This document shows positions 1 to 64,000 of a DNA stretch of 64,000 nt, piece by piece. Numbering within the stretch: the first letter of the stretch is position 1; the number at the start of each line of letters is the position of its first letter. The position numbers were made by a program, and so were the translations under genes. This DNA comes from Brachyspira murdochii DSM 12563. Its GTDB lineage: Bacteria > Spirochaetota > Brachyspiria > Brachyspirales > Brachyspiraceae. Location of the stretch: positions 1,884,919 to 1,948,918 of the forward strand of contig NC_014150.1 of NCBI RefSeq assembly GCF_000092845.1, given 5' to 3'. A model generated the notes under the pieces. The model was not told the origin of the DNA. It did not search any database and saw only the letters and a program-made list of their open reading frames with translations.

Positions 1-62
1 TTATTAGTAATTATTATTAATAAAAACAATATAAAATTTATATAAATTTCAGGAGGTTCAAT

Positions 63-1427
63 TTGAGTTGGATAGGTGCTATTATATTACTGAGTGTATT
101 AGTATTTGTTCATGAGATGGGACATTTACTAGCTGGCTTAGCAGTTGGAATAAAGGCTGAGGCTTTTTCTATAGGTTTTGGTCCTATACTTTTTAAAAGA
201 GAAATTAAAGGAATAGATTTCAGATTTTCGCTTATTCCTTTTGGAGGATACTGCAAATTTAAGGGAGAGATTTCTGAAGACGGCAATGTAGAAGAAGGTG
301 ATTTTCTTAATATGTCGCCTTTAAAAAGAATAATAGTTTATTTTGCTGGTCCTTTCTTTAATTATTTATTTGCATTTTTACTTCTTACAATATTGGTATC
401 TTTGCCTTCAAAAATAGATTTATATTCGCCTACTGTATCAGTATTCAGAGATGGTAAATACATGCATTCAAAGTCTGGTATGACATTAGCATATGAATAT
501 GGCTTGCAAAGCGGAGATACTATTACAGCTATAAACGGCATAAAAGTAGAATCAGATAATGATATATTAAAAACTATAAATGATGAGGCTATACAAAATG
601 CTGCTGAAGAAATAGTTTTCAGTATTAACAGAAACGGTGAAGCTATTAATATAACTATACCTTCTGTTGAAATGCTTAAGGCTTTGAGCGGAGAGAGAGT
701 ATTGGGATTATATTTCGGAGATGATCTTATAATAAAAAATGTAATTGCCGATTCTGCTGCTTCTGAGGCTGGACTTATGGCAGGAGATAAAATAATAGCT
801 ATAAACGGTATTAGTGCAAGTAATATAGCAGATTTCAGACCTATAGTGATGGATAATGCTTCTCAAAAAATCAATATAACTATAATAAGAAACGGAGAAG
901 AGATTACAAGAGAGGCTATACCAAGACCAGTATCTTCAAAGACTATAGGTACTTACGGAAGTTTGGGAGTTGAGTTTGACAGTACTCCTATGAGAGTAGA
1001 GAGAGTTGACGGCATACCTTTTCCTAAATCAATACCTGAAGCTTTTAAAGAAACTGGTAATTATTTGGTTTCCTATATAAACGGACTTAAACTTCTTTTT
1101 ACTGGTAAATTATCAGTTCGTGAAAATTTGGGCGGACCTGTAAGAATTATACAGATTTCATCACAGGTTATTTCTGTTGATATAGAATACAGACTTAGAA
1201 CTATACTTTCATTTACTGCTACTATAAGTTTAATACTTTTCTTAATGAATCTTCTTCCTCTTCCAGTAGTAGACGGCGGTATGATAGTATTTTCATTTAT
1301 AGAGCTTATAATGAGGCGTCCTATAGACAGAAAAGTTCTTACAAAGATACAGGCTGTAGGGGCTGCATTTTTAATAACACTTGCTATATTTATCACTATT
1401 AATGATATAACACAGCTGTTTAGATGA
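63..1427 (+). CDS. rseP: RseP-type site-2 zinc metalloprotease (M50)
   Basis: Intramembrane protease of the RseP/S2P family, expected to cut transmembrane anchors such as anti-sigma factors in the inner membrane. The first membrane helix carries the zinc-binding HEMGH motif (H17, E18, H21). A second helix at about 90-113 holds a GPxxN motif. Two PDZ-like domains follow (about 140-205 and 225-290). The third zinc-ligand motif, NLLPLPVVDGG with D404, lies in a C-terminal helix. The start is TTG, chosen because AGGAGG at 51-56 sits 6 nt upstream and the next in-frame ATG would delete the active site. At 454 residues it is full length for the family. Bacterial rseP often follows dxr/cdsA, which would lie outside the window. 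It is followed by a strong terminator. Confidence 0.93.
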   Translation: MSWIGAIILLSVLVFVHEMGHLLAGLAVGIKAEAFSIGFGPILFKREIKGIDFRFSLIPFGGYCKFKGEISEDGNVEEGDFLNMSPLKRIIVYFAGPFFNYLFAFLLLTILVSLPSKIDLYSPTVSVFRDGKYMHSKSGMTLAYEYGLQSGDTITAINGIKVESDNDILKTINDEAIQNAAEEIVFSINRNGEAINITIPSVEMLKALSGERVLGLYFGDDLIIKNVIADSAASEAGLMAGDKIIAINGISASNIADFRPIVMDNASQKINITIIRNGEEITREAIPRPVSSKTIGTYGSLGVEFDSTPMRVERVDGIPFPKSIPEAFKETGNYLVSYINGLKLLFTGKLSVRENLGGPVRIIQISSQVISVDIEYRLRTILSFTATISLILFLMNLLPLPVVDGGMIVFSFIELIMRRPIDRKVLTKIQAVGAAFLITLAIFITINDITQLFR

Positions 1428-1479
1428 TGTTTATAAAAGATATTTTTGATACAATAAATAATTAAAAATAAATATAATA

Positions 1480-1510
1480 AGAGGTTTGTTTTTGAGCAGA
1501 CCTCTTTTTT
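1480..1510 (+). terminator. Rho-independent terminator after rseP
   Basis: A 9-bp stem (1480-1488 with 1497-1505, one G-U pair, 8-nt loop) is followed directly by six T residues. It separates rseP from the promoter of the radical SAM gene. Confidence 0.85.
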
Positions 1511-1557
1511 ATGGTTTTAATTAAAAAACAATTAATTGAATAATACAATTTATATAT

Positions 1558-1586
1558 TTGTATTATACTAAACTTTACTATATAAT
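1558..1586 (+). promoter_or_regulatory. Promoter of the radical SAM gene
   Basis: TTGTAT at 1558-1563 and TATAAT at 1581-1586 are separated by exactly 17 nt. They lie 37 nt upstream of the start codon and just after the rseP terminator. Confidence 0.65.
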
Positions 1587-1622
1587 ACTAATTCAAAAAA
1601 TAATTAGGATAATTATAATAAA

Positions 1623-4034
1623 ATGAGCGAAAATTTAAAAAATGAAATACTAGAACTTGTAAAAAGTGAGGATATAATAAAACCAACTAGATATTTAGGC
1701 GGCGAGATAAATGCTATAATAAAACCAAATATGCCTTTTAAATTTGTTATGTGCTTTGCGGATATGTACGAAATAGCCATAAGCAATTTGGGGCTTTCTA
1801 TACTTTATGAGGTTATTAATTCTATTGAATATGCATCATGTGAGAGAGTATACGCTGTTGCTGAAGACTTTGAAAAACTTTTAAGGGAGAAAAATATACC
1901 GCTTTATACTTTGGAGACTTTCAGCAGAGTAAAAGATGCTGATGTTTTGGGATTTACTTTGCAGTATGAGCTTATATATACAAATATACTTCAGGTGCTA
2001 GAATTAAGCCAAATACCTATACATAGATATGAGAGGGGAGAAGATGTACCTATAATAGCGGCAGGAGGACCTAGTGTATTTAATCCATTCCCATTGGCTG
2101 ATTTTATAGATGTGTTTTTATTCGGCGAGTTTGATATCGAGATGAAAAACTTTGTTGATATAATTTATAATCTCAAAAAAAACGGGGCAAAAAGAGATGA
2201 TATATTAAAAGAGCTTTCAAAACTTGAGTATGCCTATGTTCCTAAATACCCAAGAGAGAATGTTAAAAGAATATTTGTTGAAAATATTAATGAAATGCCG
2301 TATGTGAAGAAACCTTTAGTTCCCCTTGTAGAGGGCATACAGAACAGAATATCTGTTGAAATAGCTAGAGGCTGTACTCATAGCTGCAGATTCTGTTTAG
2401 CTGGTATTACTTACCGCCCTGTAAGAAACCGCACTATAGAAAAAATTGTTGATATATCAATGGAGTCATTAGAGGCTACTGGTGCTAATACTTTAAATTT
2501 ATTTTCGCTTTCTGCTGATGATTATCCTCATATTGCTGATTTGATAGAGTATTTGCAGACTCTTGGAGAGCATAAGGGATTTTCTTTATCTCTTCCTTCA
2601 CTTAGAATAGATTCATTTGATAAAGATACTGCAAATAGAATAGCTCAGTTTAGAAAGACTGGACTTACATTCGCATTAGAAGTAGGAAGCCATGAATTAA
2701 GAGAAAAAATAAATAAGGAAATGGATGAAGAAGCCATATACAATATACTTGCCGATGTTCAGAAAATGGGCTGGAAAATAGTAAAGATATATTTTATGAT
2801 AGGCTTTACTGATAATCCAGATAAAGAAGCTGATGAGATAATAGAAGCACTTGAAAAGATGATTAAAGTGTCAAAAAACAAAGTAAAAATCAATGCCGCA
2901 ATTAATGTATTTATACCAAAGCCTCATACGCCTTTAGAAAATACTAATCAGCTTACAGATGAAGAAGCTATTTACTATATAGGAAAGGTGAGAGATCATT
3001 TTAGAGGTACAAAGGTTGCTATAAAATATCACCCTCCAAGAATGGCAGAAATCGAAGGAATAATATCAAGAGGCGATGAAAAAATAGGTAATATTATTTA
3101 CAAAGCATATAAAAAAGGTGTAAGATTCGATGCTTGGGTTGAACATTTTAATTATGATATTTGGAAGGAAGTAATAGAAGAAAGCGGATACACTATAAAA
3201 GAATTATTAAGCAGAAAAATAAATATGCCTTGGAAATGCATTGATACTCTTGTAAGTCAGAAGTTTTTTGATAAAGAATATGAGAGATTTCAAAATGGTA
3301 AGTTTACAGAATACTGTTTTACAGGAAATTGTCAGAACTGCGGCATAGACTATAAAAAATACTGCCATAAATACAAAAAAGAAGTTTTAAACACCAACTT
3401 TACTCAAATGGCTGAAGAATTAAAAACTCTAAAAAAACGAGATATATTTGCTGTAAATTATAAAGTATTTATGAAATTCAAAAAAGAGGGTATATCTTCA
3501 TTACTAGGTATGCATGATTTATCGCGTGTGATGATATGTGCTTTAAAAATAGCAGGGGCTAGCATATCATTAAGCAAAGGTTTTCACCCATTAGAAAAAG
3601 TGGTATTCACTCCGCCAACTCCTTTTGCTTGTGAGAGTGATGCTGAGTATATGGAAGTGAGTTTAACTGATTTAGTAGATATAGAGTTATTAAAAAACAA
3701 AATTAATAATCTGCTTTCTCATATAGGCATAGAAATAATGAGTGCCATTTCTACTCCTACAAATGCTAAAAATATACAGTCTCTTCCAAAGAATACAGTT
3801 TATAAAATTATAACAAGCGATGATAAAAAGGCTTTTGATATACTTTCAAACAAAGAAAATCTAAAATTAAGCGAAGAGAGAAAAGGAGATTATTTAATTA
3901 TAAATAAAGATAATGATTTGCTTATAACACTTTTAGAAAGCAGTGAAAAAGCTATAAGGGTACGAGATATAAAAGGCTATCTTTTGAAGAATGATATTAG
4001 CTTAAAAAATATTAGAAAATTAGAACTTGTATAG
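1623..4034 (+). CDS. B12-binding-type radical SAM protein fused to DUF2344 (TIGR03960/TIGR03936 type)
   Basis: Large radical SAM protein of uncertain substrate. The first ~230 residues resemble the B12-binding-like N-terminus of the TIGR03960 family. The radical SAM core begins at RGCTHSCRFC, with the three 4Fe-4S ligands C251, C255 and C258 in CxxxCxxC spacing. A Cys-rich patch (YCFTGNCQNC, then a further Cys) near residues 575-600 may bind another metal. From about residue 630 the protein changes to a DUF2344-like domain (KEGISSLLGMHDLSR, SKGFHP). In many bacteria these two parts are separate adjacent genes, often near ribosomal protein or RNase G genes, so this is the fused form. A role in RNA or ribosome maturation is only inferred. 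It is followed closely by a small gene on the same strand. Confidence 0.85.
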   Translation: MSENLKNEILELVKSEDIIKPTRYLGGEINAIIKPNMPFKFVMCFADMYEIAISNLGLSILYEVINSIEYASCERVYAVAEDFEKLLREKNIPLYTLETFSRVKDADVLGFTLQYELIYTNILQVLELSQIPIHRYERGEDVPIIAAGGPSVFNPFPLADFIDVFLFGEFDIEMKNFVDIIYNLKKNGAKRDDILKELSKLEYAYVPKYPRENVKRIFVENINEMPYVKKPLVPLVEGIQNRISVEIARGCTHSCRFCLAGITYRPVRNRTIEKIVDISMESLEATGANTLNLFSLSADDYPHIADLIEYLQTLGEHKGFSLSLPSLRIDSFDKDTANRIAQFRKTGLTFALEVGSHELREKINKEMDEEAIYNILADVQKMGWKIVKIYFMIGFTDNPDKEADEIIEALEKMIKVSKNKVKINAAINVFIPKPHTPLENTNQLTDEEAIYYIGKVRDHFRGTKVAIKYHPPRMAEIEGIISRGDEKIGNIIYKAYKKGVRFDAWVEHFNYDIWKEVIEESGYTIKELLSRKINMPWKCIDTLVSQKFFDKEYERFQNGKFTEYCFTGNCQNCGIDYKKYCHKYKKEVLNTNFTQMAEELKTLKKRDIFAVNYKVFMKFKKEGISSLLGMHDLSRVMICALKIAGASISLSKGFHPLEKVVFTPPTPFACESDAEYMEVSLTDLVDIELLKNKINNLLSHIGIEIMSAISTPTNAKNIQSLPKNTVYKIITSDDKKAFDILSNKENLKLSEERKGDYLIINKDNDLLITLLESSEKAIRVRDIKGYLLKNDISLKNIRKLELV

Positions 4035-4065
4035 ATAACAAATATTGTTTTAGGAGTTTTTTATT

Positions 4066-4359
4066 ATGATTAAATTCTATTTAGAAAATGCATTTGAATT
4101 AAATAAAGAGTATCCAGACACTTTTAAAATTCCTCCTCAAAAAGAAATTGATTCTTTAAAACTTGATGATTATGTTAAATTAATTTTTACGGAAGAAAAT
4201 GCTGTACCTGAGAGAATGTGGGTAAAAATTACAAATATAAATGGTGATAATTTCACAGGTATATTAGACAATGATCCTTATTGTTTGAAAAGTGTAAAAT
4301 GCGGTGATAAGATAGTTTTTAAAACTGAAAATATAATTGATACATACTTAAATTCTTAA
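4066..4359 (+). CDS. Small DUF2314-like protein
   Basis: A 97-residue soluble protein. Its core, with PERMWVKITNINGDNFTG, then LDNDP and a GD-IVFK stretch, resembles DUF2314/YegJ-type domains (MWV.. ..F.G.L.N.P.. ..GD.V.F). The function of that family is not established; some relatives occur beside polymorphic toxins, but nothing toxin-like is adjacent here. AGGAG at 4052-4056 lies 9 nt before the ATG. The 31-nt gap after the radical SAM gene suggests cotranscription. It converges with the TPR gene on the opposite strand. Confidence 0.6.
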   Translation: MIKFYLENAFELNKEYPDTFKIPPQKEIDSLKLDDYVKLIFTEENAVPERMWVKITNINGDNFTGILDNDPYCLKSVKCGDKIVFKTENIIDTYLNS

Positions 4360-4382
4360 GTTTATCAAAATAAAATTATTTT

Positions 4383-5261
4383 TTATATGCATTTTCTGAA
4401 AGAATATTTTTGATAATTATATTTTTGAATCTCTCTTGCTTTTTTTATAAGTTTTAAGTGCTTTTTATAATCTTTTAATTTGTAATAGCATATTGAAAGG
4501 TAGCATATGGTATATATATTATTTCTTTTAAGTATATCAAGCTGCTTATCAAAATTTTCTATAGCATTTATATAGTCTTTAACAGCAAAAGAACAAAGTC
4601 CCATATAATAATATATAACATCATTATTATCAGATATTTCTTTTGCCTCTAATAGATTTTCCATAGCCTTTTTATATTTATCCATTTTATAGTATGATAC
4701 GCCTAGACATAATGCTGTATGATAATCTTTTTTATTTTTTTCATTATATTGTAGAGATTTTTCTAAATATTCTATAGCCTCATCATAGTTATGAAGTCTG
4801 TAATGGCATATTCCTATCCATTTAAGATTTTCAGAAGTACTTCCTTCTATATGCAAGGCATTAGTATAATACTTGAGAGCCTTTTTATATTCAGCAAGGC
4901 TGTAATATGATGAAGCAATCCATCTGTGTATGTTATGATTATAAGGCGATAATTCTAAAGAGAGATTTAAGTATTTAATAGCTTTTTTATATTCATTTAT
5001 ATTATTGTATGAAGCTCCAAGATAGAAGAAATAATAATAATGAATATTGTTTTTGTTTTCTAATGCTGTATCAAAAGCTTTTTCAAAATACTTAATAGCA
5101 GCTTTATATTCAGCAAGCATATAAAGTGCAAATCCCGCTCTGAAATAGTATTTAGCATTTTTTTCTATTTCTATAAGCTTTTTATATATATCAAATAGGT
5201 TTTGATAGTCTTTATTTTTGTATAATTCTTCAGCCTTTTTTATATAAAATTCTTTTTCCAT
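4383..5261 (-). CDS. Tetratricopeptide repeat protein
   Basis: A 292-residue soluble protein made almost wholly of about eight 34-residue TPR units, with the recurrent pattern of Y/A-x-x-G and K-A-I-x-Y-F/L. There is no signal peptide or membrane helix. TPR arrays are protein-protein interaction scaffolds; the partner cannot be read from the sequence. The repeats resemble those of the 764-residue TPR protein at 17.3 kb, consistent with a large TPR family in this genome. The gene stands alone, converging with the small DUF2314-like gene and divergent from the ADH-like gene. Confidence 0.85.
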   Translation of the reverse strand: MEKEFYIKKAEELYKNKDYQNLFDIYKKLIEIEKNAKYYFRAGFALYMLAEYKAAIKYFEKAFDTALENKNNIHYYYFFYLGASYNNINEYKKAIKYLNLSLELSPYNHNIHRWIASSYYSLAEYKKALKYYTNALHIEGSTSENLKWIGICHYRLHNYDEAIEYLEKSLQYNEKNKKDYHTALCLGVSYYKMDKYKKAMENLLEAKEISDNNDVIYYYMGLCSFAVKDYINAIENFDKQLDILKRNNIYTICYLSICYYKLKDYKKHLKLIKKAREIQKYNYQKYSFRKCI

Positions 5262-5415
5262 AATATTTTTTTATATTATAAATAAACTTAAATATTTATA
5301 ATAAGTCAAATATAATAATTAAAAAAAATCATAATAAATTTTACTTATCAGCTATTAAAATTAAGGGTTTTATTTCCGAATATATAGTAAGAAATATAAA
5401 AAATAGAAGAATAAT

Positions 5416-6567
5416 ATGGCTATAATAGAATTTAATATACCAACAAAAATTACATTTGGACTTGATTCTCTTGATTGTCTTGCAGACACTATCAAAAAAT
5501 ACGGCGGCAGAACTGTATTAGTAACAGATGGTGCTTCTTTCAATCAAACAGGCTTAATAGATCAAATAGTTAATAAACTTAATGAAAAATTTATTAATGT
5601 AATGGTTTATTCTGATGTAAACTCTACAAGCACAAGCGATGCTGCTGATATCATTGCTAATTTAGTAAGATACAGCAGGGCAGAATCGATAGTTGCTGTA
5701 GGAGGCTTTAAAATACAAAATACAGCAAAAGGAGCAGCAGTTGTAGTAACTAATAGCGGAGAGGCTTCAGACTATATTAATGGTCAGCCGGTATATCATA
5801 AGCCTTTGCCTATTATAGCGGTTCCTACAATATTGGGATCTTTGTCTGAAATAGCTACTGGAATGTGCCTATATGATAAATATGATGAAGTAAATAAGCA
5901 AAACAATGAAGACAGCGTATTTTCTTCAAACTGTATAATAGACCCTTCTTTATATACTACAGTTCCAGTAAAATATGCTATAAGCAGTGCATTATCAGTA
6001 TTTGCTTTGTCTTTTGATATATATATGAGCAATACTCTTACAAGCATCACAGAGCCTTTAATAATTCATGCCATGAAAATAAGTATGCAGGGGCTTAAAA
6101 AACTTATTGCCGACAGCAATAATATAGACAATATAACAACTTTAGCTACAGCAAATATGTTATGTGCCGCTTCTGCATGTCATAGCAGTTTGGGAGCTAT
6201 AAGGGCATTATCTATTGCTATTAATAGTGTTTATGCTGTTAATAAATCAATGGTATGTTCTATACTTCTTCCTCATATAATGGAATATTATATTACGGTT
6301 GCACCTGATAAATATATTGTTCTTACTAATGTTATAGATGGTATAGACCCGGAAATGACTCCTTTTGAAATTGCAAATCAGGCGTCTCAGCATATAAAGA
6401 AATTTCTTCTTAATATTAATTTACCTACAAGGTTAAATGAAATTAATATAGACAGAAGTAAATTTGATAAAGTAGCAGAATTAGCATTGCAGTATAAGGG
6501 AATGGACAAACTTCCTCGTGCTATGAACTTTGATTCTATTATGACTATATTAGAGCAGGCGTATTAA
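5416..6567 (+). CDS. Degenerate iron-containing alcohol dehydrogenase homologue (probable pseudoenzyme)
   Basis: A 383-residue protein collinear with group III Fe-dependent alcohol dehydrogenases such as FucO, from the N-terminal Rossmann-like half to the helical C-terminal half. Aligned by eye to FucO, the four metal ligands Asp/His/His/His are replaced by S194, L198, R263 and K277. The nucleotide-binding GGGSxxD becomes GGFKIQN at 96-102. Surrounding family residues are kept (DP at 176-177, Y203, ILLPHIMEY at 283-291), so the fold is likely intact while ordinary dehydrogenase chemistry is not. The reading frame is clean, so this is not simple decay. The 3' end overlaps the convergent exonuclease gene by 4 bp. 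A structural or regulatory role is inference. Confidence 0.8.
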   Translation: MAIIEFNIPTKITFGLDSLDCLADTIKKYGGRTVLVTDGASFNQTGLIDQIVNKLNEKFINVMVYSDVNSTSTSDAADIIANLVRYSRAESIVAVGGFKIQNTAKGAAVVVTNSGEASDYINGQPVYHKPLPIIAVPTILGSLSEIATGMCLYDKYDEVNKQNNEDSVFSSNCIIDPSLYTTVPVKYAISSALSVFALSFDIYMSNTLTSITEPLIIHAMKISMQGLKKLIADSNNIDNITTLATANMLCAASACHSSLGAIRALSIAINSVYAVNKSMVCSILLPHIMEYYITVAPDKYIVLTNVIDGIDPEMTPFEIANQASQHIKKFLLNINLPTRLNEINIDRSKFDKVAELALQYKGMDKLPRAMNFDSIMTILEQAY

Positions 6568-7427
6568 TCTTCGCTTTTAGGTGCATATTTGTAAGGTTTT
6601 TTATGTAATGCATCTATTAGCTTTTTATTTGGTTTATAATTGGTAATAGGCGGAAGAGGCTTATATTCTAAAAGACTAGAGTTATAGCTTTCAGCATATT
6701 TATTGTATGCCAAACATAAAAGATATTCTAGGTTTATAGTATCCAGCAGATTATAATGTATAAGTGAATCGATAGCAGTTTCATCTTTAGTGTCCTGATA
6801 ATAATTCCATAGTAAAACAGCTGTATATCCAGTAACGCCTTCCATATCATCGCCTCTTGAAAGTCCTACGTCCTGTTCTATTTTTTTTAATCCGCCGGTA
6901 TATCCAAGATCTTTAAGTACAAAGCGTAAATCTATTTGAGCACATTTTATTGTTGTAGCAAAGTATCTTTCAAGAAAAGGTATATCAAAGCATGAGCCAT
7001 TAAATGTGCAAACTATAGAATAATTTTTTATATAATCAAGAAATTCATTTTCATTTCTGCCATGAACAAATACTTTCATCTCCTTGCCGTCATAACAGCC
7101 TATAACTGTAACATCAGCCTTTGAAGGTTTTATACCAGTAGTTTCTATGTCCAAAAAAACAATTTTATCCATAAAAAAAGGATAGAGTCTGTATATAATT
7201 GGTGTGGGAAATCTCTTTAAAAAATAATGATAATTTTTATTTTTATAATTATAAATGCTTCTAGGAAGTTCATCTTTTAGAGCTTCTCTGATACTTTTAG
7301 GCATAGCATAGTAATCTATATTTTTTAAAGTATCCTCCCAATCAATAGCCCCTTCTTCCCATAGGAGACTTTCTTTTTTAGGACCGATTCCCTCTATATG
7401 CTGAAATGTTCTCTTTAATAAATCCAC
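6564..7427 (-). CDS. RNase H-fold exonuclease domain protein (YprB-like)
   Basis: A 287-residue protein. The N-terminal ~45 residues look like a helix-hairpin-helix DNA-binding segment (HIEGIGPKKESLLW). A DEDD-type 3'-5' exonuclease domain follows, starting at FLDIETTG with the first Asp-Glu pair. A second acidic site is in the TFNGSCFDIPFLERYF region, and a late one is HYNLLDTINLEYL. This matches the YprB/RNase_H_2 family found in several Gram-positive and other bacteria; the substrate is unknown. It is downstream of cysS on the same strand with about 30 nt between, so probably cotranscribed. Its stop overlaps that of the ADH-like gene. Confidence 0.75.
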   Translation of the reverse strand: MDLLKRTFQHIEGIGPKKESLLWEEGAIDWEDTLKNIDYYAMPKSIREALKDELPRSIYNYKNKNYHYFLKRFPTPIIYRLYPFFMDKIVFLDIETTGIKPSKADVTVIGCYDGKEMKVFVHGRNENEFLDYIKNYSIVCTFNGSCFDIPFLERYFATTIKCAQIDLRFVLKDLGYTGGLKKIEQDVGLSRGDDMEGVTGYTAVLLWNYYQDTKDETAIDSLIHYNLLDTINLEYLLCLAYNKYAESYNSSLLEYKPLPPITNYKPNKKLIDALHKKPYKYAPKSED

Positions 7428-7456
7428 ATAATTACCTTTATATTATTTTATTAAAA

Positions 7457-8875
7457 CTATTTCCTTTTCCACTTTACACCCTGAGGAGTATCCATTATCT
7501 CTATACCCATAGATAATAATTTATTTCTTATTTCATCTGCTTTTTGATAATTTTTTTCTTTTTTGGCTAGACTGCGTTCTTCTATGAGTTTATTAATCTC
7601 TTCTTCATCATCTTTGTTTTCTTCTTCATCATTTATCTTAAAGCAGTTTATTATATTATTTACTCTTTCTATGAATTTAATCATTTTATCTCTTGTTTCA
7701 TTGTTAATAGAATCAAAAGATGTATTTGCATTTTTTATAAGTGTAAATAATACTCCAAGTGCTTCTGAAATATTTAAATCATTATAAACAGAATCAGAAA
7801 ATTTATCATTAGCTTCATCTATTTCTTTTGATAATTTATCATTAATTTCATTAGTATCAGTTTTGTTTATATCTTTTAATCTGAATACAAAATCATTCAC
7901 TCTGTCAATAGCACTTTGAGATTGTTTAATGCCTTCTATAGTGAAATTTAATTGTTTTCTGTAATGAGAGTTTATAAGCGAATATCTTATAGCCTCTTTA
8001 GAAAGTCCTTTATCAAGCAGATCTCTTAAAGTATAAAAATTGCCTTTAGACTTTGACATTTTCTCTCCGTCAACTATTAAATGCTCGCAATGAAGCCAAT
8101 AATTAACAAACTTTTCATTAAATGCTGCTTCATTTTGAGCTATTTCATTTTCATGATGAGGGAATTTATTATCAACTCCTCCAGTATGTATGTCAAAATG
8201 CTTACCTAAATACTTGCAGCTCATAGCAGAACATTCTATATGCCAGCCCGGTCTTCCTTTACCAAATGGAGAATCCCAGTAAACATCGCCGTCTTCTTCA
8301 GTATATGCTTTCCAAAGTACAAAGTCGCTTGCATTTTCTTTGTCGTATTCATCATTAAGTACTCGTCCGGAAGCTCCTTCAAGAAGTTCCTGTTTATCAA
8401 GATTAGCCAGCTCTCCGTATTGTGGGAATGTGCTTATTTTGAAATATACTGAACCGTCTGCCTCATAAGTATGTCCGTTTTTTTTGAGAAGTTCTATAAT
8501 ATCAATCATTTCTTTTATATGGTCAGTAGCAGCAGGGTTAACTGAAGCCTTTTTTATTCCCAAAGTTTTTATATCTTCAAAGAATGCCTCTTTATATTTT
8601 TTAGTATATTCATTTAAAGAAATATGATTTTCTTTAGAGTTTTTTATAGTCTTATCATCAACATCAGTTAAATTCATAACGAGTTTAACATTATATCCAT
8701 AATCTTCTAATACTCTTCTAAGTAAATCGCTAAATACATAAGCTCTGAAATTACCTATATGAGCATAGTTATATACAGTAGGTCCGCAGGAGTACATTCC
8801 CACTTCACCCTCTTTAATAGGTTTGAATACTTCTTTTTCTCTGGTTAATGAATTATATAATACTATCTCTTTCAT
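7457..8875 (-). CDS. cysS: Cysteinyl-tRNA synthetase
   Basis: Class I aminoacyl-tRNA synthetase that charges tRNA-Cys in the cytoplasm. The HIGH motif appears in its usual CysRS form HIGN (39-42) after the zinc ligand C30 ([15 protein letters not shown]). The WHIECSAM segment and the KMSKSKGNF loop are both present. The C-terminal anticodon-binding part is shortened and Lys/Glu-rich, but the total of 472 residues is normal. The ATG is preceded by AAGGAAAA, with a good promoter further upstream. It probably leads a two-gene operon with the exonuclease gene. Confidence 0.97.
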
Positions 8876-8904
8876 AAAAAAATTTTCCTTAAAATATTAT
8901 AAAT

Positions 8905-8932
8905 ATTTTACTTAAAAGACTTTATTTGTCAA
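8905..8932 (-). promoter_or_regulatory. Promoter of cysS
   Basis: On the minus strand, TTGACA (8932-8927) and TAAAAT (8910-8905) are separated by 16 nt, about 30 nt before the cysS start codon. Confidence 0.6.
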
Positions 8933-8970
8933 GGTGCTGTTATGTATTTTTTATAGATGAAAAATAATAC

Positions 8971-9003
8971 AAAAATCCCCCTTAAAACATTTTTTAAGAG
9001 GGA
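8971..9003 (-). terminator. Terminator after the small secreted-protein operon
   Basis: An imperfect 11-bp stem (8977-8987 with 8992-9002, one C-A mismatch) is followed on the minus strand by a run of five T residues. It lies downstream of the 31-codon gene. Confidence 0.6.
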
Positions 9004-9089
9004 TAAATAATAATGCTTTATTTATTATAATCATTAATAAATAAAATAGTTTTCTAAATATAATACTTAAAATACTTAATAATAAAAAA

Positions 9090-9185
9090 TTATATGTTTT
9101 TATTCTTTCTTATTACTATAGTAGCCTGCTCTTTATATTTAGATATTAGGCTTTTGAGATCTTTTTTCTCTTCTTTTTTTTCCAT
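9090..9185 (-). CDS. Predicted 31-residue charged small protein
   Basis: A short gene read directly from the minus strand. The ATG at 9185-9183 is preceded 9 nt upstream by AGGAGG (complement of 9195-9200), one of the best ribosome sites in the window. The product starts MEKKEEKKDLKSLISKYKEQ, continues ATIVIRKNKNI and ends at TAA. It is strongly Lys/Glu-rich, probably one amphipathic helix, with no signal peptide. It follows the secreted 196-residue gene by 38 nt and precedes a terminator, so the two probably form one transcript. I do not recognise a family. Translation is likely, given the ribosome site. Confidence 0.55.
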   Translation of the reverse strand: MEKKEEKKDLKSLISKYKEQATIVIRKNKNI

Positions 9186-9223
9186 TATTTAATTCCTCCT
9201 TGAATAATGAATAATGTTTATTT

Positions 9224-9814
9224 TTAGAAGCTGCCATCTCTCCATACTTTAAAGTCTGGATAGTCTAATTTTTTAGAATTATCTTCATACCATTTACAAA
9301 CGGCGGCTGACATATTGATTACATAAAAATTAAACTCAGTTTTCCAGCCGTCATTTTTAAAGTCGGCAAAAGAGGGTATAAACTTATTATTAATAGTTTC
9401 ATAAATATTTTTCTGAGCTGATTCTGTAGGGATATTATTATCTTTTATTGCTATTCTGAGTATTAAGTGAATAGACATACAAGAAAGTGTTGAAGTAAGT
9501 CTGCTGTATTCATCAAACATCTGCTCTTTTGAGGAGTTTTCGGTAATAGTATCCATCCACATTTTTATAATATTTCCTAGTGCCTCTAATTGTTCTGGTG
9601 AGGCATTTTTATTCATAATAATAGCTGCATAATTTTCTGCAAGCTGCATAAATGTCATAGTTGAATTATCATCGGATATTGATATATCAGCTATATCTTC
9701 TATTTGCATTGAGTTTATCATAGACATAATAGAATTATCTTCGGCATTTGCTTTGATATTTATTGATATAAAAATCATAAAAACAAATAATAAATATACA
9801 AAACTTCTTTTCAT
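9224..9814 (-). CDS. Secreted protein of unknown function
   Basis: A 196-residue product from the ATG at 9814; an upstream in-frame ATG at 9829 has no ribosome site. The N-terminus MKRSFVYLLFVFMIFISINI, followed by KANAED, is a clear signal peptide with likely cleavage after ANA. There is no lipobox Cys, so it is probably periplasmic. The mature part is helical and acidic, with residues such as MQLAENYAAIIMNKNASPEQ, and includes three Cys. I do not recognise a family. The gene is upstream of a 31-codon gene with a strong ribosome site. Confidence 0.65.
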   Translation of the reverse strand: MKRSFVYLLFVFMIFISINIKANAEDNSIMSMINSMQIEDIADISISDDNSTMTFMQLAENYAAIIMNKNASPEQLEALGNIIKMWMDTITENSSKEQMFDEYSRLTSTLSCMSIHLILRIAIKDNNIPTESAQKNIYETINNKFIPSFADFKNDGWKTEFNFYVINMSAAVCKWYEDNSKKLDYPDFKVWRDGSF

Positions 9815-9903
9815 AAAATATATTTCCATTTATAATTTTGTCTATTTATTATCGTCATCAATTAATTTGTCAATACATTTATTTTTATAAAATAATAAAC
9901 ATA

Positions 9904-10806
9904 CTACAAACTATCTATCCAATTAAATACTTTATCTAATATATGCTCATTATCCATATCTTTAAAAAATATTCCATTAACCAAATTATTATGATATATT
10001 TTTTTATTTTCAAATATTATACAATCGGCAAGAGAATCATTAAAACTATTTACCTTATTTGAAAAATTAATAGAGTTCTGTACATCGCAAATAGGATCAA
10101 GTCTGGAATGTATGCATAAAACTCTTGTTTTTTCACTTCCGTCTATATAATTATAAGGATTTCCCAATTTTCTGTCGTATCCTTCTTCAAATAACTGATT
10201 AATCATAGCTGATATTACTTCATTAGTACATACATTCAAATCTGTAGGACCTCCTAAAGATATATAGCCCTTAAAAATATTATTATCAATATTATAATTT
10301 TTTTGCAATTCTTTATTATAAACAAGCAAAGCTCCCAAATGTGCCCCTGCTGATGAACCTATAACTACTATATTTGAATAATCAATATTTTTTTCTTTTA
10401 ATACTTCTAATGCTTTAGATAAACCTTCAAATATATCTTCAATTTGACAGGGATATTTATATTTAGGTGTTAGCCTGTATCCTAATAAAATTGTATGATA
10501 TTTTTCTTTTGCAAAACGCCTTCCTACAAATTTATATAAATTAGCATTCCCTTCTCTCCATCCGCCGCCGTATATATATATTATAACCTGCTTTTTTGCT
10601 GATTCATTTTCTTTTATTTGAGGAGCAAAATATAGTATATACTGTGCTTTATTATTATTATATTTATAATATAATGGTTTTATCTTTTTATCAGATTTAA
10701 GGAAATTGATTGCCATAACTGGATAGGTAAGATAATCACCTATCATATTTTTTTTTCTAATTTTTTCTTTAACATCATCTTCTGTTATTTTACTATTTTC
10801 TTTCAT
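9904..10806 (-). CDS. Alpha/beta-hydrolase, BD-FAE/HSL-like esterase
   Basis: A 300-residue cytoplasmic serine hydrolase of the hormone-sensitive-lipase/BD-FAE type. The oxyanion motif is YGGGW, a variant of HGGGW, at about residue 93. The nucleophile elbow is GSSAGAH (GxSxG) near 150. The acid is likely the Asp in HSRLDPICD, and the base His is in DNEH near 288. AGGAG precedes the ATG. It is the third gene of a minus-strand run with the acetyltransferase-like and zinc-ribbon membrane genes, with gaps of 1 and 16 nt, so esterification and hydrolysis of one alcohol-type substrate is plausible. The substrate itself is unknown. Confidence 0.8.
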   Translation of the reverse strand: MKENSKITEDDVKEKIRKKNMIGDYLTYPVMAINFLKSDKKIKPLYYKYNNNKAQYILYFAPQIKENESAKKQVIIYIYGGGWREGNANLYKFVGRRFAKEKYHTILLGYRLTPKYKYPCQIEDIFEGLSKALEVLKEKNIDYSNIVVIGSSAGAHLGALLVYNKELQKNYNIDNNIFKGYISLGGPTDLNVCTNEVISAMINQLFEEGYDRKLGNPYNYIDGSEKTRVLCIHSRLDPICDVQNSINFSNKVNSFNDSLADCIIFENKKIYHNNLVNGIFFKDMDNEHILDKVFNWIDSL

Positions 10807-10822
10807 AAAAAATACTCCTAAA

Positions 10823-11491
10823 CTATAAATGAAAAATTTTTTTTAGAGATGAGATAAAATCAATTCTAAATAATATGAGCATAGCTAAAATAATTATTAA
10901 TGCCGCTGCAAATGATATCAAACTTCCAATATATGAAAAATGAAACAAAGGAAATATCATAGTAAGCATAGATATAAATGAAGCAGATATAATATATGAT
11001 ATATATTCATTAAAATATTTTCTGTCAATTAAAGCAGTTAAAAATATCGTAATATTCAAAGCTAATGATAAATATGATACAGCATAATTTAATGACCATT
11101 TATGAAAACCTGTGAAAATATCTACTATTATAATAAAAGGTAAAACCATAAAAAACTCTATTAATAATTTCTGTCTTATATATAAAGATGCATTTGTAAA
11201 ACATATATAGCTGCAATATCCGAATATTATTGATGATACGGATATTACAGCCCAATTATATTTGCTTTTAGAAATGATATTAATTATAATCAAAGCAATA
11301 ATTGCTATTAATGATGATAACAATACTATTTTTTTAGCATTGATTTTTTTCTGCATTTTATAAAACCATTCATAAGAATGATATTCTTCATATACTATTT
11401 TTTTATTATCAGAGTTTATTTCTTTAAGACATAAAGGACATATATTTTTATTAGTTTCTATTTCTAATTTACAATTATCACAATAAGCCAT
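10823..11491 (-). CDS. Zinc-ribbon plus six-helix membrane protein (DUF6320-like)
   Basis: A 222-residue protein starting at MAYCDNCKLEI. I prefer this ATG (11491) over one 21 nt upstream, because TTGGAG lies 9 nt before it, inside the end of the preceding gene. The first ~25 residues hold two CxxC pairs (CDNC, CPLC), a zinc-ribbon. From about residue 55 there are six hydrophobic helices. The layout and its position between an acetyltransferase-like and a hydrolase gene match DUF6320 proteins of clostridia, as I recall them. The function is unknown; it could anchor or regulate the two enzymes at the membrane. Confidence 0.7.
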   Translation of the reverse strand: MAYCDNCKLEIETNKNICPLCLKEINSDNKKIVYEEYHSYEWFYKMQKKINAKKIVLLSSLIAIIALIIINIISKSKYNWAVISVSSIIFGYCSYICFTNASLYIRQKLLIEFFMVLPFIIIVDIFTGFHKWSLNYAVSYLSLALNITIFLTALIDRKYFNEYISYIISASFISMLTMIFPLFHFSYIGSLISFAAALIIILAMLILFRIDFISSLKKIFHL

Positions 11492-11492
11492 A

Positions 11493-12767
11493 TTATAATA
11501 CTCCAAAATCATTAGAATATATTTCTACTTCTGCTATATTTGATATATATTTAAAAAAGTATTTTATTATATCCGTTTCTAAAATTGTTCTGTTAAATGT
11601 AATTGATAATTTATTATTAAAACTGCATATTCCGCAATTTAAAGGACTGTTTATTGTAGGATATACTACCGCCTCAAAATGATTTATATATTCTTTCATA
11701 TCTTCTGGAAGAGTAATATTACCAAAATTTGATAATGTGATAGTTTTTACTTTATCTTCAAAAAGTTCAAATGCTAAGTTAACAGCAAAATTTTTTATAA
11801 ACAAAGGAATAAATTTAGCTAATACATTATTTTCTAATTTTGTATTTTCATAGATAAAATTTTCAAGCCTTTCTTTAGATATTTTATCTTTCATATCCTT
11901 ATCTGCTTTTTTTATAATATCTTCAAAAGTTAATTTATTTTTTGTATCAATAGCAATGTTTGCAACCCCAAAAAAATTTTTTAAACTTATAGAAGGAAAT
12001 ATCTGCCTCAAATTTACAGGCAGACATACAACTATATTTTTTCCGTCAAGTCTATCTTTTATTCTAGTTTCATAAATTGAGTATGCTAATAATGATAATA
12101 AATATGATGTTATAGTAACATTATATTTTTTACTTTCTTCTTTCACTTTGTTTAAATCCAATATGCCATGCACAACATTATCACCATAAAACTTAAAAGA
12201 TTTTCCTTTAATTAAATAAACATTTTTTATTTTTTTCTCTCTTACTGAAGACTTTTTATTTTTTGTATGAACTAAAAAGCTGTCATCATAGTCTGCCAAA
12301 GTATGTATATTATCTTTAAATATATCTTCATTTTTATCATCTATAGTTTTATTTGTGAGTATAAAATAATGATAAAGCAGAGATTTAAAAAAACTTATAA
12401 GTGATGCAGCATCAGCAAGCGAATGATATATTTCAGCAAAAACTCTATATTTATAGTATCCTACTCTTATTAAATATCCATTATTCAATTTACTGTTAAT
12501 ATTATAACAAGGATAGTATTTATCTTCCTGAATTAAAAGCTTTCTGTGATTCTCTTCAAAATAATTCCAAAACAGTCCCTTTTTTATCATAAGTGCAAGA
12601 GTGGGATATCGTTTTATGGCTATATCTAATGCCTCCTGAAGTTTTTGAGGATTAACTTCTTCTTTTAATACAGCTGATACTCTGAATATTGGTATATTCT
12701 TTTTATTTTTTATAGAAACAAAAAGTTTTGCTGCATTATCTAATTTATAAAGATGTTTCATATTCAT
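11493..12767 (-). CDS. Alcohol acetyltransferase/condensation-domain-like acyltransferase
   Basis: A 424-residue protein of the chloramphenicol-acetyltransferase/condensation superfamily, most like AATase-type alcohol acetyltransferases. The N-terminal segment LDNAAKLFVSIKN and the ALDIAIKRYPTLALMI helix are typical. The catalytic HxxxD motif is HSLADA near residue 115. The C-terminal half holds the usual second lobe with a LSNFG segment. An acyl-CoA-dependent ester transfer is expected, but the acceptor is unknown. It heads the three-gene minus-strand cluster, with the next gene starting 1 nt after its stop. Start choice between residues 1 and 3 is uncertain, because neither has a clear ribosome site. 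Confidence 0.72.
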   Translation of the reverse strand: MNMKHLYKLDNAAKLFVSIKNKKNIPIFRVSAVLKEEVNPQKLQEALDIAIKRYPTLALMIKKGLFWNYFEENHRKLLIQEDKYYPCYNINSKLNNGYLIRVGYYKYRVFAEIYHSLADAASLISFFKSLLYHYFILTNKTIDDKNEDIFKDNIHTLADYDDSFLVHTKNKKSSVREKKIKNVYLIKGKSFKFYGDNVVHGILDLNKVKEESKKYNVTITSYLLSLLAYSIYETRIKDRLDGKNIVVCLPVNLRQIFPSISLKNFFGVANIAIDTKNKLTFEDIIKKADKDMKDKISKERLENFIYENTKLENNVLAKFIPLFIKNFAVNLAFELFEDKVKTITLSNFGNITLPEDMKEYINHFEAVVYPTINSPLNCGICSFNNKLSITFNRTILETDIIKYFFKYISNIAEVEIYSNDFGVL

Positions 12768-12965
12768 AACACCGTAATTTGATATTAATATTTTAAATCA
12801 TTTGCTTTATTTTTCAATGATTAAAAATAACTAAATTTTTATTAAAAGCATATTAAGTAATATATAGTTCTTATTTTTGTTAATATTATAATAATGATAT
12901 AAAAAAATATATTTAAGATATTATGTTATAGCAAATCAATATAGCAGTTTAGTGTATATTAAAAG

Positions 12966-12994
12966 TTGACAATAGTTGATTTTTAGTATATAAT
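12966..12994 (+). promoter_or_regulatory. Consensus promoter of yebC-ruvC
   Basis: Exact TTGACA (12966-12971) and exact TATAAT (12989-12994) with a 17-nt spacer, 55 nt before the yebC start. The rest of the 280-nt gap from the divergent acetyltransferase gene is AT-rich with no other gene visible. Confidence 0.8.
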
Positions 12995-13048
12995 CTACGC
13001 AAATATAATGATTATCTAAACAAAAAATCTAATAAATAGAGGTGTAAT

Positions 13049-13792
13049 ATGTCAGGACACTCCAAGTGGGCTAGTATTAAACATAAAAAAGCCGCAAATG
13101 ATTCAAAAAAAGGTAAAATTTGGTCAAAAATAGCTAAAGAAATCACAATTGCAGTAAAAGAAGGCGGAAGCCCAGACCCAGACCAGAATGCTAGATTAAG
13201 AATGGTTATAGTGAAAGCTAAAGGTACTAACATGCCTAATGATAATATAGACAGAGCTATAAAAAGAGGAGCTGGTGCAGGCGAAGGTGCTAATATTGAA
13301 GAAATGTCTTATGAGGGTTATGCTCCGGGAGGAGTTGCTATCATAGTGGATGTTGCTACAGACAATAAAAACAGAACAGCTGCTGAAATAAGATCTATAT
13401 TCAGTAAAAACGGCGGAAACTTAGCTGAAAACGGTGCTGTTTCTTGGCAGTTTAAGAAAAAAGCTGTAGTTATTATACCTGCTGCTGGAAACACTGAAGA
13501 GAGCTTGATGGATATAGTTCTTGATGCTGGTGCTGAAGATATAGAACAGGACGGAGAAGTATTTAGTATTACTGGTCCTATGGAGGCATTATCTTCTATA
13601 GTTGATGCTCTAAAAGCTAAAGGTATTGAGCCTGAAAGTGCTGAAATAGTACGTGTCGCTGATAATACTATGACTATAGCAGAAAACGATGCTAAAAAAG
13701 TTATGAAAATAATCGGACTTTTTGAAGATCATGATGATGTTTCTGCTGTTGCTACTAATTTAGAAATTACTGATAACTTAATAGAAGAATAA
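13049..13792 (+). CDS. yebC: YebC/PmpR family translation or transcription factor
   Basis: A 247-residue protein matching the YebC/TACO1 family over its whole length. It starts with the family hallmark MSGHSKWASIKHKKAANDSK, followed by LRMVIVKAKGTNMPNDNI and the GYAPGGVAIIVD segment. The family was described as a DNA-binding regulator and, in TACO1 and recent bacterial work, as a factor that helps ribosomes through difficult sequences. AGAGGTG precedes the ATG and a consensus promoter lies upstream. ruvC follows 17 nt downstream, a conserved pairing in many bacteria. Confidence 0.96.
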   Translation: MSGHSKWASIKHKKAANDSKKGKIWSKIAKEITIAVKEGGSPDPDQNARLRMVIVKAKGTNMPNDNIDRAIKRGAGAGEGANIEEMSYEGYAPGGVAIIVDVATDNKNRTAAEIRSIFSKNGGNLAENGAVSWQFKKKAVVIIPAAGNTEESLMDIVLDAGAEDIEQDGEVFSITGPMEALSSIVDALKAKGIEPESAEIVRVADNTMTIAENDAKKVMKIIGLFEDHDDVSAVATNLEITDNLIEE

Positions 13793-13809
13793 TATTTTAT
13801 CATATATAC

Positions 13810-14283
13810 ATGATAACTTTAGGAATAGACCCCGGATTTGCCAGATGCGGTTATGCTTTTATAGAAGCTAAAAACTCTGCATACAAAATAGTAAATTCGG
13901 GGCTCATTGAAACCTTTTCTAATCAAAATTATAATCAAAGGCTTTCATTTATATACACTCAATTAGATGAGCTTATCAAAAAGTATAGTCCTAGTGATGC
14001 CGCTATAGAAGAACTGTTTTTTTCAAAAAATACAAAAACTGCTATAAAAGTAGCAGAGGCAAGAGGCGTTATTATATTAGCTCTCACTTTAAATAATATT
14101 GACTTTACAGAATACAAGCCTAAAGAAGTAAAATCGCAAATAACAGGAAACGGTAATGCCAATAAGGATGCTATGATGAAAATGGTTAATCTTTTTACTG
14201 GTTCTAATATCATTCAGGACGACACTGCCGATGCTGTAGCCATAGCATTAGCTCATGCCTCAAGAAACAGAATTTTTAAATAA
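13810..14283 (+). CDS. ruvC: Holliday junction resolvase RuvC
   Basis: Endonuclease that resolves Holliday junctions with RuvAB. The RNase H-like fold begins ITLGIDPGFARCGYAF, with the first catalytic Asp at residue 7. IEELFF supplies the catalytic Glu near 67, and the final acidic pair is in DDTADAVAIALAH near 138-141. At 157 residues it has normal length. No strong ribosome site is visible and the gene is 17 nt after yebC, so translation is probably coupled. A weak AT-rich hairpin follows the stop. Confidence 0.96.
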   Translation: MITLGIDPGFARCGYAFIEAKNSAYKIVNSGLIETFSNQNYNQRLSFIYTQLDELIKKYSPSDAAIEELFFSKNTKTAIKVAEARGVIILALTLNNIDFTEYKPKEVKSQITGNGNANKDAMMKMVNLFTGSNIIQDDTADAVAIALAHASRNRIFK

Positions 14284-14288
14284 AGAAG

Positions 14289-14335
14289 AAAAAGTATCAA
14301 GAAAAAAATATAATTGTTTTTCTCTCTTACTTTTT
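14289..14335 (+). terminator. Weak AT-rich terminator after ruvC
   Basis: AAAAAGTA (14289-14296) pairs with TACTTTTT (14328-14335), with further internal A/T pairing and T-rich sequence. GC content is very low, so this is tentative. Confidence 0.35.
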
Positions 14336-14349
14336 GTACTCCATGTATC

Positions 14350-14700
14350 CCCGCCCTATAAGATTTAAAAGTTTTTATTTTTTCATATATTTTGATTAAA
14401 TATATCAGTATATACTACAAAAGAAAACCCGCCCCAAATTTATTTTAACTTTGCATTTTCCTCAACGCACGTATAGCGGATTTTTTTATAACAATCGATT
14501 TGATATTCTAATTTTACACTATATAAGGATTCGATTCTACGTGCGTTAAATAAAATGCTAATTTAAAAAATCACTTGGGTGGGCTTCTTTAAATAACAGT
14601 GTAAGTAATGTAGAAAAATAGTATAAAAATGTCAGTGTAGCATTAAAAAATTTGGAGGGCGGGGAGTGAGATTAGATTTTTAAAGTTTATTTAAAATATT
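14350..14700. repeat. Intergenic palindromic element flanked by inverted G-rich boxes
   Basis: This 678-nt gap between ruvC and mnmG has no convincing gene. Its core is a long imperfect inverted repeat: arm 14419-14473 against arm 14538-14592. The innermost 10 bp are perfect (AACGCACGTA at 14464-14473, TACGTGCGTT at 14538-14547), and the outer parts match at most positions, including the CCCxCCC/GGGxGGG boxes. Outside it, CCCCGCCCT (about 14350) and AGGGCGGGG (about 14656) form a second inverted pair. A similar G-rich box followed by ATTAGATTTT occurs at 48.15 kb. It looks like a dispersed miniature element or structured RNA. Confidence 0.6.
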
Positions 14701-14901
14701 ATTTATCAAGTTATCTTTAAATAACAAACAGATATAAAATAAAAGAATTCAAATAATAATTTTCTTTTAAAAATAAAATACAATAATAGAATATAAAATA
14801 CTAAAATTCAAAGTGAGTACTATTATAGTAAGCAAAATAAAAAATGTATTTCAATTATAAAAATTCAGTCTATAACTGAATAGCAATCAAATATTATTTT
14901 T

Positions 14902-14930
14902 TTGACAATATAATGATTTTAATATATTAT
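14902..14930 (+). promoter_or_regulatory. Promoter of mnmG
   Basis: TTGACA (14902-14907) and TATTAT (14925-14930) with a 17-nt spacer, 31 nt before the mnmG ATG. Confidence 0.7.
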
Positions 14931-14961
14931 TTTCTAATCAAATTTATTAAAGAGAGAATAT

Positions 14962-16812
14962 ATGAATAATAAATATGATGTTATAGTTGTAGGTGCAGGT
15001 CATGCTGGAATAGAGGCAGCACTATCATCAGCAAGACTTGGTATGAATACACTTATTATATCTATTAATCTTGATACTATAGGACAAATGTCATGCAATC
15101 CTTCTATAGGAGGCGTGGCAAAAGGCACTATTGTAAAAGAGATAGACGCTTTAGGCGGAGAGATGGGGCTTTTAATAGATAAAACTATGATGCAGTTCAG
15201 AATGCTTAATAGAAGCAAAGGCAAAGCTGTATGGGCACCAAGAGCTCAGGCTGATAAATATGCATATAAGGAAGAAGCGGCTAAAACTCTTTATGCTCAG
15301 AATAATCTTACACTTCATCAGGATATAGTAACAGAAATAGTAGTTGAAAATAATGTACTTAAAGGTTTAAAAACAGAAAGAGGCAGAGAGTATGAATGTG
15401 ATGCTGTAATTCTCACTACTGGAACATTTTTAAACGGACTTATTCATATAGGACCATATCAGAAGCAGGCTGGAAGAATTGGAGAGCTTCCTGCTATAGG
15501 GCTTTCTGATAATTTAAGGGCTTTAGGTCTTGAAGTAGGAAGATTAAAAACAGGTACTCCTGCAAGAGTAGATTATAATTCTATTAATTTTGATATATTA
15601 GAGATGCAAAAAGGCGATGAGGAAATAGTACCTTTTTCTTTTTTAGATGAGAAAATTGATATAGTTCAGGAGCCTTGCTATATAACATATACTGATACTA
15701 ATATTCATAAACTTATACAGGACAATATACATTTATCACCAATGTACAGCGGAGCGATTACTGGAATAGGTCCTAGATACTGCCCGAGCATAGAAGATAA
15801 GGTTGTAAGATTTGCAGATAAGCCAAGACATCAGCTTCATTTAGAGAGAGAAAGCTACAGAACTAATGAAGTTTATATAAATGGTTTCTCTTCAAGTTTG
15901 CCAGAAGAAGTGCAGATAAAGATGATAAGATCATTAAAAGGGCTTGAAGAGGTGAAAATATTAAAACCTGCTTATGCAGTAGAATATGATTACGTGAACC
16001 CTATAGAGTTAAAGCCTACACTAGAAACTAAAAAAATAGAAGGCTTATTTTTGGCAGGACAAATTAACGGAACAAGCGGATATGAAGAGGCTGCTTGTCA
16101 GGGGTTAATGGCTGGAATAAATGCGGCATTAAAAATAAAAAAAGAAGCTCCATTCATACTTAAAAGAAGCGACGGATATATTGGAGTTTTAATAGATGAT
16201 TTAACTGCTAAAGGAACTAAAGAGCCTCATAGAATGTTTACTTCGCAGGCAGAACATAGAATGCTTTTAAGACAGGACAATGCCGATGAAAGACTTACAG
16301 AACTTTCTTATAATATAGGGCTTGCAAGTAAAGAAAGGCTTGATAAAGTAAGAGATAAAAAAAGAAAAACTCAAATACTTGTAGAATACTTAAATAAAAG
16401 AACATTAACTCAAAAAGAAGCAGAAGATTTGGGATTTACAAAAGAGGCTAAAGAATACAGAAGTATGACACTCTCTTCTATAATAAAGCGTCCCGAATGC
16501 GGTATTGATATGCTTGTTTCTTTAATAGACGATAATTATAACAAAGATGTTTTAAATAATGCCGAAATAGCTATTAAATATGAAGGCTATATTGCAAGAT
16601 ATTTAAACGAAATAAGAGACATTGAAAAGTATGAGAATATGCTTATACCAGAAGATTTTGATTATTCTACTTTAAAAAGCGTAAAGATAGATGCTATAAA
16701 TAAATTAAAACAGTATAAGCCTTATAATATATCGCAGGCACTAAGAATACCAGAAGTAGATAAATCAGTTGTGCATATTCTTATATTAGCTCTCACAAAC
16801 AAGAAGAAGTGA
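14962..16812 (+). CDS. mnmG: tRNA uridine-5-carboxymethylaminomethyl modification enzyme MnmG (GidA)
   Basis: FAD-dependent enzyme that, with MnmE, installs the cmnm5 group on the wobble uridine of certain tRNAs. The N-terminal dinucleotide-binding loop is [19 protein letters not shown]. The family signatures [11 protein letters not shown], then [11 protein letters not shown], and later [17 protein letters not shown] are all present. At 616 residues it is full length, and the C-terminal helical tail is intact. AGAGAGAA precedes the ATG and a good promoter lies upstream. It stands alone; the frequent partners mnmE and rsmG are not adjacent. Confidence 0.97.
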
Positions 16813-16813
16813 T

Positions 16814-16836
16814 TATAATTTGTATTATAGTTTTTT
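16814..16836 (+). terminator. Short terminator after mnmG
   Basis: TATAAT (16814-16819) pairs with ATTATA (16824-16829), followed by G and six T residues. The stem is short and all A/T. Confidence 0.4.
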
Positions 16837-16923
16837 AAAAATCTGCTTATATAATGATTGCTTATATTATATATATTAAAAATTTTTAAGTTTGTCAAAA
16901 TTAATTTTTTTATTTAAAATATT

Positions 16924-17058
16924 TGCGGGTATTAAGCAGTTCTTTTGCCTGCCTACGGTATGTATCGGCAACCCCAGTTATTTGCAACAGTAGGAAGTCT
17001 GTGTGTATTGGCACATACAAAGTCAGTCTCTGTATACCTTTGGAAAGGTGTAGTCTAG
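16924..17058. repeat. Diverged intergenic repeat, copy 1
   Basis: A GC-richer island in a 510-nt gap. It shares CAGTTCTTTT (16937-16946) followed by a GCCTA box with copy 3 at 31.5 kb. It shares GTAGGAAGTC, then TGTG and a CACAxxxAAAG stretch, with copy 2 at 20.9 kb. It contains small hairpins but no open frame. The rest of the gap to the next promoter holds nothing I recognise. Confidence 0.5.
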
Positions 17059-17263
17059 TTTATATTCTACATAAATAATCATATATAAAAGTTTTAGTTA
17101 GTAATTGCTCTTTTCTGGAAGCGTATCTGAGGGATAAAAACTTTAACGAATTTGCGGTAAAAAAGTTAATAGTACAAGTATAAAAATATATAAATTTACT
17201 AAATAAAATTGTTCAAGTATATACTGAGCATTCAATTAATTTTTAAAAAAATTGCTTTTATTG

Positions 17264-17293
17264 TTGACATAACATATGTATTCATTGTAAAAT
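17264..17293 (+). promoter_or_regulatory. Promoter of the 764-residue TPR gene
   Basis: TTGACA (17264-17269) and TAAAAT (17288-17293) with an 18-nt spacer, 30 nt before the chosen start codon. Confidence 0.6.
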
Positions 17294-17322
17294 GTAGTAT
17301 ATAATTGTATACTGGGGTTTTC

Positions 17323-19599
17323 ATGCTTAATACAAAAATGGATTATCTTTTAAATGAAGCTTCATATCGTATGACCAATGAAGACTATGATCAAACTTTA
17401 GAGATTCTTGATGTAATACTAAAAAAAGTACCTAAAAACTATAGAGCCAATCTATATAAAGGTCAAGTATGCGTTGAGATGAAAGAGTATGAAGATGCCA
17501 TAAGGTATTTTGAAGAGGCTAGAAAAGTAGATATAAAAACTTTTAAATCATACAATTTACTAGGAATAAGCTATCATGCTATAAAACAATATGATAAAGC
17601 TATAGAATGTTTTAATGAAACTCTTAAAATTACTCCCAATTCTTATAAAGCATATAATCTTTTGGGTATAAGCTATTTTGCAAAAGAGGACTATACTAAA
17701 GCTATAGAGTATTTTAATAAGTCCATAGAGATTAATCCTAAATATGATAAGGCATATAATAATTTGGCTTTATTTTACTATAAAAATAAAAAGTATAATG
17801 AAGCTATAGAGTTTTTTGAGCATTCAAAATCTTTAGATGAGAGGGTATTTAAGGCTTATGATATGCTTGGTATGAGTTATTATAAGATAGGAAGTTATGA
17901 AAAGGCAATAGAATGCTTTAAAAGATTTTTCCAGTACAACAGCAAGTCATACAAAATAGCAAATACTTTAGGAGCTGTTTATTCTTTTTTAAAGGATTAT
18001 GACAATGCTATATATTATTTTAATAAGTCTATCGAGATTAATCCTAAATATGCTAATGCATATAATAATTTGGCATTAGTTTATTTTAATAGAAAGATAT
18101 TTGACAAGGCTGCTTTATATTTTGATAAGGCTAAAAAACTGGATGTTAAGGCATTTACTGATTATAATAAATTGGGTATAAGCTATTATTCTAAAAAATA
18201 TTACTATGAAGCGATAGAATGTTTTGAAAGGGTAATAGAAAAAAATAATAATGCTTATAAGGCGTATAATTTTATAGGTATATGTTATTCATCTAATGAA
18301 GAGTATGATAAGGCAATAGAGTATTTCAATAAGTCTATAGAGATTAATGACAGATATTATAAGGCATATAATAATTTGGCTTTGGCTTATTATAATTTGA
18401 AAAATTATGAAAAGGCAATAGAGAATTTTAATAAGTCTATCGATATTTATTCAAATAATGCTGATGCATATAATTGTATAGGTTTATCATATTATCATCT
18501 TGGAGAGAAAGAAAAGGCATTAGTTTATTTAAATAAGGCACTTGAGATTAACCCTCTTTACAGCAATGCTTATGAAACATTATTCAGTATATATTTTGAT
18601 TTTGAAGAATATGATAATGCTATGTATTTTGCAGATAAAATACTAGAATTAAAGCCTGATTCATTTAAATATTATGGCAAATTAATTACTATATGCTTTA
18701 ATAATAAAAGATATGATAAAGTTATAGAATACTCTGAAAAAATAAATAAGTATAATAATAATGTATATAATATGCTTGCCGAGTCGTATTATCATTTAAA
18801 AGATTATGATAATTCAGTTTTTTATTATAATAAATTAATAGAAAGAGAAAAATCATCTTTTTATATTTATAATAATTTGGCTATTCTTTATTATTTGAAA
18901 AAAGATTATGATAAACTTGTAAATACATATTTCAGATATATAGATAATTATGATATTAATTGCAAATTAGGTTTTGCAGGATATAATATATTTCTTCTCT
19001 CATATACACTTCTTAAAAATAATATTATAAGATACAATGATTTTTTAGATTTGTTTGATAAAATATTTAATAAAAGTATAGAGTTTTACAAAGCTCATAA
19101 TACTCAAGCTACATTATCATTATATAAAAGTATGGAATATAATACAGACTTATTAAAACTTTTATTTGAAAATAGGGCAGAGTATAAAAATGCTTATGAG
19201 GCTTTAGAAAATATTTTAGATGATAATAAATTAAAAGCGATAAAACCATCAATAGAAAAAATAAAATTATACTCATTTGAAAAATCTATTAATAATTTAA
19301 ACAGAAAAACTATATGCATAGAGTATGAAGCAGAAGATACTGTTATTATTGATAATGTTCATTATGATAAAGTTTATGGAAAGAATGCTAAGTTTATCAC
19401 AAGAGATGATGATATAAAATACGAGTCTCTGCTTTATATGTTTGCATCAGAAGAAAATAATATTTTGAAAGCTATATTATTAAAATCTCCAAGTATAAAG
19501 TCTATATATTTTTCTAATGATTTTGACGATGAAGATATAGAAATAATAAAACGTATAATTAATAATGATAATATAAAGCTATATAAATCAGACAATTAA
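17323..19599 (+). CDS. Large tetratricopeptide repeat protein
   Basis: A 758-residue product from the ATG at 17323, chosen because GGGG lies 7 nt upstream; an in-frame TTG 18 nt earlier lacks a ribosome site. Residues ~10-580 are a continuous array of about 16 TPR units, with phrases such as AYNNLALAYYN and KAIEYFNKSIEINP recurring almost exactly. The last ~170 residues are not TPR and I do not recognise them. There is no signal peptide. The near-identical repeat phrases suggest recent internal duplication. It probably acts as an interaction scaffold; the partner is unknown. Confidence 0.85.
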   Translation: MLNTKMDYLLNEASYRMTNEDYDQTLEILDVILKKVPKNYRANLYKGQVCVEMKEYEDAIRYFEEARKVDIKTFKSYNLLGISYHAIKQYDKAIECFNETLKITPNSYKAYNLLGISYFAKEDYTKAIEYFNKSIEINPKYDKAYNNLALFYYKNKKYNEAIEFFEHSKSLDERVFKAYDMLGMSYYKIGSYEKAIECFKRFFQYNSKSYKIANTLGAVYSFLKDYDNAIYYFNKSIEINPKYANAYNNLALVYFNRKIFDKAALYFDKAKKLDVKAFTDYNKLGISYYSKKYYYEAIECFERVIEKNNNAYKAYNFIGICYSSNEEYDKAIEYFNKSIEINDRYYKAYNNLALAYYNLKNYEKAIENFNKSIDIYSNNADAYNCIGLSYYHLGEKEKALVYLNKALEINPLYSNAYETLFSIYFDFEEYDNAMYFADKILELKPDSFKYYGKLITICFNNKRYDKVIEYSEKINKYNNNVYNMLAESYYHLKDYDNSVFYYNKLIEREKSSFYIYNNLAILYYLKKDYDKLVNTYFRYIDNYDINCKLGFAGYNIFLLSYTLLKNNIIRYNDFLDLFDKIFNKSIEFYKAHNTQATLSLYKSMEYNTDLLKLLFENRAEYKNAYEALENILDDNKLKAIKPSIEKIKLYSFEKSINNLNRKTICIEYEAEDTVIIDNVHYDKVYGKNAKFITRDDDIKYESLLYMFASEENNILKAILLKSPSIKSIYFSNDFDDEDIEIIKRIINNDNIKLYKSDN

Positions 19600-20141
19600 A
19601 AAATTACAGTAAGTCTATTATTGTTGTTTACAAACTTAAAAACTTTTATTGTATTTTTAAAAAGTCATATTTAATATAGTATATAACATCTTCTAATGCT
19701 TTATATCATCTAATTCTTTTTACTTAATATTATGGATTTTCATTATCAAAATCTATTTTGGCATATATACCCCCAATTTTATTAAAATTGTTTTATATTA
19801 TTTTGGCACATTTAGTATAAGTCATTGTGTCTATTTTTTATTCTTATCTTTTATTTTTATCTTTTTTATAATTTCTGAGTCTTCACTAAAGATTTCATTT
19901 TTTTAATGTAGTTTGTCAATTACAGCAATAACTGCTATTACTGATAATATTATAATACTTTCCATTAAGATGGTCTTTTAAAGTTTTATTATATTTGTTA
20001 AATGTTATGTTAGCCTAACAAGAATGAATGTTATTGTCAATTGTTTTTATAAAAAAAATGCTTACTATTATTTAATTTTAAGGTTAATATTTCCGTATCT
20101 TATTAGTAGTATAAAATAATTTTTGTATAGGGAATGATAAA
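19600..20141. other. Gene-free AT-rich gap with a small palindrome
   Basis: No open frame with a ribosome site is visible. The only structured feature I see is TGTTAG-C-CTAACA at 20008-20020, a perfect 6+1+6 palindrome 121 nt upstream of the secreted-protein gene, which could be an operator. Confidence 0.4.
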
Positions 20142-20729
20142 ATGAATAAATATATATTACTCTTTTCATTTTTTATTTTAAATATTTTGTATTCTCAGGA
20201 AACTAATATATTAAACAGCAGACTTTTTTTTACAGAGAAAGATAAATTAACATCAAAAATGAATATATACACATCTTGGAAAGAAACCTATAAATATTTA
20301 AGAGATAACAGATTTAGATTTTATAAAAGAGCTGGAAGGAGTATAACATTAGAGTTCAGATATAAGTATCCAAGTCAGATATTTGTTAATAGCGGCACAC
20401 CTATAATATTTACTTTTAATGACGGAAGCAGCGTACAATTAACAAATGTGCAGAAAGTTGTTTATAGTCCTTATTTAATGGGGGATAAACAGTATTATGA
20501 TGTAGAGGTGAGATACAAATTTAATAATGATGATGAGTTTAACAGTTTTGCAAATGCTGCTATAACAAATATACGTTTTAATTTTATTAATCAGTTTTCA
20601 GAAGAAGTTTATGATGATATAGGCATTTCATCACTAACTACAAGTAATTGGCAGGTAGTGTTTGAAGCATACAGAGACGGCATAGCAAAGTTAGAAGAGT
20701 TAAACAATAATAATGTTACTAATGATTAA
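20142..20729 (+). CDS. Secreted protein of unknown function
   Basis: A 195-residue product. Residues 1-18 (MNKYILLFSFFILNILYS) are a signal peptide with likely cleavage before QETN. There is no lipobox Cys, so the product is probably periplasmic. The mature part is mixed with several beta-like stretches (RSITLEFRYKYP, VQLTNVQKVVYSP, YDVEVRYKF). I do not recognise a family. AGGGA lies 9 nt before the ATG. The stop codon is only 5 nt from the following tRNA gene, so the tRNA may be cotranscribed and released by processing. Confidence 0.65.
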   Translation: MNKYILLFSFFILNILYSQETNILNSRLFFTEKDKLTSKMNIYTSWKETYKYLRDNRFRFYKRAGRSITLEFRYKYPSQIFVNSGTPIIFTFNDGSSVQLTNVQKVVYSPYLMGDKQYYDVEVRYKFNNDDEFNSFANAAITNIRFNFINQFSEEVYDDIGISSLTTSNWQVVFEAYRDGIAKLEELNNNNVTND

Positions 20730-20734
20730 AAAAA

Positions 20735-20807
20735 GCCAACCTAGCTCAGTTGGCAGAGCAGTGCATTCGTAATGCATTGGTCGTGGGTTCGATTCCCATG
20801 GTTGGCT
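20735..20807 (+). tRNA. tRNA-Thr (anticodon CGT)
   Basis: A full cloverleaf of 73 nt. The acceptor stem is GCCAACC/GGTTGGC, and the D-arm is GCTC..GAGC. The anticodon stem is GTGCA/TGCAT with loop TTCGTAA, giving anticodon CGT. The T-arm contains GGTTCGATTCC. The discriminator base is T and CCA is not encoded. It reads the threonine codon ACG. Confidence 0.95.
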
Positions 20808-20914
20808 CATAGTTTTTTATAACTGTTTAGTAGTAATCTTATCTGTATTATACTTATTTCAAAACTAAATTTCTTAATATTTATACTTTTTTAATTTAAT
20901 ATTTTTTAATTATA

Positions 20915-21028
20915 GTTGGGCTTTGCCCCAAACCACGCTTCTTTTGCGGCTGTAGGAAGTCCTGTGGGTTGACACAAAGAACCTTATATCCTCGATAAAC
21001 TTGGATACGCTTCGCAAAAGACGGCATG
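20915..21028. repeat. Diverged intergenic repeat, copy 2
   Basis: A GC-richer island in a ~490-nt gene-free gap. An inverted pair CTTTTGCG (20941-20948) and CGCAAAAG (21013-21020) bounds a block with GTAGGAAGTC and a TTGACACAAAG stretch, shared in diverged form with copy 1 at 16.9 kb. A short minus-strand open frame across it has no ribosome site and I do not count it as a gene. Confidence 0.5.
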
Positions 21029-21294
21029 TTTATATACCAAAATGATAGTTTATACAACATGTAAAACATTTTGTTTGTAATTTTTAAATTAAATAATTTC
21101 ATACTCAATTTGTCAAGTAGTTTTAAAACAAGTCTATTATTTGATAATTGCCATTTTTTAGAAAAATAATATTATAATTTACTTACGGCTCATACATTAT
21201 AAAAATTTTTGCTTTTAAGATAAATTCCAATTATAAATTAAATACTATCATATCATTAAAAAATAATTTAGAAATAATTATACTGTTTAATAAT

Positions 21295-22749
21295 TTACAG
21301 CAATTTGCACGCCATCAAATCCTGCTCTATAGAATTACTTAAAAACTCTACAAATACATCATATAGTATAGGGTCTAATTTGACATGCTTTTCTACAAAA
21401 TCTTCTCTCATAATATTAAGAGCTTCCTCTGGAGTAAAAGTTTTACCGCCTCTATATTTACGTGCCGGGTCTATTAGAGCATCATATACATCTATAATTT
21501 CAAGCATTTTGGCAGGGAAATATGCAAAAGCCTCGCATTCATCTATAGCTTTAGCATCATATGTCATTATTCTTTTTATTTGGAAATGAGGATCTTTTGC
21601 CAATTTTAATTTATATAAATGATCATAAGGTCCGTATCCTAATCCGTAATATTCATGGTGCAAAGCTACAGTTAATATAACTTCAAGAGGATATTCAGAA
21701 GTCTGGCTTACAAGAGCATAACTATTAAATAAGTGTTTTTTTATTCTCTCATAATCTCTGCCGTTAGCTCCTTCAAAATAGTCCAAATCTTTAACTTTAC
21801 CTATATCATGAAGCAAAGCCCCTACAGAATAAAGATTCATCTCTCTCTCTTCTATGATTTTTATTCCTTTATCAATACAGTCTTCAACAGTAGCTAAGTT
21901 TTTGCGTATACTGTCTTTACTAAACATAGTTTCAACTTGCTCATAGAATTTTTTATATTTATTAGTGTATGAAGTTCTTATTTTATGTACTAAATGTCTT
22001 CTGTTGATAAGGTTGTTATAAAAAGCCATAAAATTCACATATGAGATAAATACCCTGTTGGAGTGCGACATTACTCCTCCGTCAGAATAGTTTCTAAGTT
22101 CATCAAAGACTTTTTGTGTTTCTGTATTTTTGGAAAGCATATCTACTATAGTTGTAACTAGATTAGTTGTAGTTTCTGTAATTTCCTGATTTTCTATTTT
22201 AGCCTGTTCCTGAGTAATCTCTTCGCCTTTAATTTTTTGTATACTCTCAAACATGGTAACTTTTGCTATTAATCCTACATCATTACCTACATTAACTATT
22301 TGCTGTGCTGTATTTTTATTTATTCCGACTTCTTCATTTACTACTATTTTTTTTAGTTCTGTGTTATAGCTTTCTATTGTACTTACTTTTTCCTTGTAAG
22401 TCATTTTAGAGATTTCAGATATTCTTTTTCCCATCTCTTTTTCAGATTCTTTAGGAGTCCTAAATATGTAAGGCTGATTTGTTTCAGATTCATTTGAAGA
22501 GTTATCAGCCTGAGTTATAGATTTGAACTCTTCTATAAATACTGAAAAGTTTTTTGGGATATATAGTTTTAGGTTATTATATTTTTCATTATCTATGATA
22601 AGGCTTAATTGTTCGGTTGGAAATGGAATAATTTTTTTTTCTTTATCTACTCTAAATAGGGGGATATTATGTGATACTAGCTGATCTTTGATTGTTTTTA
22701 ATTCTTTAACGGTTAAAATATCGTATTTGGTAGTTAAGTCATTACTCAT
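21295..22749 (-). CDS. HD-domain phosphohydrolase, variant HD-GYP type
   Basis: A 484-residue soluble protein. The first ~200 residues have no recognised domain and include a helical, Glu/Lys-rich linker. The C-terminal half is an HD-GYP-like domain: a histidine region at residues ~235-300, ALLHDIGKV with the HD pair near 312-313, then ALHHEYYGLGYG and DVYDALIDPARKYR. HD-GYP proteins hydrolyse cyclic di-GMP. Here the usual HHExxDGxGYP is altered to a form without the Asp and with GYG, so activity or substrate may differ. It lies upstream of nothing on its strand for some distance and follows the YkgJ-like gene. Confidence 0.8.
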   Translation of the reverse strand: MSNDLTTKYDILTVKELKTIKDQLVSHNIPLFRVDKEKKIIPFPTEQLSLIIDNEKYNNLKLYIPKNFSVFIEEFKSITQADNSSNESETNQPYIFRTPKESEKEMGKRISEISKMTYKEKVSTIESYNTELKKIVVNEEVGINKNTAQQIVNVGNDVGLIAKVTMFESIQKIKGEEITQEQAKIENQEITETTTNLVTTIVDMLSKNTETQKVFDELRNYSDGGVMSHSNRVFISYVNFMAFYNNLINRRHLVHKIRTSYTNKYKKFYEQVETMFSKDSIRKNLATVEDCIDKGIKIIEEREMNLYSVGALLHDIGKVKDLDYFEGANGRDYERIKKHLFNSYALVSQTSEYPLEVILTVALHHEYYGLGYGPYDHLYKLKLAKDPHFQIKRIMTYDAKAIDECEAFAYFPAKMLEIIDVYDALIDPARKYRGGKTFTPEEALNIMREDFVEKHVKLDPILYDVFVEFLSNSIEQDLMACKLL

Positions 22750-22824
22750 TCTTTAGATTTCCTAAAACAAAAATATACGCGTATCATTATATAATATTTT
22801 TGTAAAAAAGGAAATAATAAAAAT

Positions 22825-23199
22825 CTACTTTTTTATTTTAACACCTTTGCATGGTCGATTAAATTTTCCAGCTATTAAATTACCATTTTTATCGATGTAT
22901 TCTTTCCAGTATGGAAAAGTTTTGCATTGTTTTGGTTTGGCGTCATTTATTGTGCATTTATTATTTTCGTCTAAGAAACAGCAGGATTTTCCTTCATCGA
23001 CTTTTATATAATATCCGTAATATTCTTCATATTCTAAATATTTGTTTATAAATACAGGAGGAGATATTTTTAAGAAGTCTGAAGCTTGTATTATATCATC
23101 ATCATTAAAAAATACATATCCTTTTTCTTTGCAGCATATTCCGCAGCCTGTACATGAGAATTCTAATACTGCATTTTTATTTTTAGCGAATCTTTTCAT
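22825..23199 (-). CDS. YkgJ-type cysteine-cluster protein
   Basis: A 124-residue protein with the CxxCxxCC signature FSCTGCGICC near residues 14-22. A second cluster (CCFLDENNKC, then QCKTFPYW) lies at 72-98, matching the YkgJ/UPF0153 putative zinc- or iron-binding family. The biochemical role of the family is not settled. It sits between the HD-GYP-like gene and the 880-residue repeat protein on the same strand, with gaps of 50-75 nt, so cotranscription is possible but not shown. Confidence 0.8.
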   Translation of the reverse strand: MKRFAKNKNAVLEFSCTGCGICCKEKGYVFFNDDDIIQASDFLKISPPVFINKYLEYEEYYGYYIKVDEGKSCCFLDENNKCTINDAKPKQCKTFPYWKEYIDKNGNLIAGKFNRPCKGVKIKK

Positions 23200-23250
23200 A
23201 ATAGTTGTTAAATATTTTTATTATTTGTTTTATTTATTATATTTTGATTT

Positions 23251-25893
23251 TTATTTACTGATAATAGAATTTGCCTGAGATTTTATAGAATTTGCGAGAT
23301 TTTGCTTTCCGATTTTTGTGTACATTTCAGATACCTTTATATAATCATCATACAGCAATTTCTTTTCATTATCATTCATATCCTCAACTTTTTTTTTTCC
23401 CCCTTTGGGGATTTTTATATCTCTATTAAAAACTATATTATCAGGATTATTTATTATATCTTCATTAAGTACAAATATTGAAGGCCATCTTCTTTCATCT
23501 CCAAGCTCGGAGGCTGCAATAGATGAAAGAGTATCAGTCCATTTAGTTTTATAAGTGTCAGTATTATATGATAATCTTGTATTCTGATTGTTATTATTAG
23601 CCGCGGCATTAGTATTAGCTGCAGGAGGGTTAGGAGGAGGAGTCGGCGGTGTAGGCGGAGTTATTTCCGGTTCTTTAGGAGGAGTTGGTGCTGTATTAGT
23701 TTGAGCAGCTGTATTATTAGTCTGCGGTCTTGCTGTATTAGTTTGAGCAGCTGTATTATTAGTCTGCGGTCTTACTGTATTAGTTTGAGCAGCTGTATTA
23801 TTAGTCTGCGGTATTACTGTGTTAGTTTGAGCAGCTGTATTATTAGTCTGCGGTCTTACTGTATTAGTTTGAGCAGCTGTATTATTAGTCTGCGGTCTTA
23901 CTGTGTTAGTTTGAGCAGCTGTATTATTAGTCTGCGGTCTTACTGTGTTAGTTTGAGCAGCTGTATTATTAGTCTGCGGTCTTGCTGTATTAGTTTGAGC
24001 AGCTGCATTGTTAGTCTGCGGTCTTGCTGTATTAGTTAAAGTATTAACTGCATTATTTGTTTGAGTAATATCATTAGTTGGCGATATAGTTTCATTAGTA
24101 ACTATTTCATAGAAATCATCATCAAGCTCATTATTTTTTCCAGAGAAGAACTGTACGCCTAAGAACGATAATCCTAATATTATGATTATAATTCCTACTA
24201 TAGCCGCAATTTTATTTGATTTTTTATTTTCATCTATAGAATGTGCTGGAGCAACATAAGGCTCTGCAGGTTTTTTCTCTATTTCAGGCAATGCAGAAGT
24301 TTTTAATTCATCTTCAGTTTCTATTATTTTTATATCTTTTTCTTTTAATTCCTGTAATTTTTTAGATTCATCTTCATTGTTTTCAGTTTCATTTGAATTA
24401 TAATTTTGATAATTTTCAACAGCATCATTTTCATCAATAGTAGGTGCTGTTTGTATTGCCTTATCTATTTCATGCTGTTCATATACTGATTTTTTTATTT
24501 CTTCATCATTATTTGAAGGTATAATTACAGGTCTTTTGAATATATCGCTTTTACTGTATGTAGGTTTGTCATTTATTTTAACTTCTTCAGTTTTATTTTC
24601 TAATTCTTTCTCTTCAGTTGTTTCTTCAACTGCTTTCTCTTCAGATTTAGTTAAATTATTTTCTTCTGCATGTTCATCTATTTTTTCCGGTTCTTCTTCT
24701 TTCTCAAATCTTGTAAAAGAGTATGAAGAGCTGTAGTTATGCATTATAGCTGATGAATTAGTTTCTGTAATCTCTTCTTTTTCCTCTAACTCTTTTACTT
24801 CATCTTTATTTTCTGTTTCTGAAACTTCTTTTTCTTCTTCAGCGGGCTCTTCTTTATTTATTTCATCATCTGATGTTTTTTCAGTATTTATATTTACCTC
24901 TTCTTCGCTTTTTTCTTTTTCATCTTCTTTTTTATCAAGAAAGTCAATACTATCTTGATTATATTTTATTTCGTTTATATCATTTTCTTTTGTTTCATTA
25001 TCTTTTATGCTGCTTATACTTTGAGCTGCCAATACGCTTGTTATTATAGGCTTTGAAACGTTTAATTCAGAAGATGAATTATTTTTTAATTCTGCATTGA
25101 TTTCAGCATCATCATCAACAACAGCTAAACGTTTTTTCACAGCAACAGGTCTTGATACATTTTTTGATTTTGCTTTTATAGCCTCTTTTAATAGAGTTAT
25201 TGATTCTCTTTCTGTCTTAGTTTCACTGTTTTCAGTTTTTATAGTTTCTAATTTTCTTACTGGACTTGATGTTTTAAATGCTGTTTTTCTATCCGCTTTA
25301 GCTTCTTTTATAAGTTCTTTTAAATCTTTTCTCTCTTCTTTTTTTTCTTCGTCTTTTTTTATTAGAGACTCTCTTGAAGATATTTTATTTTCAGATGCAT
25401 CAGAAACTTTATCATCTTTTTTATCAAAAATACTATCTATTTTTTTATTTGTTATTTCTTCTTTGTTTTTTTGTAAATCTATGGCTTTACTTTCTTCTTT
25501 TAGAGTTGTTTCAGCTGCAATTTTTTTAGAAGCAGTTTTTTTAACAGCTGTAGTATCTTTAACTTCTTCATCAGCTGTTTTTTTAGCTGCAGTAGTCTTT
25601 CTAGCAGTAGTTTTTTTAGCAGCTGTAGTATCTTTAACTTCTTCATCAGCTGTTTTTTTGGCTGCAGTAGTCTTTCTAGCAGTAGTTTTTTTAACAGCTG
25701 TAGTATCTTTAACTTCTTCATCAGCTGTTTTTTTAGCTGCGGCAGTTTTTCTAGACGTAGTTTTCTTTACTGTTGCCGCTGTATCTTTAACTTCTTCATC
25801 AGCTGTCTTTTTGGTTGCAGCAGTCTTTTTAGTTTTCTTTACTGTTTCTTTGCTTTCTTCTTTTTTGTTTGTAGTAGTTTTTTTTGTTGCCAT
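23251..25893 (-). CDS. Repeat-rich membrane protein with LysM-like C-terminus
   Basis: An 880-residue protein in four parts. Residues 28-128 are four Lys/Ala/Thr-rich repeats of 25-26 residues, reminiscent of histone H1-like tails. A long acidic Glu/Lys-rich stretch follows. One transmembrane helix (IAAIVGIIIIILGLSFLGVQ) lies near 560-580. After it come eight 14-residue Thr/Asn/Gln repeats containing PQTNN and AAQTN. A proline-rich link then leads to a LysM-like domain at about 781-832 (TDTLSSIAASELGDERRWPS). I infer a cytoplasmic basic N-terminus, a membrane anchor and a periplasmic peptidoglycan-binding end. It follows the winged-helix gene by 4 nt, so the two form an operon. Confidence 0.8.
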   Translation of the reverse strand: MATKKTTTNKKEESKETVKKTKKTAATKKTADEEVKDTAATVKKTTSRKTAAAKKTADEEVKDTTAVKKTTARKTTAAKKTADEEVKDTTAAKKTTARKTTAAKKTADEEVKDTTAVKKTASKKIAAETTLKEESKAIDLQKNKEEITNKKIDSIFDKKDDKVSDASENKISSRESLIKKDEEKKEERKDLKELIKEAKADRKTAFKTSSPVRKLETIKTENSETKTERESITLLKEAIKAKSKNVSRPVAVKKRLAVVDDDAEINAELKNNSSSELNVSKPIITSVLAAQSISSIKDNETKENDINEIKYNQDSIDFLDKKEDEKEKSEEEVNINTEKTSDDEINKEEPAEEEKEVSETENKDEVKELEEKEEITETNSSAIMHNYSSSYSFTRFEKEEEPEKIDEHAEENNLTKSEEKAVEETTEEKELENKTEEVKINDKPTYSKSDIFKRPVIIPSNNDEEIKKSVYEQHEIDKAIQTAPTIDENDAVENYQNYNSNETENNEDESKKLQELKEKDIKIIETEDELKTSALPEIEKKPAEPYVAPAHSIDENKKSNKIAAIVGIIIIILGLSFLGVQFFSGKNNELDDDFYEIVTNETISPTNDITQTNNAVNTLTNTARPQTNNAAAQTNTARPQTNNTAAQTNTVRPQTNNTAAQTNTVRPQTNNTAAQTNTVRPQTNNTAAQTNTVIPQTNNTAAQTNTVRPQTNNTAAQTNTARPQTNNTAAQTNTAPTPPKEPEITPPTPPTPPPNPPAANTNAAANNNNQNTRLSYNTDTYKTKWTDTLSSIAASELGDERRWPSIFVLNEDIINNPDNIVFNRDIKIPKGGKKKVEDMNDNEKKLLYDDYIKVSEMYTKIGKQNLANSIKSQANSIISK
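23690..24025 (-). repeat. 42-bp tandem repeat, eight units, inside the LysM-like protein gene
   Basis: Eight consecutive 42-bp units encode 14-residue Thr/Asn/Gln-rich repeats. Units differ at only a few positions (Ala, Val or Ile after the first Thr). The unit length is a multiple of three, so gain or loss of a unit keeps the frame. Confidence 0.9.
25510..25812 (-). repeat. 75-78-bp tandem repeat, four units, at the 5' end of the same gene
   Basis: Four units, each encoding KKTADEEVKDT followed by an Ala/Thr/Lys/Arg-rich segment, 25-26 residues long. The second and third units are nearly identical. Confidence 0.85.
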
Positions 25894-25897
25894 ATTT

Positions 25898-26638
25898 TTA
25901 CTCTGTAATATTTTGTTTATTTTTAATTAATAGATTTCTTATAGTATTCATTGTTTTATCATCAAAAATGTTTTCTGTTATATTTCCTGTTTTTAAGGAG
26001 TCTATAAGATAATTATTTAAGTTAATGTCTTTGTTTAGATTATATTTTTTTGCTATATATACGCTATTGCACATAGAAAGTATTATTCTTAATTGATTTC
26101 CGTTAGAAGAATACTTGTCTATAAGTTTCTGCGGGTCATCTATACCTAAACAACTTAAATTATAACAAACTTTGAAAAAAAGTTTATCTACAGCCTGCTT
26201 AACCTGAGCTTCTTTTTTATTTTTTTTGTTTACAGTGTAAAGTATTGAAAAATCCCTTACTTCAAAATTGCATACAGTGGCAAAAAACTTTTCCTGATGC
26301 GGCATAAGGTAATGATGGCTTTTCATTTTGGATTCTACTCTTGTAATAAAACCTTTTTCTTCTAAAGTATCCAAAGATTTTACTATAGTAGCATTTCCGC
26401 CTATACCAGCTTCATTTAATATTTGAGAATGAGTAGTTTTAGCGATGCCTAACTCATAATCATAATTTGCTACCAATGTTCTGTATACTTCTTTAGCAGA
26501 CAGAGGCAGTTTTTTCCAAGTGTTGTTTTCTGTTATAGATTTTGGAATAAATGAACACATTGAGGCTATAGATAAGAATGTTTCTTTATCTATATTTTTT
26601 AGCTGAGCTTTATTAATAATATCTAATATGTTTTCCAA
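25898..26638 (-). CDS. Winged-helix DNA-binding protein
   Basis: A 246-residue protein. The start is TTG, with TGGAG 7 nt upstream. Residues ~45-105 look like a winged helix: LSAKEVYRTLVANYDYE, then THSQILNEAGIGGNATIVKS as the recognition part, then LEEKGFITRVESK as the wing. This resembles MarR-like or replication-initiator-like domains. The C-terminal half is helical and unassigned. It directly precedes the repeat-rich membrane protein gene and may regulate that operon. The target is not known. Confidence 0.65.
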   Translation of the reverse strand: MENILDIINKAQLKNIDKETFLSIASMCSFIPKSITENNTWKKLPLSAKEVYRTLVANYDYELGIAKTTHSQILNEAGIGGNATIVKSLDTLEEKGFITRVESKMKSHHYLMPHQEKFFATVCNFEVRDFSILYTVNKKNKKEAQVKQAVDKLFFKVCYNLSCLGIDDPQKLIDKYSSNGNQLRIILSMCNSVYIAKKYNLNKDINLNNYLIDSLKTGNITENIFDDKTMNTIRNLLIKNKQNITE

Positions 26639-27282
26639 AATCGTACTCCAATCTTACAGACTTATATAATATATCTAATTTAATATAAAATCAAGTTATT
26701 AAAAATATATTTTACTACTACATTATCTTTATCGGATTTTAGAGATGTAAATTTATTTTTAAGTATTTTTATAAATTATTATGGGGAATTATTTACGGAA
26801 GTTTTTATTTTTTATATATATTATTTTTTAGTTTTGTATTTTTTTATATTTTCAATTATTTTTTATTTTTATTATCTTTTTTAGCTCTCTTAATAATTAT
26901 TTTCTTATGAGTTTTTGTGTTTTAGGTGATTTTTCAGCTTTGATTTTTGTTTTTTAAGCGAAATTTTCTTTTTGAATTAGATCTTTTTATGATTTTTTTA
27001 TTAAAATTTTTGTCTATTTGCTGATTTTAATTGAATTTTTATTGTTTTTTATTGAATTATGGAGAAAAAAATTCCGGATTTTAAGCAGAAAGTTCAAAAA
27101 ATTTCCGTTTTTTTTGATTTTTTCAGCTGAATTTTTGGTTTTTTTGATGTTTTTTAGGTCTTAAATTATTAAAAAACGCCCTGTTTTGATTTGGCAGCTG
27201 TTAAAAATGTATTATATGTATAATAAAACTGGTTTTTGGTTAAAAAATATAGATTTTTTGTTAAAAACACGCTTTTAACCTA
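26639..27282. other. T-rich gap upstream of the rRNA promoter
   Basis: About 640 nt with no open frame or ribosome site. The plus strand is unusually rich in T runs, with occasional blocks such as TTCCGGATTTTAAGCAG. It may act as a curved or UP-element-like region for the 16S promoter, but that is inference. Confidence 0.4.
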
Positions 27283-27310
27283 TTGTGTTTTTTGGGTCCT
27301 ATGCTATAAT
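27283..27310 (+). promoter_or_regulatory. rRNA promoter
   Basis: TTGTGT (27283-27288) and TATAAT (27305-27310) with a 16-nt spacer and a TGC extended -10 element, 238 nt before the 16S 5' end. Confidence 0.6.
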
Positions 27311-27366
27311 AATAAAACAGTTGATGAGAAACAAAAAACAAAACATCGGCTGACACAAACAAAAAC

Positions 27367-27405
27367 AAAAGTTCTTTGAAATATGGATAGCAGAAGCAAT
27401 TTAAG
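27367..27405 (+). other. 16S leader: boxA-like site and 5' arm of the processing stem
   Basis: GTTCTTTGAAA (27371-27381) resembles the boxA antitermination site of rRNA leaders. The whole 27367-27405 stretch is complementary, with scattered mismatches, to 29081-29118 behind the gene. Together they would form the ~38-bp stalk cut by RNase III to release 16S. Confidence 0.65.
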
Positions 27406-27548
27406 AAAAACAAAACACAACTGGTGTAAACGAACTTAAGTTAAGTTCTATGACCCAACGGTTACAATTTGTAACATTTCTTTAAGTAAGTAAATCACTA
27501 TTCAGTAGAATAGTAAAATAAAGAATCATTTCAGATTCACAAAAAGTG

Positions 27549-29063
<1,515 letters not shown>

Positions 29064-29080
29064 ATTCGGAGATTGTCCGA

Positions 29081-29118
29081 CTTAAATCTTACTGCTATTC
29101 ATATTTGAAAGAATTTTT
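29081..29118 (+). other. 3' arm of the 16S processing stem
   Basis: This stretch is the near reverse complement of 27367-27405, including blocks of AAATATG and ATAGCAG, and lies 17 nt after the 16S 3' end. Confidence 0.65.
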
Positions 29119-29148
29119 CCATATTATATTTTTTATACCTCGTTAATA

Positions 29149-29174
29149 AACTAGCCTTCAAGGCTGGTTTTTTT
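29149..29174 (+). terminator. Terminator of the 16S transcript
   Basis: AACTAGCC pairs with GGCTGGTT (one T-G pair), followed by a run of T. It ends the transcript before the cupin gene. Confidence 0.8.
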
Positions 29175-29216
29175 GTGTCTTTTTTTGTATTGATTATTTT
29201 AATGAAAGGAATATTT

Positions 29217-29543
29217 ATGTATCAGGATTTTAATAAAGCCGAATTAAAAGATTTAGGAAACGGACTTAAAAGAAAAATATTAGCCTATTCTCAAAATCTT
29301 ATGACTGTTTATATGGAATTTGATGAAGGTGCTTTAGCTGATGTTCATGCTCATAATAGTCATGAACAAATTACTTATATTATAGACGGAGAGTTTTTAT
29401 TTAATGTAAATGGCGAAGAGTATTTATGTAAGGCTGGAGATAGTCTTCACTTTGCCAAGAATATGACGCATGGGTGTAAATGTATTAAAAATGGCAGATT
29501 ATTAGATACTTTTACTCCAGAAAGAGAAGATTTTTTTGAATAA
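29217..29543 (+). CDS. Cupin-domain protein
   Basis: A 108-residue single-domain cupin starting at MYQDFNKAEL. I chose the ATG at 29217 because AAAGGA lies 7 nt upstream; longer in-frame versions overlap the terminator. The first cupin motif is DVHAHNSHEQITYIIDGE with its metal-type histidines, and the second is AGDSLHFAKNMTHGC. Such small cupins bind a metal and act as isomerases, oxygenases or sugar/ligand binders; the substrate is unknown. prmC starts 6 nt after its stop, so the two are one operon. Confidence 0.85.
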   Translation: MYQDFNKAELKDLGNGLKRKILAYSQNLMTVYMEFDEGALADVHAHNSHEQITYIIDGEFLFNVNGEEYLCKAGDSLHFAKNMTHGCKCIKNGRLLDTFTPEREDFFE

Positions 29544-29549
29544 TTAATT

Positions 29550-30413
29550 ATGGATATAAGTAAGGCACTAATATATTATTCTAAACAACTAGAAAAAATT
29601 AATAATGATTATAAGGTTTCTTATATTGAGGTATCTGCTATAATAATGCATACTCTTAATATATCTAAAACTAAATTAATATCAGAAGCTATAAGAGAGT
29701 TAAAGGAGGGGGAGATAAAGCAAATAGAAAGTTTTATAGAAAGAAGATTAAACTACGAACCTTTAGCATATATAACAAATAAAAAAGAGTTTTACGGTTT
29801 TGATTTTTATGTTGATAGTAATGTGCTTATACCAAGACCAGAAACTGAAGAGATTATTGATTTAGTGCTTGATTATACAAAAGATAAAGATAATATTTCT
29901 ATATGTGATGTATGTTCCGGAAGCGGAAATATTGCTGTTACATTAAAAAAACTATTTATAGAGCAAAATAAAAATATTGATATTACGGCTATTGAAATAA
30001 GTAATGGGGCAGCAGAAATTACAAATAAAAATGCTTTTAATATATTAGGCGATGAAAAATTTATAAATATAATAAATGCTGATGCCCTAAAATATATACC
30101 AGAAAAAAAATTTGATATAATAGTTTCAAATGCCCCATATGTTCCTTTAAAAGATAAAGATTCTCTTCAAAAAGATTTAGATTTTGAGCCTTTTAATGCC
30201 TTGTATTCAGGAGATGACGGACTTGATTTTTATAGGGCTTTTTTAAATATTATAGATATATATTTAAAAGATAATGGGGCATTCTTTTTTGAGATAGGTT
30301 ATAATCAGGCGTATTCTTTGATTGATATATGCAGTAATTTAAATATAAATAATACTGAAGTAAAGAAAGATTTAAACGGTAAGGATAGATTTTTAGTATG
30401 CTATGATCTTTAA
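29550..30413 (+). CDS. prmC: Peptide chain release factor N5-glutamine methyltransferase
   Basis: SAM-dependent enzyme that methylates the GGQ glutamine of RF1/RF2. The N-terminal helical bundle ends at ERRLNYEPLAYI. The PRPETEEI segment (96-102) and the SAM-binding loop ICDVCSGSGNIAV (118-130) are typical. The substrate-binding NPPY motif is NAPY here (194-197), a change of the first Pro. The 287-residue length is normal. It lies directly after the cupin gene. prmC often follows prfA, which is not in the window. Confidence 0.9.
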   Translation: MDISKALIYYSKQLEKINNDYKVSYIEVSAIIMHTLNISKTKLISEAIRELKEGEIKQIESFIERRLNYEPLAYITNKKEFYGFDFYVDSNVLIPRPETEEIIDLVLDYTKDKDNISICDVCSGSGNIAVTLKKLFIEQNKNIDITAIEISNGAAEITNKNAFNILGDEKFINIINADALKYIPEKKFDIIVSNAPYVPLKDKDSLQKDLDFEPFNALYSGDDGLDFYRAFLNIIDIYLKDNGAFFFEIGYNQAYSLIDICSNLNINNTEVKKDLNGKDRFLVCYDL

Positions 30414-30618
30414 TAAAGTTTAAGTTAAAATATGAATTTTTTTAATTTAAAATTTTTTCTCTAAAAAAGCCGTATATAAAAAGTTAATTATAAAATAAGT
30501 ACAATAATAAAAAAAATTAAAAACTATAAAAATAATTGCATAATAGTTAATTTGAATTATAATTGAAGCATTAAAAAAGTTAAAATATTTTTTAATAATA
30601 AATTAGAGAGAGTTGTTA

Positions 30619-31389
30619 ATGAAATTATTTGTTAGTGATTATGATATGACTATATATATACAAGAAAAAATAGATAAAACTGTTTTCGATGCCATATCTA
30701 AATGGAGAGAGGCTGGAAATATATTTGCAATTGCAACTGGAAGAAATAAATTTTCTATATTTGAGCATATTGACAGACATTCTCTTACATTTGATTACCT
30801 TATAGCAAACAACGGGGCTTTGATATTCAATGATAAAAGGGAAACTATATTCAAAGACACTATAGATGAAGATACGGCATATGAAGTTATAAGATTTCTG
30901 CATAATACTTTTGGAGGTACTGTAGAGATAGCTAATGATGATTATATTATATCTGTACAATCAAAAGACGGAAATGATATACTCCCTTTTAGAGTAGATA
31001 AAAAAATAAATATTAATGAATTATATACTATAAAAAATATTATACAGATAAATAAAATGACTTCTGATATTAAGGCTACAGAAAATGTTGCAAATACCGT
31101 CAATAAAGAATTTTCTTCTTCTCTTATTGCTTATGGTAATATAAGAACAGTTGATATAGTAAAAAATACAGTTAATAAAGCTAATGGGGTAGAGTTTTTA
31201 TATAATTTTTTGAAAGCTGATAAAAATATAAGTAAAATTTTAACAGCTGGAGATTCTAATAATGATATAGAGATGATAAAAAAGTATGACGGCTATGTTC
31301 AGATTAATGCAAGAGAAAATGTAAAAGCTATAAGTTCTAAATATTTTAATTTTATTTCGGATATTATTTATAAAGAATTGGGATTATAA
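30619..31389 (+). CDS. Cof-type HAD-superfamily hydrolase
   Basis: A 256-residue phosphatase-fold protein from the ATG at 30619, with GAGAG upstream; a TTG 6 nt earlier is less likely. The nucleophile motif is SDYDMT, the DxDxT form. Motif II is ATGRNKFS. The cap follows in the middle. The motif III/IV region is ANGVEFLYNF and then TAGDSNNDIEMIK. Members dephosphorylate sugar phosphates, pyridoxal phosphate or FMN. The exact substrate is not visible. It stands alone with about 200 nt upstream. Confidence 0.85.
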   Translation: MKLFVSDYDMTIYIQEKIDKTVFDAISKWREAGNIFAIATGRNKFSIFEHIDRHSLTFDYLIANNGALIFNDKRETIFKDTIDEDTAYEVIRFLHNTFGGTVEIANDDYIISVQSKDGNDILPFRVDKKININELYTIKNIIQINKMTSDIKATENVANTVNKEFSSSLIAYGNIRTVDIVKNTVNKANGVEFLYNFLKADKNISKILTAGDSNNDIEMIKKYDGYVQINARENVKAISSKYFNFISDIIYKELGL

Positions 31390-31532
31390 ATTTTATAAGT
31401 AATACATAAGTAACAGAAGTTAATAATATGATTAAAAAATAATTATATTTTTAGATGATTTAATTAGAATTGTTTTAAAAGTAGCTGACAATATTATATA
31501 TGAAATTTTAGTAATTTATAAATTAAATATTT

Positions 31533-31660
31533 AAACTGCAAAAATTCAGTTCTTTTCATGCCTATAATAACAGAGCAAGGCTTACAGTGTATGGTTATCA
31601 TATCTAACTGTATTTCTTTCGTAAAATAACTTTGGTTATACATGGTGCGTGCTTTGCAGT
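31533..31660. repeat. Diverged intergenic repeat, copy 3
   Basis: A GC-richer island in the 405-nt gap before galE. It has inverted ends ACTGCAAA (31535-31542) and TTTGCAGT (31653-31660). It shares CAGTTCTTTT (31547-31556), followed by a GCCTA box, with copy 1 at 16.9 kb. No open frame is visible. Confidence 0.45.
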
Positions 31661-31744
31661 AAATAAAAAATTATAAAATATTAAATTAAAAATTTATAAA
31701 TTGAGTTTTGAAAGAAGTCTGATTATTACAGATTATTTTTAATA

Positions 31745-31786
31745 TAAAAAATAGGTTCAGTAAATATAAAGCATCTACTGAACCTA
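31745..31786 (-). terminator. Terminator of galE
   Basis: A perfect 11-bp stem, TAGGTTCAGTA (31752-31762) with TACTGAACCTA (31776-31786), and a T run on the minus strand. It begins 9 nt after the galE stop. Confidence 0.85.
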
Positions 31787-31794
31787 CAGAAATA

Positions 31795-32787
31795 TTATCT
31801 GTCATTATATCCATTAGGGTGATTTTTATGCCAATTCCAAGCAGTCTCTACTATAGTTTCTAATGAGGCTATAGTAGGAGTCCAGCCCAAAACTTCTTTT
31901 GCCCTCTCACTGCTTGCTATAAGTTCTGATGAATCTCCTGCTCTTCTAGGGCAAACTTCTGCAGGTATAGGGTGTCCTGTTACTTTTCTAGCTACTTCAA
32001 TAACTTCTTTTACGCTAAATCCGTTTCCGTTTCCTAAATTGCATGAAACACTTTTACCGCCGTTTTTTAGATAATTCATAGCGGCAATATGTGCTAAAGC
32101 CAAATCGCATACATGTATATAATCTCTCAAACAAGTACCATCTCTTGTAGGGTAATCATCACCGAATATTTTTATTGCTTCCCTTTTTCCCAAAGGAACT
32201 TGAAGTATTAATGGTATTAAGTGTGATTCAGGTTTATGATCCTCTCCAATATGTCCGTCTGGATGAGCCCCTGAGGCATTAAAATATCTTAAAGCAACAT
32301 AGTTAAAATCATATGCTTTTGTATACCAAGAAAGTATTTTTTCTAATGCCAATTTACTATCTCCATATGGATTGGTAGGTTCTTTTCGAGAGTCCTCTTC
32401 TAAAGGTATTTTTTCCGGCTCTCCGTAAACTGCTGCTGTAGAAGAGAATATAAAGTTTTTTACTTTAGCTTTAAGCATAGCATTGAGAAGATTTATAGAA
32501 TTAGATACATTATTCTGGTAGTATTTAGCAGGATTTTGTACACTTTCTCCTACTTCTATATAAGCACATAAATGCATAACAGAATCTATATCATGGCTTT
32601 TAAAAATTTTATCAAGCAAATCACTGTCGCCTATATTTCCCTGATAAAAATTCTTACATTCTTTTATAGCTTCTTTATGTCCGTATTCTAATGAATCTAT
32701 TATAACAGTTTCTATATTTTGTTTTAAAAGTTCACAAACAACATGCGAGCCAATATAACCAGCTCCTCCGCATACTAAAACAGCCAT
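31795..32787 (-). CDS. galE: UDP-glucose 4-epimerase
   Basis: Short-chain dehydrogenase-type epimerase interconverting UDP-glucose and UDP-galactose for envelope sugars. The product starts at MAVLVCGGAGYIGSHV (330 residues); TTGGAG lies 7 nt before this ATG, while a longer in-frame version has no ribosome site. The catalytic YxxxK appears as YGDSKLALEK and the Ser/Thr in SSTAAVYGE. The substrate part RDYIHVCDLA is present. A promoter and a strong terminator bracket the single gene. Confidence 0.95.
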   Translation of the reverse strand: MAVLVCGGAGYIGSHVVCELLKQNIETVIIDSLEYGHKEAIKECKNFYQGNIGDSDLLDKIFKSHDIDSVMHLCAYIEVGESVQNPAKYYQNNVSNSINLLNAMLKAKVKNFIFSSTAAVYGEPEKIPLEEDSRKEPTNPYGDSKLALEKILSWYTKAYDFNYVALRYFNASGAHPDGHIGEDHKPESHLIPLILQVPLGKREAIKIFGDDYPTRDGTCLRDYIHVCDLALAHIAAMNYLKNGGKSVSCNLGNGNGFSVKEVIEVARKVTGHPIPAEVCPRRAGDSSELIASSERAKEVLGWTPTIASLETIVETAWNWHKNHPNGYNDR

Positions 32788-33175
32788 ATTTATACTCCAA
32801 TTTTTATTTATTTTTATATAAGTATAATTCAACTTATAAAAAAGTCAAAGAATTATTTTATCTTTCAAAACTATTTTTATGATAGTTGAAAATTTAGCAT
32901 TTAAATTTTATAGCTTATTTCTATTATTTAATAATAAGTTTATATATCACATTTTTTCTAAAATTTTTAATTTTTACAATTTTTTGCTCATCTCTCTGCT
33001 CCACTGTAGGACAGTTTAAAAAATAAGCGGTATGTATTCGTATAAAAACAAAATATAATTTTTTTTATAAATTACAATTGATTAGCTATGTGCTAAAATA
33101 ATGAATTAAAAAGCATATAAAACATTATATTTATAATTTTGAAATTATGCCTATAACTAATATTATCAAATATTT
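32788..33175. other. Gap between galE and the GerMN gene
   Basis: About 390 nt. It holds the galE promoter (32821-32848) at the left; I see no other gene, repeat or hairpin in the rest. Confidence 0.4.
32821..32848 (-). promoter_or_regulatory. Promoter of galE
   Basis: On the minus strand, TTGACT (32848-32843) and TATACT (32826-32821) with a 16-nt spacer. Confidence 0.6.
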
Positions 33176-34978
33176 TTATTGAAATCTTTTAAAAGGCATA
33201 TTCTCTATAGCACCCTCAGAACCTATAGTTTCATTAAGTTCTCCGTTTATAAGAAATATAACATTATCTATACCTTCAAACTGAGTAGCAGTATATACAA
33301 ATTGATAAATCTGTACCATAGTTCCTTCGCTTCCCAAAGGATTAAACTCAAAGTTTTCATTAAAGTTTAAATATACAGTATTACCTTCTATAAATATATC
33401 AAGTAGTTCTGTACCTTTAGGTATACAGCTTATAATATTTCTGTTATTTTCTTCATCTGTAGCACCAATAAGAAGTTCGTTTATTGCATCTTTTATAGAT
33501 GACCTATTGCTGAATTTTCTGCTTCTGAATATTAATGTTATAGCTCCAGTTCTTTCACTATACTCTACTAAATATATACCTTCATCACTGTTCTGTTTTA
33601 AATCTCTCTCTAAAGAAGCCCTCTCTACAGTATTATTTGCCTTTTTAATATTATAATTATTAATGTCATTTTTAGCTTTTCTTATTATCTCTTCTTTAAT
33701 GCTATTTTGGCTATTGTTTTCTTTACTAATAGCTTCTTTTATAATATTTTCATCTTTAATAACATTATCTTTTTTTATATTCTCTTCTCTTTTGATAATA
33801 TTATTATTATTTGGATTAACCATATCATTTATCACTCTGTTATAATCAATATTAGGTTTATCTAAAGAATTAGTCATTGTATATATTGAAGAACGAATAA
33901 TATCTTTTCTATCTTGTGCGTTCATATCATAAGAATTATTTTCTTCTCTTTTTAAAGTATTGTTTAATGATGTTCTATGATTATTAACAGTATCATTATT
34001 TTGTTCTATATTTTTATTTGCTTCGATATTATTATTTTTCAAATATACATCAGAACTTTTATATTGATTAGTATTATTATAGCTTTGAGGCGGTCTGCTT
34101 GAAAAAGTAGTAGAAGATGCAGGCTTCATAGTAGTAGTTTCTCTTTTCACATTTTCTTTAGGTTTTAGAATATCATCAAATATACTTTTAGGTGTATTAG
34201 TATTTGTTTCAGTTTTTTTATTTTCTGTATGATAATTGTCTGCATAAGAAGAATTATTTACAGCAGCAGAATTATTATTACTCATCATATTATTTCTTTT
34301 TGAAGACGGATTATTATTATTTCTGCTTTCTAAAATCATTTGCTCTAAATAATTATGGTTTTTATCAGTATCTGAAGTATTATTATTATTGTTTGAAACA
34401 ATTATATTATTTTCATTATTTGTATACTCTTCTGTATTATTATGATTATCTTCTCTAAATAATACAGAATCATGATTATTTCCATAGTCTACATATCCGC
34501 TGTCATAAAAAATAGAGTTACTTACTCCGCTGTTATTAAAAAAAGGAAGAAGAGATTCTCTAGTTATTATATTTGAATTTGTAAAATTATAGTCATTTGT
34601 TAATGTATCTAAAGCAGCCTCTATTTTAGAATTAGTTTCATAAGTCATTACAGATAAAGTTTCATTAGTATTTGCTTTAATGAAGAAATTAAATAAAGGT
34701 ATATTATTTAAAAAGCTCATTTTATCGGTATCTTCTGACATGCCGTCACTTTCCAAAGCTAAAGCTTCTCTATGATTAATAGAGAAAAAATCTTTTATTG
34801 CTATATCCACCATAGGAGAATATTTTTTAAAAGCAGTAAAAATGATAGCTGCAATAATAATAAAAAGAACTGATATAATCAAAGGCTTTTTTAGATTTAT
34901 CTCCTTACTTTCATTACGTATTTGTCTTGTATATGATATACCTTTAGATTTGGCTTTAAGCTGCTCGTATCTTGGCAC
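33176..34978 (-). CDS. Membrane-anchored GerMN-domain protein with Asn-rich linker
   Basis: A 600-residue product from a GTG at 34978, chosen because GGAG lies 7 nt upstream; an ATG 36 nt further upstream has none. One membrane helix (PLIISVLFIIIAAIIFTAF) follows a basic N-terminus. About 350 residues are of low complexity, very rich in Asn, Ser, Lys and Glu. The last ~130 residues (SSIKDAINELL, the CIPKGTELLDIFIEGNTVYL stretch, VYTATQFEGIDNVIFLINGE) fit a GerMN domain, seen in GerM and LpqB-like envelope proteins. An extracytoplasmic role at the cell wall is inferred. Confidence 0.75.
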   Translation of the reverse strand: MPRYEQLKAKSKGISYTRQIRNESKEINLKKPLIISVLFIIIAAIIFTAFKKYSPMVDIAIKDFFSINHREALALESDGMSEDTDKMSFLNNIPLFNFFIKANTNETLSVMTYETNSKIEAALDTLTNDYNFTNSNIITRESLLPFFNNSGVSNSIFYDSGYVDYGNNHDSVLFREDNHNNTEEYTNNENNIIVSNNNNNTSDTDKNHNYLEQMILESRNNNNPSSKRNNMMSNNNSAAVNNSSYADNYHTENKKTETNTNTPKSIFDDILKPKENVKRETTTMKPASSTTFSSRPPQSYNNTNQYKSSDVYLKNNNIEANKNIEQNNDTVNNHRTSLNNTLKREENNSYDMNAQDRKDIIRSSIYTMTNSLDKPNIDYNRVINDMVNPNNNNIIKREENIKKDNVIKDENIIKEAISKENNSQNSIKEEIIRKAKNDINNYNIKKANNTVERASLERDLKQNSDEGIYLVEYSERTGAITLIFRSRKFSNRSSIKDAINELLIGATDEENNRNIISCIPKGTELLDIFIEGNTVYLNFNENFEFNPLGSEGTMVQIYQFVYTATQFEGIDNVIFLINGELNETIGSEGAIENMPFKRFQ

Positions 34979-35263
34979 TTTATTACTCCATAGTATAATA
35001 TGTATCGTTTTCATTATCGATAAAAAGCCAAATGCTATTAGGATTTTATTTATATTAGATAACAGAGTTATTTTTTATTATTGAATATTTAAGTAAAAAA
35101 ATCTTTTATTATTTTAAAGAATATAATATTTTAAATACGGATTAAATATTTAGTAAAAAATAAAGCTGTTTTTTATGCCATCGAAATGTAAACTTATGCC
35201 TATGATTTAGTAAAATAGCTTTCTATATCATTAAGATATATAAATTTCAAAGATTCTTTTTAC

Positions 35264-36298
35264 TTATTTTTTTAAATCTTTAAAGTTCAAAGCTGTAAAT
35301 GATTTTTTATCTACCTTTAGAGTTTTACCTATTACTTTTTTATAGTCCTTTGCTGATATTCCAACACAAGGTCTTAAAGTGATAATATCTTTTTCAGTTA
35401 TTATTTCACCTTTAAGCATAGCATGATTTAAATAAACACCTCTTTTAGCATATACTAGTTCTTTTTTTTCCTGCTTGCTTAGTACATGTTCTTTTTTAAG
35501 TGCAGAGTTTCCTCCAAGCATAGTTAAAGTATTGTCTATAGATTTTATAAGTGTATTCATATTATCAGTATCTAAACTTATAATATGATCTCCTTCTTTT
35601 TTTTCTGGTGTTATAGTAAAATGTTTTTCTATTATTTTAGCTCCGAGAGTTACTGCAATAATAGGGGCTTCTATTCCTATTGTATGGTCCGAGTATCCTA
35701 TTATAGAGTTTTTAAATATTTTATTCATTACTGATATTCTGTTTAATCGTGCATTTTCCATAGGAGTTGGGTATTCTACAGAACAGTGAAGCAATGCTGT
35801 TTCATTATTTTTTAATATTTTTAGAGCTTCTTTTATGTCTTTATTAAGAGCAAGTCCTGTAGAAAGTATTACTGGCTTTTTTGTTTTAGCTGCTGCTTCA
35901 AGAAGAGGAATATTATCTATATCGCATGAGGCTATTTTTATTACAGGTATATCATAATAATTTATATCATTAATAGATTCCACAGAAAAAGGAGTGGTTA
36001 TAAACATTATTTTATTTTTCTTAGCTTCTTTTATAAGAGGTTCGTACCATTCTTTTTTTAATACTATATTATCAACACCATCAAGGGCATTATCATTAAG
36101 TTTTAATGCTTTGGTATATTCTTTAGGGGCAAATAATGTTTTTTGAGTGAAACTCTGAAACTTTACAGCATCAGCTCCAGATTTGGCGGCTTCCTGAACT
36201 AATTTTAATGCCGATTTCAAATCTCCTTCATGATTGCATCCTGCTTCAGCTATTACAAAATAGCCTTTTTTATTTATCAAGTCTTTTAATTTAATCAT
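35264..36298 (-). CDS. neuB: N-acetylneuraminate synthase family protein (NeuB-like)
   Basis: A 344-residue enzyme that condenses phosphoenolpyruvate with a mannosamine-type sugar to make a nonulosonic acid (sialic, legionaminic or pseudaminic acid). The TIM-barrel begins YFVIAEAGCNHEGDLKSA, with the metal and substrate residues in HCSVEYPTP and YSDHTIG. Another signature is EKHFTI. The last ~60 residues are the SAF antifreeze-like domain (AKRGVYLNHAMLKGE). The exact product cannot be told. No other nonulosonate genes are adjacent, so it may feed flagellin or surface glycosylation from elsewhere. Confidence 0.85.
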   Translation of the reverse strand: MIKLKDLINKKGYFVIAEAGCNHEGDLKSALKLVQEAAKSGADAVKFQSFTQKTLFAPKEYTKALKLNDNALDGVDNIVLKKEWYEPLIKEAKKNKIMFITTPFSVESINDINYYDIPVIKIASCDIDNIPLLEAAAKTKKPVILSTGLALNKDIKEALKILKNNETALLHCSVEYPTPMENARLNRISVMNKIFKNSIIGYSDHTIGIEAPIIAVTLGAKIIEKHFTITPEKKEGDHIISLDTDNMNTLIKSIDNTLTMLGGNSALKKEHVLSKQEKKELVYAKRGVYLNHAMLKGEIITEKDIITLRPCVGISAKDYKKVIGKTLKVDKKSFTALNFKDLKK

Positions 36299-36465
36299 AA
36301 TTACATATACCTCTTCCTAGTAAAATGATATACCATCATGTTTATATTATCGAAATAGATATATAATTATTTATAATATTTTATTTTTTGAATATATTAA
36401 GAGATGTTTAGTAATTGTAGATTTTTGATTTATTAAAGGAGATATAAGAGTGTTAAAAAAAAATG

Positions 36466-36538
36466 AGCTGGTGATGGGACTTGAACCCGCAACCGGCTGA
36501 TTACAAATCAGCTGCTCTGCCAATTGAGCTACACCAGC
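36466..36538 (-). tRNA. tRNA-Thr (anticodon TGT)
   Basis: A full cloverleaf of 73 nt on the minus strand. The acceptor stem is GCTGGTG/CACCAGC. The anticodon stem is GCTGA/TCAGC with loop TTTGTAA, giving TGT. The T-arm contains GGTTCAAGTCC. It reads ACA (and by wobble ACN). A T run follows on the minus strand. CCA is not encoded. Confidence 0.95.
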
Positions 36539-36550
36539 GAAGTGATTATT

Positions 36551-36578
36551 ATTATACTACAACTATAAAAAAAGTCAA
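36551..36578 (-). promoter_or_regulatory. Promoter of tRNA-Thr(TGT)
   Basis: On the minus strand, TTGACT (36578-36573) and TATAAT (36556-36551) with a 16-nt spacer, ending 12 nt before the tRNA. Confidence 0.75.
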
Positions 36579-36603
36579 GTATAAAACATAATTTTTTTCT
36601 TAT

Positions 36604-38925
36604 TTATTCTTCTCTATCCTTTAAGCCTTCTACCATATCTAGTTTATTAATATAATGCGTACTCATAAGTGCTACCAAAAATATTACAGCTATAAGCAGT
36701 ATTATAGCAAGTAAGTAGCTTGAACTGTATACATGAGGCACAAAAGAGAATAACTTGCTTGAGAATGGTTTTTTTACAAGATAAAGTATTCCGTATCCTG
36801 CAGCTATTCCCAAAGGTATGGCAACTATTACTTGCGTGATAGTTTCTTTTAATGAAGCTATCATAATTTCTTTTGTCGTATATCCCATAACTTTAAGAAG
36901 CGTAAACTCATATCTTCTTGTAGCAAGAGTAATAACACCCACACCATAAAGTGAAGTTGCACCAAGTAAGAATGCTATAAATATAAGTATCTGTACAAGT
37001 AAATATATTGTTGCTATTTGATTTTTATAGGCTTCATATTCATCATTTCTAAAACTATAATACGAAACTTCTTTACTATTATCTAATATATCTTTTATTT
37101 CTTCTTTGGAAGTATTGGTTTCAGTAGTTAAGAATAAAGTGTTATAAACATCTTGAACTTCAAATGTTTCTTCAGCAAAATCTTTATCCATATAAATATA
37201 GAACATACCCTGCTGTTCTACAAATTTACTAACCTTTACTCTTCTTGAAATACTGTTTCCAAGTGTATACAGTTCTATTCCTATATAGTCATTTTCTTTT
37301 ACTTTTAATTTGTCTGCTAAATATTTGGGAATCATTACAGAATCTTCTTTATTTTCATTATTTGGTATATCAAGAGAAGAAAAACTGTCTTTATATATCA
37401 AAGTAGGTATGTATAAACTTTCTGCATCTTCTCTGAAAGCGGGATAAAGTCTTGACTGATAAATAGCAGCCTTATCAAAATATTTTATGCTTTTATTTGT
37501 AAGAATATCAGAATTATCTTCCCATTTTGTAGGGCTTATAGTGGCAGTAATATCGTATAATGCAAACTTTTCGTATAAAGTATATAAAAAGTAGTCAAAA
37601 GAGTTATTAAATCCTTGAGCAAATATAGTCATACTAATTGCAGCAAACATTCCCCAAAGAGAGGCCAAATATCTAGTTTTGCTTCTTGAGGCATTTTTTA
37701 TAGCATATCTTGTATTGAAAGAAAGTTTATTCCATATTTTGAATCTTTCTATAAAAGTTTTTCCGGCACCTTTAGGAGGCTCCCCTCTCATTGACTGAGC
37801 AGGGTTGAGTTTTAATATTGAAACAGCAGCTAAAAGATTAGAGAATATACATACAAACAATATAATTAAAGCAGATATTATCCATAAATCTATATAAATA
37901 TTGTATGTAAAATTAGGCATATCAAATATATTTCCAAGTGCATTGAATATAGGAGGAAGGAGGAATTTGCTTGCTATAAATGCTAAAAGTATACCGAAGA
38001 ATGATACCAAAAAAGAATATTTGATATACATAAACATAATAGAAAAATCGGTAAGCCCTATAGCTTTCATAATACCTATCTGCTTTCTTTCAACAGCAAC
38101 ATTTCTTCTTTGTATAATATATAAAAGCAGTATAGCCATCAAAAGAAGTATAGAAGGACAGATATATGAAAAAGAATCTATTTGAAGAAGTGTCTGTTCA
38201 TAGTTTACATAATTTACTGACTGTTCTCTGTCTGTAAAGAAGAATATTTTTTGTTTTAATTTAGTTCTTATTAAGTTTTCAGTATTAATTTTATCAGCAT
38301 TTTCTTTGTATTTTATATAAATTGAATTGTAAGGCACATAATTAAAATGATCTTCGCTTATTTCTATAACTGCGAAATCTTTAGCTTCAGAGGCTGTACT
38401 TGCCCCGTCTTTAAAAAGAAATACATAATTAGGATAAGAAACTAAGGCAGCAATGGTAAAAGAGTTTGTTTTATCATTAAAGGTTAATTCTACAGTATCT
38501 CCTAGTTTAAGAGAATTAGCATCAGCAAAATTTTTATTAATAGCTATTTCATTAGTTTCTAATTCATATTTTCCTTCATAGATATAAGGCTTATTTATTC
38601 TATTTTTTGAACTGTCAGTTCCGTAGATAATAGCATCAATATTATTTATTTTGCCCTGAAATCTATGTCTTGCTTCTGCCTTATCAATACCTTTCATATC
38701 TTTTAAGATGTCTATATCATTATCGTCAAACATTCCGAATAATACTAAATCATCTAATGCATTTTCCTCAAAATAATTTTCAGCAGCCAATTTGAAGTCT
38801 CTGTATACAGTTTTTACAGCAACAAAGAAAAGTACAGCTAATGTTACTATAAATACTGCTGACATAAATATTGCAAGCTGTTTATGTATTTTTCTAAATA
38901 GTAGTTTTGTTTTTATATTAATCAT
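36604..38925 (-). CDS. FtsX/MacB-type ABC transporter permease
   Basis: A 773-residue inner-membrane permease with two FtsX-like units. There is an N-terminal helix (~17-38) and a periplasmic MacB-like domain (~45-240). Three to four helices lie around 250-380 with the conserved RRNVAVERKQIGIMKAIGL segment. A second periplasmic domain follows, then a C-terminal set of helices (~640-765) with RRYEFTLLKVMGYT. It probably exports or extracts a lipid, peptide or lipoprotein with the ATPase encoded just upstream, 22 nt away. No MacA-type adaptor is adjacent. Confidence 0.9.
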   Translation of the reverse strand: MINIKTKLLFRKIHKQLAIFMSAVFIVTLAVLFFVAVKTVYRDFKLAAENYFEENALDDLVLFGMFDDNDIDILKDMKGIDKAEARHRFQGKINNIDAIIYGTDSSKNRINKPYIYEGKYELETNEIAINKNFADANSLKLGDTVELTFNDKTNSFTIAALVSYPNYVFLFKDGASTASEAKDFAVIEISEDHFNYVPYNSIYIKYKENADKINTENLIRTKLKQKIFFFTDREQSVNYVNYEQTLLQIDSFSYICPSILLLMAILLLYIIQRRNVAVERKQIGIMKAIGLTDFSIMFMYIKYSFLVSFFGILLAFIASKFLLPPIFNALGNIFDMPNFTYNIYIDLWIISALIILFVCIFSNLLAAVSILKLNPAQSMRGEPPKGAGKTFIERFKIWNKLSFNTRYAIKNASRSKTRYLASLWGMFAAISMTIFAQGFNNSFDYFLYTLYEKFALYDITATISPTKWEDNSDILTNKSIKYFDKAAIYQSRLYPAFREDAESLYIPTLIYKDSFSSLDIPNNENKEDSVMIPKYLADKLKVKENDYIGIELYTLGNSISRRVKVSKFVEQQGMFYIYMDKDFAEETFEVQDVYNTLFLTTETNTSKEEIKDILDNSKEVSYYSFRNDEYEAYKNQIATIYLLVQILIFIAFLLGATSLYGVGVITLATRRYEFTLLKVMGYTTKEIMIASLKETITQVIVAIPLGIAAGYGILYLVKKPFSSKLFSFVPHVYSSSYLLAIILLIAVIFLVALMSTHYINKLDMVEGLKDREE

Positions 38926-38947
38926 TATTTATTTACCGTTTTTATTT

Positions 38948-39655
38948 TTACCACTCTATCTCTTCCGGATTTAGAGGTTTTTCTACATCATATTTATCTA
39001 ATACTTCTCCGCTAAGAATCTTTACTACAGTATCAGCCATCTTAGCTATCTCTTTACTATGGGTAATTAATACTATGCTTGTTCCAAGATTTCTGTTTAA
39101 ATCTCTTAATATTTTTAAAGCCATAACTCCAGTCTTGTTATCTAATGCCCCGGTAGGCTCATCGCATAATACTACTTTAGGTTTTTTAGCTATAGCACGT
39201 GCTATACTCACACGCTGCTGCTCGCCTCCTGATAATTCTGTAGGATAATGTTTAATTCTGTTTTCAAGACCAAGTAATTTTAAAGCCTCCTCGGCATTGC
39301 TTCTTGAAAGCCCAGTTATCTCGGTTGAAAACTCTACATTTTCTATAGCAGTTAAATTCGGAAGCAAATTGTAGCTTTGAAATACAAAACCTATATTTTC
39401 TCTTCTGAATTTAGCTAATTTTTTATTACTGTAATGAGAAATGTCTTCGCCCAAAAATAATACCTGTCCGCTTGTCGGCTTATCCAAAGCACCTAATATA
39501 TTAAGCAAAGTACTTTTTCCGGAACCGCTAGGTCCTAGTATGGCAGTAAGTTTTCCCTCTTCTATTGTAAGATTAACAGATTTTAAAGCCTGAGTAGCTC
39601 CGCCTCCATGTCCGTATACCTTACTAATTTCTTTTATTTCATAAAGATAACTCAT
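38948..39655 (-). CDS. ABC transporter ATPase (LolD/MacB type)
   Basis: A 235-residue ATPase partner of the adjacent permease. The Walker A motif is GPSGSGKST, the Q-loop is VFQSYNLLPNLTA, the signature is LSGGEQQR, Walker B is VVLCDEPTGAL and the switch His is in ITHSKEIA. This is the LolD/MacB/FtsE subtype that powers mechanotransmission rather than solute translocation. It lies between coaBC and the permease, all on the minus strand with ~20-30 nt gaps. Confidence 0.95.
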   Translation of the reverse strand: MSYLYEIKEISKVYGHGGGATQALKSVNLTIEEGKLTAILGPSGSGKSTLLNILGALDKPTSGQVLFLGEDISHYSNKKLAKFRRENIGFVFQSYNLLPNLTAIENVEFSTEITGLSRSNAEEALKLLGLENRIKHYPTELSGGEQQRVSIARAIAKKPKVVLCDEPTGALDNKTGVMALKILRDLNRNLGTSIVLITHSKEIAKMADTVVKILSGEVLDKYDVEKPLNPEEIEW

Positions 39656-39684
39656 TATACAAAATCCCGTAATAATATTATTTT

Positions 39685-40881
39685 CTAATTATAACCATTC
39701 TTTTTTTTCCATTCATAAACGGCTATATTTACTATTTCTTCAGCACATTCTCTTTTACTCAATATAGGATATGATTTAAATAAACCGTCTTTAAAAAAGA
39801 TAGTTATTTTATTTGTATCTTTACCTATAGAGTCTTTTATTTTATTTGCCACTATCATATCAGCACCTTTTCTATTCATCTTATCAACAGCATAATTTTT
39901 AAGCTCCTCATCATTTTCCGCAGTTTCAGCAGCAAAAGATACTATTAACGTACCTTTTTTCTTTTTTTCTTTAGTTGATGCTAGTATATCAGAATTTTCT
40001 ATTAAATCTATAGAGTTTATATTTTGTTTTTTTATCTTTTTATCAGAATAAACAGCAGGTCTGAAATCCAAAGGGGCAGCCGCCATTATAAGTATATCAG
40101 TATTATCAAGTTCATTAAGTACAGCTTCTTTCAGCTGTTCTGTTGTGTCAATTTTGATTTTTTTATCATTGCCCTTTACATTTAAAGATGTATTTACTTC
40201 GCCCTCTATATATACAGAGTTTCCTCCATTATTGTATATTTCTTCATATATAGAAGAACCCATTTTGCCGCTTGAAGTATTGGTTATATATCTTATAGGG
40301 TCTATCCACTCTTTGGTAGCACCTGATGTTATAGTAAACTTTATATTTTTATATTTATTATTTTCTTTTGTAATTTTTTTTATTATAGTTTCAAAATCGG
40401 CTAATCTTCCCACACCAGTATCATGGCATGCCATATTTCCGCTTTCAGGCTCTATTATATTATAATTAAGTTCTTCTATTAAATATTTAGTGTTTTTTTG
40501 AACAGCTTTATTAATCCACATATGGGGATTCATAGCCGGGGCGAAATATTTATCTTTTGTATATGCACATGCTATAGTACTTACAGCATCATCGCATATT
40601 CCATTAGCTATTTTTGCTATTATATTTGCATCAGCTGGTGCTATAAGAAATATATCTGTTTCTTTATTTATATTTATATGTCTTAGAACATCATCTTCCT
40701 GCCATAGATCGGTTATTACTTTATTCCCGCTCATAGTTTCAAGTGATTTTAACCCCACCATGTTCTGAGCATTTTTAGTAACGGCACAAATAATATCATG
40801 ACCTTCTTTTTTAAGCATACTTACTAACATTGGGGTTTTGTATGCAGATATTGAACTTGTTATGGCAAGCAAAATTCTCAT
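39685..40881 (-). CDS. coaBC: Bifunctional phosphopantothenoylcysteine decarboxylase / phosphopantothenate-cysteine ligase
   Basis: Makes 4'-phosphopantetheine for coenzyme A. The N-terminal CoaC half (to ~175) has the flavin-binding start ILLAITSSISAYK, the His in RHININK, and PAMNPHMW. The decarboxylase Cys is in GNMACHDTGVGRL. The CoaB half begins near 195 with TSGATKEWIDPIRYITNTSSGKMG and ends with the ANKIKDS region. At 398 residues it has normal length. No ribosome site is obvious. It heads a run of three minus-strand genes with the ABC exporter, though a functional link is not implied. Confidence 0.95.
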   Translation of the reverse strand: MRILLAITSSISAYKTPMLVSMLKKEGHDIICAVTKNAQNMVGLKSLETMSGNKVITDLWQEDDVLRHININKETDIFLIAPADANIIAKIANGICDDAVSTIACAYTKDKYFAPAMNPHMWINKAVQKNTKYLIEELNYNIIEPESGNMACHDTGVGRLADFETIIKKITKENNKYKNIKFTITSGATKEWIDPIRYITNTSSGKMGSSIYEEIYNNGGNSVYIEGEVNTSLNVKGNDKKIKIDTTEQLKEAVLNELDNTDILIMAAAPLDFRPAVYSDKKIKKQNINSIDLIENSDILASTKEKKKKGTLIVSFAAETAENDEELKNYAVDKMNRKGADMIVANKIKDSIGKDTNKITIFFKDGLFKSYPILSKRECAEEIVNIAVYEWKKKNGYN

Positions 40882-41226
40882 AGTTTATTAAAAAGTTTTA
40901 AACTTTAATATTCCTTATAATAAATTTTAATACTACTAATTATATACTACTATAAATAAAAAAAATAGTCTATATATTTTTTTTATTTTTATTTATCTTT
41001 TTGTATAAAAAAGTAAAAAAATATAGTTTTTAAGTATTTAAACTAACATATATTAATGTTTTTATTAATTGGGGTTTAAACCTTATAATATACTAGAATG
41101 TAAATTTTTTAATTATATAAATATTTATAGTGTTTTAATTTATATATAAAAATTAAATATCATATTTATTAATAATAATTTTTAATATTAATGAATAAAA
41201 AAAATTAATAAATTCATTTTGTCTTA
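40882..41226. other. Gap between coaBC and the phoH promoter
   Basis: About 345 nt of extremely AT-rich sequence between divergent operons. I see no gene or repeat in it. Confidence 0.4.
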
Positions 41227-41255
41227 TTGACAATAGATATAATTTTGTATACTAT
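41227..41255 (+). promoter_or_regulatory. Promoter of the phoH operon
   Basis: TTGACA (41227-41232) followed by TATACT (41248-41253, 15-nt spacer) or the overlapping TACTAT (17-nt spacer). It lies about 50 nt before the proposed ATT start. Confidence 0.5.
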
Positions 41256-41303
41256 TATCTATATAATTTTATAAATATAATTTTGTTTTAAGGATTTTAT
41301 ATA

Positions 41304-42257
41304 ATTAATAAGAAAATATCAGGAAATAAGATTAAATTTAAGGATAATGAATCCTTTATTTCTATATGCGGGATTAATGATAAAAACCTAGAGGTACTTG
41401 AAGATAAATTTAATGTTTCAATATACCCAAAGGGAAATGAATTAACCATAGAAGGCGATTCAAATAAAATAGAAGACACTCTTAAAGTTCTTTATATATT
41501 AAAAGATCTGTATAATTCATCTAATGAAATAACTATTCAGAAGGTTATAAGTATAGCAGATAATATTGAAAGCGGTAAAGAAAATCAATTAATATCAATG
41601 CGTATAAAGCTGCCGTATCTAGGAAGAAATATACAAATGAAAACAATTTCTCAGGGAGAATATTTATATAAAATGCAAAGAAGCGATATTGTATTTGCTT
41701 CCGGAGCTGCTGGTACGGGTAAGACATTTTTATCGGTTGCTTATGCTATAAATTTACTTTCTGAGGGAAAAGTAGAGCGTATAATTATAACTAGACCTGT
41801 AGTTGAGGCAGGCGAGAGTTTGGGATATTTGCCCGGAGATTTTAAAGAGAAGATATCTCCATATATGCGTCCTGTTTACGATGCTTTGTATAGTCTTTTA
41901 TCAAGCGATATTATATTAAGATATACTGAAGAAGGAAAAATCGAAGTAGCTCCTTTGGCATATATGAGAGGAAGAACTTTGAGCAAGGCTTTTATAATAC
42001 TCGATGAAGCACAAAACACCACAGTTTCTCAGATGAAAATGTTTTTAAGCAGAATAGGAGAAAAATCAAAAGCTGTTATAACTGGAGATGTGTCTCAAAG
42101 CGATTTACCAAGCAATGTAGAATCTGGTCTTGAGAATGCTTTGAAAATTTTAAAAGGAATAAAGGGAATAAGTTTTCACCATTTTGATAAAAAAGATGTG
42201 ATAAGACATCATTTAGTTTCTGAGATTTTGGCTGCATATGATAATGCAGGCAAATAA
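41304..42257 (+). CDS. phoH: PhoH-family ATPase, apparently with ATT (or ATA) start
   Basis: The ATPase domain has Walker A GAAGTGKT, the TRPVVEAGESLGYLPG segment, Walker B IILDEAQN and TGDVSQSDLP, as in PhoH. The nearest ATG (41598) would give 219 residues and lose the family's N-terminal KH-like domain. The frame stays open upstream to a TAA at 41289, and encodes a fitting N-terminus (FISICGINDKNLEVLEDKF, then PKGNELTIEG). Between 41292 and 41598 it has no ATG, GTG or TTG. AAGGA (41290-41294) lies 9 nt before ATT at 41304 and 6 nt before ATA at 41301. From ATT the protein is 317 residues, the usual PhoH length. It leads the phoH-pgpH-ybeY-tlyC operon. Confidence 0.85.
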   Translation: MNKKISGNKIKFKDNESFISICGINDKNLEVLEDKFNVSIYPKGNELTIEGDSNKIEDTLKVLYILKDLYNSSNEITIQKVISIADNIESGKENQLISMRIKLPYLGRNIQMKTISQGEYLYKMQRSDIVFASGAAGTGKTFLSVAYAINLLSEGKVERIIITRPVVEAGESLGYLPGDFKEKISPYMRPVYDALYSLLSSDIILRYTEEGKIEVAPLAYMRGRTLSKAFIILDEAQNTTVSQMKMFLSRIGEKSKAVITGDVSQSDLPSNVESGLENALKILKGIKGISFHHFDKKDVIRHHLVSEILAAYDNAGK

Positions 42258-42291
42258 AAATATTTTATTTACGGAAGGTTATTAATTTAAT

Positions 42292-44763
42292 ATGAATACA
42301 AATAAAAAAATAATGAAATCAGTTATAAATAAAACTCCAAATATAGAAAGAGTTTTTCAATTAGTAATAGCTATAGTATTATATATTTTTACTTTATTTT
42401 TGGTTTTTCCCACATATATGCAGAAAGCTGCAGTACCTTCAGTAGGCGATATAGTAAAAGAGCCTCTGATAGTAAAACGCAATGTAAGATACGAAAATAA
42501 AGAAGAAACACAAAAACTTGTATATTATGCACAGGCAGCTGTAGCTCCTATATTTGATATGCCCAAAAATATAGAGTATGAAACCATATCCAAAATAAGC
42601 AATATGTTTTCATTTATGAGAATATCTCATGATAATAATGTTCCTATTGATGATATGTATAATGAGTTTTTATCGCTTCATAACGAGCCTATAAATAAAT
42701 CAGTATTTTCAAATGCTGTTGTTAATGAGCTTAATGTAGGATATGAATCTAAAATAATAGAAACTATTAAAGAACTATTCAGTGTAGGAGTCATATCTAG
42801 GGGAAATTTAAGTTCGGATACTTTGAATCTTATACTAGATAACGGAGTATTTATATACAGGTATGATGATTATTTAGTAGAAGAAAGAGTTCTTCCAAGA
42901 AACAGAGTATTTTTTTTGGAAGATTTAAGAATGGAGCTTCCTTCTATTGTAGGGGCAAAATACAGAAATCTTAATATAAATCATATTAATACAATATCAT
43001 CTATAGTTAATGCTTTTTTGAGAGATAATCTTATATATAATTCTGTGCGTACAAAAGACAGGATGAATGATGTTGTCTCTTCAATACCTCCGGTTTATAA
43101 TATGATAAAAAAGGGATTTGTGATTTTAAATGTAGGGGAGAGAGTAACAGAAGAAAAAGCTGAGCTTATAAGAAATCTATTTGGTAATAACTTTGAAAAT
43201 TATAATGTTTCTATTTTTACAGGTCAGGCTTTATTTATACTTCTGCTTTTTGCTTTTATTGGCTTTATTATACTTAAATACAAAATACCTTTTTATATAA
43301 GTTTTAAAAACTATATTCTGTTTTGTATAGAGTATATTGTTATTGTAAGTATTACATATATATTTTATAATCATATATCATATAAATTATTGGATACATA
43401 TATACCTTTTTATATTTACACATTCATTCCTATGTTTGGTATGATAAACTCATTATTAGGAGCTAGAAGGGGGATATCATCTATAGTTACTTTAGGTATT
43501 ACGCTTCTTGCTGCAAATATTGCTCAGGCTAATATATTTGAAATATCAGCATTATTTCTTATATCAATATTAGCTTCTATACTGTCAAGGAAAATTAACA
43601 GCAGATATGCTCTTTTATGGATAGGTTTTATTATAGGCGTATATTTGAGTTTGATGTCATTAGTGGGAATGCTGCTTAATAATGAAATTAATATCACTTA
43701 TTTAACTTTTATTTTCTCATTTGTAAGCGGATTTACTCAGGCTATACTTGTAATGATATTTCTTCCTATATGCGAATATATGCTTGAAACAGCTACTATA
43801 TTCAGACTTCAGGAGCTTTCTGACTTGAATAATCCTCTTCTTAGAAAACTTCAGATGAATGCCCCCGGTACTTATCACCATTCTATCAGCATGGCTAATC
43901 TTGTAGAGACTATAGCGGAAGAGATAGGAGAGGATGCAAGGCTTGCATGTGTATCAGCATATTATCATGATATAGGTAAAATGGAAAATCCGCTCTACTA
44001 TATAGAAAACTCTAATGTCAATGAAAACAGACATAAAAAATTAAAACCTACACTTTCTGCTTCTATAGTAAAGGCTCATGTACGTTTGGGGGTTGAGATA
44101 GCTAAAAAATACAGACTTCCTAAAGAGGTTATTGCTGCTATAAAAGAACATCATGGTACAAGTTTGATAAAATATTTTTATGTAGAGGCTTTAAAAGAAA
44201 ATCCTGATGTTGATATTAATTTATTTACTTATCCCGGACCGCGTCCTCAGTCTAAGATTACAGCTATATTGATGATTCTTGATTCTATAGAGGCAGCAAG
44301 CAGAACTCTGGATTCTCCTAAAAGAGAGGATTTGGAAATGCTTATAGAAAATATTGTCGATGATAAAATGGCGCATGGAGAACTTAATGACAGCGGACTT
44401 ACTTTAAAAGATATAGAAATTATTAAGAGAATATCATTCCAAAAAATTATAGTTTCTTTGCATGAGAGAATAAAATATCCGGAGCTTCCGGAAGAGAAAA
44501 ATGAAAAGATTCATTTAGAAGAAGATGAAAAGAGTGATAAAGATGTTAAAGATAATAAAAAGCAGAGTTCAAAAGAAAATAAGGATAATACTAAAGAAAG
44601 CAGCGATGCTGTAAAAAAAGTAAAAAAAGAAACGGAAAAGATAAAAGATAAAATAAAAGAGAAAATAGCAAAAAAAACTCCTATAAAACATAAAAATGAA
44701 AAAGATGAAGTAAAATATAATACAAAAGAAAATAAAGAAAATAAGGATGCTGTAAAAAAATAA
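42292..44763 (+). CDS. pgpH: 7TM-HD family phosphohydrolase (PgpH/YqfF-like)
   Basis: An 823-residue membrane protein. One N-terminal helix (~22-42) is followed by an extracytoplasmic 7TMR-HDED-type domain to ~305. About seven helices span 310-500, and a cytoplasmic HD domain covers ~525-700 (YHHSISMANLVE, YYHDIGKMENP, IKEHHGT). The tail of ~80 residues is Lys/Glu-rich and disordered. Members such as PgpH of Listeria hydrolyse cyclic di-AMP. The order phoH-pgpH-ybeY is widespread in bacteria. Its stop overlaps the ybeY start by one base (TAATG). Confidence 0.92.
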   Translation: MNTNKKIMKSVINKTPNIERVFQLVIAIVLYIFTLFLVFPTYMQKAAVPSVGDIVKEPLIVKRNVRYENKEETQKLVYYAQAAVAPIFDMPKNIEYETISKISNMFSFMRISHDNNVPIDDMYNEFLSLHNEPINKSVFSNAVVNELNVGYESKIIETIKELFSVGVISRGNLSSDTLNLILDNGVFIYRYDDYLVEERVLPRNRVFFLEDLRMELPSIVGAKYRNLNINHINTISSIVNAFLRDNLIYNSVRTKDRMNDVVSSIPPVYNMIKKGFVILNVGERVTEEKAELIRNLFGNNFENYNVSIFTGQALFILLLFAFIGFIILKYKIPFYISFKNYILFCIEYIVIVSITYIFYNHISYKLLDTYIPFYIYTFIPMFGMINSLLGARRGISSIVTLGITLLAANIAQANIFEISALFLISILASILSRKINSRYALLWIGFIIGVYLSLMSLVGMLLNNEINITYLTFIFSFVSGFTQAILVMIFLPICEYMLETATIFRLQELSDLNNPLLRKLQMNAPGTYHHSISMANLVETIAEEIGEDARLACVSAYYHDIGKMENPLYYIENSNVNENRHKKLKPTLSASIVKAHVRLGVEIAKKYRLPKEVIAAIKEHHGTSLIKYFYVEALKENPDVDINLFTYPGPRPQSKITAILMILDSIEAASRTLDSPKREDLEMLIENIVDDKMAHGELNDSGLTLKDIEIIKRISFQKIIVSLHERIKYPELPEEKNEKIHLEEDEKSDKDVKDNKKQSSKENKDNTKESSDAVKKVKKETEKIKDKIKEKIAKKTPIKHKNEKDEVKYNTKENKENKDAVKK

Positions 44764-45200
44764 TGAAAGTTAATGTGTTTAATGAAACAGATTATGATAT
44801 TAATATAAAATACTATAAATATTTTTTATACAATTCATTAATTGTATCTGAAGTAAAAGGAGACGTCAATCTATTATTTTGTGATGATGAATATATAAAA
44901 AAACTTAATAATGACTTTAGAAATAAAAATAAAGCTACTGATGTATTAACATTTCCTATGGGAGATGATGATGAAGGAGGCGATATTGTTATTTCTTATG
45001 AGTGGGTAAAAAACAGATACAGCGAAGATAAAATAAAAAAAACTGTATTAAAACTTATTATACATTCTATACTCCATCTTAAGGGCATACATCATAATTA
45101 CAGTAAAAAATCGCTTATGGAAAATAATGAAAAGATGAAAGAATTATATTATAAGGCAGTAAAAAATATAAAAGATAATAGAAAAAAACATAACTTGTAA
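44763..45200 (+). CDS. ybeY: Endoribonuclease/rRNA maturation factor YbeY
   Basis: A 145-residue metal-dependent factor in 16S 3'-end maturation and ribosome quality control. It has NKATDVLTFPMGDD followed by the metal site HSILHLKGIHH, the family's H-x3-H-x5-H. The start overlaps the pgpH stop in TAATG, so translation is coupled. tlyC follows 13 nt later. Length is normal, with a basic tail. Confidence 0.93.
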   Translation: MKVNVFNETDYDINIKYYKYFLYNSLIVSEVKGDVNLLFCDDEYIKKLNNDFRNKNKATDVLTFPMGDDDEGGDIVISYEWVKNRYSEDKIKKTVLKLIIHSILHLKGIHHNYSKKSLMENNEKMKELYYKAVKNIKDNRKKHNL

Positions 45201-45213
45201 GGATATATAAAAA

Positions 45214-46035
45214 ATGTCAATAAAAAAATTAATATCTAAAATAACTAAAAAAAAGGATAATGACACTGAAAAAAATAATTATATAAATTTATCAGCATTA
45301 ACAGAACCTGAGAGAGAAATCATAATAAATACTATAGAATTAAAATCAAAAAGTGTAAGAGAGATAATGGTGCCAAGAGTAGATGTTATTATGCTTCCTA
45401 TAGAGTCATCTTATGATAAAGTGATAAAGGCTTTTAATAAAGACAGAAACTCAAGAATACCTATATATAAAGACGGTATAGATGATATAATAGGGGTTTT
45501 GTATGTAAAAGATTTGATAGATACCGATGATAAAAACTTTTCTCTCAAAAAGATTCTTCATAAGCCTCTGTTTGTGCCAATATCAATATCTTTAATGGAG
45601 CTTTTAAAAAACTTTAGAGAGAAGCAGATTCATATTGCCATGGTAGTAGATGAATACGGCGGTTTTTCTGGAATAGTATCTATGGAAGATGTTCTTGAAC
45701 AGATTATAGGAGATATTAGAGATGAGTATGATGAAGAAGATGAAGAGGTAAAAAGCAATGATGACGGTACTTATCTTGTAGATGCTAGAGCAAGAATCGA
45801 TGACTTTAATAAGTACGGCATACTTCCGCCTATACCAGATGATGAGGCAGATACTGTAGGCGGATTTTTATTTTCATATTTGGGAAGGCTTCCTAAAAGA
45901 AATGAGGCTATAGAGTATAAGGATTATTCTTTTACTGTTGTAGGAAAAAGCGGAAATATTGTTACTAAAATAAGAATAGAAAAACTTAAAAAAGATAATA
46001 AAGATAATGATGAAAAGAATAAAGATAATGAATGA
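45214..46035 (+). CDS. tlyC: CBS-domain haemolysin-family protein TlyC (CorC-like)
   Basis: A 273-residue cytoplasmic protein with two CBS domains (about 55-175: REIMVPRVDVIML and MVVDEYGGFSGIVSMEDVLE). A CorC_HlyC domain follows (about 190-260: ADTVGGFLFSYLGRLPK). There is no DUF21 membrane part. It matches what is known as TlyC in Brachyspira hyodysenteriae, named for haemolysis in E. coli. The CorC family is tied to Mg/Co efflux and membrane homeostasis, so the name may mislead. It is the last gene of the phoH operon; the C-terminus is Lys/Asp/Asn-rich. Confidence 0.9.
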   Translation: MSIKKLISKITKKKDNDTEKNNYINLSALTEPEREIIINTIELKSKSVREIMVPRVDVIMLPIESSYDKVIKAFNKDRNSRIPIYKDGIDDIIGVLYVKDLIDTDDKNFSLKKILHKPLFVPISISLMELLKNFREKQIHIAMVVDEYGGFSGIVSMEDVLEQIIGDIRDEYDEEDEEVKSNDDGTYLVDARARIDDFNKYGILPPIPDDEADTVGGFLFSYLGRLPKRNEAIEYKDYSFTVVGKSGNIVTKIRIEKLKKDNKDNDEKNKDNE

Positions 46036-46334
46036 TTTTATTTTTTAAATGAAAATATTATAAGTAAAAAATTATTTTATACAAATTTTTAAAATATTTT
46101 AGTTTGTATGTTTTTTATTATTTTTTTGACCGCTGGGAGTTGGTATTGATATTCAGTGAAAAAACAGATATTAAAAATAAAAGATAATTTTAATATATAA
46201 AATTTAATTGTACAAATTTTTGAGAATCAATTTTCTATAATTTTTTGTTTTTTTTATAATAATAATGTTGTATTAATTTATTTTCAATCTTAAAATAGTT
46301 ACAAATATAATTCTTATTTCAGGAAGAAAATACT

Positions 46335-48017
46335 ATGTTTAATTTGTATATGTATATATTAATAGTTCCAGTATCTATATTAATAGTAATAGGAGTTATT
46401 TTATTTGCAAGAAGTATATCATCATCTAACAGTTATTATAAACCTAAAAATATAAAAAAGAAAATGGATGAACTTCAAAAAAAAATTGAAGCAAATACTA
46501 AAGATTATAATTCTATATATGAACTTGCTGTTTTAGAAGAGCAGTATAATTTTATAGAAAAAGCTGTAGAAAAATATCAGAAATTAATGGATTTAAAATA
46601 CTTTGAAGGAGAAGAGATTAATATATATAAAAAGTTAGAAGGATTATATAAAAAAGTAGAAAATAGAGAAGAAACTATTAAGTGCGTTCTTAAAATAGCA
46701 CAATTGGAGCCAAGCAATAGTTATTATTCTCTAAAAGCTGCTGTTATACTTGGAAAAGAGGGAGCTTATAAATTAGCATGCGAATATTTTAACAGAGTTC
46801 TTAATAATAAAAGCGACTTTGAGATAGAAGAATTAAAAACAGCGGCAATATGTTATTTTATGAATCATGAATATAAAAAAATTATTACTATGCTTGAAGA
46901 GCTTCATAAGAGATTAAGCAGAAATATATCAAATATAGAAGAAGATTATGATGATATGACATTAGTTGAAAAAATATTAATATCATTATACATAGCCACC
47001 GATGAAATAAATACTGCTAAAAGTTTTGCTGAGTCTATTTTGTCTTTAAGGTCTATAAATACTAACATTAAATATAAATTTTATATAAACAGAATATATT
47101 TATACATATTATATAAATCTGATAATACTGATGAGTTTATAGAGCTTTATAATAAACTTTCCACACAGTATAAAATTAATGAAATAAAAAAAGATGAAAT
47201 AGCTATTATACTTGATTTTGCTTTTTATAACTATTTTATTAAAGATGTTAATAGTGCTATAAGTTATTTTGAGCATATAAGACTTTTTAATGCTCCTGAA
47301 TTTGATATGTATGATTTAGATGTAATTTTTAAATATTTATTTGAAATTTCAAAAGCTACAGAACAGCTTCAGAAATTAAGAAATAATATGCAGATTGAAG
47401 ATGATGAAAAATATAAAAATGAAAATTATGAAAAATACATTGATAAGCATTATATAGATATTTGGGAAAATAGTGTAAAGTTATGGGAAAGCAGTTTTAA
47501 TAATATTGATAGTATACTAGATTTTGCACAACTTGAAAGAACTATGGATATAGAAAAAATATTATTAGAATGCGGTATCAATGAAAATAATGCTTCATCA
47601 GAAAATGTTATATTAAAAAAAGTGGATAAAATCTATGACATGACTTTAGCATCTTTTAAGAGTATATGCCAAGATATCATACAAAAAAAACTTATGTATT
47701 CTGCTGTACAGGAGTATAATGATCATTTAATAGATTATGATTATGGAGATGAAGTTAATTATTTGGCATTTGCTTCAAATAAAAATAAAAAAGATTTAAC
47801 GTTAATCTCTTTTAAAAGATGGAAAAATACAGAAGTAGGTGAGCTTATCATAAGAGATTTTATACTTCTTATTAATGAGGCCGGAGCAAAAAATGGAATA
47901 CTTATACTTCCTGTAGAGCTTACCAGCAGTGCCAGAAGCTATGCTATGCATAATAATAAAATAAAAGTATATACAAGAAATCAGTTCAATTACATGCTTA
48001 GAGACAGCAAGGTTTGA
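46335..48017 (+). CDS. Membrane-anchored TPR-like protein with possible Mrr-like nuclease fold
   Basis: A 560-residue protein. An N-terminal helix (YMYILIVPVSILIVIGVILF) anchors it. Residues ~40-330 are helical repeats of TPR type (LAVLEEQYNFIEKAVEKYQK, ACEYFNRVLNNK). The last ~130 residues look like a restriction-endonuclease-like fold: YLAFASNKNKKDLTLISFKRWKN with a core strand and Lys, then RDFILLINEAGAKNGILILP and SSARSYAMHNNKIKVYTR. This resembles Mrr_cat. The usual Glu/Gln two residues before the Lys is Ser here, so activity is doubtful. AGGAAG lies before the ATG. Confidence 0.65.
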   Translation: MFNLYMYILIVPVSILIVIGVILFARSISSSNSYYKPKNIKKKMDELQKKIEANTKDYNSIYELAVLEEQYNFIEKAVEKYQKLMDLKYFEGEEINIYKKLEGLYKKVENREETIKCVLKIAQLEPSNSYYSLKAAVILGKEGAYKLACEYFNRVLNNKSDFEIEELKTAAICYFMNHEYKKIITMLEELHKRLSRNISNIEEDYDDMTLVEKILISLYIATDEINTAKSFAESILSLRSINTNIKYKFYINRIYLYILYKSDNTDEFIELYNKLSTQYKINEIKKDEIAIILDFAFYNYFIKDVNSAISYFEHIRLFNAPEFDMYDLDVIFKYLFEISKATEQLQKLRNNMQIEDDEKYKNENYEKYIDKHYIDIWENSVKLWESSFNNIDSILDFAQLERTMDIEKILLECGINENNASSENVILKKVDKIYDMTLASFKSICQDIIQKKLMYSAVQEYNDHLIDYDYGDEVNYLAFASNKNKKDLTLISFKRWKNTEVGELIIRDFILLINEAGAKNGILILPVELTSSARSYAMHNNKIKVYTRNQFNYMLRDSKV

Positions 48018-48344
48018 TTGATAAATTATTCGTATATTTTATAAATAGAACCATACTATTATATAATTAAAAACAGCTTTAATTATTAAAAAAAATTCTA
48101 ATTCTATTAAAAAATTAATTCTTTTAGTATCATTCTTAAAAATATTTGGGGGTGGGCGGGCGGGCTAATTAGATTTTAAATAAAATTTGTATTATATTTT
48201 TTATACGGCATATTTTTATAAAAAAACTTCTCTCTATAAAAAATTATAAAAAAATCGATATTTTAGGCTTATTTTGCCCAAAAAATTTGTTTAACTAATA
48301 TTTATATATTTTATTTACTTATAACAATTTTGGAGTATAATAAT

Positions 48345-48557
48345 AATGCGTAGTATAAACAGAATGAACGATTATTTTAACCAACTTTAGAAAAATATAT
48401 AGAAAGCGGTACAAGGCTTTATTTTTATTGCGAATCAAAATACAAGCAGGAAAGAAACTATTTGAGTGATAGTTATTCACACTTGTACCGCATTTCGAGC
48501 TTATTAAAATTAAAGAACAATTACTATTGTTTTTCTTTAGAGCATACAACTCCTTAG
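48345..48557 (+). pseudogene. Possible frameshifted small gene
   Basis: An ATG at 48345 has TTGGAG 10 nt upstream, an excellent ribosome site. The frame gives MRSINRMNDYFNQL and stops at 48390. A second frame starting about there continues TLEKYIESGTRLYFYCESKY and on to a TAG at 48557. A single-base change near 48385 would join the two. I do not recognise the product. An open frame on the opposite strand (48319-48588) also has a fair ribosome site, so the coding strand is not certain. Confidence 0.3.
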
Positions 48558-48660
48558 AAGATAGTATTATACCTCTATCAGCTTTCATATTTTCTTTCCT
48601 TCAATGCTTACAAAAGTTTCTCAGGCTTTTGTTTGTGGTGCATCTTTCTATTTGATTCGC
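48406..48660. repeat. Two interleaved 10-bp inverted repeat pairs
   Basis: GCGGTACAAG (48406-48415) pairs with CTTGTACCGC (48482-48491), and GCGAATCAAA (48430-48439) pairs with TTTGATTCGC (48651-48660). Both pairs are perfect and they interleave. Confidence 0.6.
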
Positions 48661-49010
48661 ATTAACTAATATACACAAAATAATTTTAAAGTCAACAAAA
48701 AAACATTTTTTTTAAAAATTTAAAATACTGCTGTAAAGAGTGATTTTTAGTAAAGTATATATAAATGTATACCTAGATGAAAAAGTCCCTAAAAATAAGG
48801 CTCTACGCTTCAAATAAAGGCGTTCTAATAAATACTTCAAGCATCGATTTGCATTATATTATCGCAACAGCATTAAAATATTTTTTCTCTCAGCCATTAT
48901 TCAAAAAATAAAAATCTGCATAAGTCAGTTAGTCAGTTTAAAGTCTTTAAATAATCATTAGGTTAATCTTTAACATGTCTTTAATATATCTTTAAACTCA
49001 TACAACATCT

Positions 49011-49121
49011 AAGGGTGTCGCTATACTTAAAGTAAGGGTGTCGCTATACTTAAAGTAAGGGTGTCATCATACTTAAAGTAAGGGTGTCATCATACTTAAA
49101 GTAAGGGTGTCATCATACTTC
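49011..49121. repeat. 23-bp tandem repeat, five copies
   Basis: Units start at 49011, 49034, 49057, 49080 and 49103, each beginning AAGGGTGTC. The first two continue GCTATACTTAAAGT and the next ones ATCATACTTAAAGT; the fifth is cut short after ATACTT. There are no spacers. The block lies about 160 bp from the integrase gene end and resembles iterons or clustered protein-binding sites. Confidence 0.9.
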
Positions 49122-49243
49122 ATTTTGAGGGTTTAACCTATATATATGCAGTTTTTTTATACTACACAAATTAATATTTTCTAATATTTTTTATATTCAT
49201 TAACAGTATTATAATATTTTATTTTAGATATAGCTTACCTCGC

Positions 49244-49273
49244 AGGCTGTAAGATTTGCAGATTTTACAGCCT
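49244..49273 (-). terminator. Hairpin at the end of the integrase gene
   Basis: AGGCTGTAA (49244-49252) pairs perfectly with TTACAGCCT (49265-49273), loop 12 nt, directly after the integrase stop. It lacks a T run on either strand, so it may be a transcript end or a recombinase-related site. Confidence 0.4.
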
Positions 49274-49278
49274 ATCTT

Positions 49279-50403
49279 TTAAGCATTTTTAATATCAGTC
49301 TCTCTCGGCAGATGATTTATAATGTCATTCATCTTGTTAGTTAAATCTTCAAACATATTTTTTATTGCAAGGACTTCATCGTTTTTAGAATTATAAAAGT
49401 CTTTTTTCGTACTATATTCAAACTTAGCAAAAGGGTGATTTTCCATAGCTTCTTTTATCATTCCAGCCAAAACATAAATATATCTTGATACGGTTGTATT
49501 AATATTTTGATGGCCAAGCATTTTTGATATAACATAAACATCAGTTCCATTTTCTGCCATGTCAGTTGCAAAACCTCTGCGTAAAGAATGGCATGTAACT
49601 TTTATATTTGTCTTTTTTGAAATGCTTGTCATTATATCAGTTAGAGTTTTTGTTTTAAAAATGTCTCCATTTGATTTTATAAATAGCATGCTATGCTGTT
49701 TATTTTTCTGTTGCAGTATTTCTTTTCTTAATTTTAAATATTCAATTAATTTATTTTTAATATGATCAGAAAATGAAATAATTCTAGGTTTATCCCCTTT
49801 TGTTTTATAAATAGTTATGGTATTATTAGAAAGGTTTATATTTTGTATGTCTATGCAGGCAAGCTCTTTTCTGCGTATGCCTGTATTAGACATCAGCAAA
49901 AGTATAAATATATTTCTATCATCTGTAAAACTTCTATTTTTATTTTTAGCTATAGCTTTTGTAATAGATAAAGTTTTATCTGCTTTAATTAAGAGCTGAT
50001 TTTTCACAATGATTTTTGGAGTTTTAAGCTCATCAAAAATATCAAAAAAAGTTTCTGTACTTATCTTTTTTAATTTAAGTAAATACTTAAAATAATTTTT
50101 TACAGCCATAATTCTGCAGTGAATAATATCAGCACTTAATTTTTTATCAGCTTGATAAACTATATAATCTTCAATCAACTTTCTATCTACTTTATTATAC
50201 CATACGGTAGTATTGTATAATAGTATATCTTTAGACTGTCTATTATTGTAATAAAAATATAAAAAATCATAGAAGTTTTTTAAGGAATGAGCATAAGTCT
50301 GTATAGTCGCTTTTGATTTATAGAGTTTTATATATTCAAGATATTTAATGATTAAATTAGAATTATTATTGTCGTATAGTTTTAAGTAATCTAGTGTTTT
50401 CAT
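49279..50403 (-). CDS. Tyrosine recombinase / phage integrase
   Basis: A 374-residue product from the ATG at 50403 (GGAG 9 nt upstream; an ATG 15 nt earlier has no ribosome site). Residues ~10-110 form the SAM-like core-binding domain (YLEYIKLYKSKATIQTYAHS). The catalytic domain shows the first Arg in NTGIRRKELACID, then CHSLRRGFATDMAENG (HxxR), then MLGHQNINTTVSRYIYV with the His and the nucleophilic Tyr. The tail is a charged coiled coil. It marks the left end of the prophage; all following genes are on the same strand. Confidence 0.9.
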   Translation of the reverse strand: MKTLDYLKLYDNNNSNLIIKYLEYIKLYKSKATIQTYAHSLKNFYDFLYFYYNNRQSKDILLYNTTVWYNKVDRKLIEDYIVYQADKKLSADIIHCRIMAVKNYFKYLLKLKKISTETFFDIFDELKTPKIIVKNQLLIKADKTLSITKAIAKNKNRSFTDDRNIFILLLMSNTGIRRKELACIDIQNINLSNNTITIYKTKGDKPRIISFSDHIKNKLIEYLKLRKEILQQKNKQHSMLFIKSNGDIFKTKTLTDIMTSISKKTNIKVTCHSLRRGFATDMAENGTDVYVISKMLGHQNINTTVSRYIYVLAGMIKEAMENHPFAKFEYSTKKDFYNSKNDEVLAIKNMFEDLTNKMNDIINHLPRETDIKNA

Positions 50404-50540
50404 AAGAAACAGCTCCATTTTTTTTATTTATAAAAAGTTTGGTTACGTTTTTTTATAAATAAAAAACAGAGCTGCTTTGATATATAATTATTATCGTATT
50501 AAATTAATTTTCATTAAATATTTTTTAGATTTCATTAATA

Positions 50541-50573
50541 AAAAAATAGAGCGGAGCTTTTTAAGCTTCGCTC
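50541..50573 (-). terminator. Terminator at the end of the prophage late genes
   Basis: An 11-bp stem with one G-T pair (50549-50559 with 50563-50573, 3-nt loop), then TA and a seven-T run on the minus strand. It lies between the last late gene and the integrase gene. Confidence 0.8.
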
Positions 50574-50637
50574 ATAAAACATTTTATTATAATTTAGGAG
50601 AAAAAAATGGTAGATGAATAGTAATATTGATTATTTA

Positions 50638-50862
50638 TTATTTATCGCCTTCAAACTTTGACTGATAACTTTTAAATCCAGCAAGTCCAAGCAAACCACC
50701 CATCAAAAATGGAAGAGCTTCACCAAGCCTAACATCTTTAGAAAAAACCAAAAACGCTATACAAACAAGCATAACCGCCGAACCTAATAAGCTGATTAAA
50801 CGCATACTAGAAAGATGGCCAGTCTTTGAACATAGAAGTAAATCTTTAAAGGTATTAAACAT
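50638..50862 (-). CDS. Small prophage membrane protein (holin candidate)
   Basis: A 74-residue protein with two hydrophobic helices (SLLGSAVMLVCIAFLVF and LPFLMGGLLGLAGF), a short positive N-terminus and a charged C-terminus. AGAGG lies 8 nt before the ATG. Its size and topology fit a class II holin, and it lies near lysis genes, but I do not recognise a named family. A terminator follows. Confidence 0.55.
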   Translation of the reverse strand: MFNTFKDLLLCSKTGHLSSMRLISLLGSAVMLVCIAFLVFSKDVRLGEALPFLMGGLLGLAGFKSYQSKFEGDK

Positions 50863-50911
50863 AAATAACCTCTGTAATAATTTTTTAATATAAAAAACTT
50901 AAAAATAAAAA

Positions 50912-50950
50912 ATTGGGAGCATCTGCTTGATTTATCAAGCAGATACTTAA
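50912..50950 (-). terminator. Hairpin between the two small membrane genes
   Basis: A perfect 10-bp stem, ATCTGCTTGA (50921-50930) with TCAAGCAGAT (50935-50944), loop 4 nt. On the minus strand a T-rich stretch follows after about 9 nt, so it may be a weak terminator or a processing site. Confidence 0.5.
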
Positions 50951-51011
50951 AGCGGACAATTTTTTATATATAAAATAAAAAGTAAATCTTTTAATACGTT
51001 CATAATGCGTC

Positions 51012-51221
51012 CTACGAAATTACAGCTATAAAAAACATCACACATCCGTAAGTTAATTTAATAAAATAATATATTGATGTCTTCTCTTTAATGAGAGCTT
51101 TTAATCTCTCTTTAAATGTTCCTTCTTTTTCATTCATAAACTTATTATAGTATTTTACTATTCCAATGAAAGTAAAAACTACCATAGCACCTATTAAAAA
51201 AATTAATATTAATTTAAACAT
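51012..51221 (-). CDS. Small prophage membrane protein
   Basis: A 69-residue protein with an N-terminal helix (LILIFLIGAMVVFTFIGIV), a basic middle (KERLKALIKEKTS) and a second helix (FIKLTYGCVMFFIAVIS). AAGGAG lies 6 nt before the ATG. It is the gene after the 627-residue tail protein, 14 nt away. It could be a holin or antiholin; the function is not visible. Confidence 0.5.
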   Translation of the reverse strand: MFKLILIFLIGAMVVFTFIGIVKYYNKFMNEKEGTFKERLKALIKEKTSIYYFIKLTYGCVMFFIAVIS

Positions 51222-51235
51222 GTTTACTCCTTAAT

Positions 51236-53119
51236 TTATATTTGTTTAGGCAATATCCAATCTATATTATATGCAGTTCCAGCAGTTCCTCTAAACTCTA
51301 AACTGCACATGAAACCATTATTATGATGATAAACAGCTTTTAAGCTGCCTTCATTTGTACTGATATCATATTCTGTATTATCTTCAAAGAAATCAATGAT
51401 ACCGCTGTTTGTATAAAAACTAAAATTACTTTCTCCGCTTGCAAATATTAACTGACCTTTTATTTTATATTTTCCTTCTTCATAAACTATTCCAAAATCT
51501 TCGCTTACTTTAGTAGGAGACATTTTATTTATTATTTCATTATTAAATAATACTATTTTGCTGTCTATCAATTTAATATTATCAAAATGTTCATTAGTTA
51601 CAGCAGTTTCAGAACTTTTTTGCATATTAATATATAAATAATTTTCAAATACTAAAATCATAATGATAAAATTATCTGTCATTATAACAGGTACAATATT
51701 TTTAATATCTGCTTCTATCTCTTTTGCTGTTTTTATAATCATTTTAGAACTTGTATTTGCATCTTCATATATTTCTATATTTCCTTTTAAGCTGTAAGAA
51801 TTATCTGCATTTTTTACTAGAGATAAATTACTGCAGTCTTTTACTTTATTATCAAGAATTGGCGATCCCAAAATGGAGGAGGCTATTTCAAAATTAGAGT
51901 TATTAATTCCTAACAATATTATTAAACTGTTAAATTTATCATTTAATATTTCTATAGCATTTTGAAGATTTTTCTCTTTTTCTATTTTTTCAACATCAAC
52001 ATTTTTCTGAGCTGTTAAATTAAAAGAAAGTATTTCATCTTTTTCTATATCAGTATCATCAGTATGCTTTATTTCTAAATAACCCAAAGTCATATTGATA
52101 TTAGAATATTTCTCTGATAATTCTGTTCCATCAATAACAGATTTTCTTATATAATATTTTATAGGCTTATTTTTATTAGAAGTAATCATATCATTTGCTT
52201 CTATATAATAGCTGTCATTTTTATCAGTTTTTATATCAAGATAATTTTCTAGCATAAAAATATTAAAAATAATAAATATTGTATTTCCAACTTTTGACTT
52301 CGTATTTCCTTGAAATACTATTTTTTCATTTTTATTATTTGCTTTTATGAAAGAAACTGTATCATTAGTACCTTGAATAAATATAAAATCTTGATAATTT
52401 CGTATATTATTTACTGATATTTCTATATTAATATTTATAGTATATTCTTTAGCTTCAAAACTACTAGAATCTTGTTTTCCTATAACAAACATAGGACTTC
52501 CAAAAACTAAAGCAAAATTATATTTAAGTTTTTCTTCTCCTTCTATAACTATTTCATTATCTGATGCATTTGCATATTGATAAATAAACTGTGATAATTC
52601 ATTTGTTATATATATAATATCTTTATTTTTTTCTTCACCTTTTTTTTGTATAGATATTATGTTAAAGATAAGATTAGAAGAAGTATTATTATTATTATTA
52701 TATATTAAAGTACCTTTCAAAACATATTTATCAGTACTCTTTTCTAATACTAGATCATAAACTTCTTCTGCATTATCTATATGAGATAAACTATTTAAAT
52801 AATAATCAGTTACTAAACTGATATTATAATTATCACTTAGTTGATTTTTTATTGGCGGAAAATCGTATCCGTCTGAAAAATCTAAATTGGCATTATCATT
52901 ATTAAAAGCTATTTTATCAGCTGATGATGTACTTCCGTTTGTTAAACCATCAACTCTTTCTTTTAATTCTTTTATATTAGAAATAGGAGCTTCGTTAGCT
53001 TGTCCTCCTTTTATTTTTTCTATATTTGATATTATTTGATTAATATCTTCTGCATATACAGTTTCTTCACTCTGCCTTGCAGATACTTCTTTATATTCGT
53101 TAGGTTTACTTAAAGCCAT
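51236..53119 (-). CDS. Prophage tail-fibre or receptor-binding candidate
   Basis: A 627-residue protein starting MALSKPNEYKEVSARQSEET. The N-terminal ~75 residues include a helical, possibly trimerising stretch (INQIISNIEKIKGG). The remainder is beta-rich and repeats a pattern twice: residues ~90-260 and ~405-560 both hold YNI/LSLV..YDLVLEKS-type and KLKGTLIYNNNNNTSS-type segments. I do not recognise a Pfam family. Position at the end of the tail genes and large size suggest a fibre. AGGAG precedes the ATG. Confidence 0.55.
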   Translation of the reverse strand: MALSKPNEYKEVSARQSEETVYAEDINQIISNIEKIKGGQANEAPISNIKELKERVDGLTNGSTSSADKIAFNNDNANLDFSDGYDFPPIKNQLSDNYNISLVTDYYLNSLSHIDNAEEVYDLVLEKSTDKYVLKGTLIYNNNNNTSSNLIFNIISIQKKGEEKNKDIIYITNELSQFIYQYANASDNEIVIEGEEKLKYNFALVFGSPMFVIGKQDSSSFEAKEYTININIEISVNNIRNYQDFIFIQGTNDTVSFIKANNKNEKIVFQGNTKSKVGNTIFIIFNIFMLENYLDIKTDKNDSYYIEANDMITSNKNKPIKYYIRKSVIDGTELSEKYSNINMTLGYLEIKHTDDTDIEKDEILSFNLTAQKNVDVEKIEKEKNLQNAIEILNDKFNSLIILLGINNSNFEIASSILGSPILDNKVKDCSNLSLVKNADNSYSLKGNIEIYEDANTSSKMIIKTAKEIEADIKNIVPVIMTDNFIIMILVFENYLYINMQKSSETAVTNEHFDNIKLIDSKIVLFNNEIINKMSPTKVSEDFGIVYEEGKYKIKGQLIFASGESNFSFYTNSGIIDFFEDNTEYDISTNEGSLKAVYHHNNGFMCSLEFRGTAGTAYNIDWILPKQI

Positions 53120-53130
53120 ATAAAACTCCT

Positions 53131-53185
53131 AAAAACATGGATGTTTTTTATACAGCTGCTACACGGAGGTAAAAGCAGCTGTATA
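53131..53185 (-). other. Two adjacent hairpins between spanin genes and the fibre gene
   Basis: A perfect 12-bp stem (53149-53160 with 53174-53185) is followed by an 8-bp stem (AAAAACAT with ATGTTTTT) and a T run that merges with the ribosome site of the fibre gene. It may be a terminator or a translational control point. Confidence 0.5.
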
Positions 53186-53193
53186 CATATTAT

Positions 53194-53439
53194 TTATTTT
53201 TTATATAAGTAATAATTCGTTCCTACTTGTATGTTGTACCATAGCTGCCATTCGCCAATCTTTATAATACTTTCTTGGTATCTTCTCATTAAATCTTGCC
53301 GATTTGTTACGGACTTGATTATAAATATTTCTGGCGGTGTAGAAAGCGGTACTTTGACATATTTTGTTTTTGTACTGCATGAAGTTAATATCATTAAAAT
53401 ACTTATAAAAATTATTAGATATATTATTAAATGTTTCAT
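53194..53439 (-). CDS. Rz1-like outer-membrane lipoprotein spanin (embedded gene)
   Basis: An 81-residue lipoprotein. MKHLIIYLIIFISILMILTSC is a signal peptide ending in a lipobox (L18-T19-S20-C21). A short mature part with VPLSTPPE follows, as expected of an o-spanin. It has its own ribosome site, AAGGA, 7 nt before the ATG. The gene lies almost wholly inside the Rz-like gene in another frame, extending 7 nt past it, the arrangement classically seen for Rz/Rz1 of lambda-type phages. A role in outer-membrane disruption at lysis is inferred from these features. Confidence 0.75.
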   Translation of the reverse strand: MKHLIIYLIIFISILMILTSCSTKTKYVKVPLSTPPEIFIIKSVTNRQDLMRRYQESIIKIGEWQLWYNIQVGTNYYLYKK

Positions 53440-53740
53440 GTTCTGTCCTTGTCAGTAATTCTTCATCTATATTTTTTATCATTAAACTAGAATTACTAAA
53501 ACTATTTTGAAACTTCTCATTTTCTTTAATAAATAATATTTCATTTTGAAGCGTTTGATTATTAAGCTCCAAGCCCTTAATATCTTCCTGATACTGTGCA
53601 ATCTCTTTTTCTTTTTTATGTATTTCACTGTCTTTAGCAGCTATTAATACTATAAAAATAGAAACTATTAAAACCATTATGACTGCTATAATGATTTTTT
53701 TGTTTATTTTTGACAAAAAGCCCGTTATTATTGGTATCAT
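53201..53740 (-). CDS. Rz-like inner-membrane spanin
   Basis: A 179-residue protein with an N-terminal signal anchor (IIIAVIMVLIVSIFIVLIAA, about 16-35). A periplasmic coiled coil follows (EIHKKEKEIAQYQEDIKGLE, then more at 60-80). This is the topology of a lambda-type i-spanin. Residues 101-179 overlap the embedded Rz1-like gene in a different frame. A ribosome site AGGAG lies before the ATG. It forms the last part of the lysis cassette after the endolysin and the membrane-anchored coiled-coil gene. Confidence 0.7.
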   Translation of the reverse strand: MIPIITGFLSKINKKIIIAVIMVLIVSIFIVLIAAKDSEIHKKEKEIAQYQEDIKGLELNNQTLQNEILFIKENEKFQNSFSNSSLMIKNIDEELLTRTEHETFNNISNNFYKYFNDINFMQYKNKICQSTAFYTARNIYNQVRNKSARFNEKIPRKYYKDWRMAAMVQHTSRNELLLI

Positions 53741-53799
53741 ATATACTCCTATTATTATATTTTTTAATCTTTTTTATTTAGTAAAATAAAGAACAGCTT

Positions 53800-53873
53800 T
53801 TATTATTGCTATGCTCAAAAAAGCCTATAAGTAAATCGATAATAAATTATCGATTTGGCTTTTTTTTCGCTTT
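53800..53873 (-). terminator. Terminator-like repeat, copy 1
   Basis: AAAAAAGCC and GGCTTTTTT flank an inner palindrome, AAATCGATAA-TAAA-TTATCGATTT. Nearly the same ~58-70 bp occurs at 63820-63890. It lies behind the coiled-coil gene, reads as a terminator on both strands, and ends with a T run. Confidence 0.75.
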
Positions 53874-53877
53874 TTTC

Positions 53878-54315
53878 TTATTTAGTAAAATAAAAAATAG
53901 CTCCAACTATAGTACCTATTGCTGTAAGAAGTCCTGCTATACCCACAACCGCTTTTTGAAACTTATGCAAAGTATCAACAGTAATATTACCTTCTAAACT
54001 TTTCTTTATTTCTTTTAATTCATTTTCTTTTTTATCTTTATCTTCTTTCATTTTCTGTAAAAAATCCTGTATCTGATTTTCAAGCTTTTCTATTCTTAAA
54101 TCTATTTTGATAAAATCTTCTGATAGATTATCTAAATATGTATCATAGCTTTTTATATCATTTCTAAGATTTTTAATTTCTTCTTTTACTTCTTCCATTT
54201 TATGAATAAGTCCGTTTCCGTTTTTTGTACCGTCTTCATTAAGACCGACTGTATTTTCTATACGCATTAATCTTTTTTCCAATACAGCAGTTCTGCTTTC
54301 TTTTGATGCAGGCAT
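53878..54315 (-). CDS. Coiled-coil protein with C-terminal membrane helix, lysis cassette
   Basis: A 145-residue product from the ATG at 54315 (TTGGAG 6 nt upstream, within the end of the endolysin gene). Residues ~10-110 are coiled coil with heptads (MEEVKEEIKNLRNDIK). The final helix is AVVGIAGLLTAIGTIVGAIFYF. This is the topology of XhlA-type lysis proteins, so a holin-accessory role is a reasonable guess. Its start follows the endolysin stop by 1 nt. A terminator-like repeat follows its stop. Confidence 0.65.
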   Translation of the reverse strand: MPASKESRTAVLEKRLMRIENTVGLNEDGTKNGNGLIHKMEEVKEEIKNLRNDIKSYDTYLDNLSEDFIKIDLRIEKLENQIQDFLQKMKEDKDKKENELKEIKKSLEGNITVDTLHKFQKAVVGIAGLLTAIGTIVGAIFYFTK

Positions 54316-54316
54316 A

Positions 54317-54910
54317 TTAAACTCCAAGTATATTTAATATATTTTTATATCTTTCTTCTCTGTCTTCAAGTCCATTGTATCCGCCGTTAATAAGTTTAGT
54401 AACTCCTTTTACATCTCCTTTACGTGCTAGCAAACCGCAGCCTTTTTCTTTCCAAAATAATAATGCAATCTCTATAGCATTATTAGGCTCTTTGGCAAGG
54501 TCTGGATTATTAACTAAGTCAGCATTTATTTTTTTACCATAGTTTTTATAATTATTTTTTCCAGTAAGCTGTATTATTCCTCTTCCTCTATATTTATAGC
54601 CTTCGTTTTCAGCATTACCTAAACGACCGCCATAAACAAAGTTGCCAATAGCCTCAGCTCCCTGAATACATAACTTTTTAGCATTTTCCAAACTTCCAAC
54701 CCTTTTTTTGAAAACTTCAAAAAGCCTTTGAGGTGCATATCTGAAGCTCTCTTCAAGTCTTTTATAATCATTGCTTTCATGTGTTGTTTGTGCCAAGAAC
54801 ATAGCAGCTTCTTTTATGTTTGTAATGTTATGTTTTTGAAAAGCATTATTTAATGGTAAAAGCCATTTCTTATTTATACCGATTTTATTTAATGTATTTT
54901 CATTTAGCAT
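54317..54910 (-). CDS. Phage endolysin, glycoside hydrolase family 19
   Basis: A 197-residue chitinase-like lysozyme. The catalytic Glu region is FLAQTTHESNDYKRLEES (around residue 45), and the GH19 hallmark is GYKYRGRGIIQLTGKNNY (~104-121). LLFWKEKGC then leads to the KLINGGYNG segment. There is no signal peptide, so export needs a holin. GAGG lies 8 nt before the ATG, at the end of the preceding gene. It begins the lysis cassette, followed by the coiled-coil anchor and spanin genes. Confidence 0.92.
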   Translation of the reverse strand: MLNENTLNKIGINKKWLLPLNNAFQKHNITNIKEAAMFLAQTTHESNDYKRLEESFRYAPQRLFEVFKKRVGSLENAKKLCIQGAEAIGNFVYGGRLGNAENEGYKYRGRGIIQLTGKNNYKNYGKKINADLVNNPDLAKEPNNAIEIALLFWKEKGCGLLARKGDVKGVTKLINGGYNGLEDREERYKNILNILGV

Positions 54911-54913
54911 AGA

Positions 54914-55258
54914 TTAAGCCTCTTTATTTTTGTTTTGTAATTCATATACTTTTATATATTCAGTTTTTTGTTTCTCTTTTGCTATTTGGAGTGTTACTTC
55001 TCTTTGCTTTAAGACTTTAATCTCTGTTTCTATATTCACTATAGCTTCACTGTATTGATATGATGTATTTTCATGCATTGATATGTTATATCCGTTATGA
55101 ACTACTTTGCCTTCATGTTCTTTTAATAATGCAAGAACATCATCTTTTAAAGCCTCAATATTTTCTTTATTTTTTTTCTCTTCATTTTTCAGTTTTATAT
55201 ATTTTTCTATTAATGAAGTTTCTTTTTTATTTAATTCTGTTATACTTTCTTTTGCCAT
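54914..55258 (-). CDS. Small coiled-coil prophage protein
   Basis: A 114-residue, highly charged protein. It has two helical stretches (LIEKYIKLKNEEKKNKENIE and VLKQREVTLQIAKEKQKTEY), linked by a short EGKVVHNGYNISMHE segment. AAGGA precedes the ATG. It sits just before the endolysin gene, 3 nt apart. I do not recognise a family; a structural or regulatory role is open. Confidence 0.6.
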   Translation of the reverse strand: MAKESITELNKKETSLIEKYIKLKNEEKKNKENIEALKDDVLALLKEHEGKVVHNGYNISMHENTSYQYSEAIVNIETEIKVLKQREVTLQIAKEKQKTEYIKVYELQNKNKEA

Positions 55259-55331
55259 GTTTTATCCTTATATCTATATTCATACACTTATATAAAAAAA
55301 TATAAGGATAATTCATTGCCTAAAGAAAAAA

Positions 55332-55721
55332 TTATAAAATATACGGCATTATCTGTATCATTGAATCCTGAAGTTCTTTCTTTATACTATTTAATTTTTG
55401 AGATACATTACTTTGAGACATTTTTAATTTTTCTGCTATTTCTTTTTGTGTATATCCTTTTGCAAGCAGTTCCAGCATTTCCCTTTGGTCTTTTTTTAGT
55501 AATGCTATTATTATTCTTTTACTGTCTCTATCTTCTACTTTTGAAAGTCCAAAAGTATATATAACTTTAGAAATATCTGTTTCAAATACATTAAATGTAG
55601 CGTCAGAATAAATATCATTGTTATTTTTTTTATTTCTTATTGCTTTTTTCATATCATCACATAACTCTCTGCATTTATCTCTCTTATGACATAAATTGCA
55701 GGTATTAGTATTTTTTTTCAT
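55332..55721 (-). CDS. Zinc-knuckle, sigma-region-4-like regulator
   Basis: A 129-residue protein. The N-terminal Cys cluster CNLCHKRDKCRELC suggests a metal site. The C-terminal helix-turn-helix (KDQREMLELLAKGYTQKEIA followed by EKLKMSQSNVSQKL) is of the sigma-70 region 4/LuxR type. It is likely a late-gene regulator of the prophage. It overlaps the 66-residue gene by 4 nt (ATGA), so the two are translated together. GGAG precedes the ATG. Confidence 0.65.
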   Translation of the reverse strand: MKKNTNTCNLCHKRDKCRELCDDMKKAIRNKKNNNDIYSDATFNVFETDISKVIYTFGLSKVEDRDSKRIIIALLKKDQREMLELLAKGYTQKEIAEKLKMSQSNVSQKLNSIKKELQDSMIQIMPYIL

Positions 55722-55918
55722 TTTTTATCTCCTAAATTATTTATATACTCTGCTATTTTTAAAGCATCATAAGTATTGCAAATATTTTTAATCTTTAATT
55801 TTTTCTTAGCCGAATCTATATCATTTTTCAGCTCAATATACTCAGTGTAATTATTGCTGTATGCTATATCTTCTAAAGACATATTATCTATTGTAATAAC
55901 TCCTAAACTCGTAATCAT
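55718..55918 (-). CDS. Small prophage protein of unknown function
   Basis: A 66-residue protein with no recognised domain, partly helical (YIELKNDIDSAKKKLKIKN). GGGGG lies 6 nt before the ATG. Its stop overlaps the start of the regulator gene in ATGA. It is placed after the 647-residue tail gene. Confidence 0.5.
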   Translation of the reverse strand: MITSLGVITIDNMSLEDIAYSNNYTEYIELKNDIDSAKKKLKIKNICNTYDALKIAEYINNLGDKK

Positions 55919-55928
55919 AATCTACCCC

Positions 55929-57872
55929 CTATAATTGTCTTAATTTTATAATATTGTCAAATATATTAAGTTTAAGTATTTCACACTTACAAGGCTTTAT
56001 ATAATAACTTCCATCTTCTCTTTTATATTCTATCTCTACTATATCAAATAGCTTTAGAAAATCTAAAGTTTCATAATATTCAAATGTATAATACTCTTTT
56101 AATAAATATCTGCTTTTCATTATTTCATTAGATAAGCTCACTGCATCTTCTTTTCTTTTTAATAAAGTTTCAAACTCTTCATGAGCATTTATTCTATGTC
56201 TTTTTTTAGCTTCCTCTTCAAAGTCAGTATTTTTGTATGTTGACTTTAATAAATCATATTTAATACTTAAGCTTGATAAATACTCATCACTTTCTACTGT
56301 TTTATCAACTCTGCCCATGCAGTACTGTTTTATTTTATATTTAGCTTCATTGCTGCGAAATCTTGTACTGATAAAATCTATTTTATTGTTGTCTATTTCT
56401 AATCTTCCTTGTTCTAAAAAAGAAAGTTCTCCTATTAAATCAAGTGTAGTCTTTTTATTATCATTATCAAGAAGAACTGTTATTTCTCTTGAACGTTCTT
56501 CTTCAATCTGCCAATTTTCTATATTATAATTTTCTTTTATGTATGCTATGTTTTCATAATCTTCTAAAATCTCACGCATTAAAGTTAAAGATTTATAAGG
56601 AGGTATATCTATTTCTGCATATATCTCATATAAATTATCATTAGTATCTGTTATAGAATGTACTTGGTTTTTTCCTCTAAAAATTAACTGTCCTCTTTCT
56701 TTATCTAAAGTCCATACTCTTTGCTCTCCGTTTCCGTCTTGATAATCTTTAAACTCTGGAATAAATATCTCCAATTCTCCGCTTATAATAGTACCATTTT
56801 CACGTTCTATTATTTCATTTTCACTCTCTGGTGTTTCTATAAAATATATATGAGGTTTTAATTTATTGTCATCAAGCGGATCATTTCTATTAACAATACT
56901 TTCTATAGCATTCCTTGAAGTGTCGCATATTTCAAAAACTACTTCAGGAATCAAATCAGGATTTAGTATGCTTGGAGTATAATATTTTATAGGCTTTAAT
57001 TTTACTGTAATACCATGTCCTGCTGCTAAAGTTCTGCATGTGTCAATAATATCTTCTCCGCTTTGCACATTCTCAGGGAAGTTCTTTAAATCTGAATATT
57101 CTTTTTCACTGAAAACATTTTTAGGAAGCTCAGTAGAAAAAGAAGCTCTTATATCAGATGCTGTTATCGTTATAGTTTCTAAAAAAGAATATTCAGGTTT
57201 TTGAATAAAACCAGAGAATATAATTTTGGAATCTAAAAAATCACTTCCATCAAATATTTGTCTTACCAAAAATCTATTGCCGTATAAATTAGAAAAATCA
57301 TCAAAAAGTCCGTCATCATTTCTTAAAGTAACAGACATTTCATTTGTTTGAATAGTATCAAATGCAAGTGAATCGCCTTCTATATCCGCTGTATCTATTT
57401 CCTCCACTCTAGGCTCTACATACATATTATTTAATTCAGTAATTAAACTATTATTACTATCAAGCACCGAAGGTGGGCAGGTGTCCCATTCACGTGTGGA
57501 GAATAATTTTTTAATATTTATAATAATATTCTTTTTACTGTAAGGAGTTTCAAAGTTATTAAAATGCACGGCTATATAATTAATATTATCTTTTTTATAT
57601 TGATAATAAGATTTATTCTGTTTATAAAGAGCTTCTAAAGAAAATACTTCTATATATCCTCTGTCATTATCCACACTTACAGAGCCAATATTATATAAAT
57701 TATATAATTCATCTTCTTGAATATTAAATAATTCATTAAAATAAGAACTGCTGTATAATGAGTATATTTCATTAATACTTGCAGTCCATACACCTCCGAA
57801 AGGTGCAAATATTAATCTAGTATCAGGACTAGAAATATCAAGCTCTATAATATTAGCAAAACTCTTAAGCAT
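55929..57872 (-). CDS. Prophage tail or baseplate protein
   Basis: A 647-residue protein with no clear family. It is rich in beta segments, with WTASINEIYSLYSS and IFSGFIQKPEYSFLETITIT, and contains a middle portion reminiscent of phage tail hub proteins (SGEDIIDTCRTLAAGHGITV). It lies between the glycine-rich fibre gene and the small regulator genes on the same strand, with 12 and 10 nt gaps. A tail-tip role fits its size and neighbours. Confidence 0.6.
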   Translation of the reverse strand: MLKSFANIIELDISSPDTRLIFAPFGGVWTASINEIYSLYSSSYFNELFNIQEDELYNLYNIGSVSVDNDRGYIEVFSLEALYKQNKSYYQYKKDNINYIAVHFNNFETPYSKKNIIINIKKLFSTREWDTCPPSVLDSNNSLITELNNMYVEPRVEEIDTADIEGDSLAFDTIQTNEMSVTLRNDDGLFDDFSNLYGNRFLVRQIFDGSDFLDSKIIFSGFIQKPEYSFLETITITASDIRASFSTELPKNVFSEKEYSDLKNFPENVQSGEDIIDTCRTLAAGHGITVKLKPIKYYTPSILNPDLIPEVVFEICDTSRNAIESIVNRNDPLDDNKLKPHIYFIETPESENEIIERENGTIISGELEIFIPEFKDYQDGNGEQRVWTLDKERGQLIFRGKNQVHSITDTNDNLYEIYAEIDIPPYKSLTLMREILEDYENIAYIKENYNIENWQIEEERSREITVLLDNDNKKTTLDLIGELSFLEQGRLEIDNNKIDFISTRFRSNEAKYKIKQYCMGRVDKTVESDEYLSSLSIKYDLLKSTYKNTDFEEEAKKRHRINAHEEFETLLKRKEDAVSLSNEIMKSRYLLKEYYTFEYYETLDFLKLFDIVEIEYKREDGSYYIKPCKCEILKLNIFDNIIKLRQL

Positions 57873-57884
57873 TTTATAAACCTA

Positions 57885-59003
57885 CTATTTCTGCATATAC
57901 TCTATAACTGCTGAACCATTTTCGCCATTATTCATTCTTGTTGGATTACCATCCATATATCCGCTAACACCTCCAGATCCTACAATAATTTTAATTTTAG
58001 AATAAGCTCCTATCATATCTCTATTTATATCTACTGTAGCAGCTGAACCAGAACCGCCTCCTATTGACCCATTGTTACCTACATTATGTACTATCCCATT
58101 ACCGCCATTTCCTCCGCTTGCTAAACATTGACTTTTTAAAATACCGCCTTGACCAGGTTTTCCATTATTACCATTTGATCCTTGATATAATTTACCTTGT
58201 CCGCTAGATTGACCTGCTAATCCTGAACCTTGAGTTAATCCTGTCATTTTTCCGCCGCCTCCTCCTGTGCAGGTTGTTATTGCTATATCATTTATTAATA
58301 CTTGAGAATTGCCCCCATTTGTAGCATTATGATAACCATTATCGCCTGTTTCTAATATTGTCATACCAGCACCTCCTCCGCCTGAACATATATGCACAGT
58401 AATACTATTAACATCGCTTGGAAAGTCAAACTCATGTTCTCCTGCTCCAAAGCTCACTGTTTTTCTTTTTAATGTCAATCCTTTTCTTTGAAAGTCATTA
58501 ATATTCCAATATTTCTTTTCAACATATCCGCCTAAACTAGTATCATATTTCATTGATAATCTTAAATATTTTGATGTTACAATATTATTATTATCTTTGA
58601 CATAAAAACCTCTGTTTTCATAATCATAAGCTGGAAAATCTTCACTTTCTTTACTGCTTCCTGATGCTATTTCTGCTGTTAAATAATCATTATTACTATC
58701 TTCATTATCTCTATGAATAACAAGTTTTATATATCTTAAATCTTTATTACTATCAGTTGTATTATCAGATAATTGTATATTTTCAATTGTTTCAAATAAT
58801 CTGCCTTCAAACTCGCAAATGCTTCCTGCTAAAATGTCAGGCAATTCTCTGTCTGTATCATTCCAATGATTTAATTTTATGCCGTCAAAAGCAGTATGAA
58901 GAATACGCATTTTCTGCATAATAATATTCTGCTGTCTATAGCTGTCTAGTAAATTACTTGGATTTTCTTCAGGTTCTTTTATAAGTGTAAAAATATTACT
59001 CAT
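57885..59003 (-). CDS. Tail fibre/adhesin with glycine-rich C-terminus
   Basis: A 372-residue protein. Residues ~16-105 are homologous to the product of the next gene upstream (LLDSYRQQN, ILHTAFDGIKLNHWND). From ~205 to the end there are many glycine-rich stretches (GGGGAGM, GGGGGKM, SNGNNGKPGQGG, GSIGGGSGSA), like the polyglycine sandwiches of T4-type gp38 adhesins. This suggests a receptor-contact surface. GAGG lies before the ATG. The adhesin reading is inference from composition. Confidence 0.65.
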   Translation of the reverse strand: MSNIFTLIKEPEENPSNLLDSYRQQNIIMQKMRILHTAFDGIKLNHWNDTDRELPDILAGSICEFEGRLFETIENIQLSDNTTDSNKDLRYIKLVIHRDNEDSNNDYLTAEIASGSSKESEDFPAYDYENRGFYVKDNNNIVTSKYLRLSMKYDTSLGGYVEKKYWNINDFQRKGLTLKRKTVSFGAGEHEFDFPSDVNSITVHICSGGGGAGMTILETGDNGYHNATNGGNSQVLINDIAITTCTGGGGGKMTGLTQGSGLAGQSSGQGKLYQGSNGNNGKPGQGGILKSQCLASGGNGGNGIVHNVGNNGSIGGGSGSAATVDINRDMIGAYSKIKIIVGSGGVSGYMDGNPTRMNNGENGSAVIEYMQK

Positions 59004-59005
59004 GA

Positions 59006-59458
59006 CTAATATACCTCATTATTATACATATCAAAATAATCTATTTCATAAGTTCCATTTTTTGTTATTACTAATGGAATATATTTACTTATTCCTTCAT
59101 TATTGATTAAATAAAAACCGCCAAGCTCTTCATTATAATAGCAGTCTAAACTGCTTACTATTTGTGCATCTAAGTTTTTACCATTATTAATTAATTTTAA
59201 TAATATATATTTATTACTGTCATTATTTGTATTGTCTTTCAATATAATATGCTTTTTAGCTTCATATATTGAATAGCAAAACATACATACAGAACCTTTC
59301 CGTATAAACGGCATACTGCTTTTATTAGAGAAATCTATTTTTGTACCCTCAAATGCAGTATGCAGAAATCTTGTATGTTTTAATAATTCATTCTGTCTTT
59401 TATATCCATCTTCAATAGTAAGAGGTATGCTAGAAGGCTCATAAACAAGTTCAAACAT
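59006..59458 (-). CDS. Short tail-fibre paralogue
   Basis: A 150-residue protein whose first ~110 residues align with the N-terminal domain of the glycine-rich fibre next to it: DGYKRQNELLKHTRFLHTAF against the corresponding YRQQN...ILHTAFDG region. It lacks the glycine-rich part. The start overlaps the stop of the preceding gene by one base (TAATG). It is probably an attachment or chaperone-like component of the fibre. Confidence 0.6.
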   Translation of the reverse strand: MFELVYEPSSIPLTIEDGYKRQNELLKHTRFLHTAFEGTKIDFSNKSSMPFIRKGSVCMFCYSIYEAKKHIILKDNTNNDSNKYILLKLINNGKNLDAQIVSSLDCYYNEELGGFYLINNEGISKYIPLVITKNGTYEIDYFDMYNNEVY

Positions 59459-60354
59459 TATTTCACCTCTCTAAATGTAAGCTCTGTAGAATACTGATAT
59501 AAATCATTCTTTCCTTTCTTAAAAGCTATCTCTTCATTAGTACATACATAAAGTCCAGACTTCATATAATATTTAACTTTAGATGATGTATTATCTTTTA
59601 TAATAGTTGTATGCTTAGATGTATTTTGATTTTCTATTGTTTTTGTAATAGTGTTTGTTTTACTTGCATATTTAGATAATCCATATTTGCTTATATTATA
59701 TTTTGCTGTTTCTATTTCTGATTCTAAAATCTCATCAGGACTTATTGTTTCTTCTATCCATACTTGAAGTACAAAAGGTTCAAAATTACTAATATCAAAA
59801 AAGTTAATGATTTTTTCTCTGTCATCATTAGTCAGATATGGAAAAGATACTTTCCAAGTATCATAGCTTTTAACAGGTAGTTTTCTATAAAAATAATGAC
59901 CTGTTAAAGAAAAATATTGATTACGAGTATAATTTATAGTATGCGTTTTACTTTTATCATGAGGAGGAAAATCTACTCCTTCACCTATTATTAAATATCC
60001 GCATTCAATCATATTGCCATCTTCATCTTTGATAAAAGTTATTTTGACTTTTATAAACTCTACAGCAGCTATATTATGAATAGCTTGTTTATTTATTATA
60101 TTAATATTATATGTAAGCAGATCATTATTAATATTTGTTATTTCTAATTTTATTTTTTGAGCATTTGTATTAAATACTGCTATTTCATTTATAATGCCGT
60201 TTCCTGATAGTGTTAAACTTCCTTCGCTTTCACTTGCAAACTTTCCAACTTCAAGAGTTTGATAATTAAACATATTAGAAATAGGGAAAAAATCATATTC
60301 ACTAGAGAAAGTATATTCAAAATTATTAAAAATATTATTCCATAATAGCCTCAT
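59458..60354 (-). CDS. Prophage tail protein
   Basis: A 298-residue protein of unknown family, beta-rich, with repeated Tyr/Phe. It follows the tape measure gene with a 4-nt ATGA overlap, the usual place of a distal-tail or baseplate component. Phrases such as TINYTRNQYFSLTGHYFYRK and FNYQTLEVGKF give no family match by eye. It shares a TAATG overlap with the next gene, so the whole set is translationally coupled. Confidence 0.55.
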   Translation of the reverse strand: MRLLWNNIFNNFEYTFSSEYDFFPISNMFNYQTLEVGKFASESEGSLTLSGNGIINEIAVFNTNAQKIKLEITNINNDLLTYNINIINKQAIHNIAAVEFIKVKITFIKDEDGNMIECGYLIIGEGVDFPPHDKSKTHTINYTRNQYFSLTGHYFYRKLPVKSYDTWKVSFPYLTNDDREKIINFFDISNFEPFVLQVWIEETISPDEILESEIETAKYNISKYGLSKYASKTNTITKTIENQNTSKHTTIIKDNTSSKVKYYMKSGLYVCTNEEIAFKKGKNDLYQYSTELTFREVK

Positions 60355-63300
60355 AATATTCCCCTTTGTGATACTACCTTAACGCCTCGTTTACTTAAAT
60401 TGAGCATAGTGCTTGCAACTATCTTTCCGTCAAGCATTAAATAAACAGGCTGATTGAATATAGTTTCTGACTGTGTATTTACTTCATATATTCCATCATT
60501 ATTTTTAGCAGCTTCAAAAATCTGACTTCCTATTTTTGATAGTATTCTATCTTCAAGAGGTATAACCGCTTCATCGTTTGCACCCTCTCCGATTACAGCA
60601 TTAATTCCTCCGTTTCTTCTCTCTACAAGTCCGCCTTTTGCCAAGTATTTAGGTTCACTCGGTTTAGCTTGAGATAATGTCGCCAAATTAACAGCACCGC
60701 CTGCAATAATTCCTGCTAAAGTTGCATAGGCTATTAAAGGCATTGGAAAAGGACCAGCACTCATAGCTGATGCCAATGCACTTATGGCTGCCTGTGCCAT
60801 AGAAGCTGACGCCTGAACTAAAGACATTTTCCAGCTTTCCATTTGCGAATTATATTCTAGCTTCATCTTATCATTATTATAGTTTTTCTCTACTTCCATC
60901 TGCTTAGCTTTGGCTTCTTCTTCTATTTGTATTTTAGCTAGTTCTTTTTGTTTCTCTTCAAGTTCAGCTTTTATTCTCTCCTGCTCATAAAGTCCTAAAG
61001 CAACTTTTTGCCTATTCTGTAATTGTTTTATTTCATTTAATAAACTCTGCTTTTGCGAGTCCTCCATTATTCCTATAGCTTCAAGCCTTGCATTTTTTTC
61101 TTCTTCTATCGCTTCTAATGCTGCCTCTTTTCTTTCCTCATTTTTTTCTATTTCAAACTCTATAGCCTGTATTTGCATTTCCTGTATAGCAGAATAAAAA
61201 TCATTTGTATATCCTATAGTGTCATTAAGCATTTGAAGCCAATTCGCACTAAAATAATCTGAAAAACTTTGAGTAGGTGTTTTCCAAAGTTCGCCGAACT
61301 TCTCTTTTAATATTTCTACCTGTTCAGTTGTAAGTTCTAATTCATTAGTTATGCTTTCTATTCCGCTTCTTACTATTTCACTTTTCTGTCCCTGCTGTTC
61401 AGCTTCGCTTACTTTATCGCCGAACTCTTCAGCAACAGAAACGCCTCTTTCATAAGCGGATATACTATTTTCTATTTCTTTTACTAATTCAGAAAATCTG
61501 TCAGTTTTGATACTGTCTAATGCGTAGCCGTAATTATCACTTAAATATTTTATTTGATTAGCATTTAAGTTTAGTACCGTACTCATTTCTGTGAGTATAG
61601 CACCTACTTTGTCTTTTTTAGCTTCTAAAGCCTCAGCATCACTGATTTCAGCTCCCATATTACGAAGATTGCTTACTCTGCGATTTTCCTCTGCCTCTGC
61701 TTTTTTTAGTAAAGCTAAATAATCTTCATAAGTTTTTGTTTTATCTTTTACAGCATCAGATTTACCTTTTATTGCATTAATGCTCTTTTCATTAGCTTCT
61801 TTTTCTTTAGTCTCTAAATCTATTCCATCTCTAGTTAGAGACTGTCTTAAATGCATGCTTTGATTTAAGTCATTTCTTTGTTTTTCTAATGTATTTAATG
61901 TATTTTCTACTTCTGATAATTTTTCATAATCAGAACTCTTTAATATCTCATCATTGGCTTGGCTTTCTCCCATACCAGATGCATATAAAGAACTTCTTAA
62001 GTTTTCAACAGCAGTATTATATATTTTGCTCTTTTCTTCTAATTCTTTTATTTTTGTTTCTATAGTTTGTATTTGTATACTTTCTTCTGCCGTTCTATAG
62101 TCTTCTAACTTCATAGTAGCAGAATCTATATATGTAATTCCGTCTAAAACTACAGTTTTTAAATTAGGATATAGTCTAGTAAGTTTATCAGTTACTTGGT
62201 TTAATCTTTCAGTAGCTGCTGCATCTAACTCTTTGGCACTAGCTAGTTTTTGATACTCTTCAAATAAACCTACATCTTTAAAAGAATTATCATTTAATTC
62301 TTTTGTGCTGTTAGCTAATTGGTTTGAAGTATCTATTAATGCTTTATATTCCTGATTTAATTTATATGCTTTTACTGCTAAAGCACCAAGTCCTACGGTT
62401 AAAGCTGTTATAATACCAACAGGACTTGCAATCATTACTGTATTTAATGCTTTCCAAGCTGTACTTAATCCTTGAATAGAGCTTGCGGCTGTCTTTAATG
62501 TAGATACCGCATTTTTAAAATCTTTTATAGTTTTCTTAGCTTCTGTTATTCCTTTTGAAAGTCCTACTATACCTTTTAATGCAGGACCAAAGCCTGCTGC
62601 TAAAGCAACAAAGCCTACACTTACTGCCTGCAAAGGTGCTGGCAAGTCGCTGAATGTTTTTATTAAAGATATAATAGTAAGAATCATTTTTTCAGCTATA
62701 GGTACTATTTTATCTTGCATAACAGGAAGTAAATCTTCATTAACAACAGGAAGTAAACTATTTCCAAGCTCTACTACTAAAGCACTAAGCTCTGCTTTCA
62801 TTTTTTCAAACTGTCTTGCTGGACCGTCATCTATTTTTTTGAATGCCTCAGCTGTAGCTCCTGCCGAATTATTCATCTGATCTAAAGCATCTTTAAACTT
62901 ATCTGCATTCTTTCCAGATAAAGCTAAACCAGCATTTGCTGCCTCAACACTGCTGAACATACTAGAAATATCTTTTCCGCTTTTATCAGCTTTTTCAGCA
63001 AGCATTTGAAGAGCTTCCTGTAAAGTTCCTCCTTGCTCTATAAACTCTTTAAAGCTTTTTCCTGCTATTTCTCTAAATGCTATATCTGTAATGCTTCCTT
63101 CTTTATTAAGTTCTACTAAAGCCTGACGAATCTGTGTTGTTGCAACAGAAGTAGGAGTTCCTTGTGCAGTCATTACAGCAATAGCAGCTCCTATATCTTC
63201 AAACTTCACTCCTAAAGCTGAAGCGGTAGGAATAACATTAAATAAAGATTTTGATAACTGAGTAAAGTCTGTTTTTCCTAGCTTCAGTGTTTGAAACATT

Positions 63301-63821
63301 ATGTCTGAAGCTCTATTAGTATTAAGAACTTCTGTTCCATAAGCATTAGTAACAGAAGTAAGTCCGTCAACTGAAGTTTCTAATTCAGCAACACCTGCAA
63401 TAGCAGCTTCGCCTGCCGTTTTTAAGAACTCAAATACATTTTCACGTGGAACTCCTGCAGAAAGTGCTTGATAAAGAGCTTTAGTTGTTTCTTCTGGAAG
63501 TTTGCCTATTTCTTTACTAAACGCTAAAGTTTCATTTTTTAATTTTTCAAAACCTTCATTGCTTAATTTAGGAAGAAGAGTAAGAACCTCACGCATTCCA
63601 TTATCAAAATCAGTAGCTTTTTTAGTAGCTAATGCAAAAGCTGTTGTCCCTGCTGCTATTGGCACAGTTAAACTTTTAGTAGCTAAAGAACCGAACTTGT
63701 CAAAAGATTTTCCTATTTTATCAAAGCCTTTTTCTAAGTCTGTTGTTTTATCTTTAAGTTTTCCAAATGCCTCAATAGCTTGAGAAGCATCTGCATTAAT
63801 ATATACATTTAATTTACTCAT
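60351..63821 (-). CDS. Phage tail tape measure protein (TP901 family)
   Basis: A 1,156-residue product from the ATG at 63821; a TTG 15 nt earlier is an alternative. The first ~380 residues match TP901-type tape measure domains (FALATKKATDFDNGMREVLT, LSAGVPRENVFEFLKTAGEA, VMTAQGTPTSVATTQIRQAL). A hydrophobic patch (about 395-460) and long coiled coils (600-970) follow. Near the C-terminus is an Ala/Gly-rich membrane-like stretch (SALASAMSAGPFPMPLIAYA). It sets tail length and shows a long, non-podoviral tail. A terminator-like hairpin lies 13 nt before the start. Confidence 0.93.
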   Translation of the reverse strand: MSKLNVYINADASQAIEAFGKLKDKTTDLEKGFDKIGKSFDKFGSLATKSLTVPIAAGTTAFALATKKATDFDNGMREVLTLLPKLSNEGFEKLKNETLAFSKEIGKLPEETTKALYQALSAGVPRENVFEFLKTAGEAAIAGVAELETSVDGLTSVTNAYGTEVLNTNRASDIMFQTLKLGKTDFTQLSKSLFNVIPTASALGVKFEDIGAAIAVMTAQGTPTSVATTQIRQALVELNKEGSITDIAFREIAGKSFKEFIEQGGTLQEALQMLAEKADKSGKDISSMFSSVEAANAGLALSGKNADKFKDALDQMNNSAGATAEAFKKIDDGPARQFEKMKAELSALVVELGNSLLPVVNEDLLPVMQDKIVPIAEKMILTIISLIKTFSDLPAPLQAVSVGFVALAAGFGPALKGIVGLSKGITEAKKTIKDFKNAVSTLKTAASSIQGLSTAWKALNTVMIASPVGIITALTVGLGALAVKAYKLNQEYKALIDTSNQLANSTKELNDNSFKDVGLFEEYQKLASAKELDAAATERLNQVTDKLTRLYPNLKTVVLDGITYIDSATMKLEDYRTAEESIQIQTIETKIKELEEKSKIYNTAVENLRSSLYASGMGESQANDEILKSSDYEKLSEVENTLNTLEKQRNDLNQSMHLRQSLTRDGIDLETKEKEANEKSINAIKGKSDAVKDKTKTYEDYLALLKKAEAEENRRVSNLRNMGAEISDAEALEAKKDKVGAILTEMSTVLNLNANQIKYLSDNYGYALDSIKTDRFSELVKEIENSISAYERGVSVAEEFGDKVSEAEQQGQKSEIVRSGIESITNELELTTEQVEILKEKFGELWKTPTQSFSDYFSANWLQMLNDTIGYTNDFYSAIQEMQIQAIEFEIEKNEERKEAALEAIEEEKNARLEAIGIMEDSQKQSLLNEIKQLQNRQKVALGLYEQERIKAELEEKQKELAKIQIEEEAKAKQMEVEKNYNNDKMKLEYNSQMESWKMSLVQASASMAQAAISALASAMSAGPFPMPLIAYATLAGIIAGGAVNLATLSQAKPSEPKYLAKGGLVERRNGGINAVIGEGANDEAVIPLEDRILSKIGSQIFEAAKNNDGIYEVNTQSETIFNQPVYLMLDGKIVASTMLNLSKRGVKVVSQRGIL

Positions 63822-63890
63822 TATTGCTAAACTCAAAAAAGCCTTTGAGAAAATCGATAATAAATTATCGATTTGGCTTTTTTTCGTTTT
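63820..63890 (-). terminator. Terminator-like repeat, copy 2
   Basis: Same hairpin as at 53800-53873: AAAAAAGCC (63835-63843) and GGCTTTTTTT (63875-63884) around AAATCGATAA-TAAA-TTATCGATTT. It sits between the upstream tail gene and the tape measure start, so it may attenuate transcription. Confidence 0.7.
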
Positions 63891-63910
63891 TTATTCCTTT
63901 TTTATTATTG

Positions 63911-64000
63911 CTAATTATTTACCGTAATAGTTTCTATTTCCCATAAACCTTGTCTTTCTTTTTTTATAGTTTTATTTCCCTGTTTTATTTCAGATGAAGA
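63911..64000 (-). CDS. Partial tail gene cut by the window edge
   Basis: The last 29 codons of an open frame on the minus strand (ending QGLWEIETITVNN then TAG), truncated by the window end. It precedes the tape measure gene, where tail assembly chaperone or tail-tube genes usually lie. The identity cannot be told. Confidence 0.5.
   Translation of the reverse strand, partial: SSSEIKQGNKTIKKERQGLWEIETITVNN

Follow-up and report, generated by a model that had tools for sequence, protein, structure and literature searches.

A probable AUU start codon for phoH, conserved as AUU or AUA among the Brachyspira orthologues

Where does translation of phoH begin in Brachyspira murdochii? In the 64,000-nucleotide stretch of DNA analysed here (the window), which belongs to a genome of 3,241,804 bases assembled as one contig, the open frame of the gene begins at 41292, straight after an in-frame TAA (41289-41291), and 98 codons separate that stop from the first in-frame ATG at 41598. 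No ATG, GTG or TTG occurs in the phoH frame between the two, as an earlier note on this DNA had observed; that note had proposed a start at ATT or ATA behind a good AAGGA, and the motif does lie nine nucleotides ahead of the ATT. Our reading, which we hold to be very probable, is that phoH starts at the AUU at 41304 with the Shine-Dalgarno sequence AAGGA nine bases upstream, that this codon is decoded by ordinary initiator tRNA-fMet, and that the weak start is ancestral to the genus. The relevant features of the window are as follows.

41227-41255, forward strand: predicted phoH promoter, TTGACA, 17 nt, TACTAT (TATACTAT), part of the evidence being the TTGACAATA... element found upstream of phoH in 24 genomes
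41290-41294, forward strand: Shine-Dalgarno sequence AAGGA, overlapping the in-frame TAA at 41289-41291
41301-41303, forward strand: rival start codon ATA, rejected as not conserved in relatives
41304-41306, forward strand: start codon ATT, assigned by comparison of 24 Brachyspira genomes and outgroups
41304-42257, forward strand: phoH, 317 codons and stop (PF02562, E 3.4e-88)
41328-41522, forward strand: predicted N-terminal KH type I domain of PhoH, model residues 9-73 (AlphaFold2, Foldseek)
41598-41600, forward strand: first in-frame ATG, an internal methionine codon that is not a Met codon in the deep relative L026

Most of the 24 genomes carry a near-identical TTGACAATA... element, which has diverged further in the deepest lineage, L026. 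No marked RNA structure was found in the phoH leader (z -1.5).

Were the ATG at 41598 the only start used, the product would be a 219-residue ATPase core without a KH domain, and the upstream frame would be untranslated. This ATG is the first canonical start and the sole offer of a gene finder limited to ATG, GTG and TTG, and the solved PhoH2 structure (3b85) covers the core only. The upstream codons, however, score as coding and evolve under constraint. Across relatives, the upstream codons have a pN of about 0.02-0.2 versus a pS of 0.2-0.8; where divergence is sufficient, codons 6-102 have a pN of about 0.1-0.2 and a pS of about 0.5-0.8, and the dN/dS of the upstream codons is about 0.1 against most such relatives, to which the 90 bases upstream are only 30-51% identical. 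By hexamer score the 5' extension is one of the strongest in the part of the genome that was sampled. The 98 codons upstream of ATG 41598 are judged from these measures to be real coding sequence under purifying selection.

The residues that they specify align with the N-termini of ATG-started outgroup PhoH proteins and are predicted to fold as a KH domain, which begins eight residues past the AUU, is wholly encoded 5' of the first ATG, and is lost if translation begins there. With 30 aligned PhoH sequences, AlphaFold2 predicted with high confidence a strand (9-11), two helices (15-22 and 24-36), two strands (39-43 and 46-50) and a helix (53-73), the beta-alpha-alpha-beta-beta-alpha order of KH type I, and the domain modelled alone agrees with this model (mean pLDDT 88). 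Its Foldseek matches are KH type I proteins (Krr1, Dim2/Pno1, archaeal exosome, vigilin and PCBP KH domains); their E-values are modest, 0.004-0.1, yet they are uniform in kind and many are small-subunit rRNA maturation proteins. Purifying selection, model and Foldseek search thus agree with the earlier suggestion that about 98 upstream residues fit a KH-like N-terminal domain. ATG 41598 is moreover not conserved in L026, and its exclusive use is highly improbable. The PhoH ATPase domain (PF02562), the N-terminal KH domain and the presence of ybeY in the predicted operon together mark the gene as a member of the PhoH/YbeZ family.

The comparison that defines the start itself drew on a PhoH query that matched 25 of 26 genomes of the genus; the match in one of them (G001) is only a distant PhoH2-type protein, leaving 24 orthologues, with Brachyspira innocens ATCC 29796 (97% identical) and Brachyspira sp. 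G79 (95%) the nearest named relatives by PhoH. The codon at the 41304 site is ATT in 17 of the 24 and ATA in seven (five of the B. pilosicoli group, L007 and L026, the last two aligning with a one-codon shift), and it is never ATG. An SD-like AAGGA, AAAGGA, GAGGA or AAGGG precedes the codon at normal spacing in every orthologue. None of the 24 has a usable ATG, GTG or TTG upstream; the in-frame TTG of L006 and L009 is only 2 nt past the SD. The earlier note had asked whether ATT or ATA is conserved in other Brachyspira, and its proposal of a non-AUG start is strongly supported by finding the SD and the ATT/ATA in 24 of 24 genomes.

Because all 24 orthologues share this arrangement, a local sequencing error is ruled out. 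A broader form of the argument, that an error, a frameshift or a pseudogene hides an ATG near 41300, or that an upstream ORF frameshifts into phoH, can appeal to the frameshifted genes of this genome and to the programmed frameshift in prfB, but the agreement of 24 assemblies excludes the error that the earlier note had itself feared near 41300, and in the window no ATG occurs in any frame from the predicted -10 element to the ATT at 41304. The chance that such an event accounts for the locus is negligible.

A start one codon earlier, at ATA 41301, or a mixture of ATA and ATT, would fall within the SD spacing range of other genes in the genome. Codon 41301, however, is AAA, TTT, TAT, ACA, AAG or AAT in several relatives, whereas the codon after it is invariably ATT or ATA, and in B. 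alvinipulli (L036/L008) the only codons between an in-frame TGA and the ATT are AAT and AAA. It is also codon 41304, not 41301, that matches the ATG of the closest outgroups. Since codon 41301 varies while ATT/ATA is kept at 41304, the start is assigned to the latter; of the two codons left open in the earlier note the ATT stands and the ATA falls, and a role for ATA 41301, alone or in a mixture, is distinctly improbable.

In the outgroups phoH begins with a canonical codon, mostly ATG, which in L048, L051 and L055 occupies the exact position of 41304 and in two genomes of the same order lies a few codons further downstream. The start at 41304, AUU or AUA throughout Brachyspira, is read as an ancestral feature of the genus. 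The gene itself seems to have been lost repeatedly in the family: G001 (L306) lacks phoH but keeps pgpH-ybeY-tlyC intact, and three further genomes of the family (G026-G028) gave no match to phoH at E 1e-60.

Among the tRNAs examined there was no sign of a special initiator; the only species for Met and Ile were CAU-anticodon Met-type and GAU Ile tRNAs. Nor is the gene for IF3 an obvious parallel within the genus. An ATG start is available for infC in all 25 Brachyspira genomes where infC was found. In 22 of the 25 the arrangement is GAGGT, 6 nt, ATA-ATG, with the ATA at the more usual SD distance, and an AUA start is possible; in L113, L135 and L137 the ATG is the sole near start choice. Since infC starts with ATG, or possibly with the ATA just before it, Brachyspira does not clearly show the signature of classical IF3 feedback. 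AUU starts on infC and pcnB are known from other bacteria, as the earlier note had said, but the analogy with infC is loose here.

How unusual is such a start in this genome? Among sampled genes with an SD, 828 start with ATG, 60 with TTG and 33 with GTG, and AUU is therefore exceptional. A screen for non-AUG starts covered about 1.66 Mb (51%) of the genome and detects only cases in which the next canonical start is far downstream, so that more may exist; from this half of the genome only phoH and one MarR-family gene survived.

G000:C1:299461-299877 (L154 19461-19877), forward strand: MarR-family gene with an ATT start (PF01047, E 1.5e-11)

The leader of the MarR-family gene reads AAGGAG, 6 nt, ATT, and a start at its first ATG would remove most of the DNA-binding domain. 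Across 22 orthologues the start codon is ATT in 19, ATC in one and ATT one codon earlier in one (L200), with TTG-ATA in the deep lineage. With ATT conserved in a second gene too, these AUU starts form a small conserved set and are not an artefact of sequencing. Just upstream of the MarR-family gene lies an inverted repeat, ATGCTATCAT...ATGATAGCAT, with six T behind it, which may be either an operator or the terminator of the preceding metallo-beta-lactamase-fold gene.

Most other high scorers of the screen turned out to be genes broken by frameshifts or nonsense codons, antisense frames, or the programmed frameshift of prfB. The frameshifted genes include those for a Clp ATPase (G000:C1:2130379-2130759, reverse strand), a TPR protein (2006350-2006733, forward strand) and a chemotaxis receptor (1062557-1063279, reverse strand), which are either real pseudogenes or assembly errors. 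A thioredoxin-like ORF (G000:C1:2328629-2328925, reverse strand) reads MSLKDLFFGGNCG-TGA-GPAINLFGEEE... behind an SD and ATG; its TGA possibly encodes selenocysteine (NCGU), or else the gene is broken. A pattern scan for AAGGAG-N5-9-ATTAA returned 33 sites, the same number as the reversed-pattern control, and added no convincing gene, while a leader similarity at C1:1138549 proved to be only a shared promoter and SD before an ATG gene.

Use of the AUU/AUA start leaves the question of whether it is maintained by selection. It may be a neutral relic, in which an ancestor lost its ATG, the need for expression is low, and the operon is not regulated through the start codon. G makes up 6% of fourfold third positions of phoH and is present in 37 of 58 fourfold-degenerate columns across 22 genomes; a neutral third base would lack G about one third of the time, and the absence of ATG alone is therefore weak proof, no more than suggestive of selection when taken by itself. 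The gene is also dispensable enough to have been lost in G001 and to escape detection in three more of the family's genomes. Against neutrality, synonymous changes have come close to saturating across the genus, and even so neither Brachyspira phoH nor the MarR gene has regained AUG, which lies a single mutation away. The case for selection is strengthened by the expectation that a start codon will not be neutral: in poor medium, the AUU/AUA sites tested in S. aureus reached about 10% of the output obtained with AUG, a cost of about 90% (PMC13009471). A neutral relic nonetheless has a substantial chance of being correct, somewhat short of even.

What an AUU start could mean depends on the genes that follow phoH, which are all on the forward strand.

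42292-44763, forward strand: pgpH-type HD/7TM gene with an ATG start and its own SD (ORF)
44763-45200, forward strand: ybeY, ATG start, one-base overlap with the pgpH stop (PF02130 match in the genome)
45214-46035, forward strand: tlyC/CorC-type CBS-domain gene, ATG start (identity from the earlier note and sequence)

The order phoH-pgpH-ybeY-tlyC, found in the window and in L307, strongly supports the operon that had been proposed, and phoH is predicted to head it. The one-base overlap makes translational coupling possible between pgpH and ybeY, but pgpH is itself equipped with an SD and an ATG. In E. coli, YbeY is bound by YbeZ, and 30S subunits carry more IF3 when YbeY is lost (PMC5101352). 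The KH domain of PhoH (41328-41522) is closest to those of Krr1 and Dim2/Pno1, eukaryotic and archaeal proteins of small-subunit rRNA maturation; this likeness and the partnership with YbeY hint that these proteins share a function at the small-subunit rRNA 3' end.

tRNA-fMet initiates poorly at AUU or AUA, and IF3 rejects such initiation, as known from infC and pcnB (PMC9764084, PMC13009471). By this precedent, the AUU of phoH would keep output low and IF3-sensitive. PhoH, and perhaps the products of translationally coupled genes downstream, is probably held at a low level by the weak start; to judge from E. coli and S. aureus, output should increase when initiating 30S subunits are short of IF3. 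That the cell uses the start to control the operon, coupling it to IF3, as the earlier note had suggested, or to 30S maturation, is speculative. The coupling to IF3 is made plausible by the discrimination of IF3 against AUU and AUA in E. coli and by the low output of such starts in S. aureus, but there is no indication of a varying IF3 level in Brachyspira. In one such scheme the phoH-ybeY operon would sense 30S quality by negative feedback through start-codon choice: unprocessed 30S subunits would accumulate and hold IF3, initiating subunits would then discriminate less against AUU, PhoH (and perhaps YbeY) would increase, and maturation of the 16S 3' end would be restored. This scheme agrees with the operon and the E. 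coli findings, but we consider it unlikely.

Several known systems resemble the Brachyspira case in part. The AUU/AUA start of infC in E. coli and S. aureus is likewise a rare start behind a good SD, conserved within a lineage, but infC encodes the discriminating factor itself and is thereby autoregulated, whereas phoH does not. The AUU of E. coli pcnB (Binns and Masters 2002, in PMC9764084) similarly limits an enzyme of RNA metabolism, although in a different gene and behind a poor ribosome-binding site where that of phoH is good. In S. aureus and relatives, cvfC1 (AUU) and ccpN (AUA) likewise have conserved starts with a strong SD, the former also heading an operon (PMC13009471); these are different genes in a different phylum, and the use and weakness of their starts were demonstrated by Ribo-Ret and reporters, whereas the Brachyspira start is predicted from sequence. 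The E. coli ybeZ-ybeY operon (PMC5101352) also joins a phoH-family gene to ybeY, and differs from that of Brachyspira, where pgpH lies between the two and phoH has the AUU/AUA start.

Very few natural AUU/AUA starts are established in bacteria. They are already known from infC, pcnB, cvfC1 and ccpN, and phoH is a new gene for such a start; no report of one in Brachyspira or in any phoH was found in the literature, most subscription journals lying outside the search. Gene finders limited to ATG, GTG and TTG cannot call these starts and at phoH would drop the whole RNA-binding domain. The MarR example suggests that Brachyspira holds a small, listable set of such genes. A genus-wide AUU/AUA start on an operon containing ybeY would provide a natural test case for start-codon discrimination as a link between ribosome quality and the expression of maturation factors.
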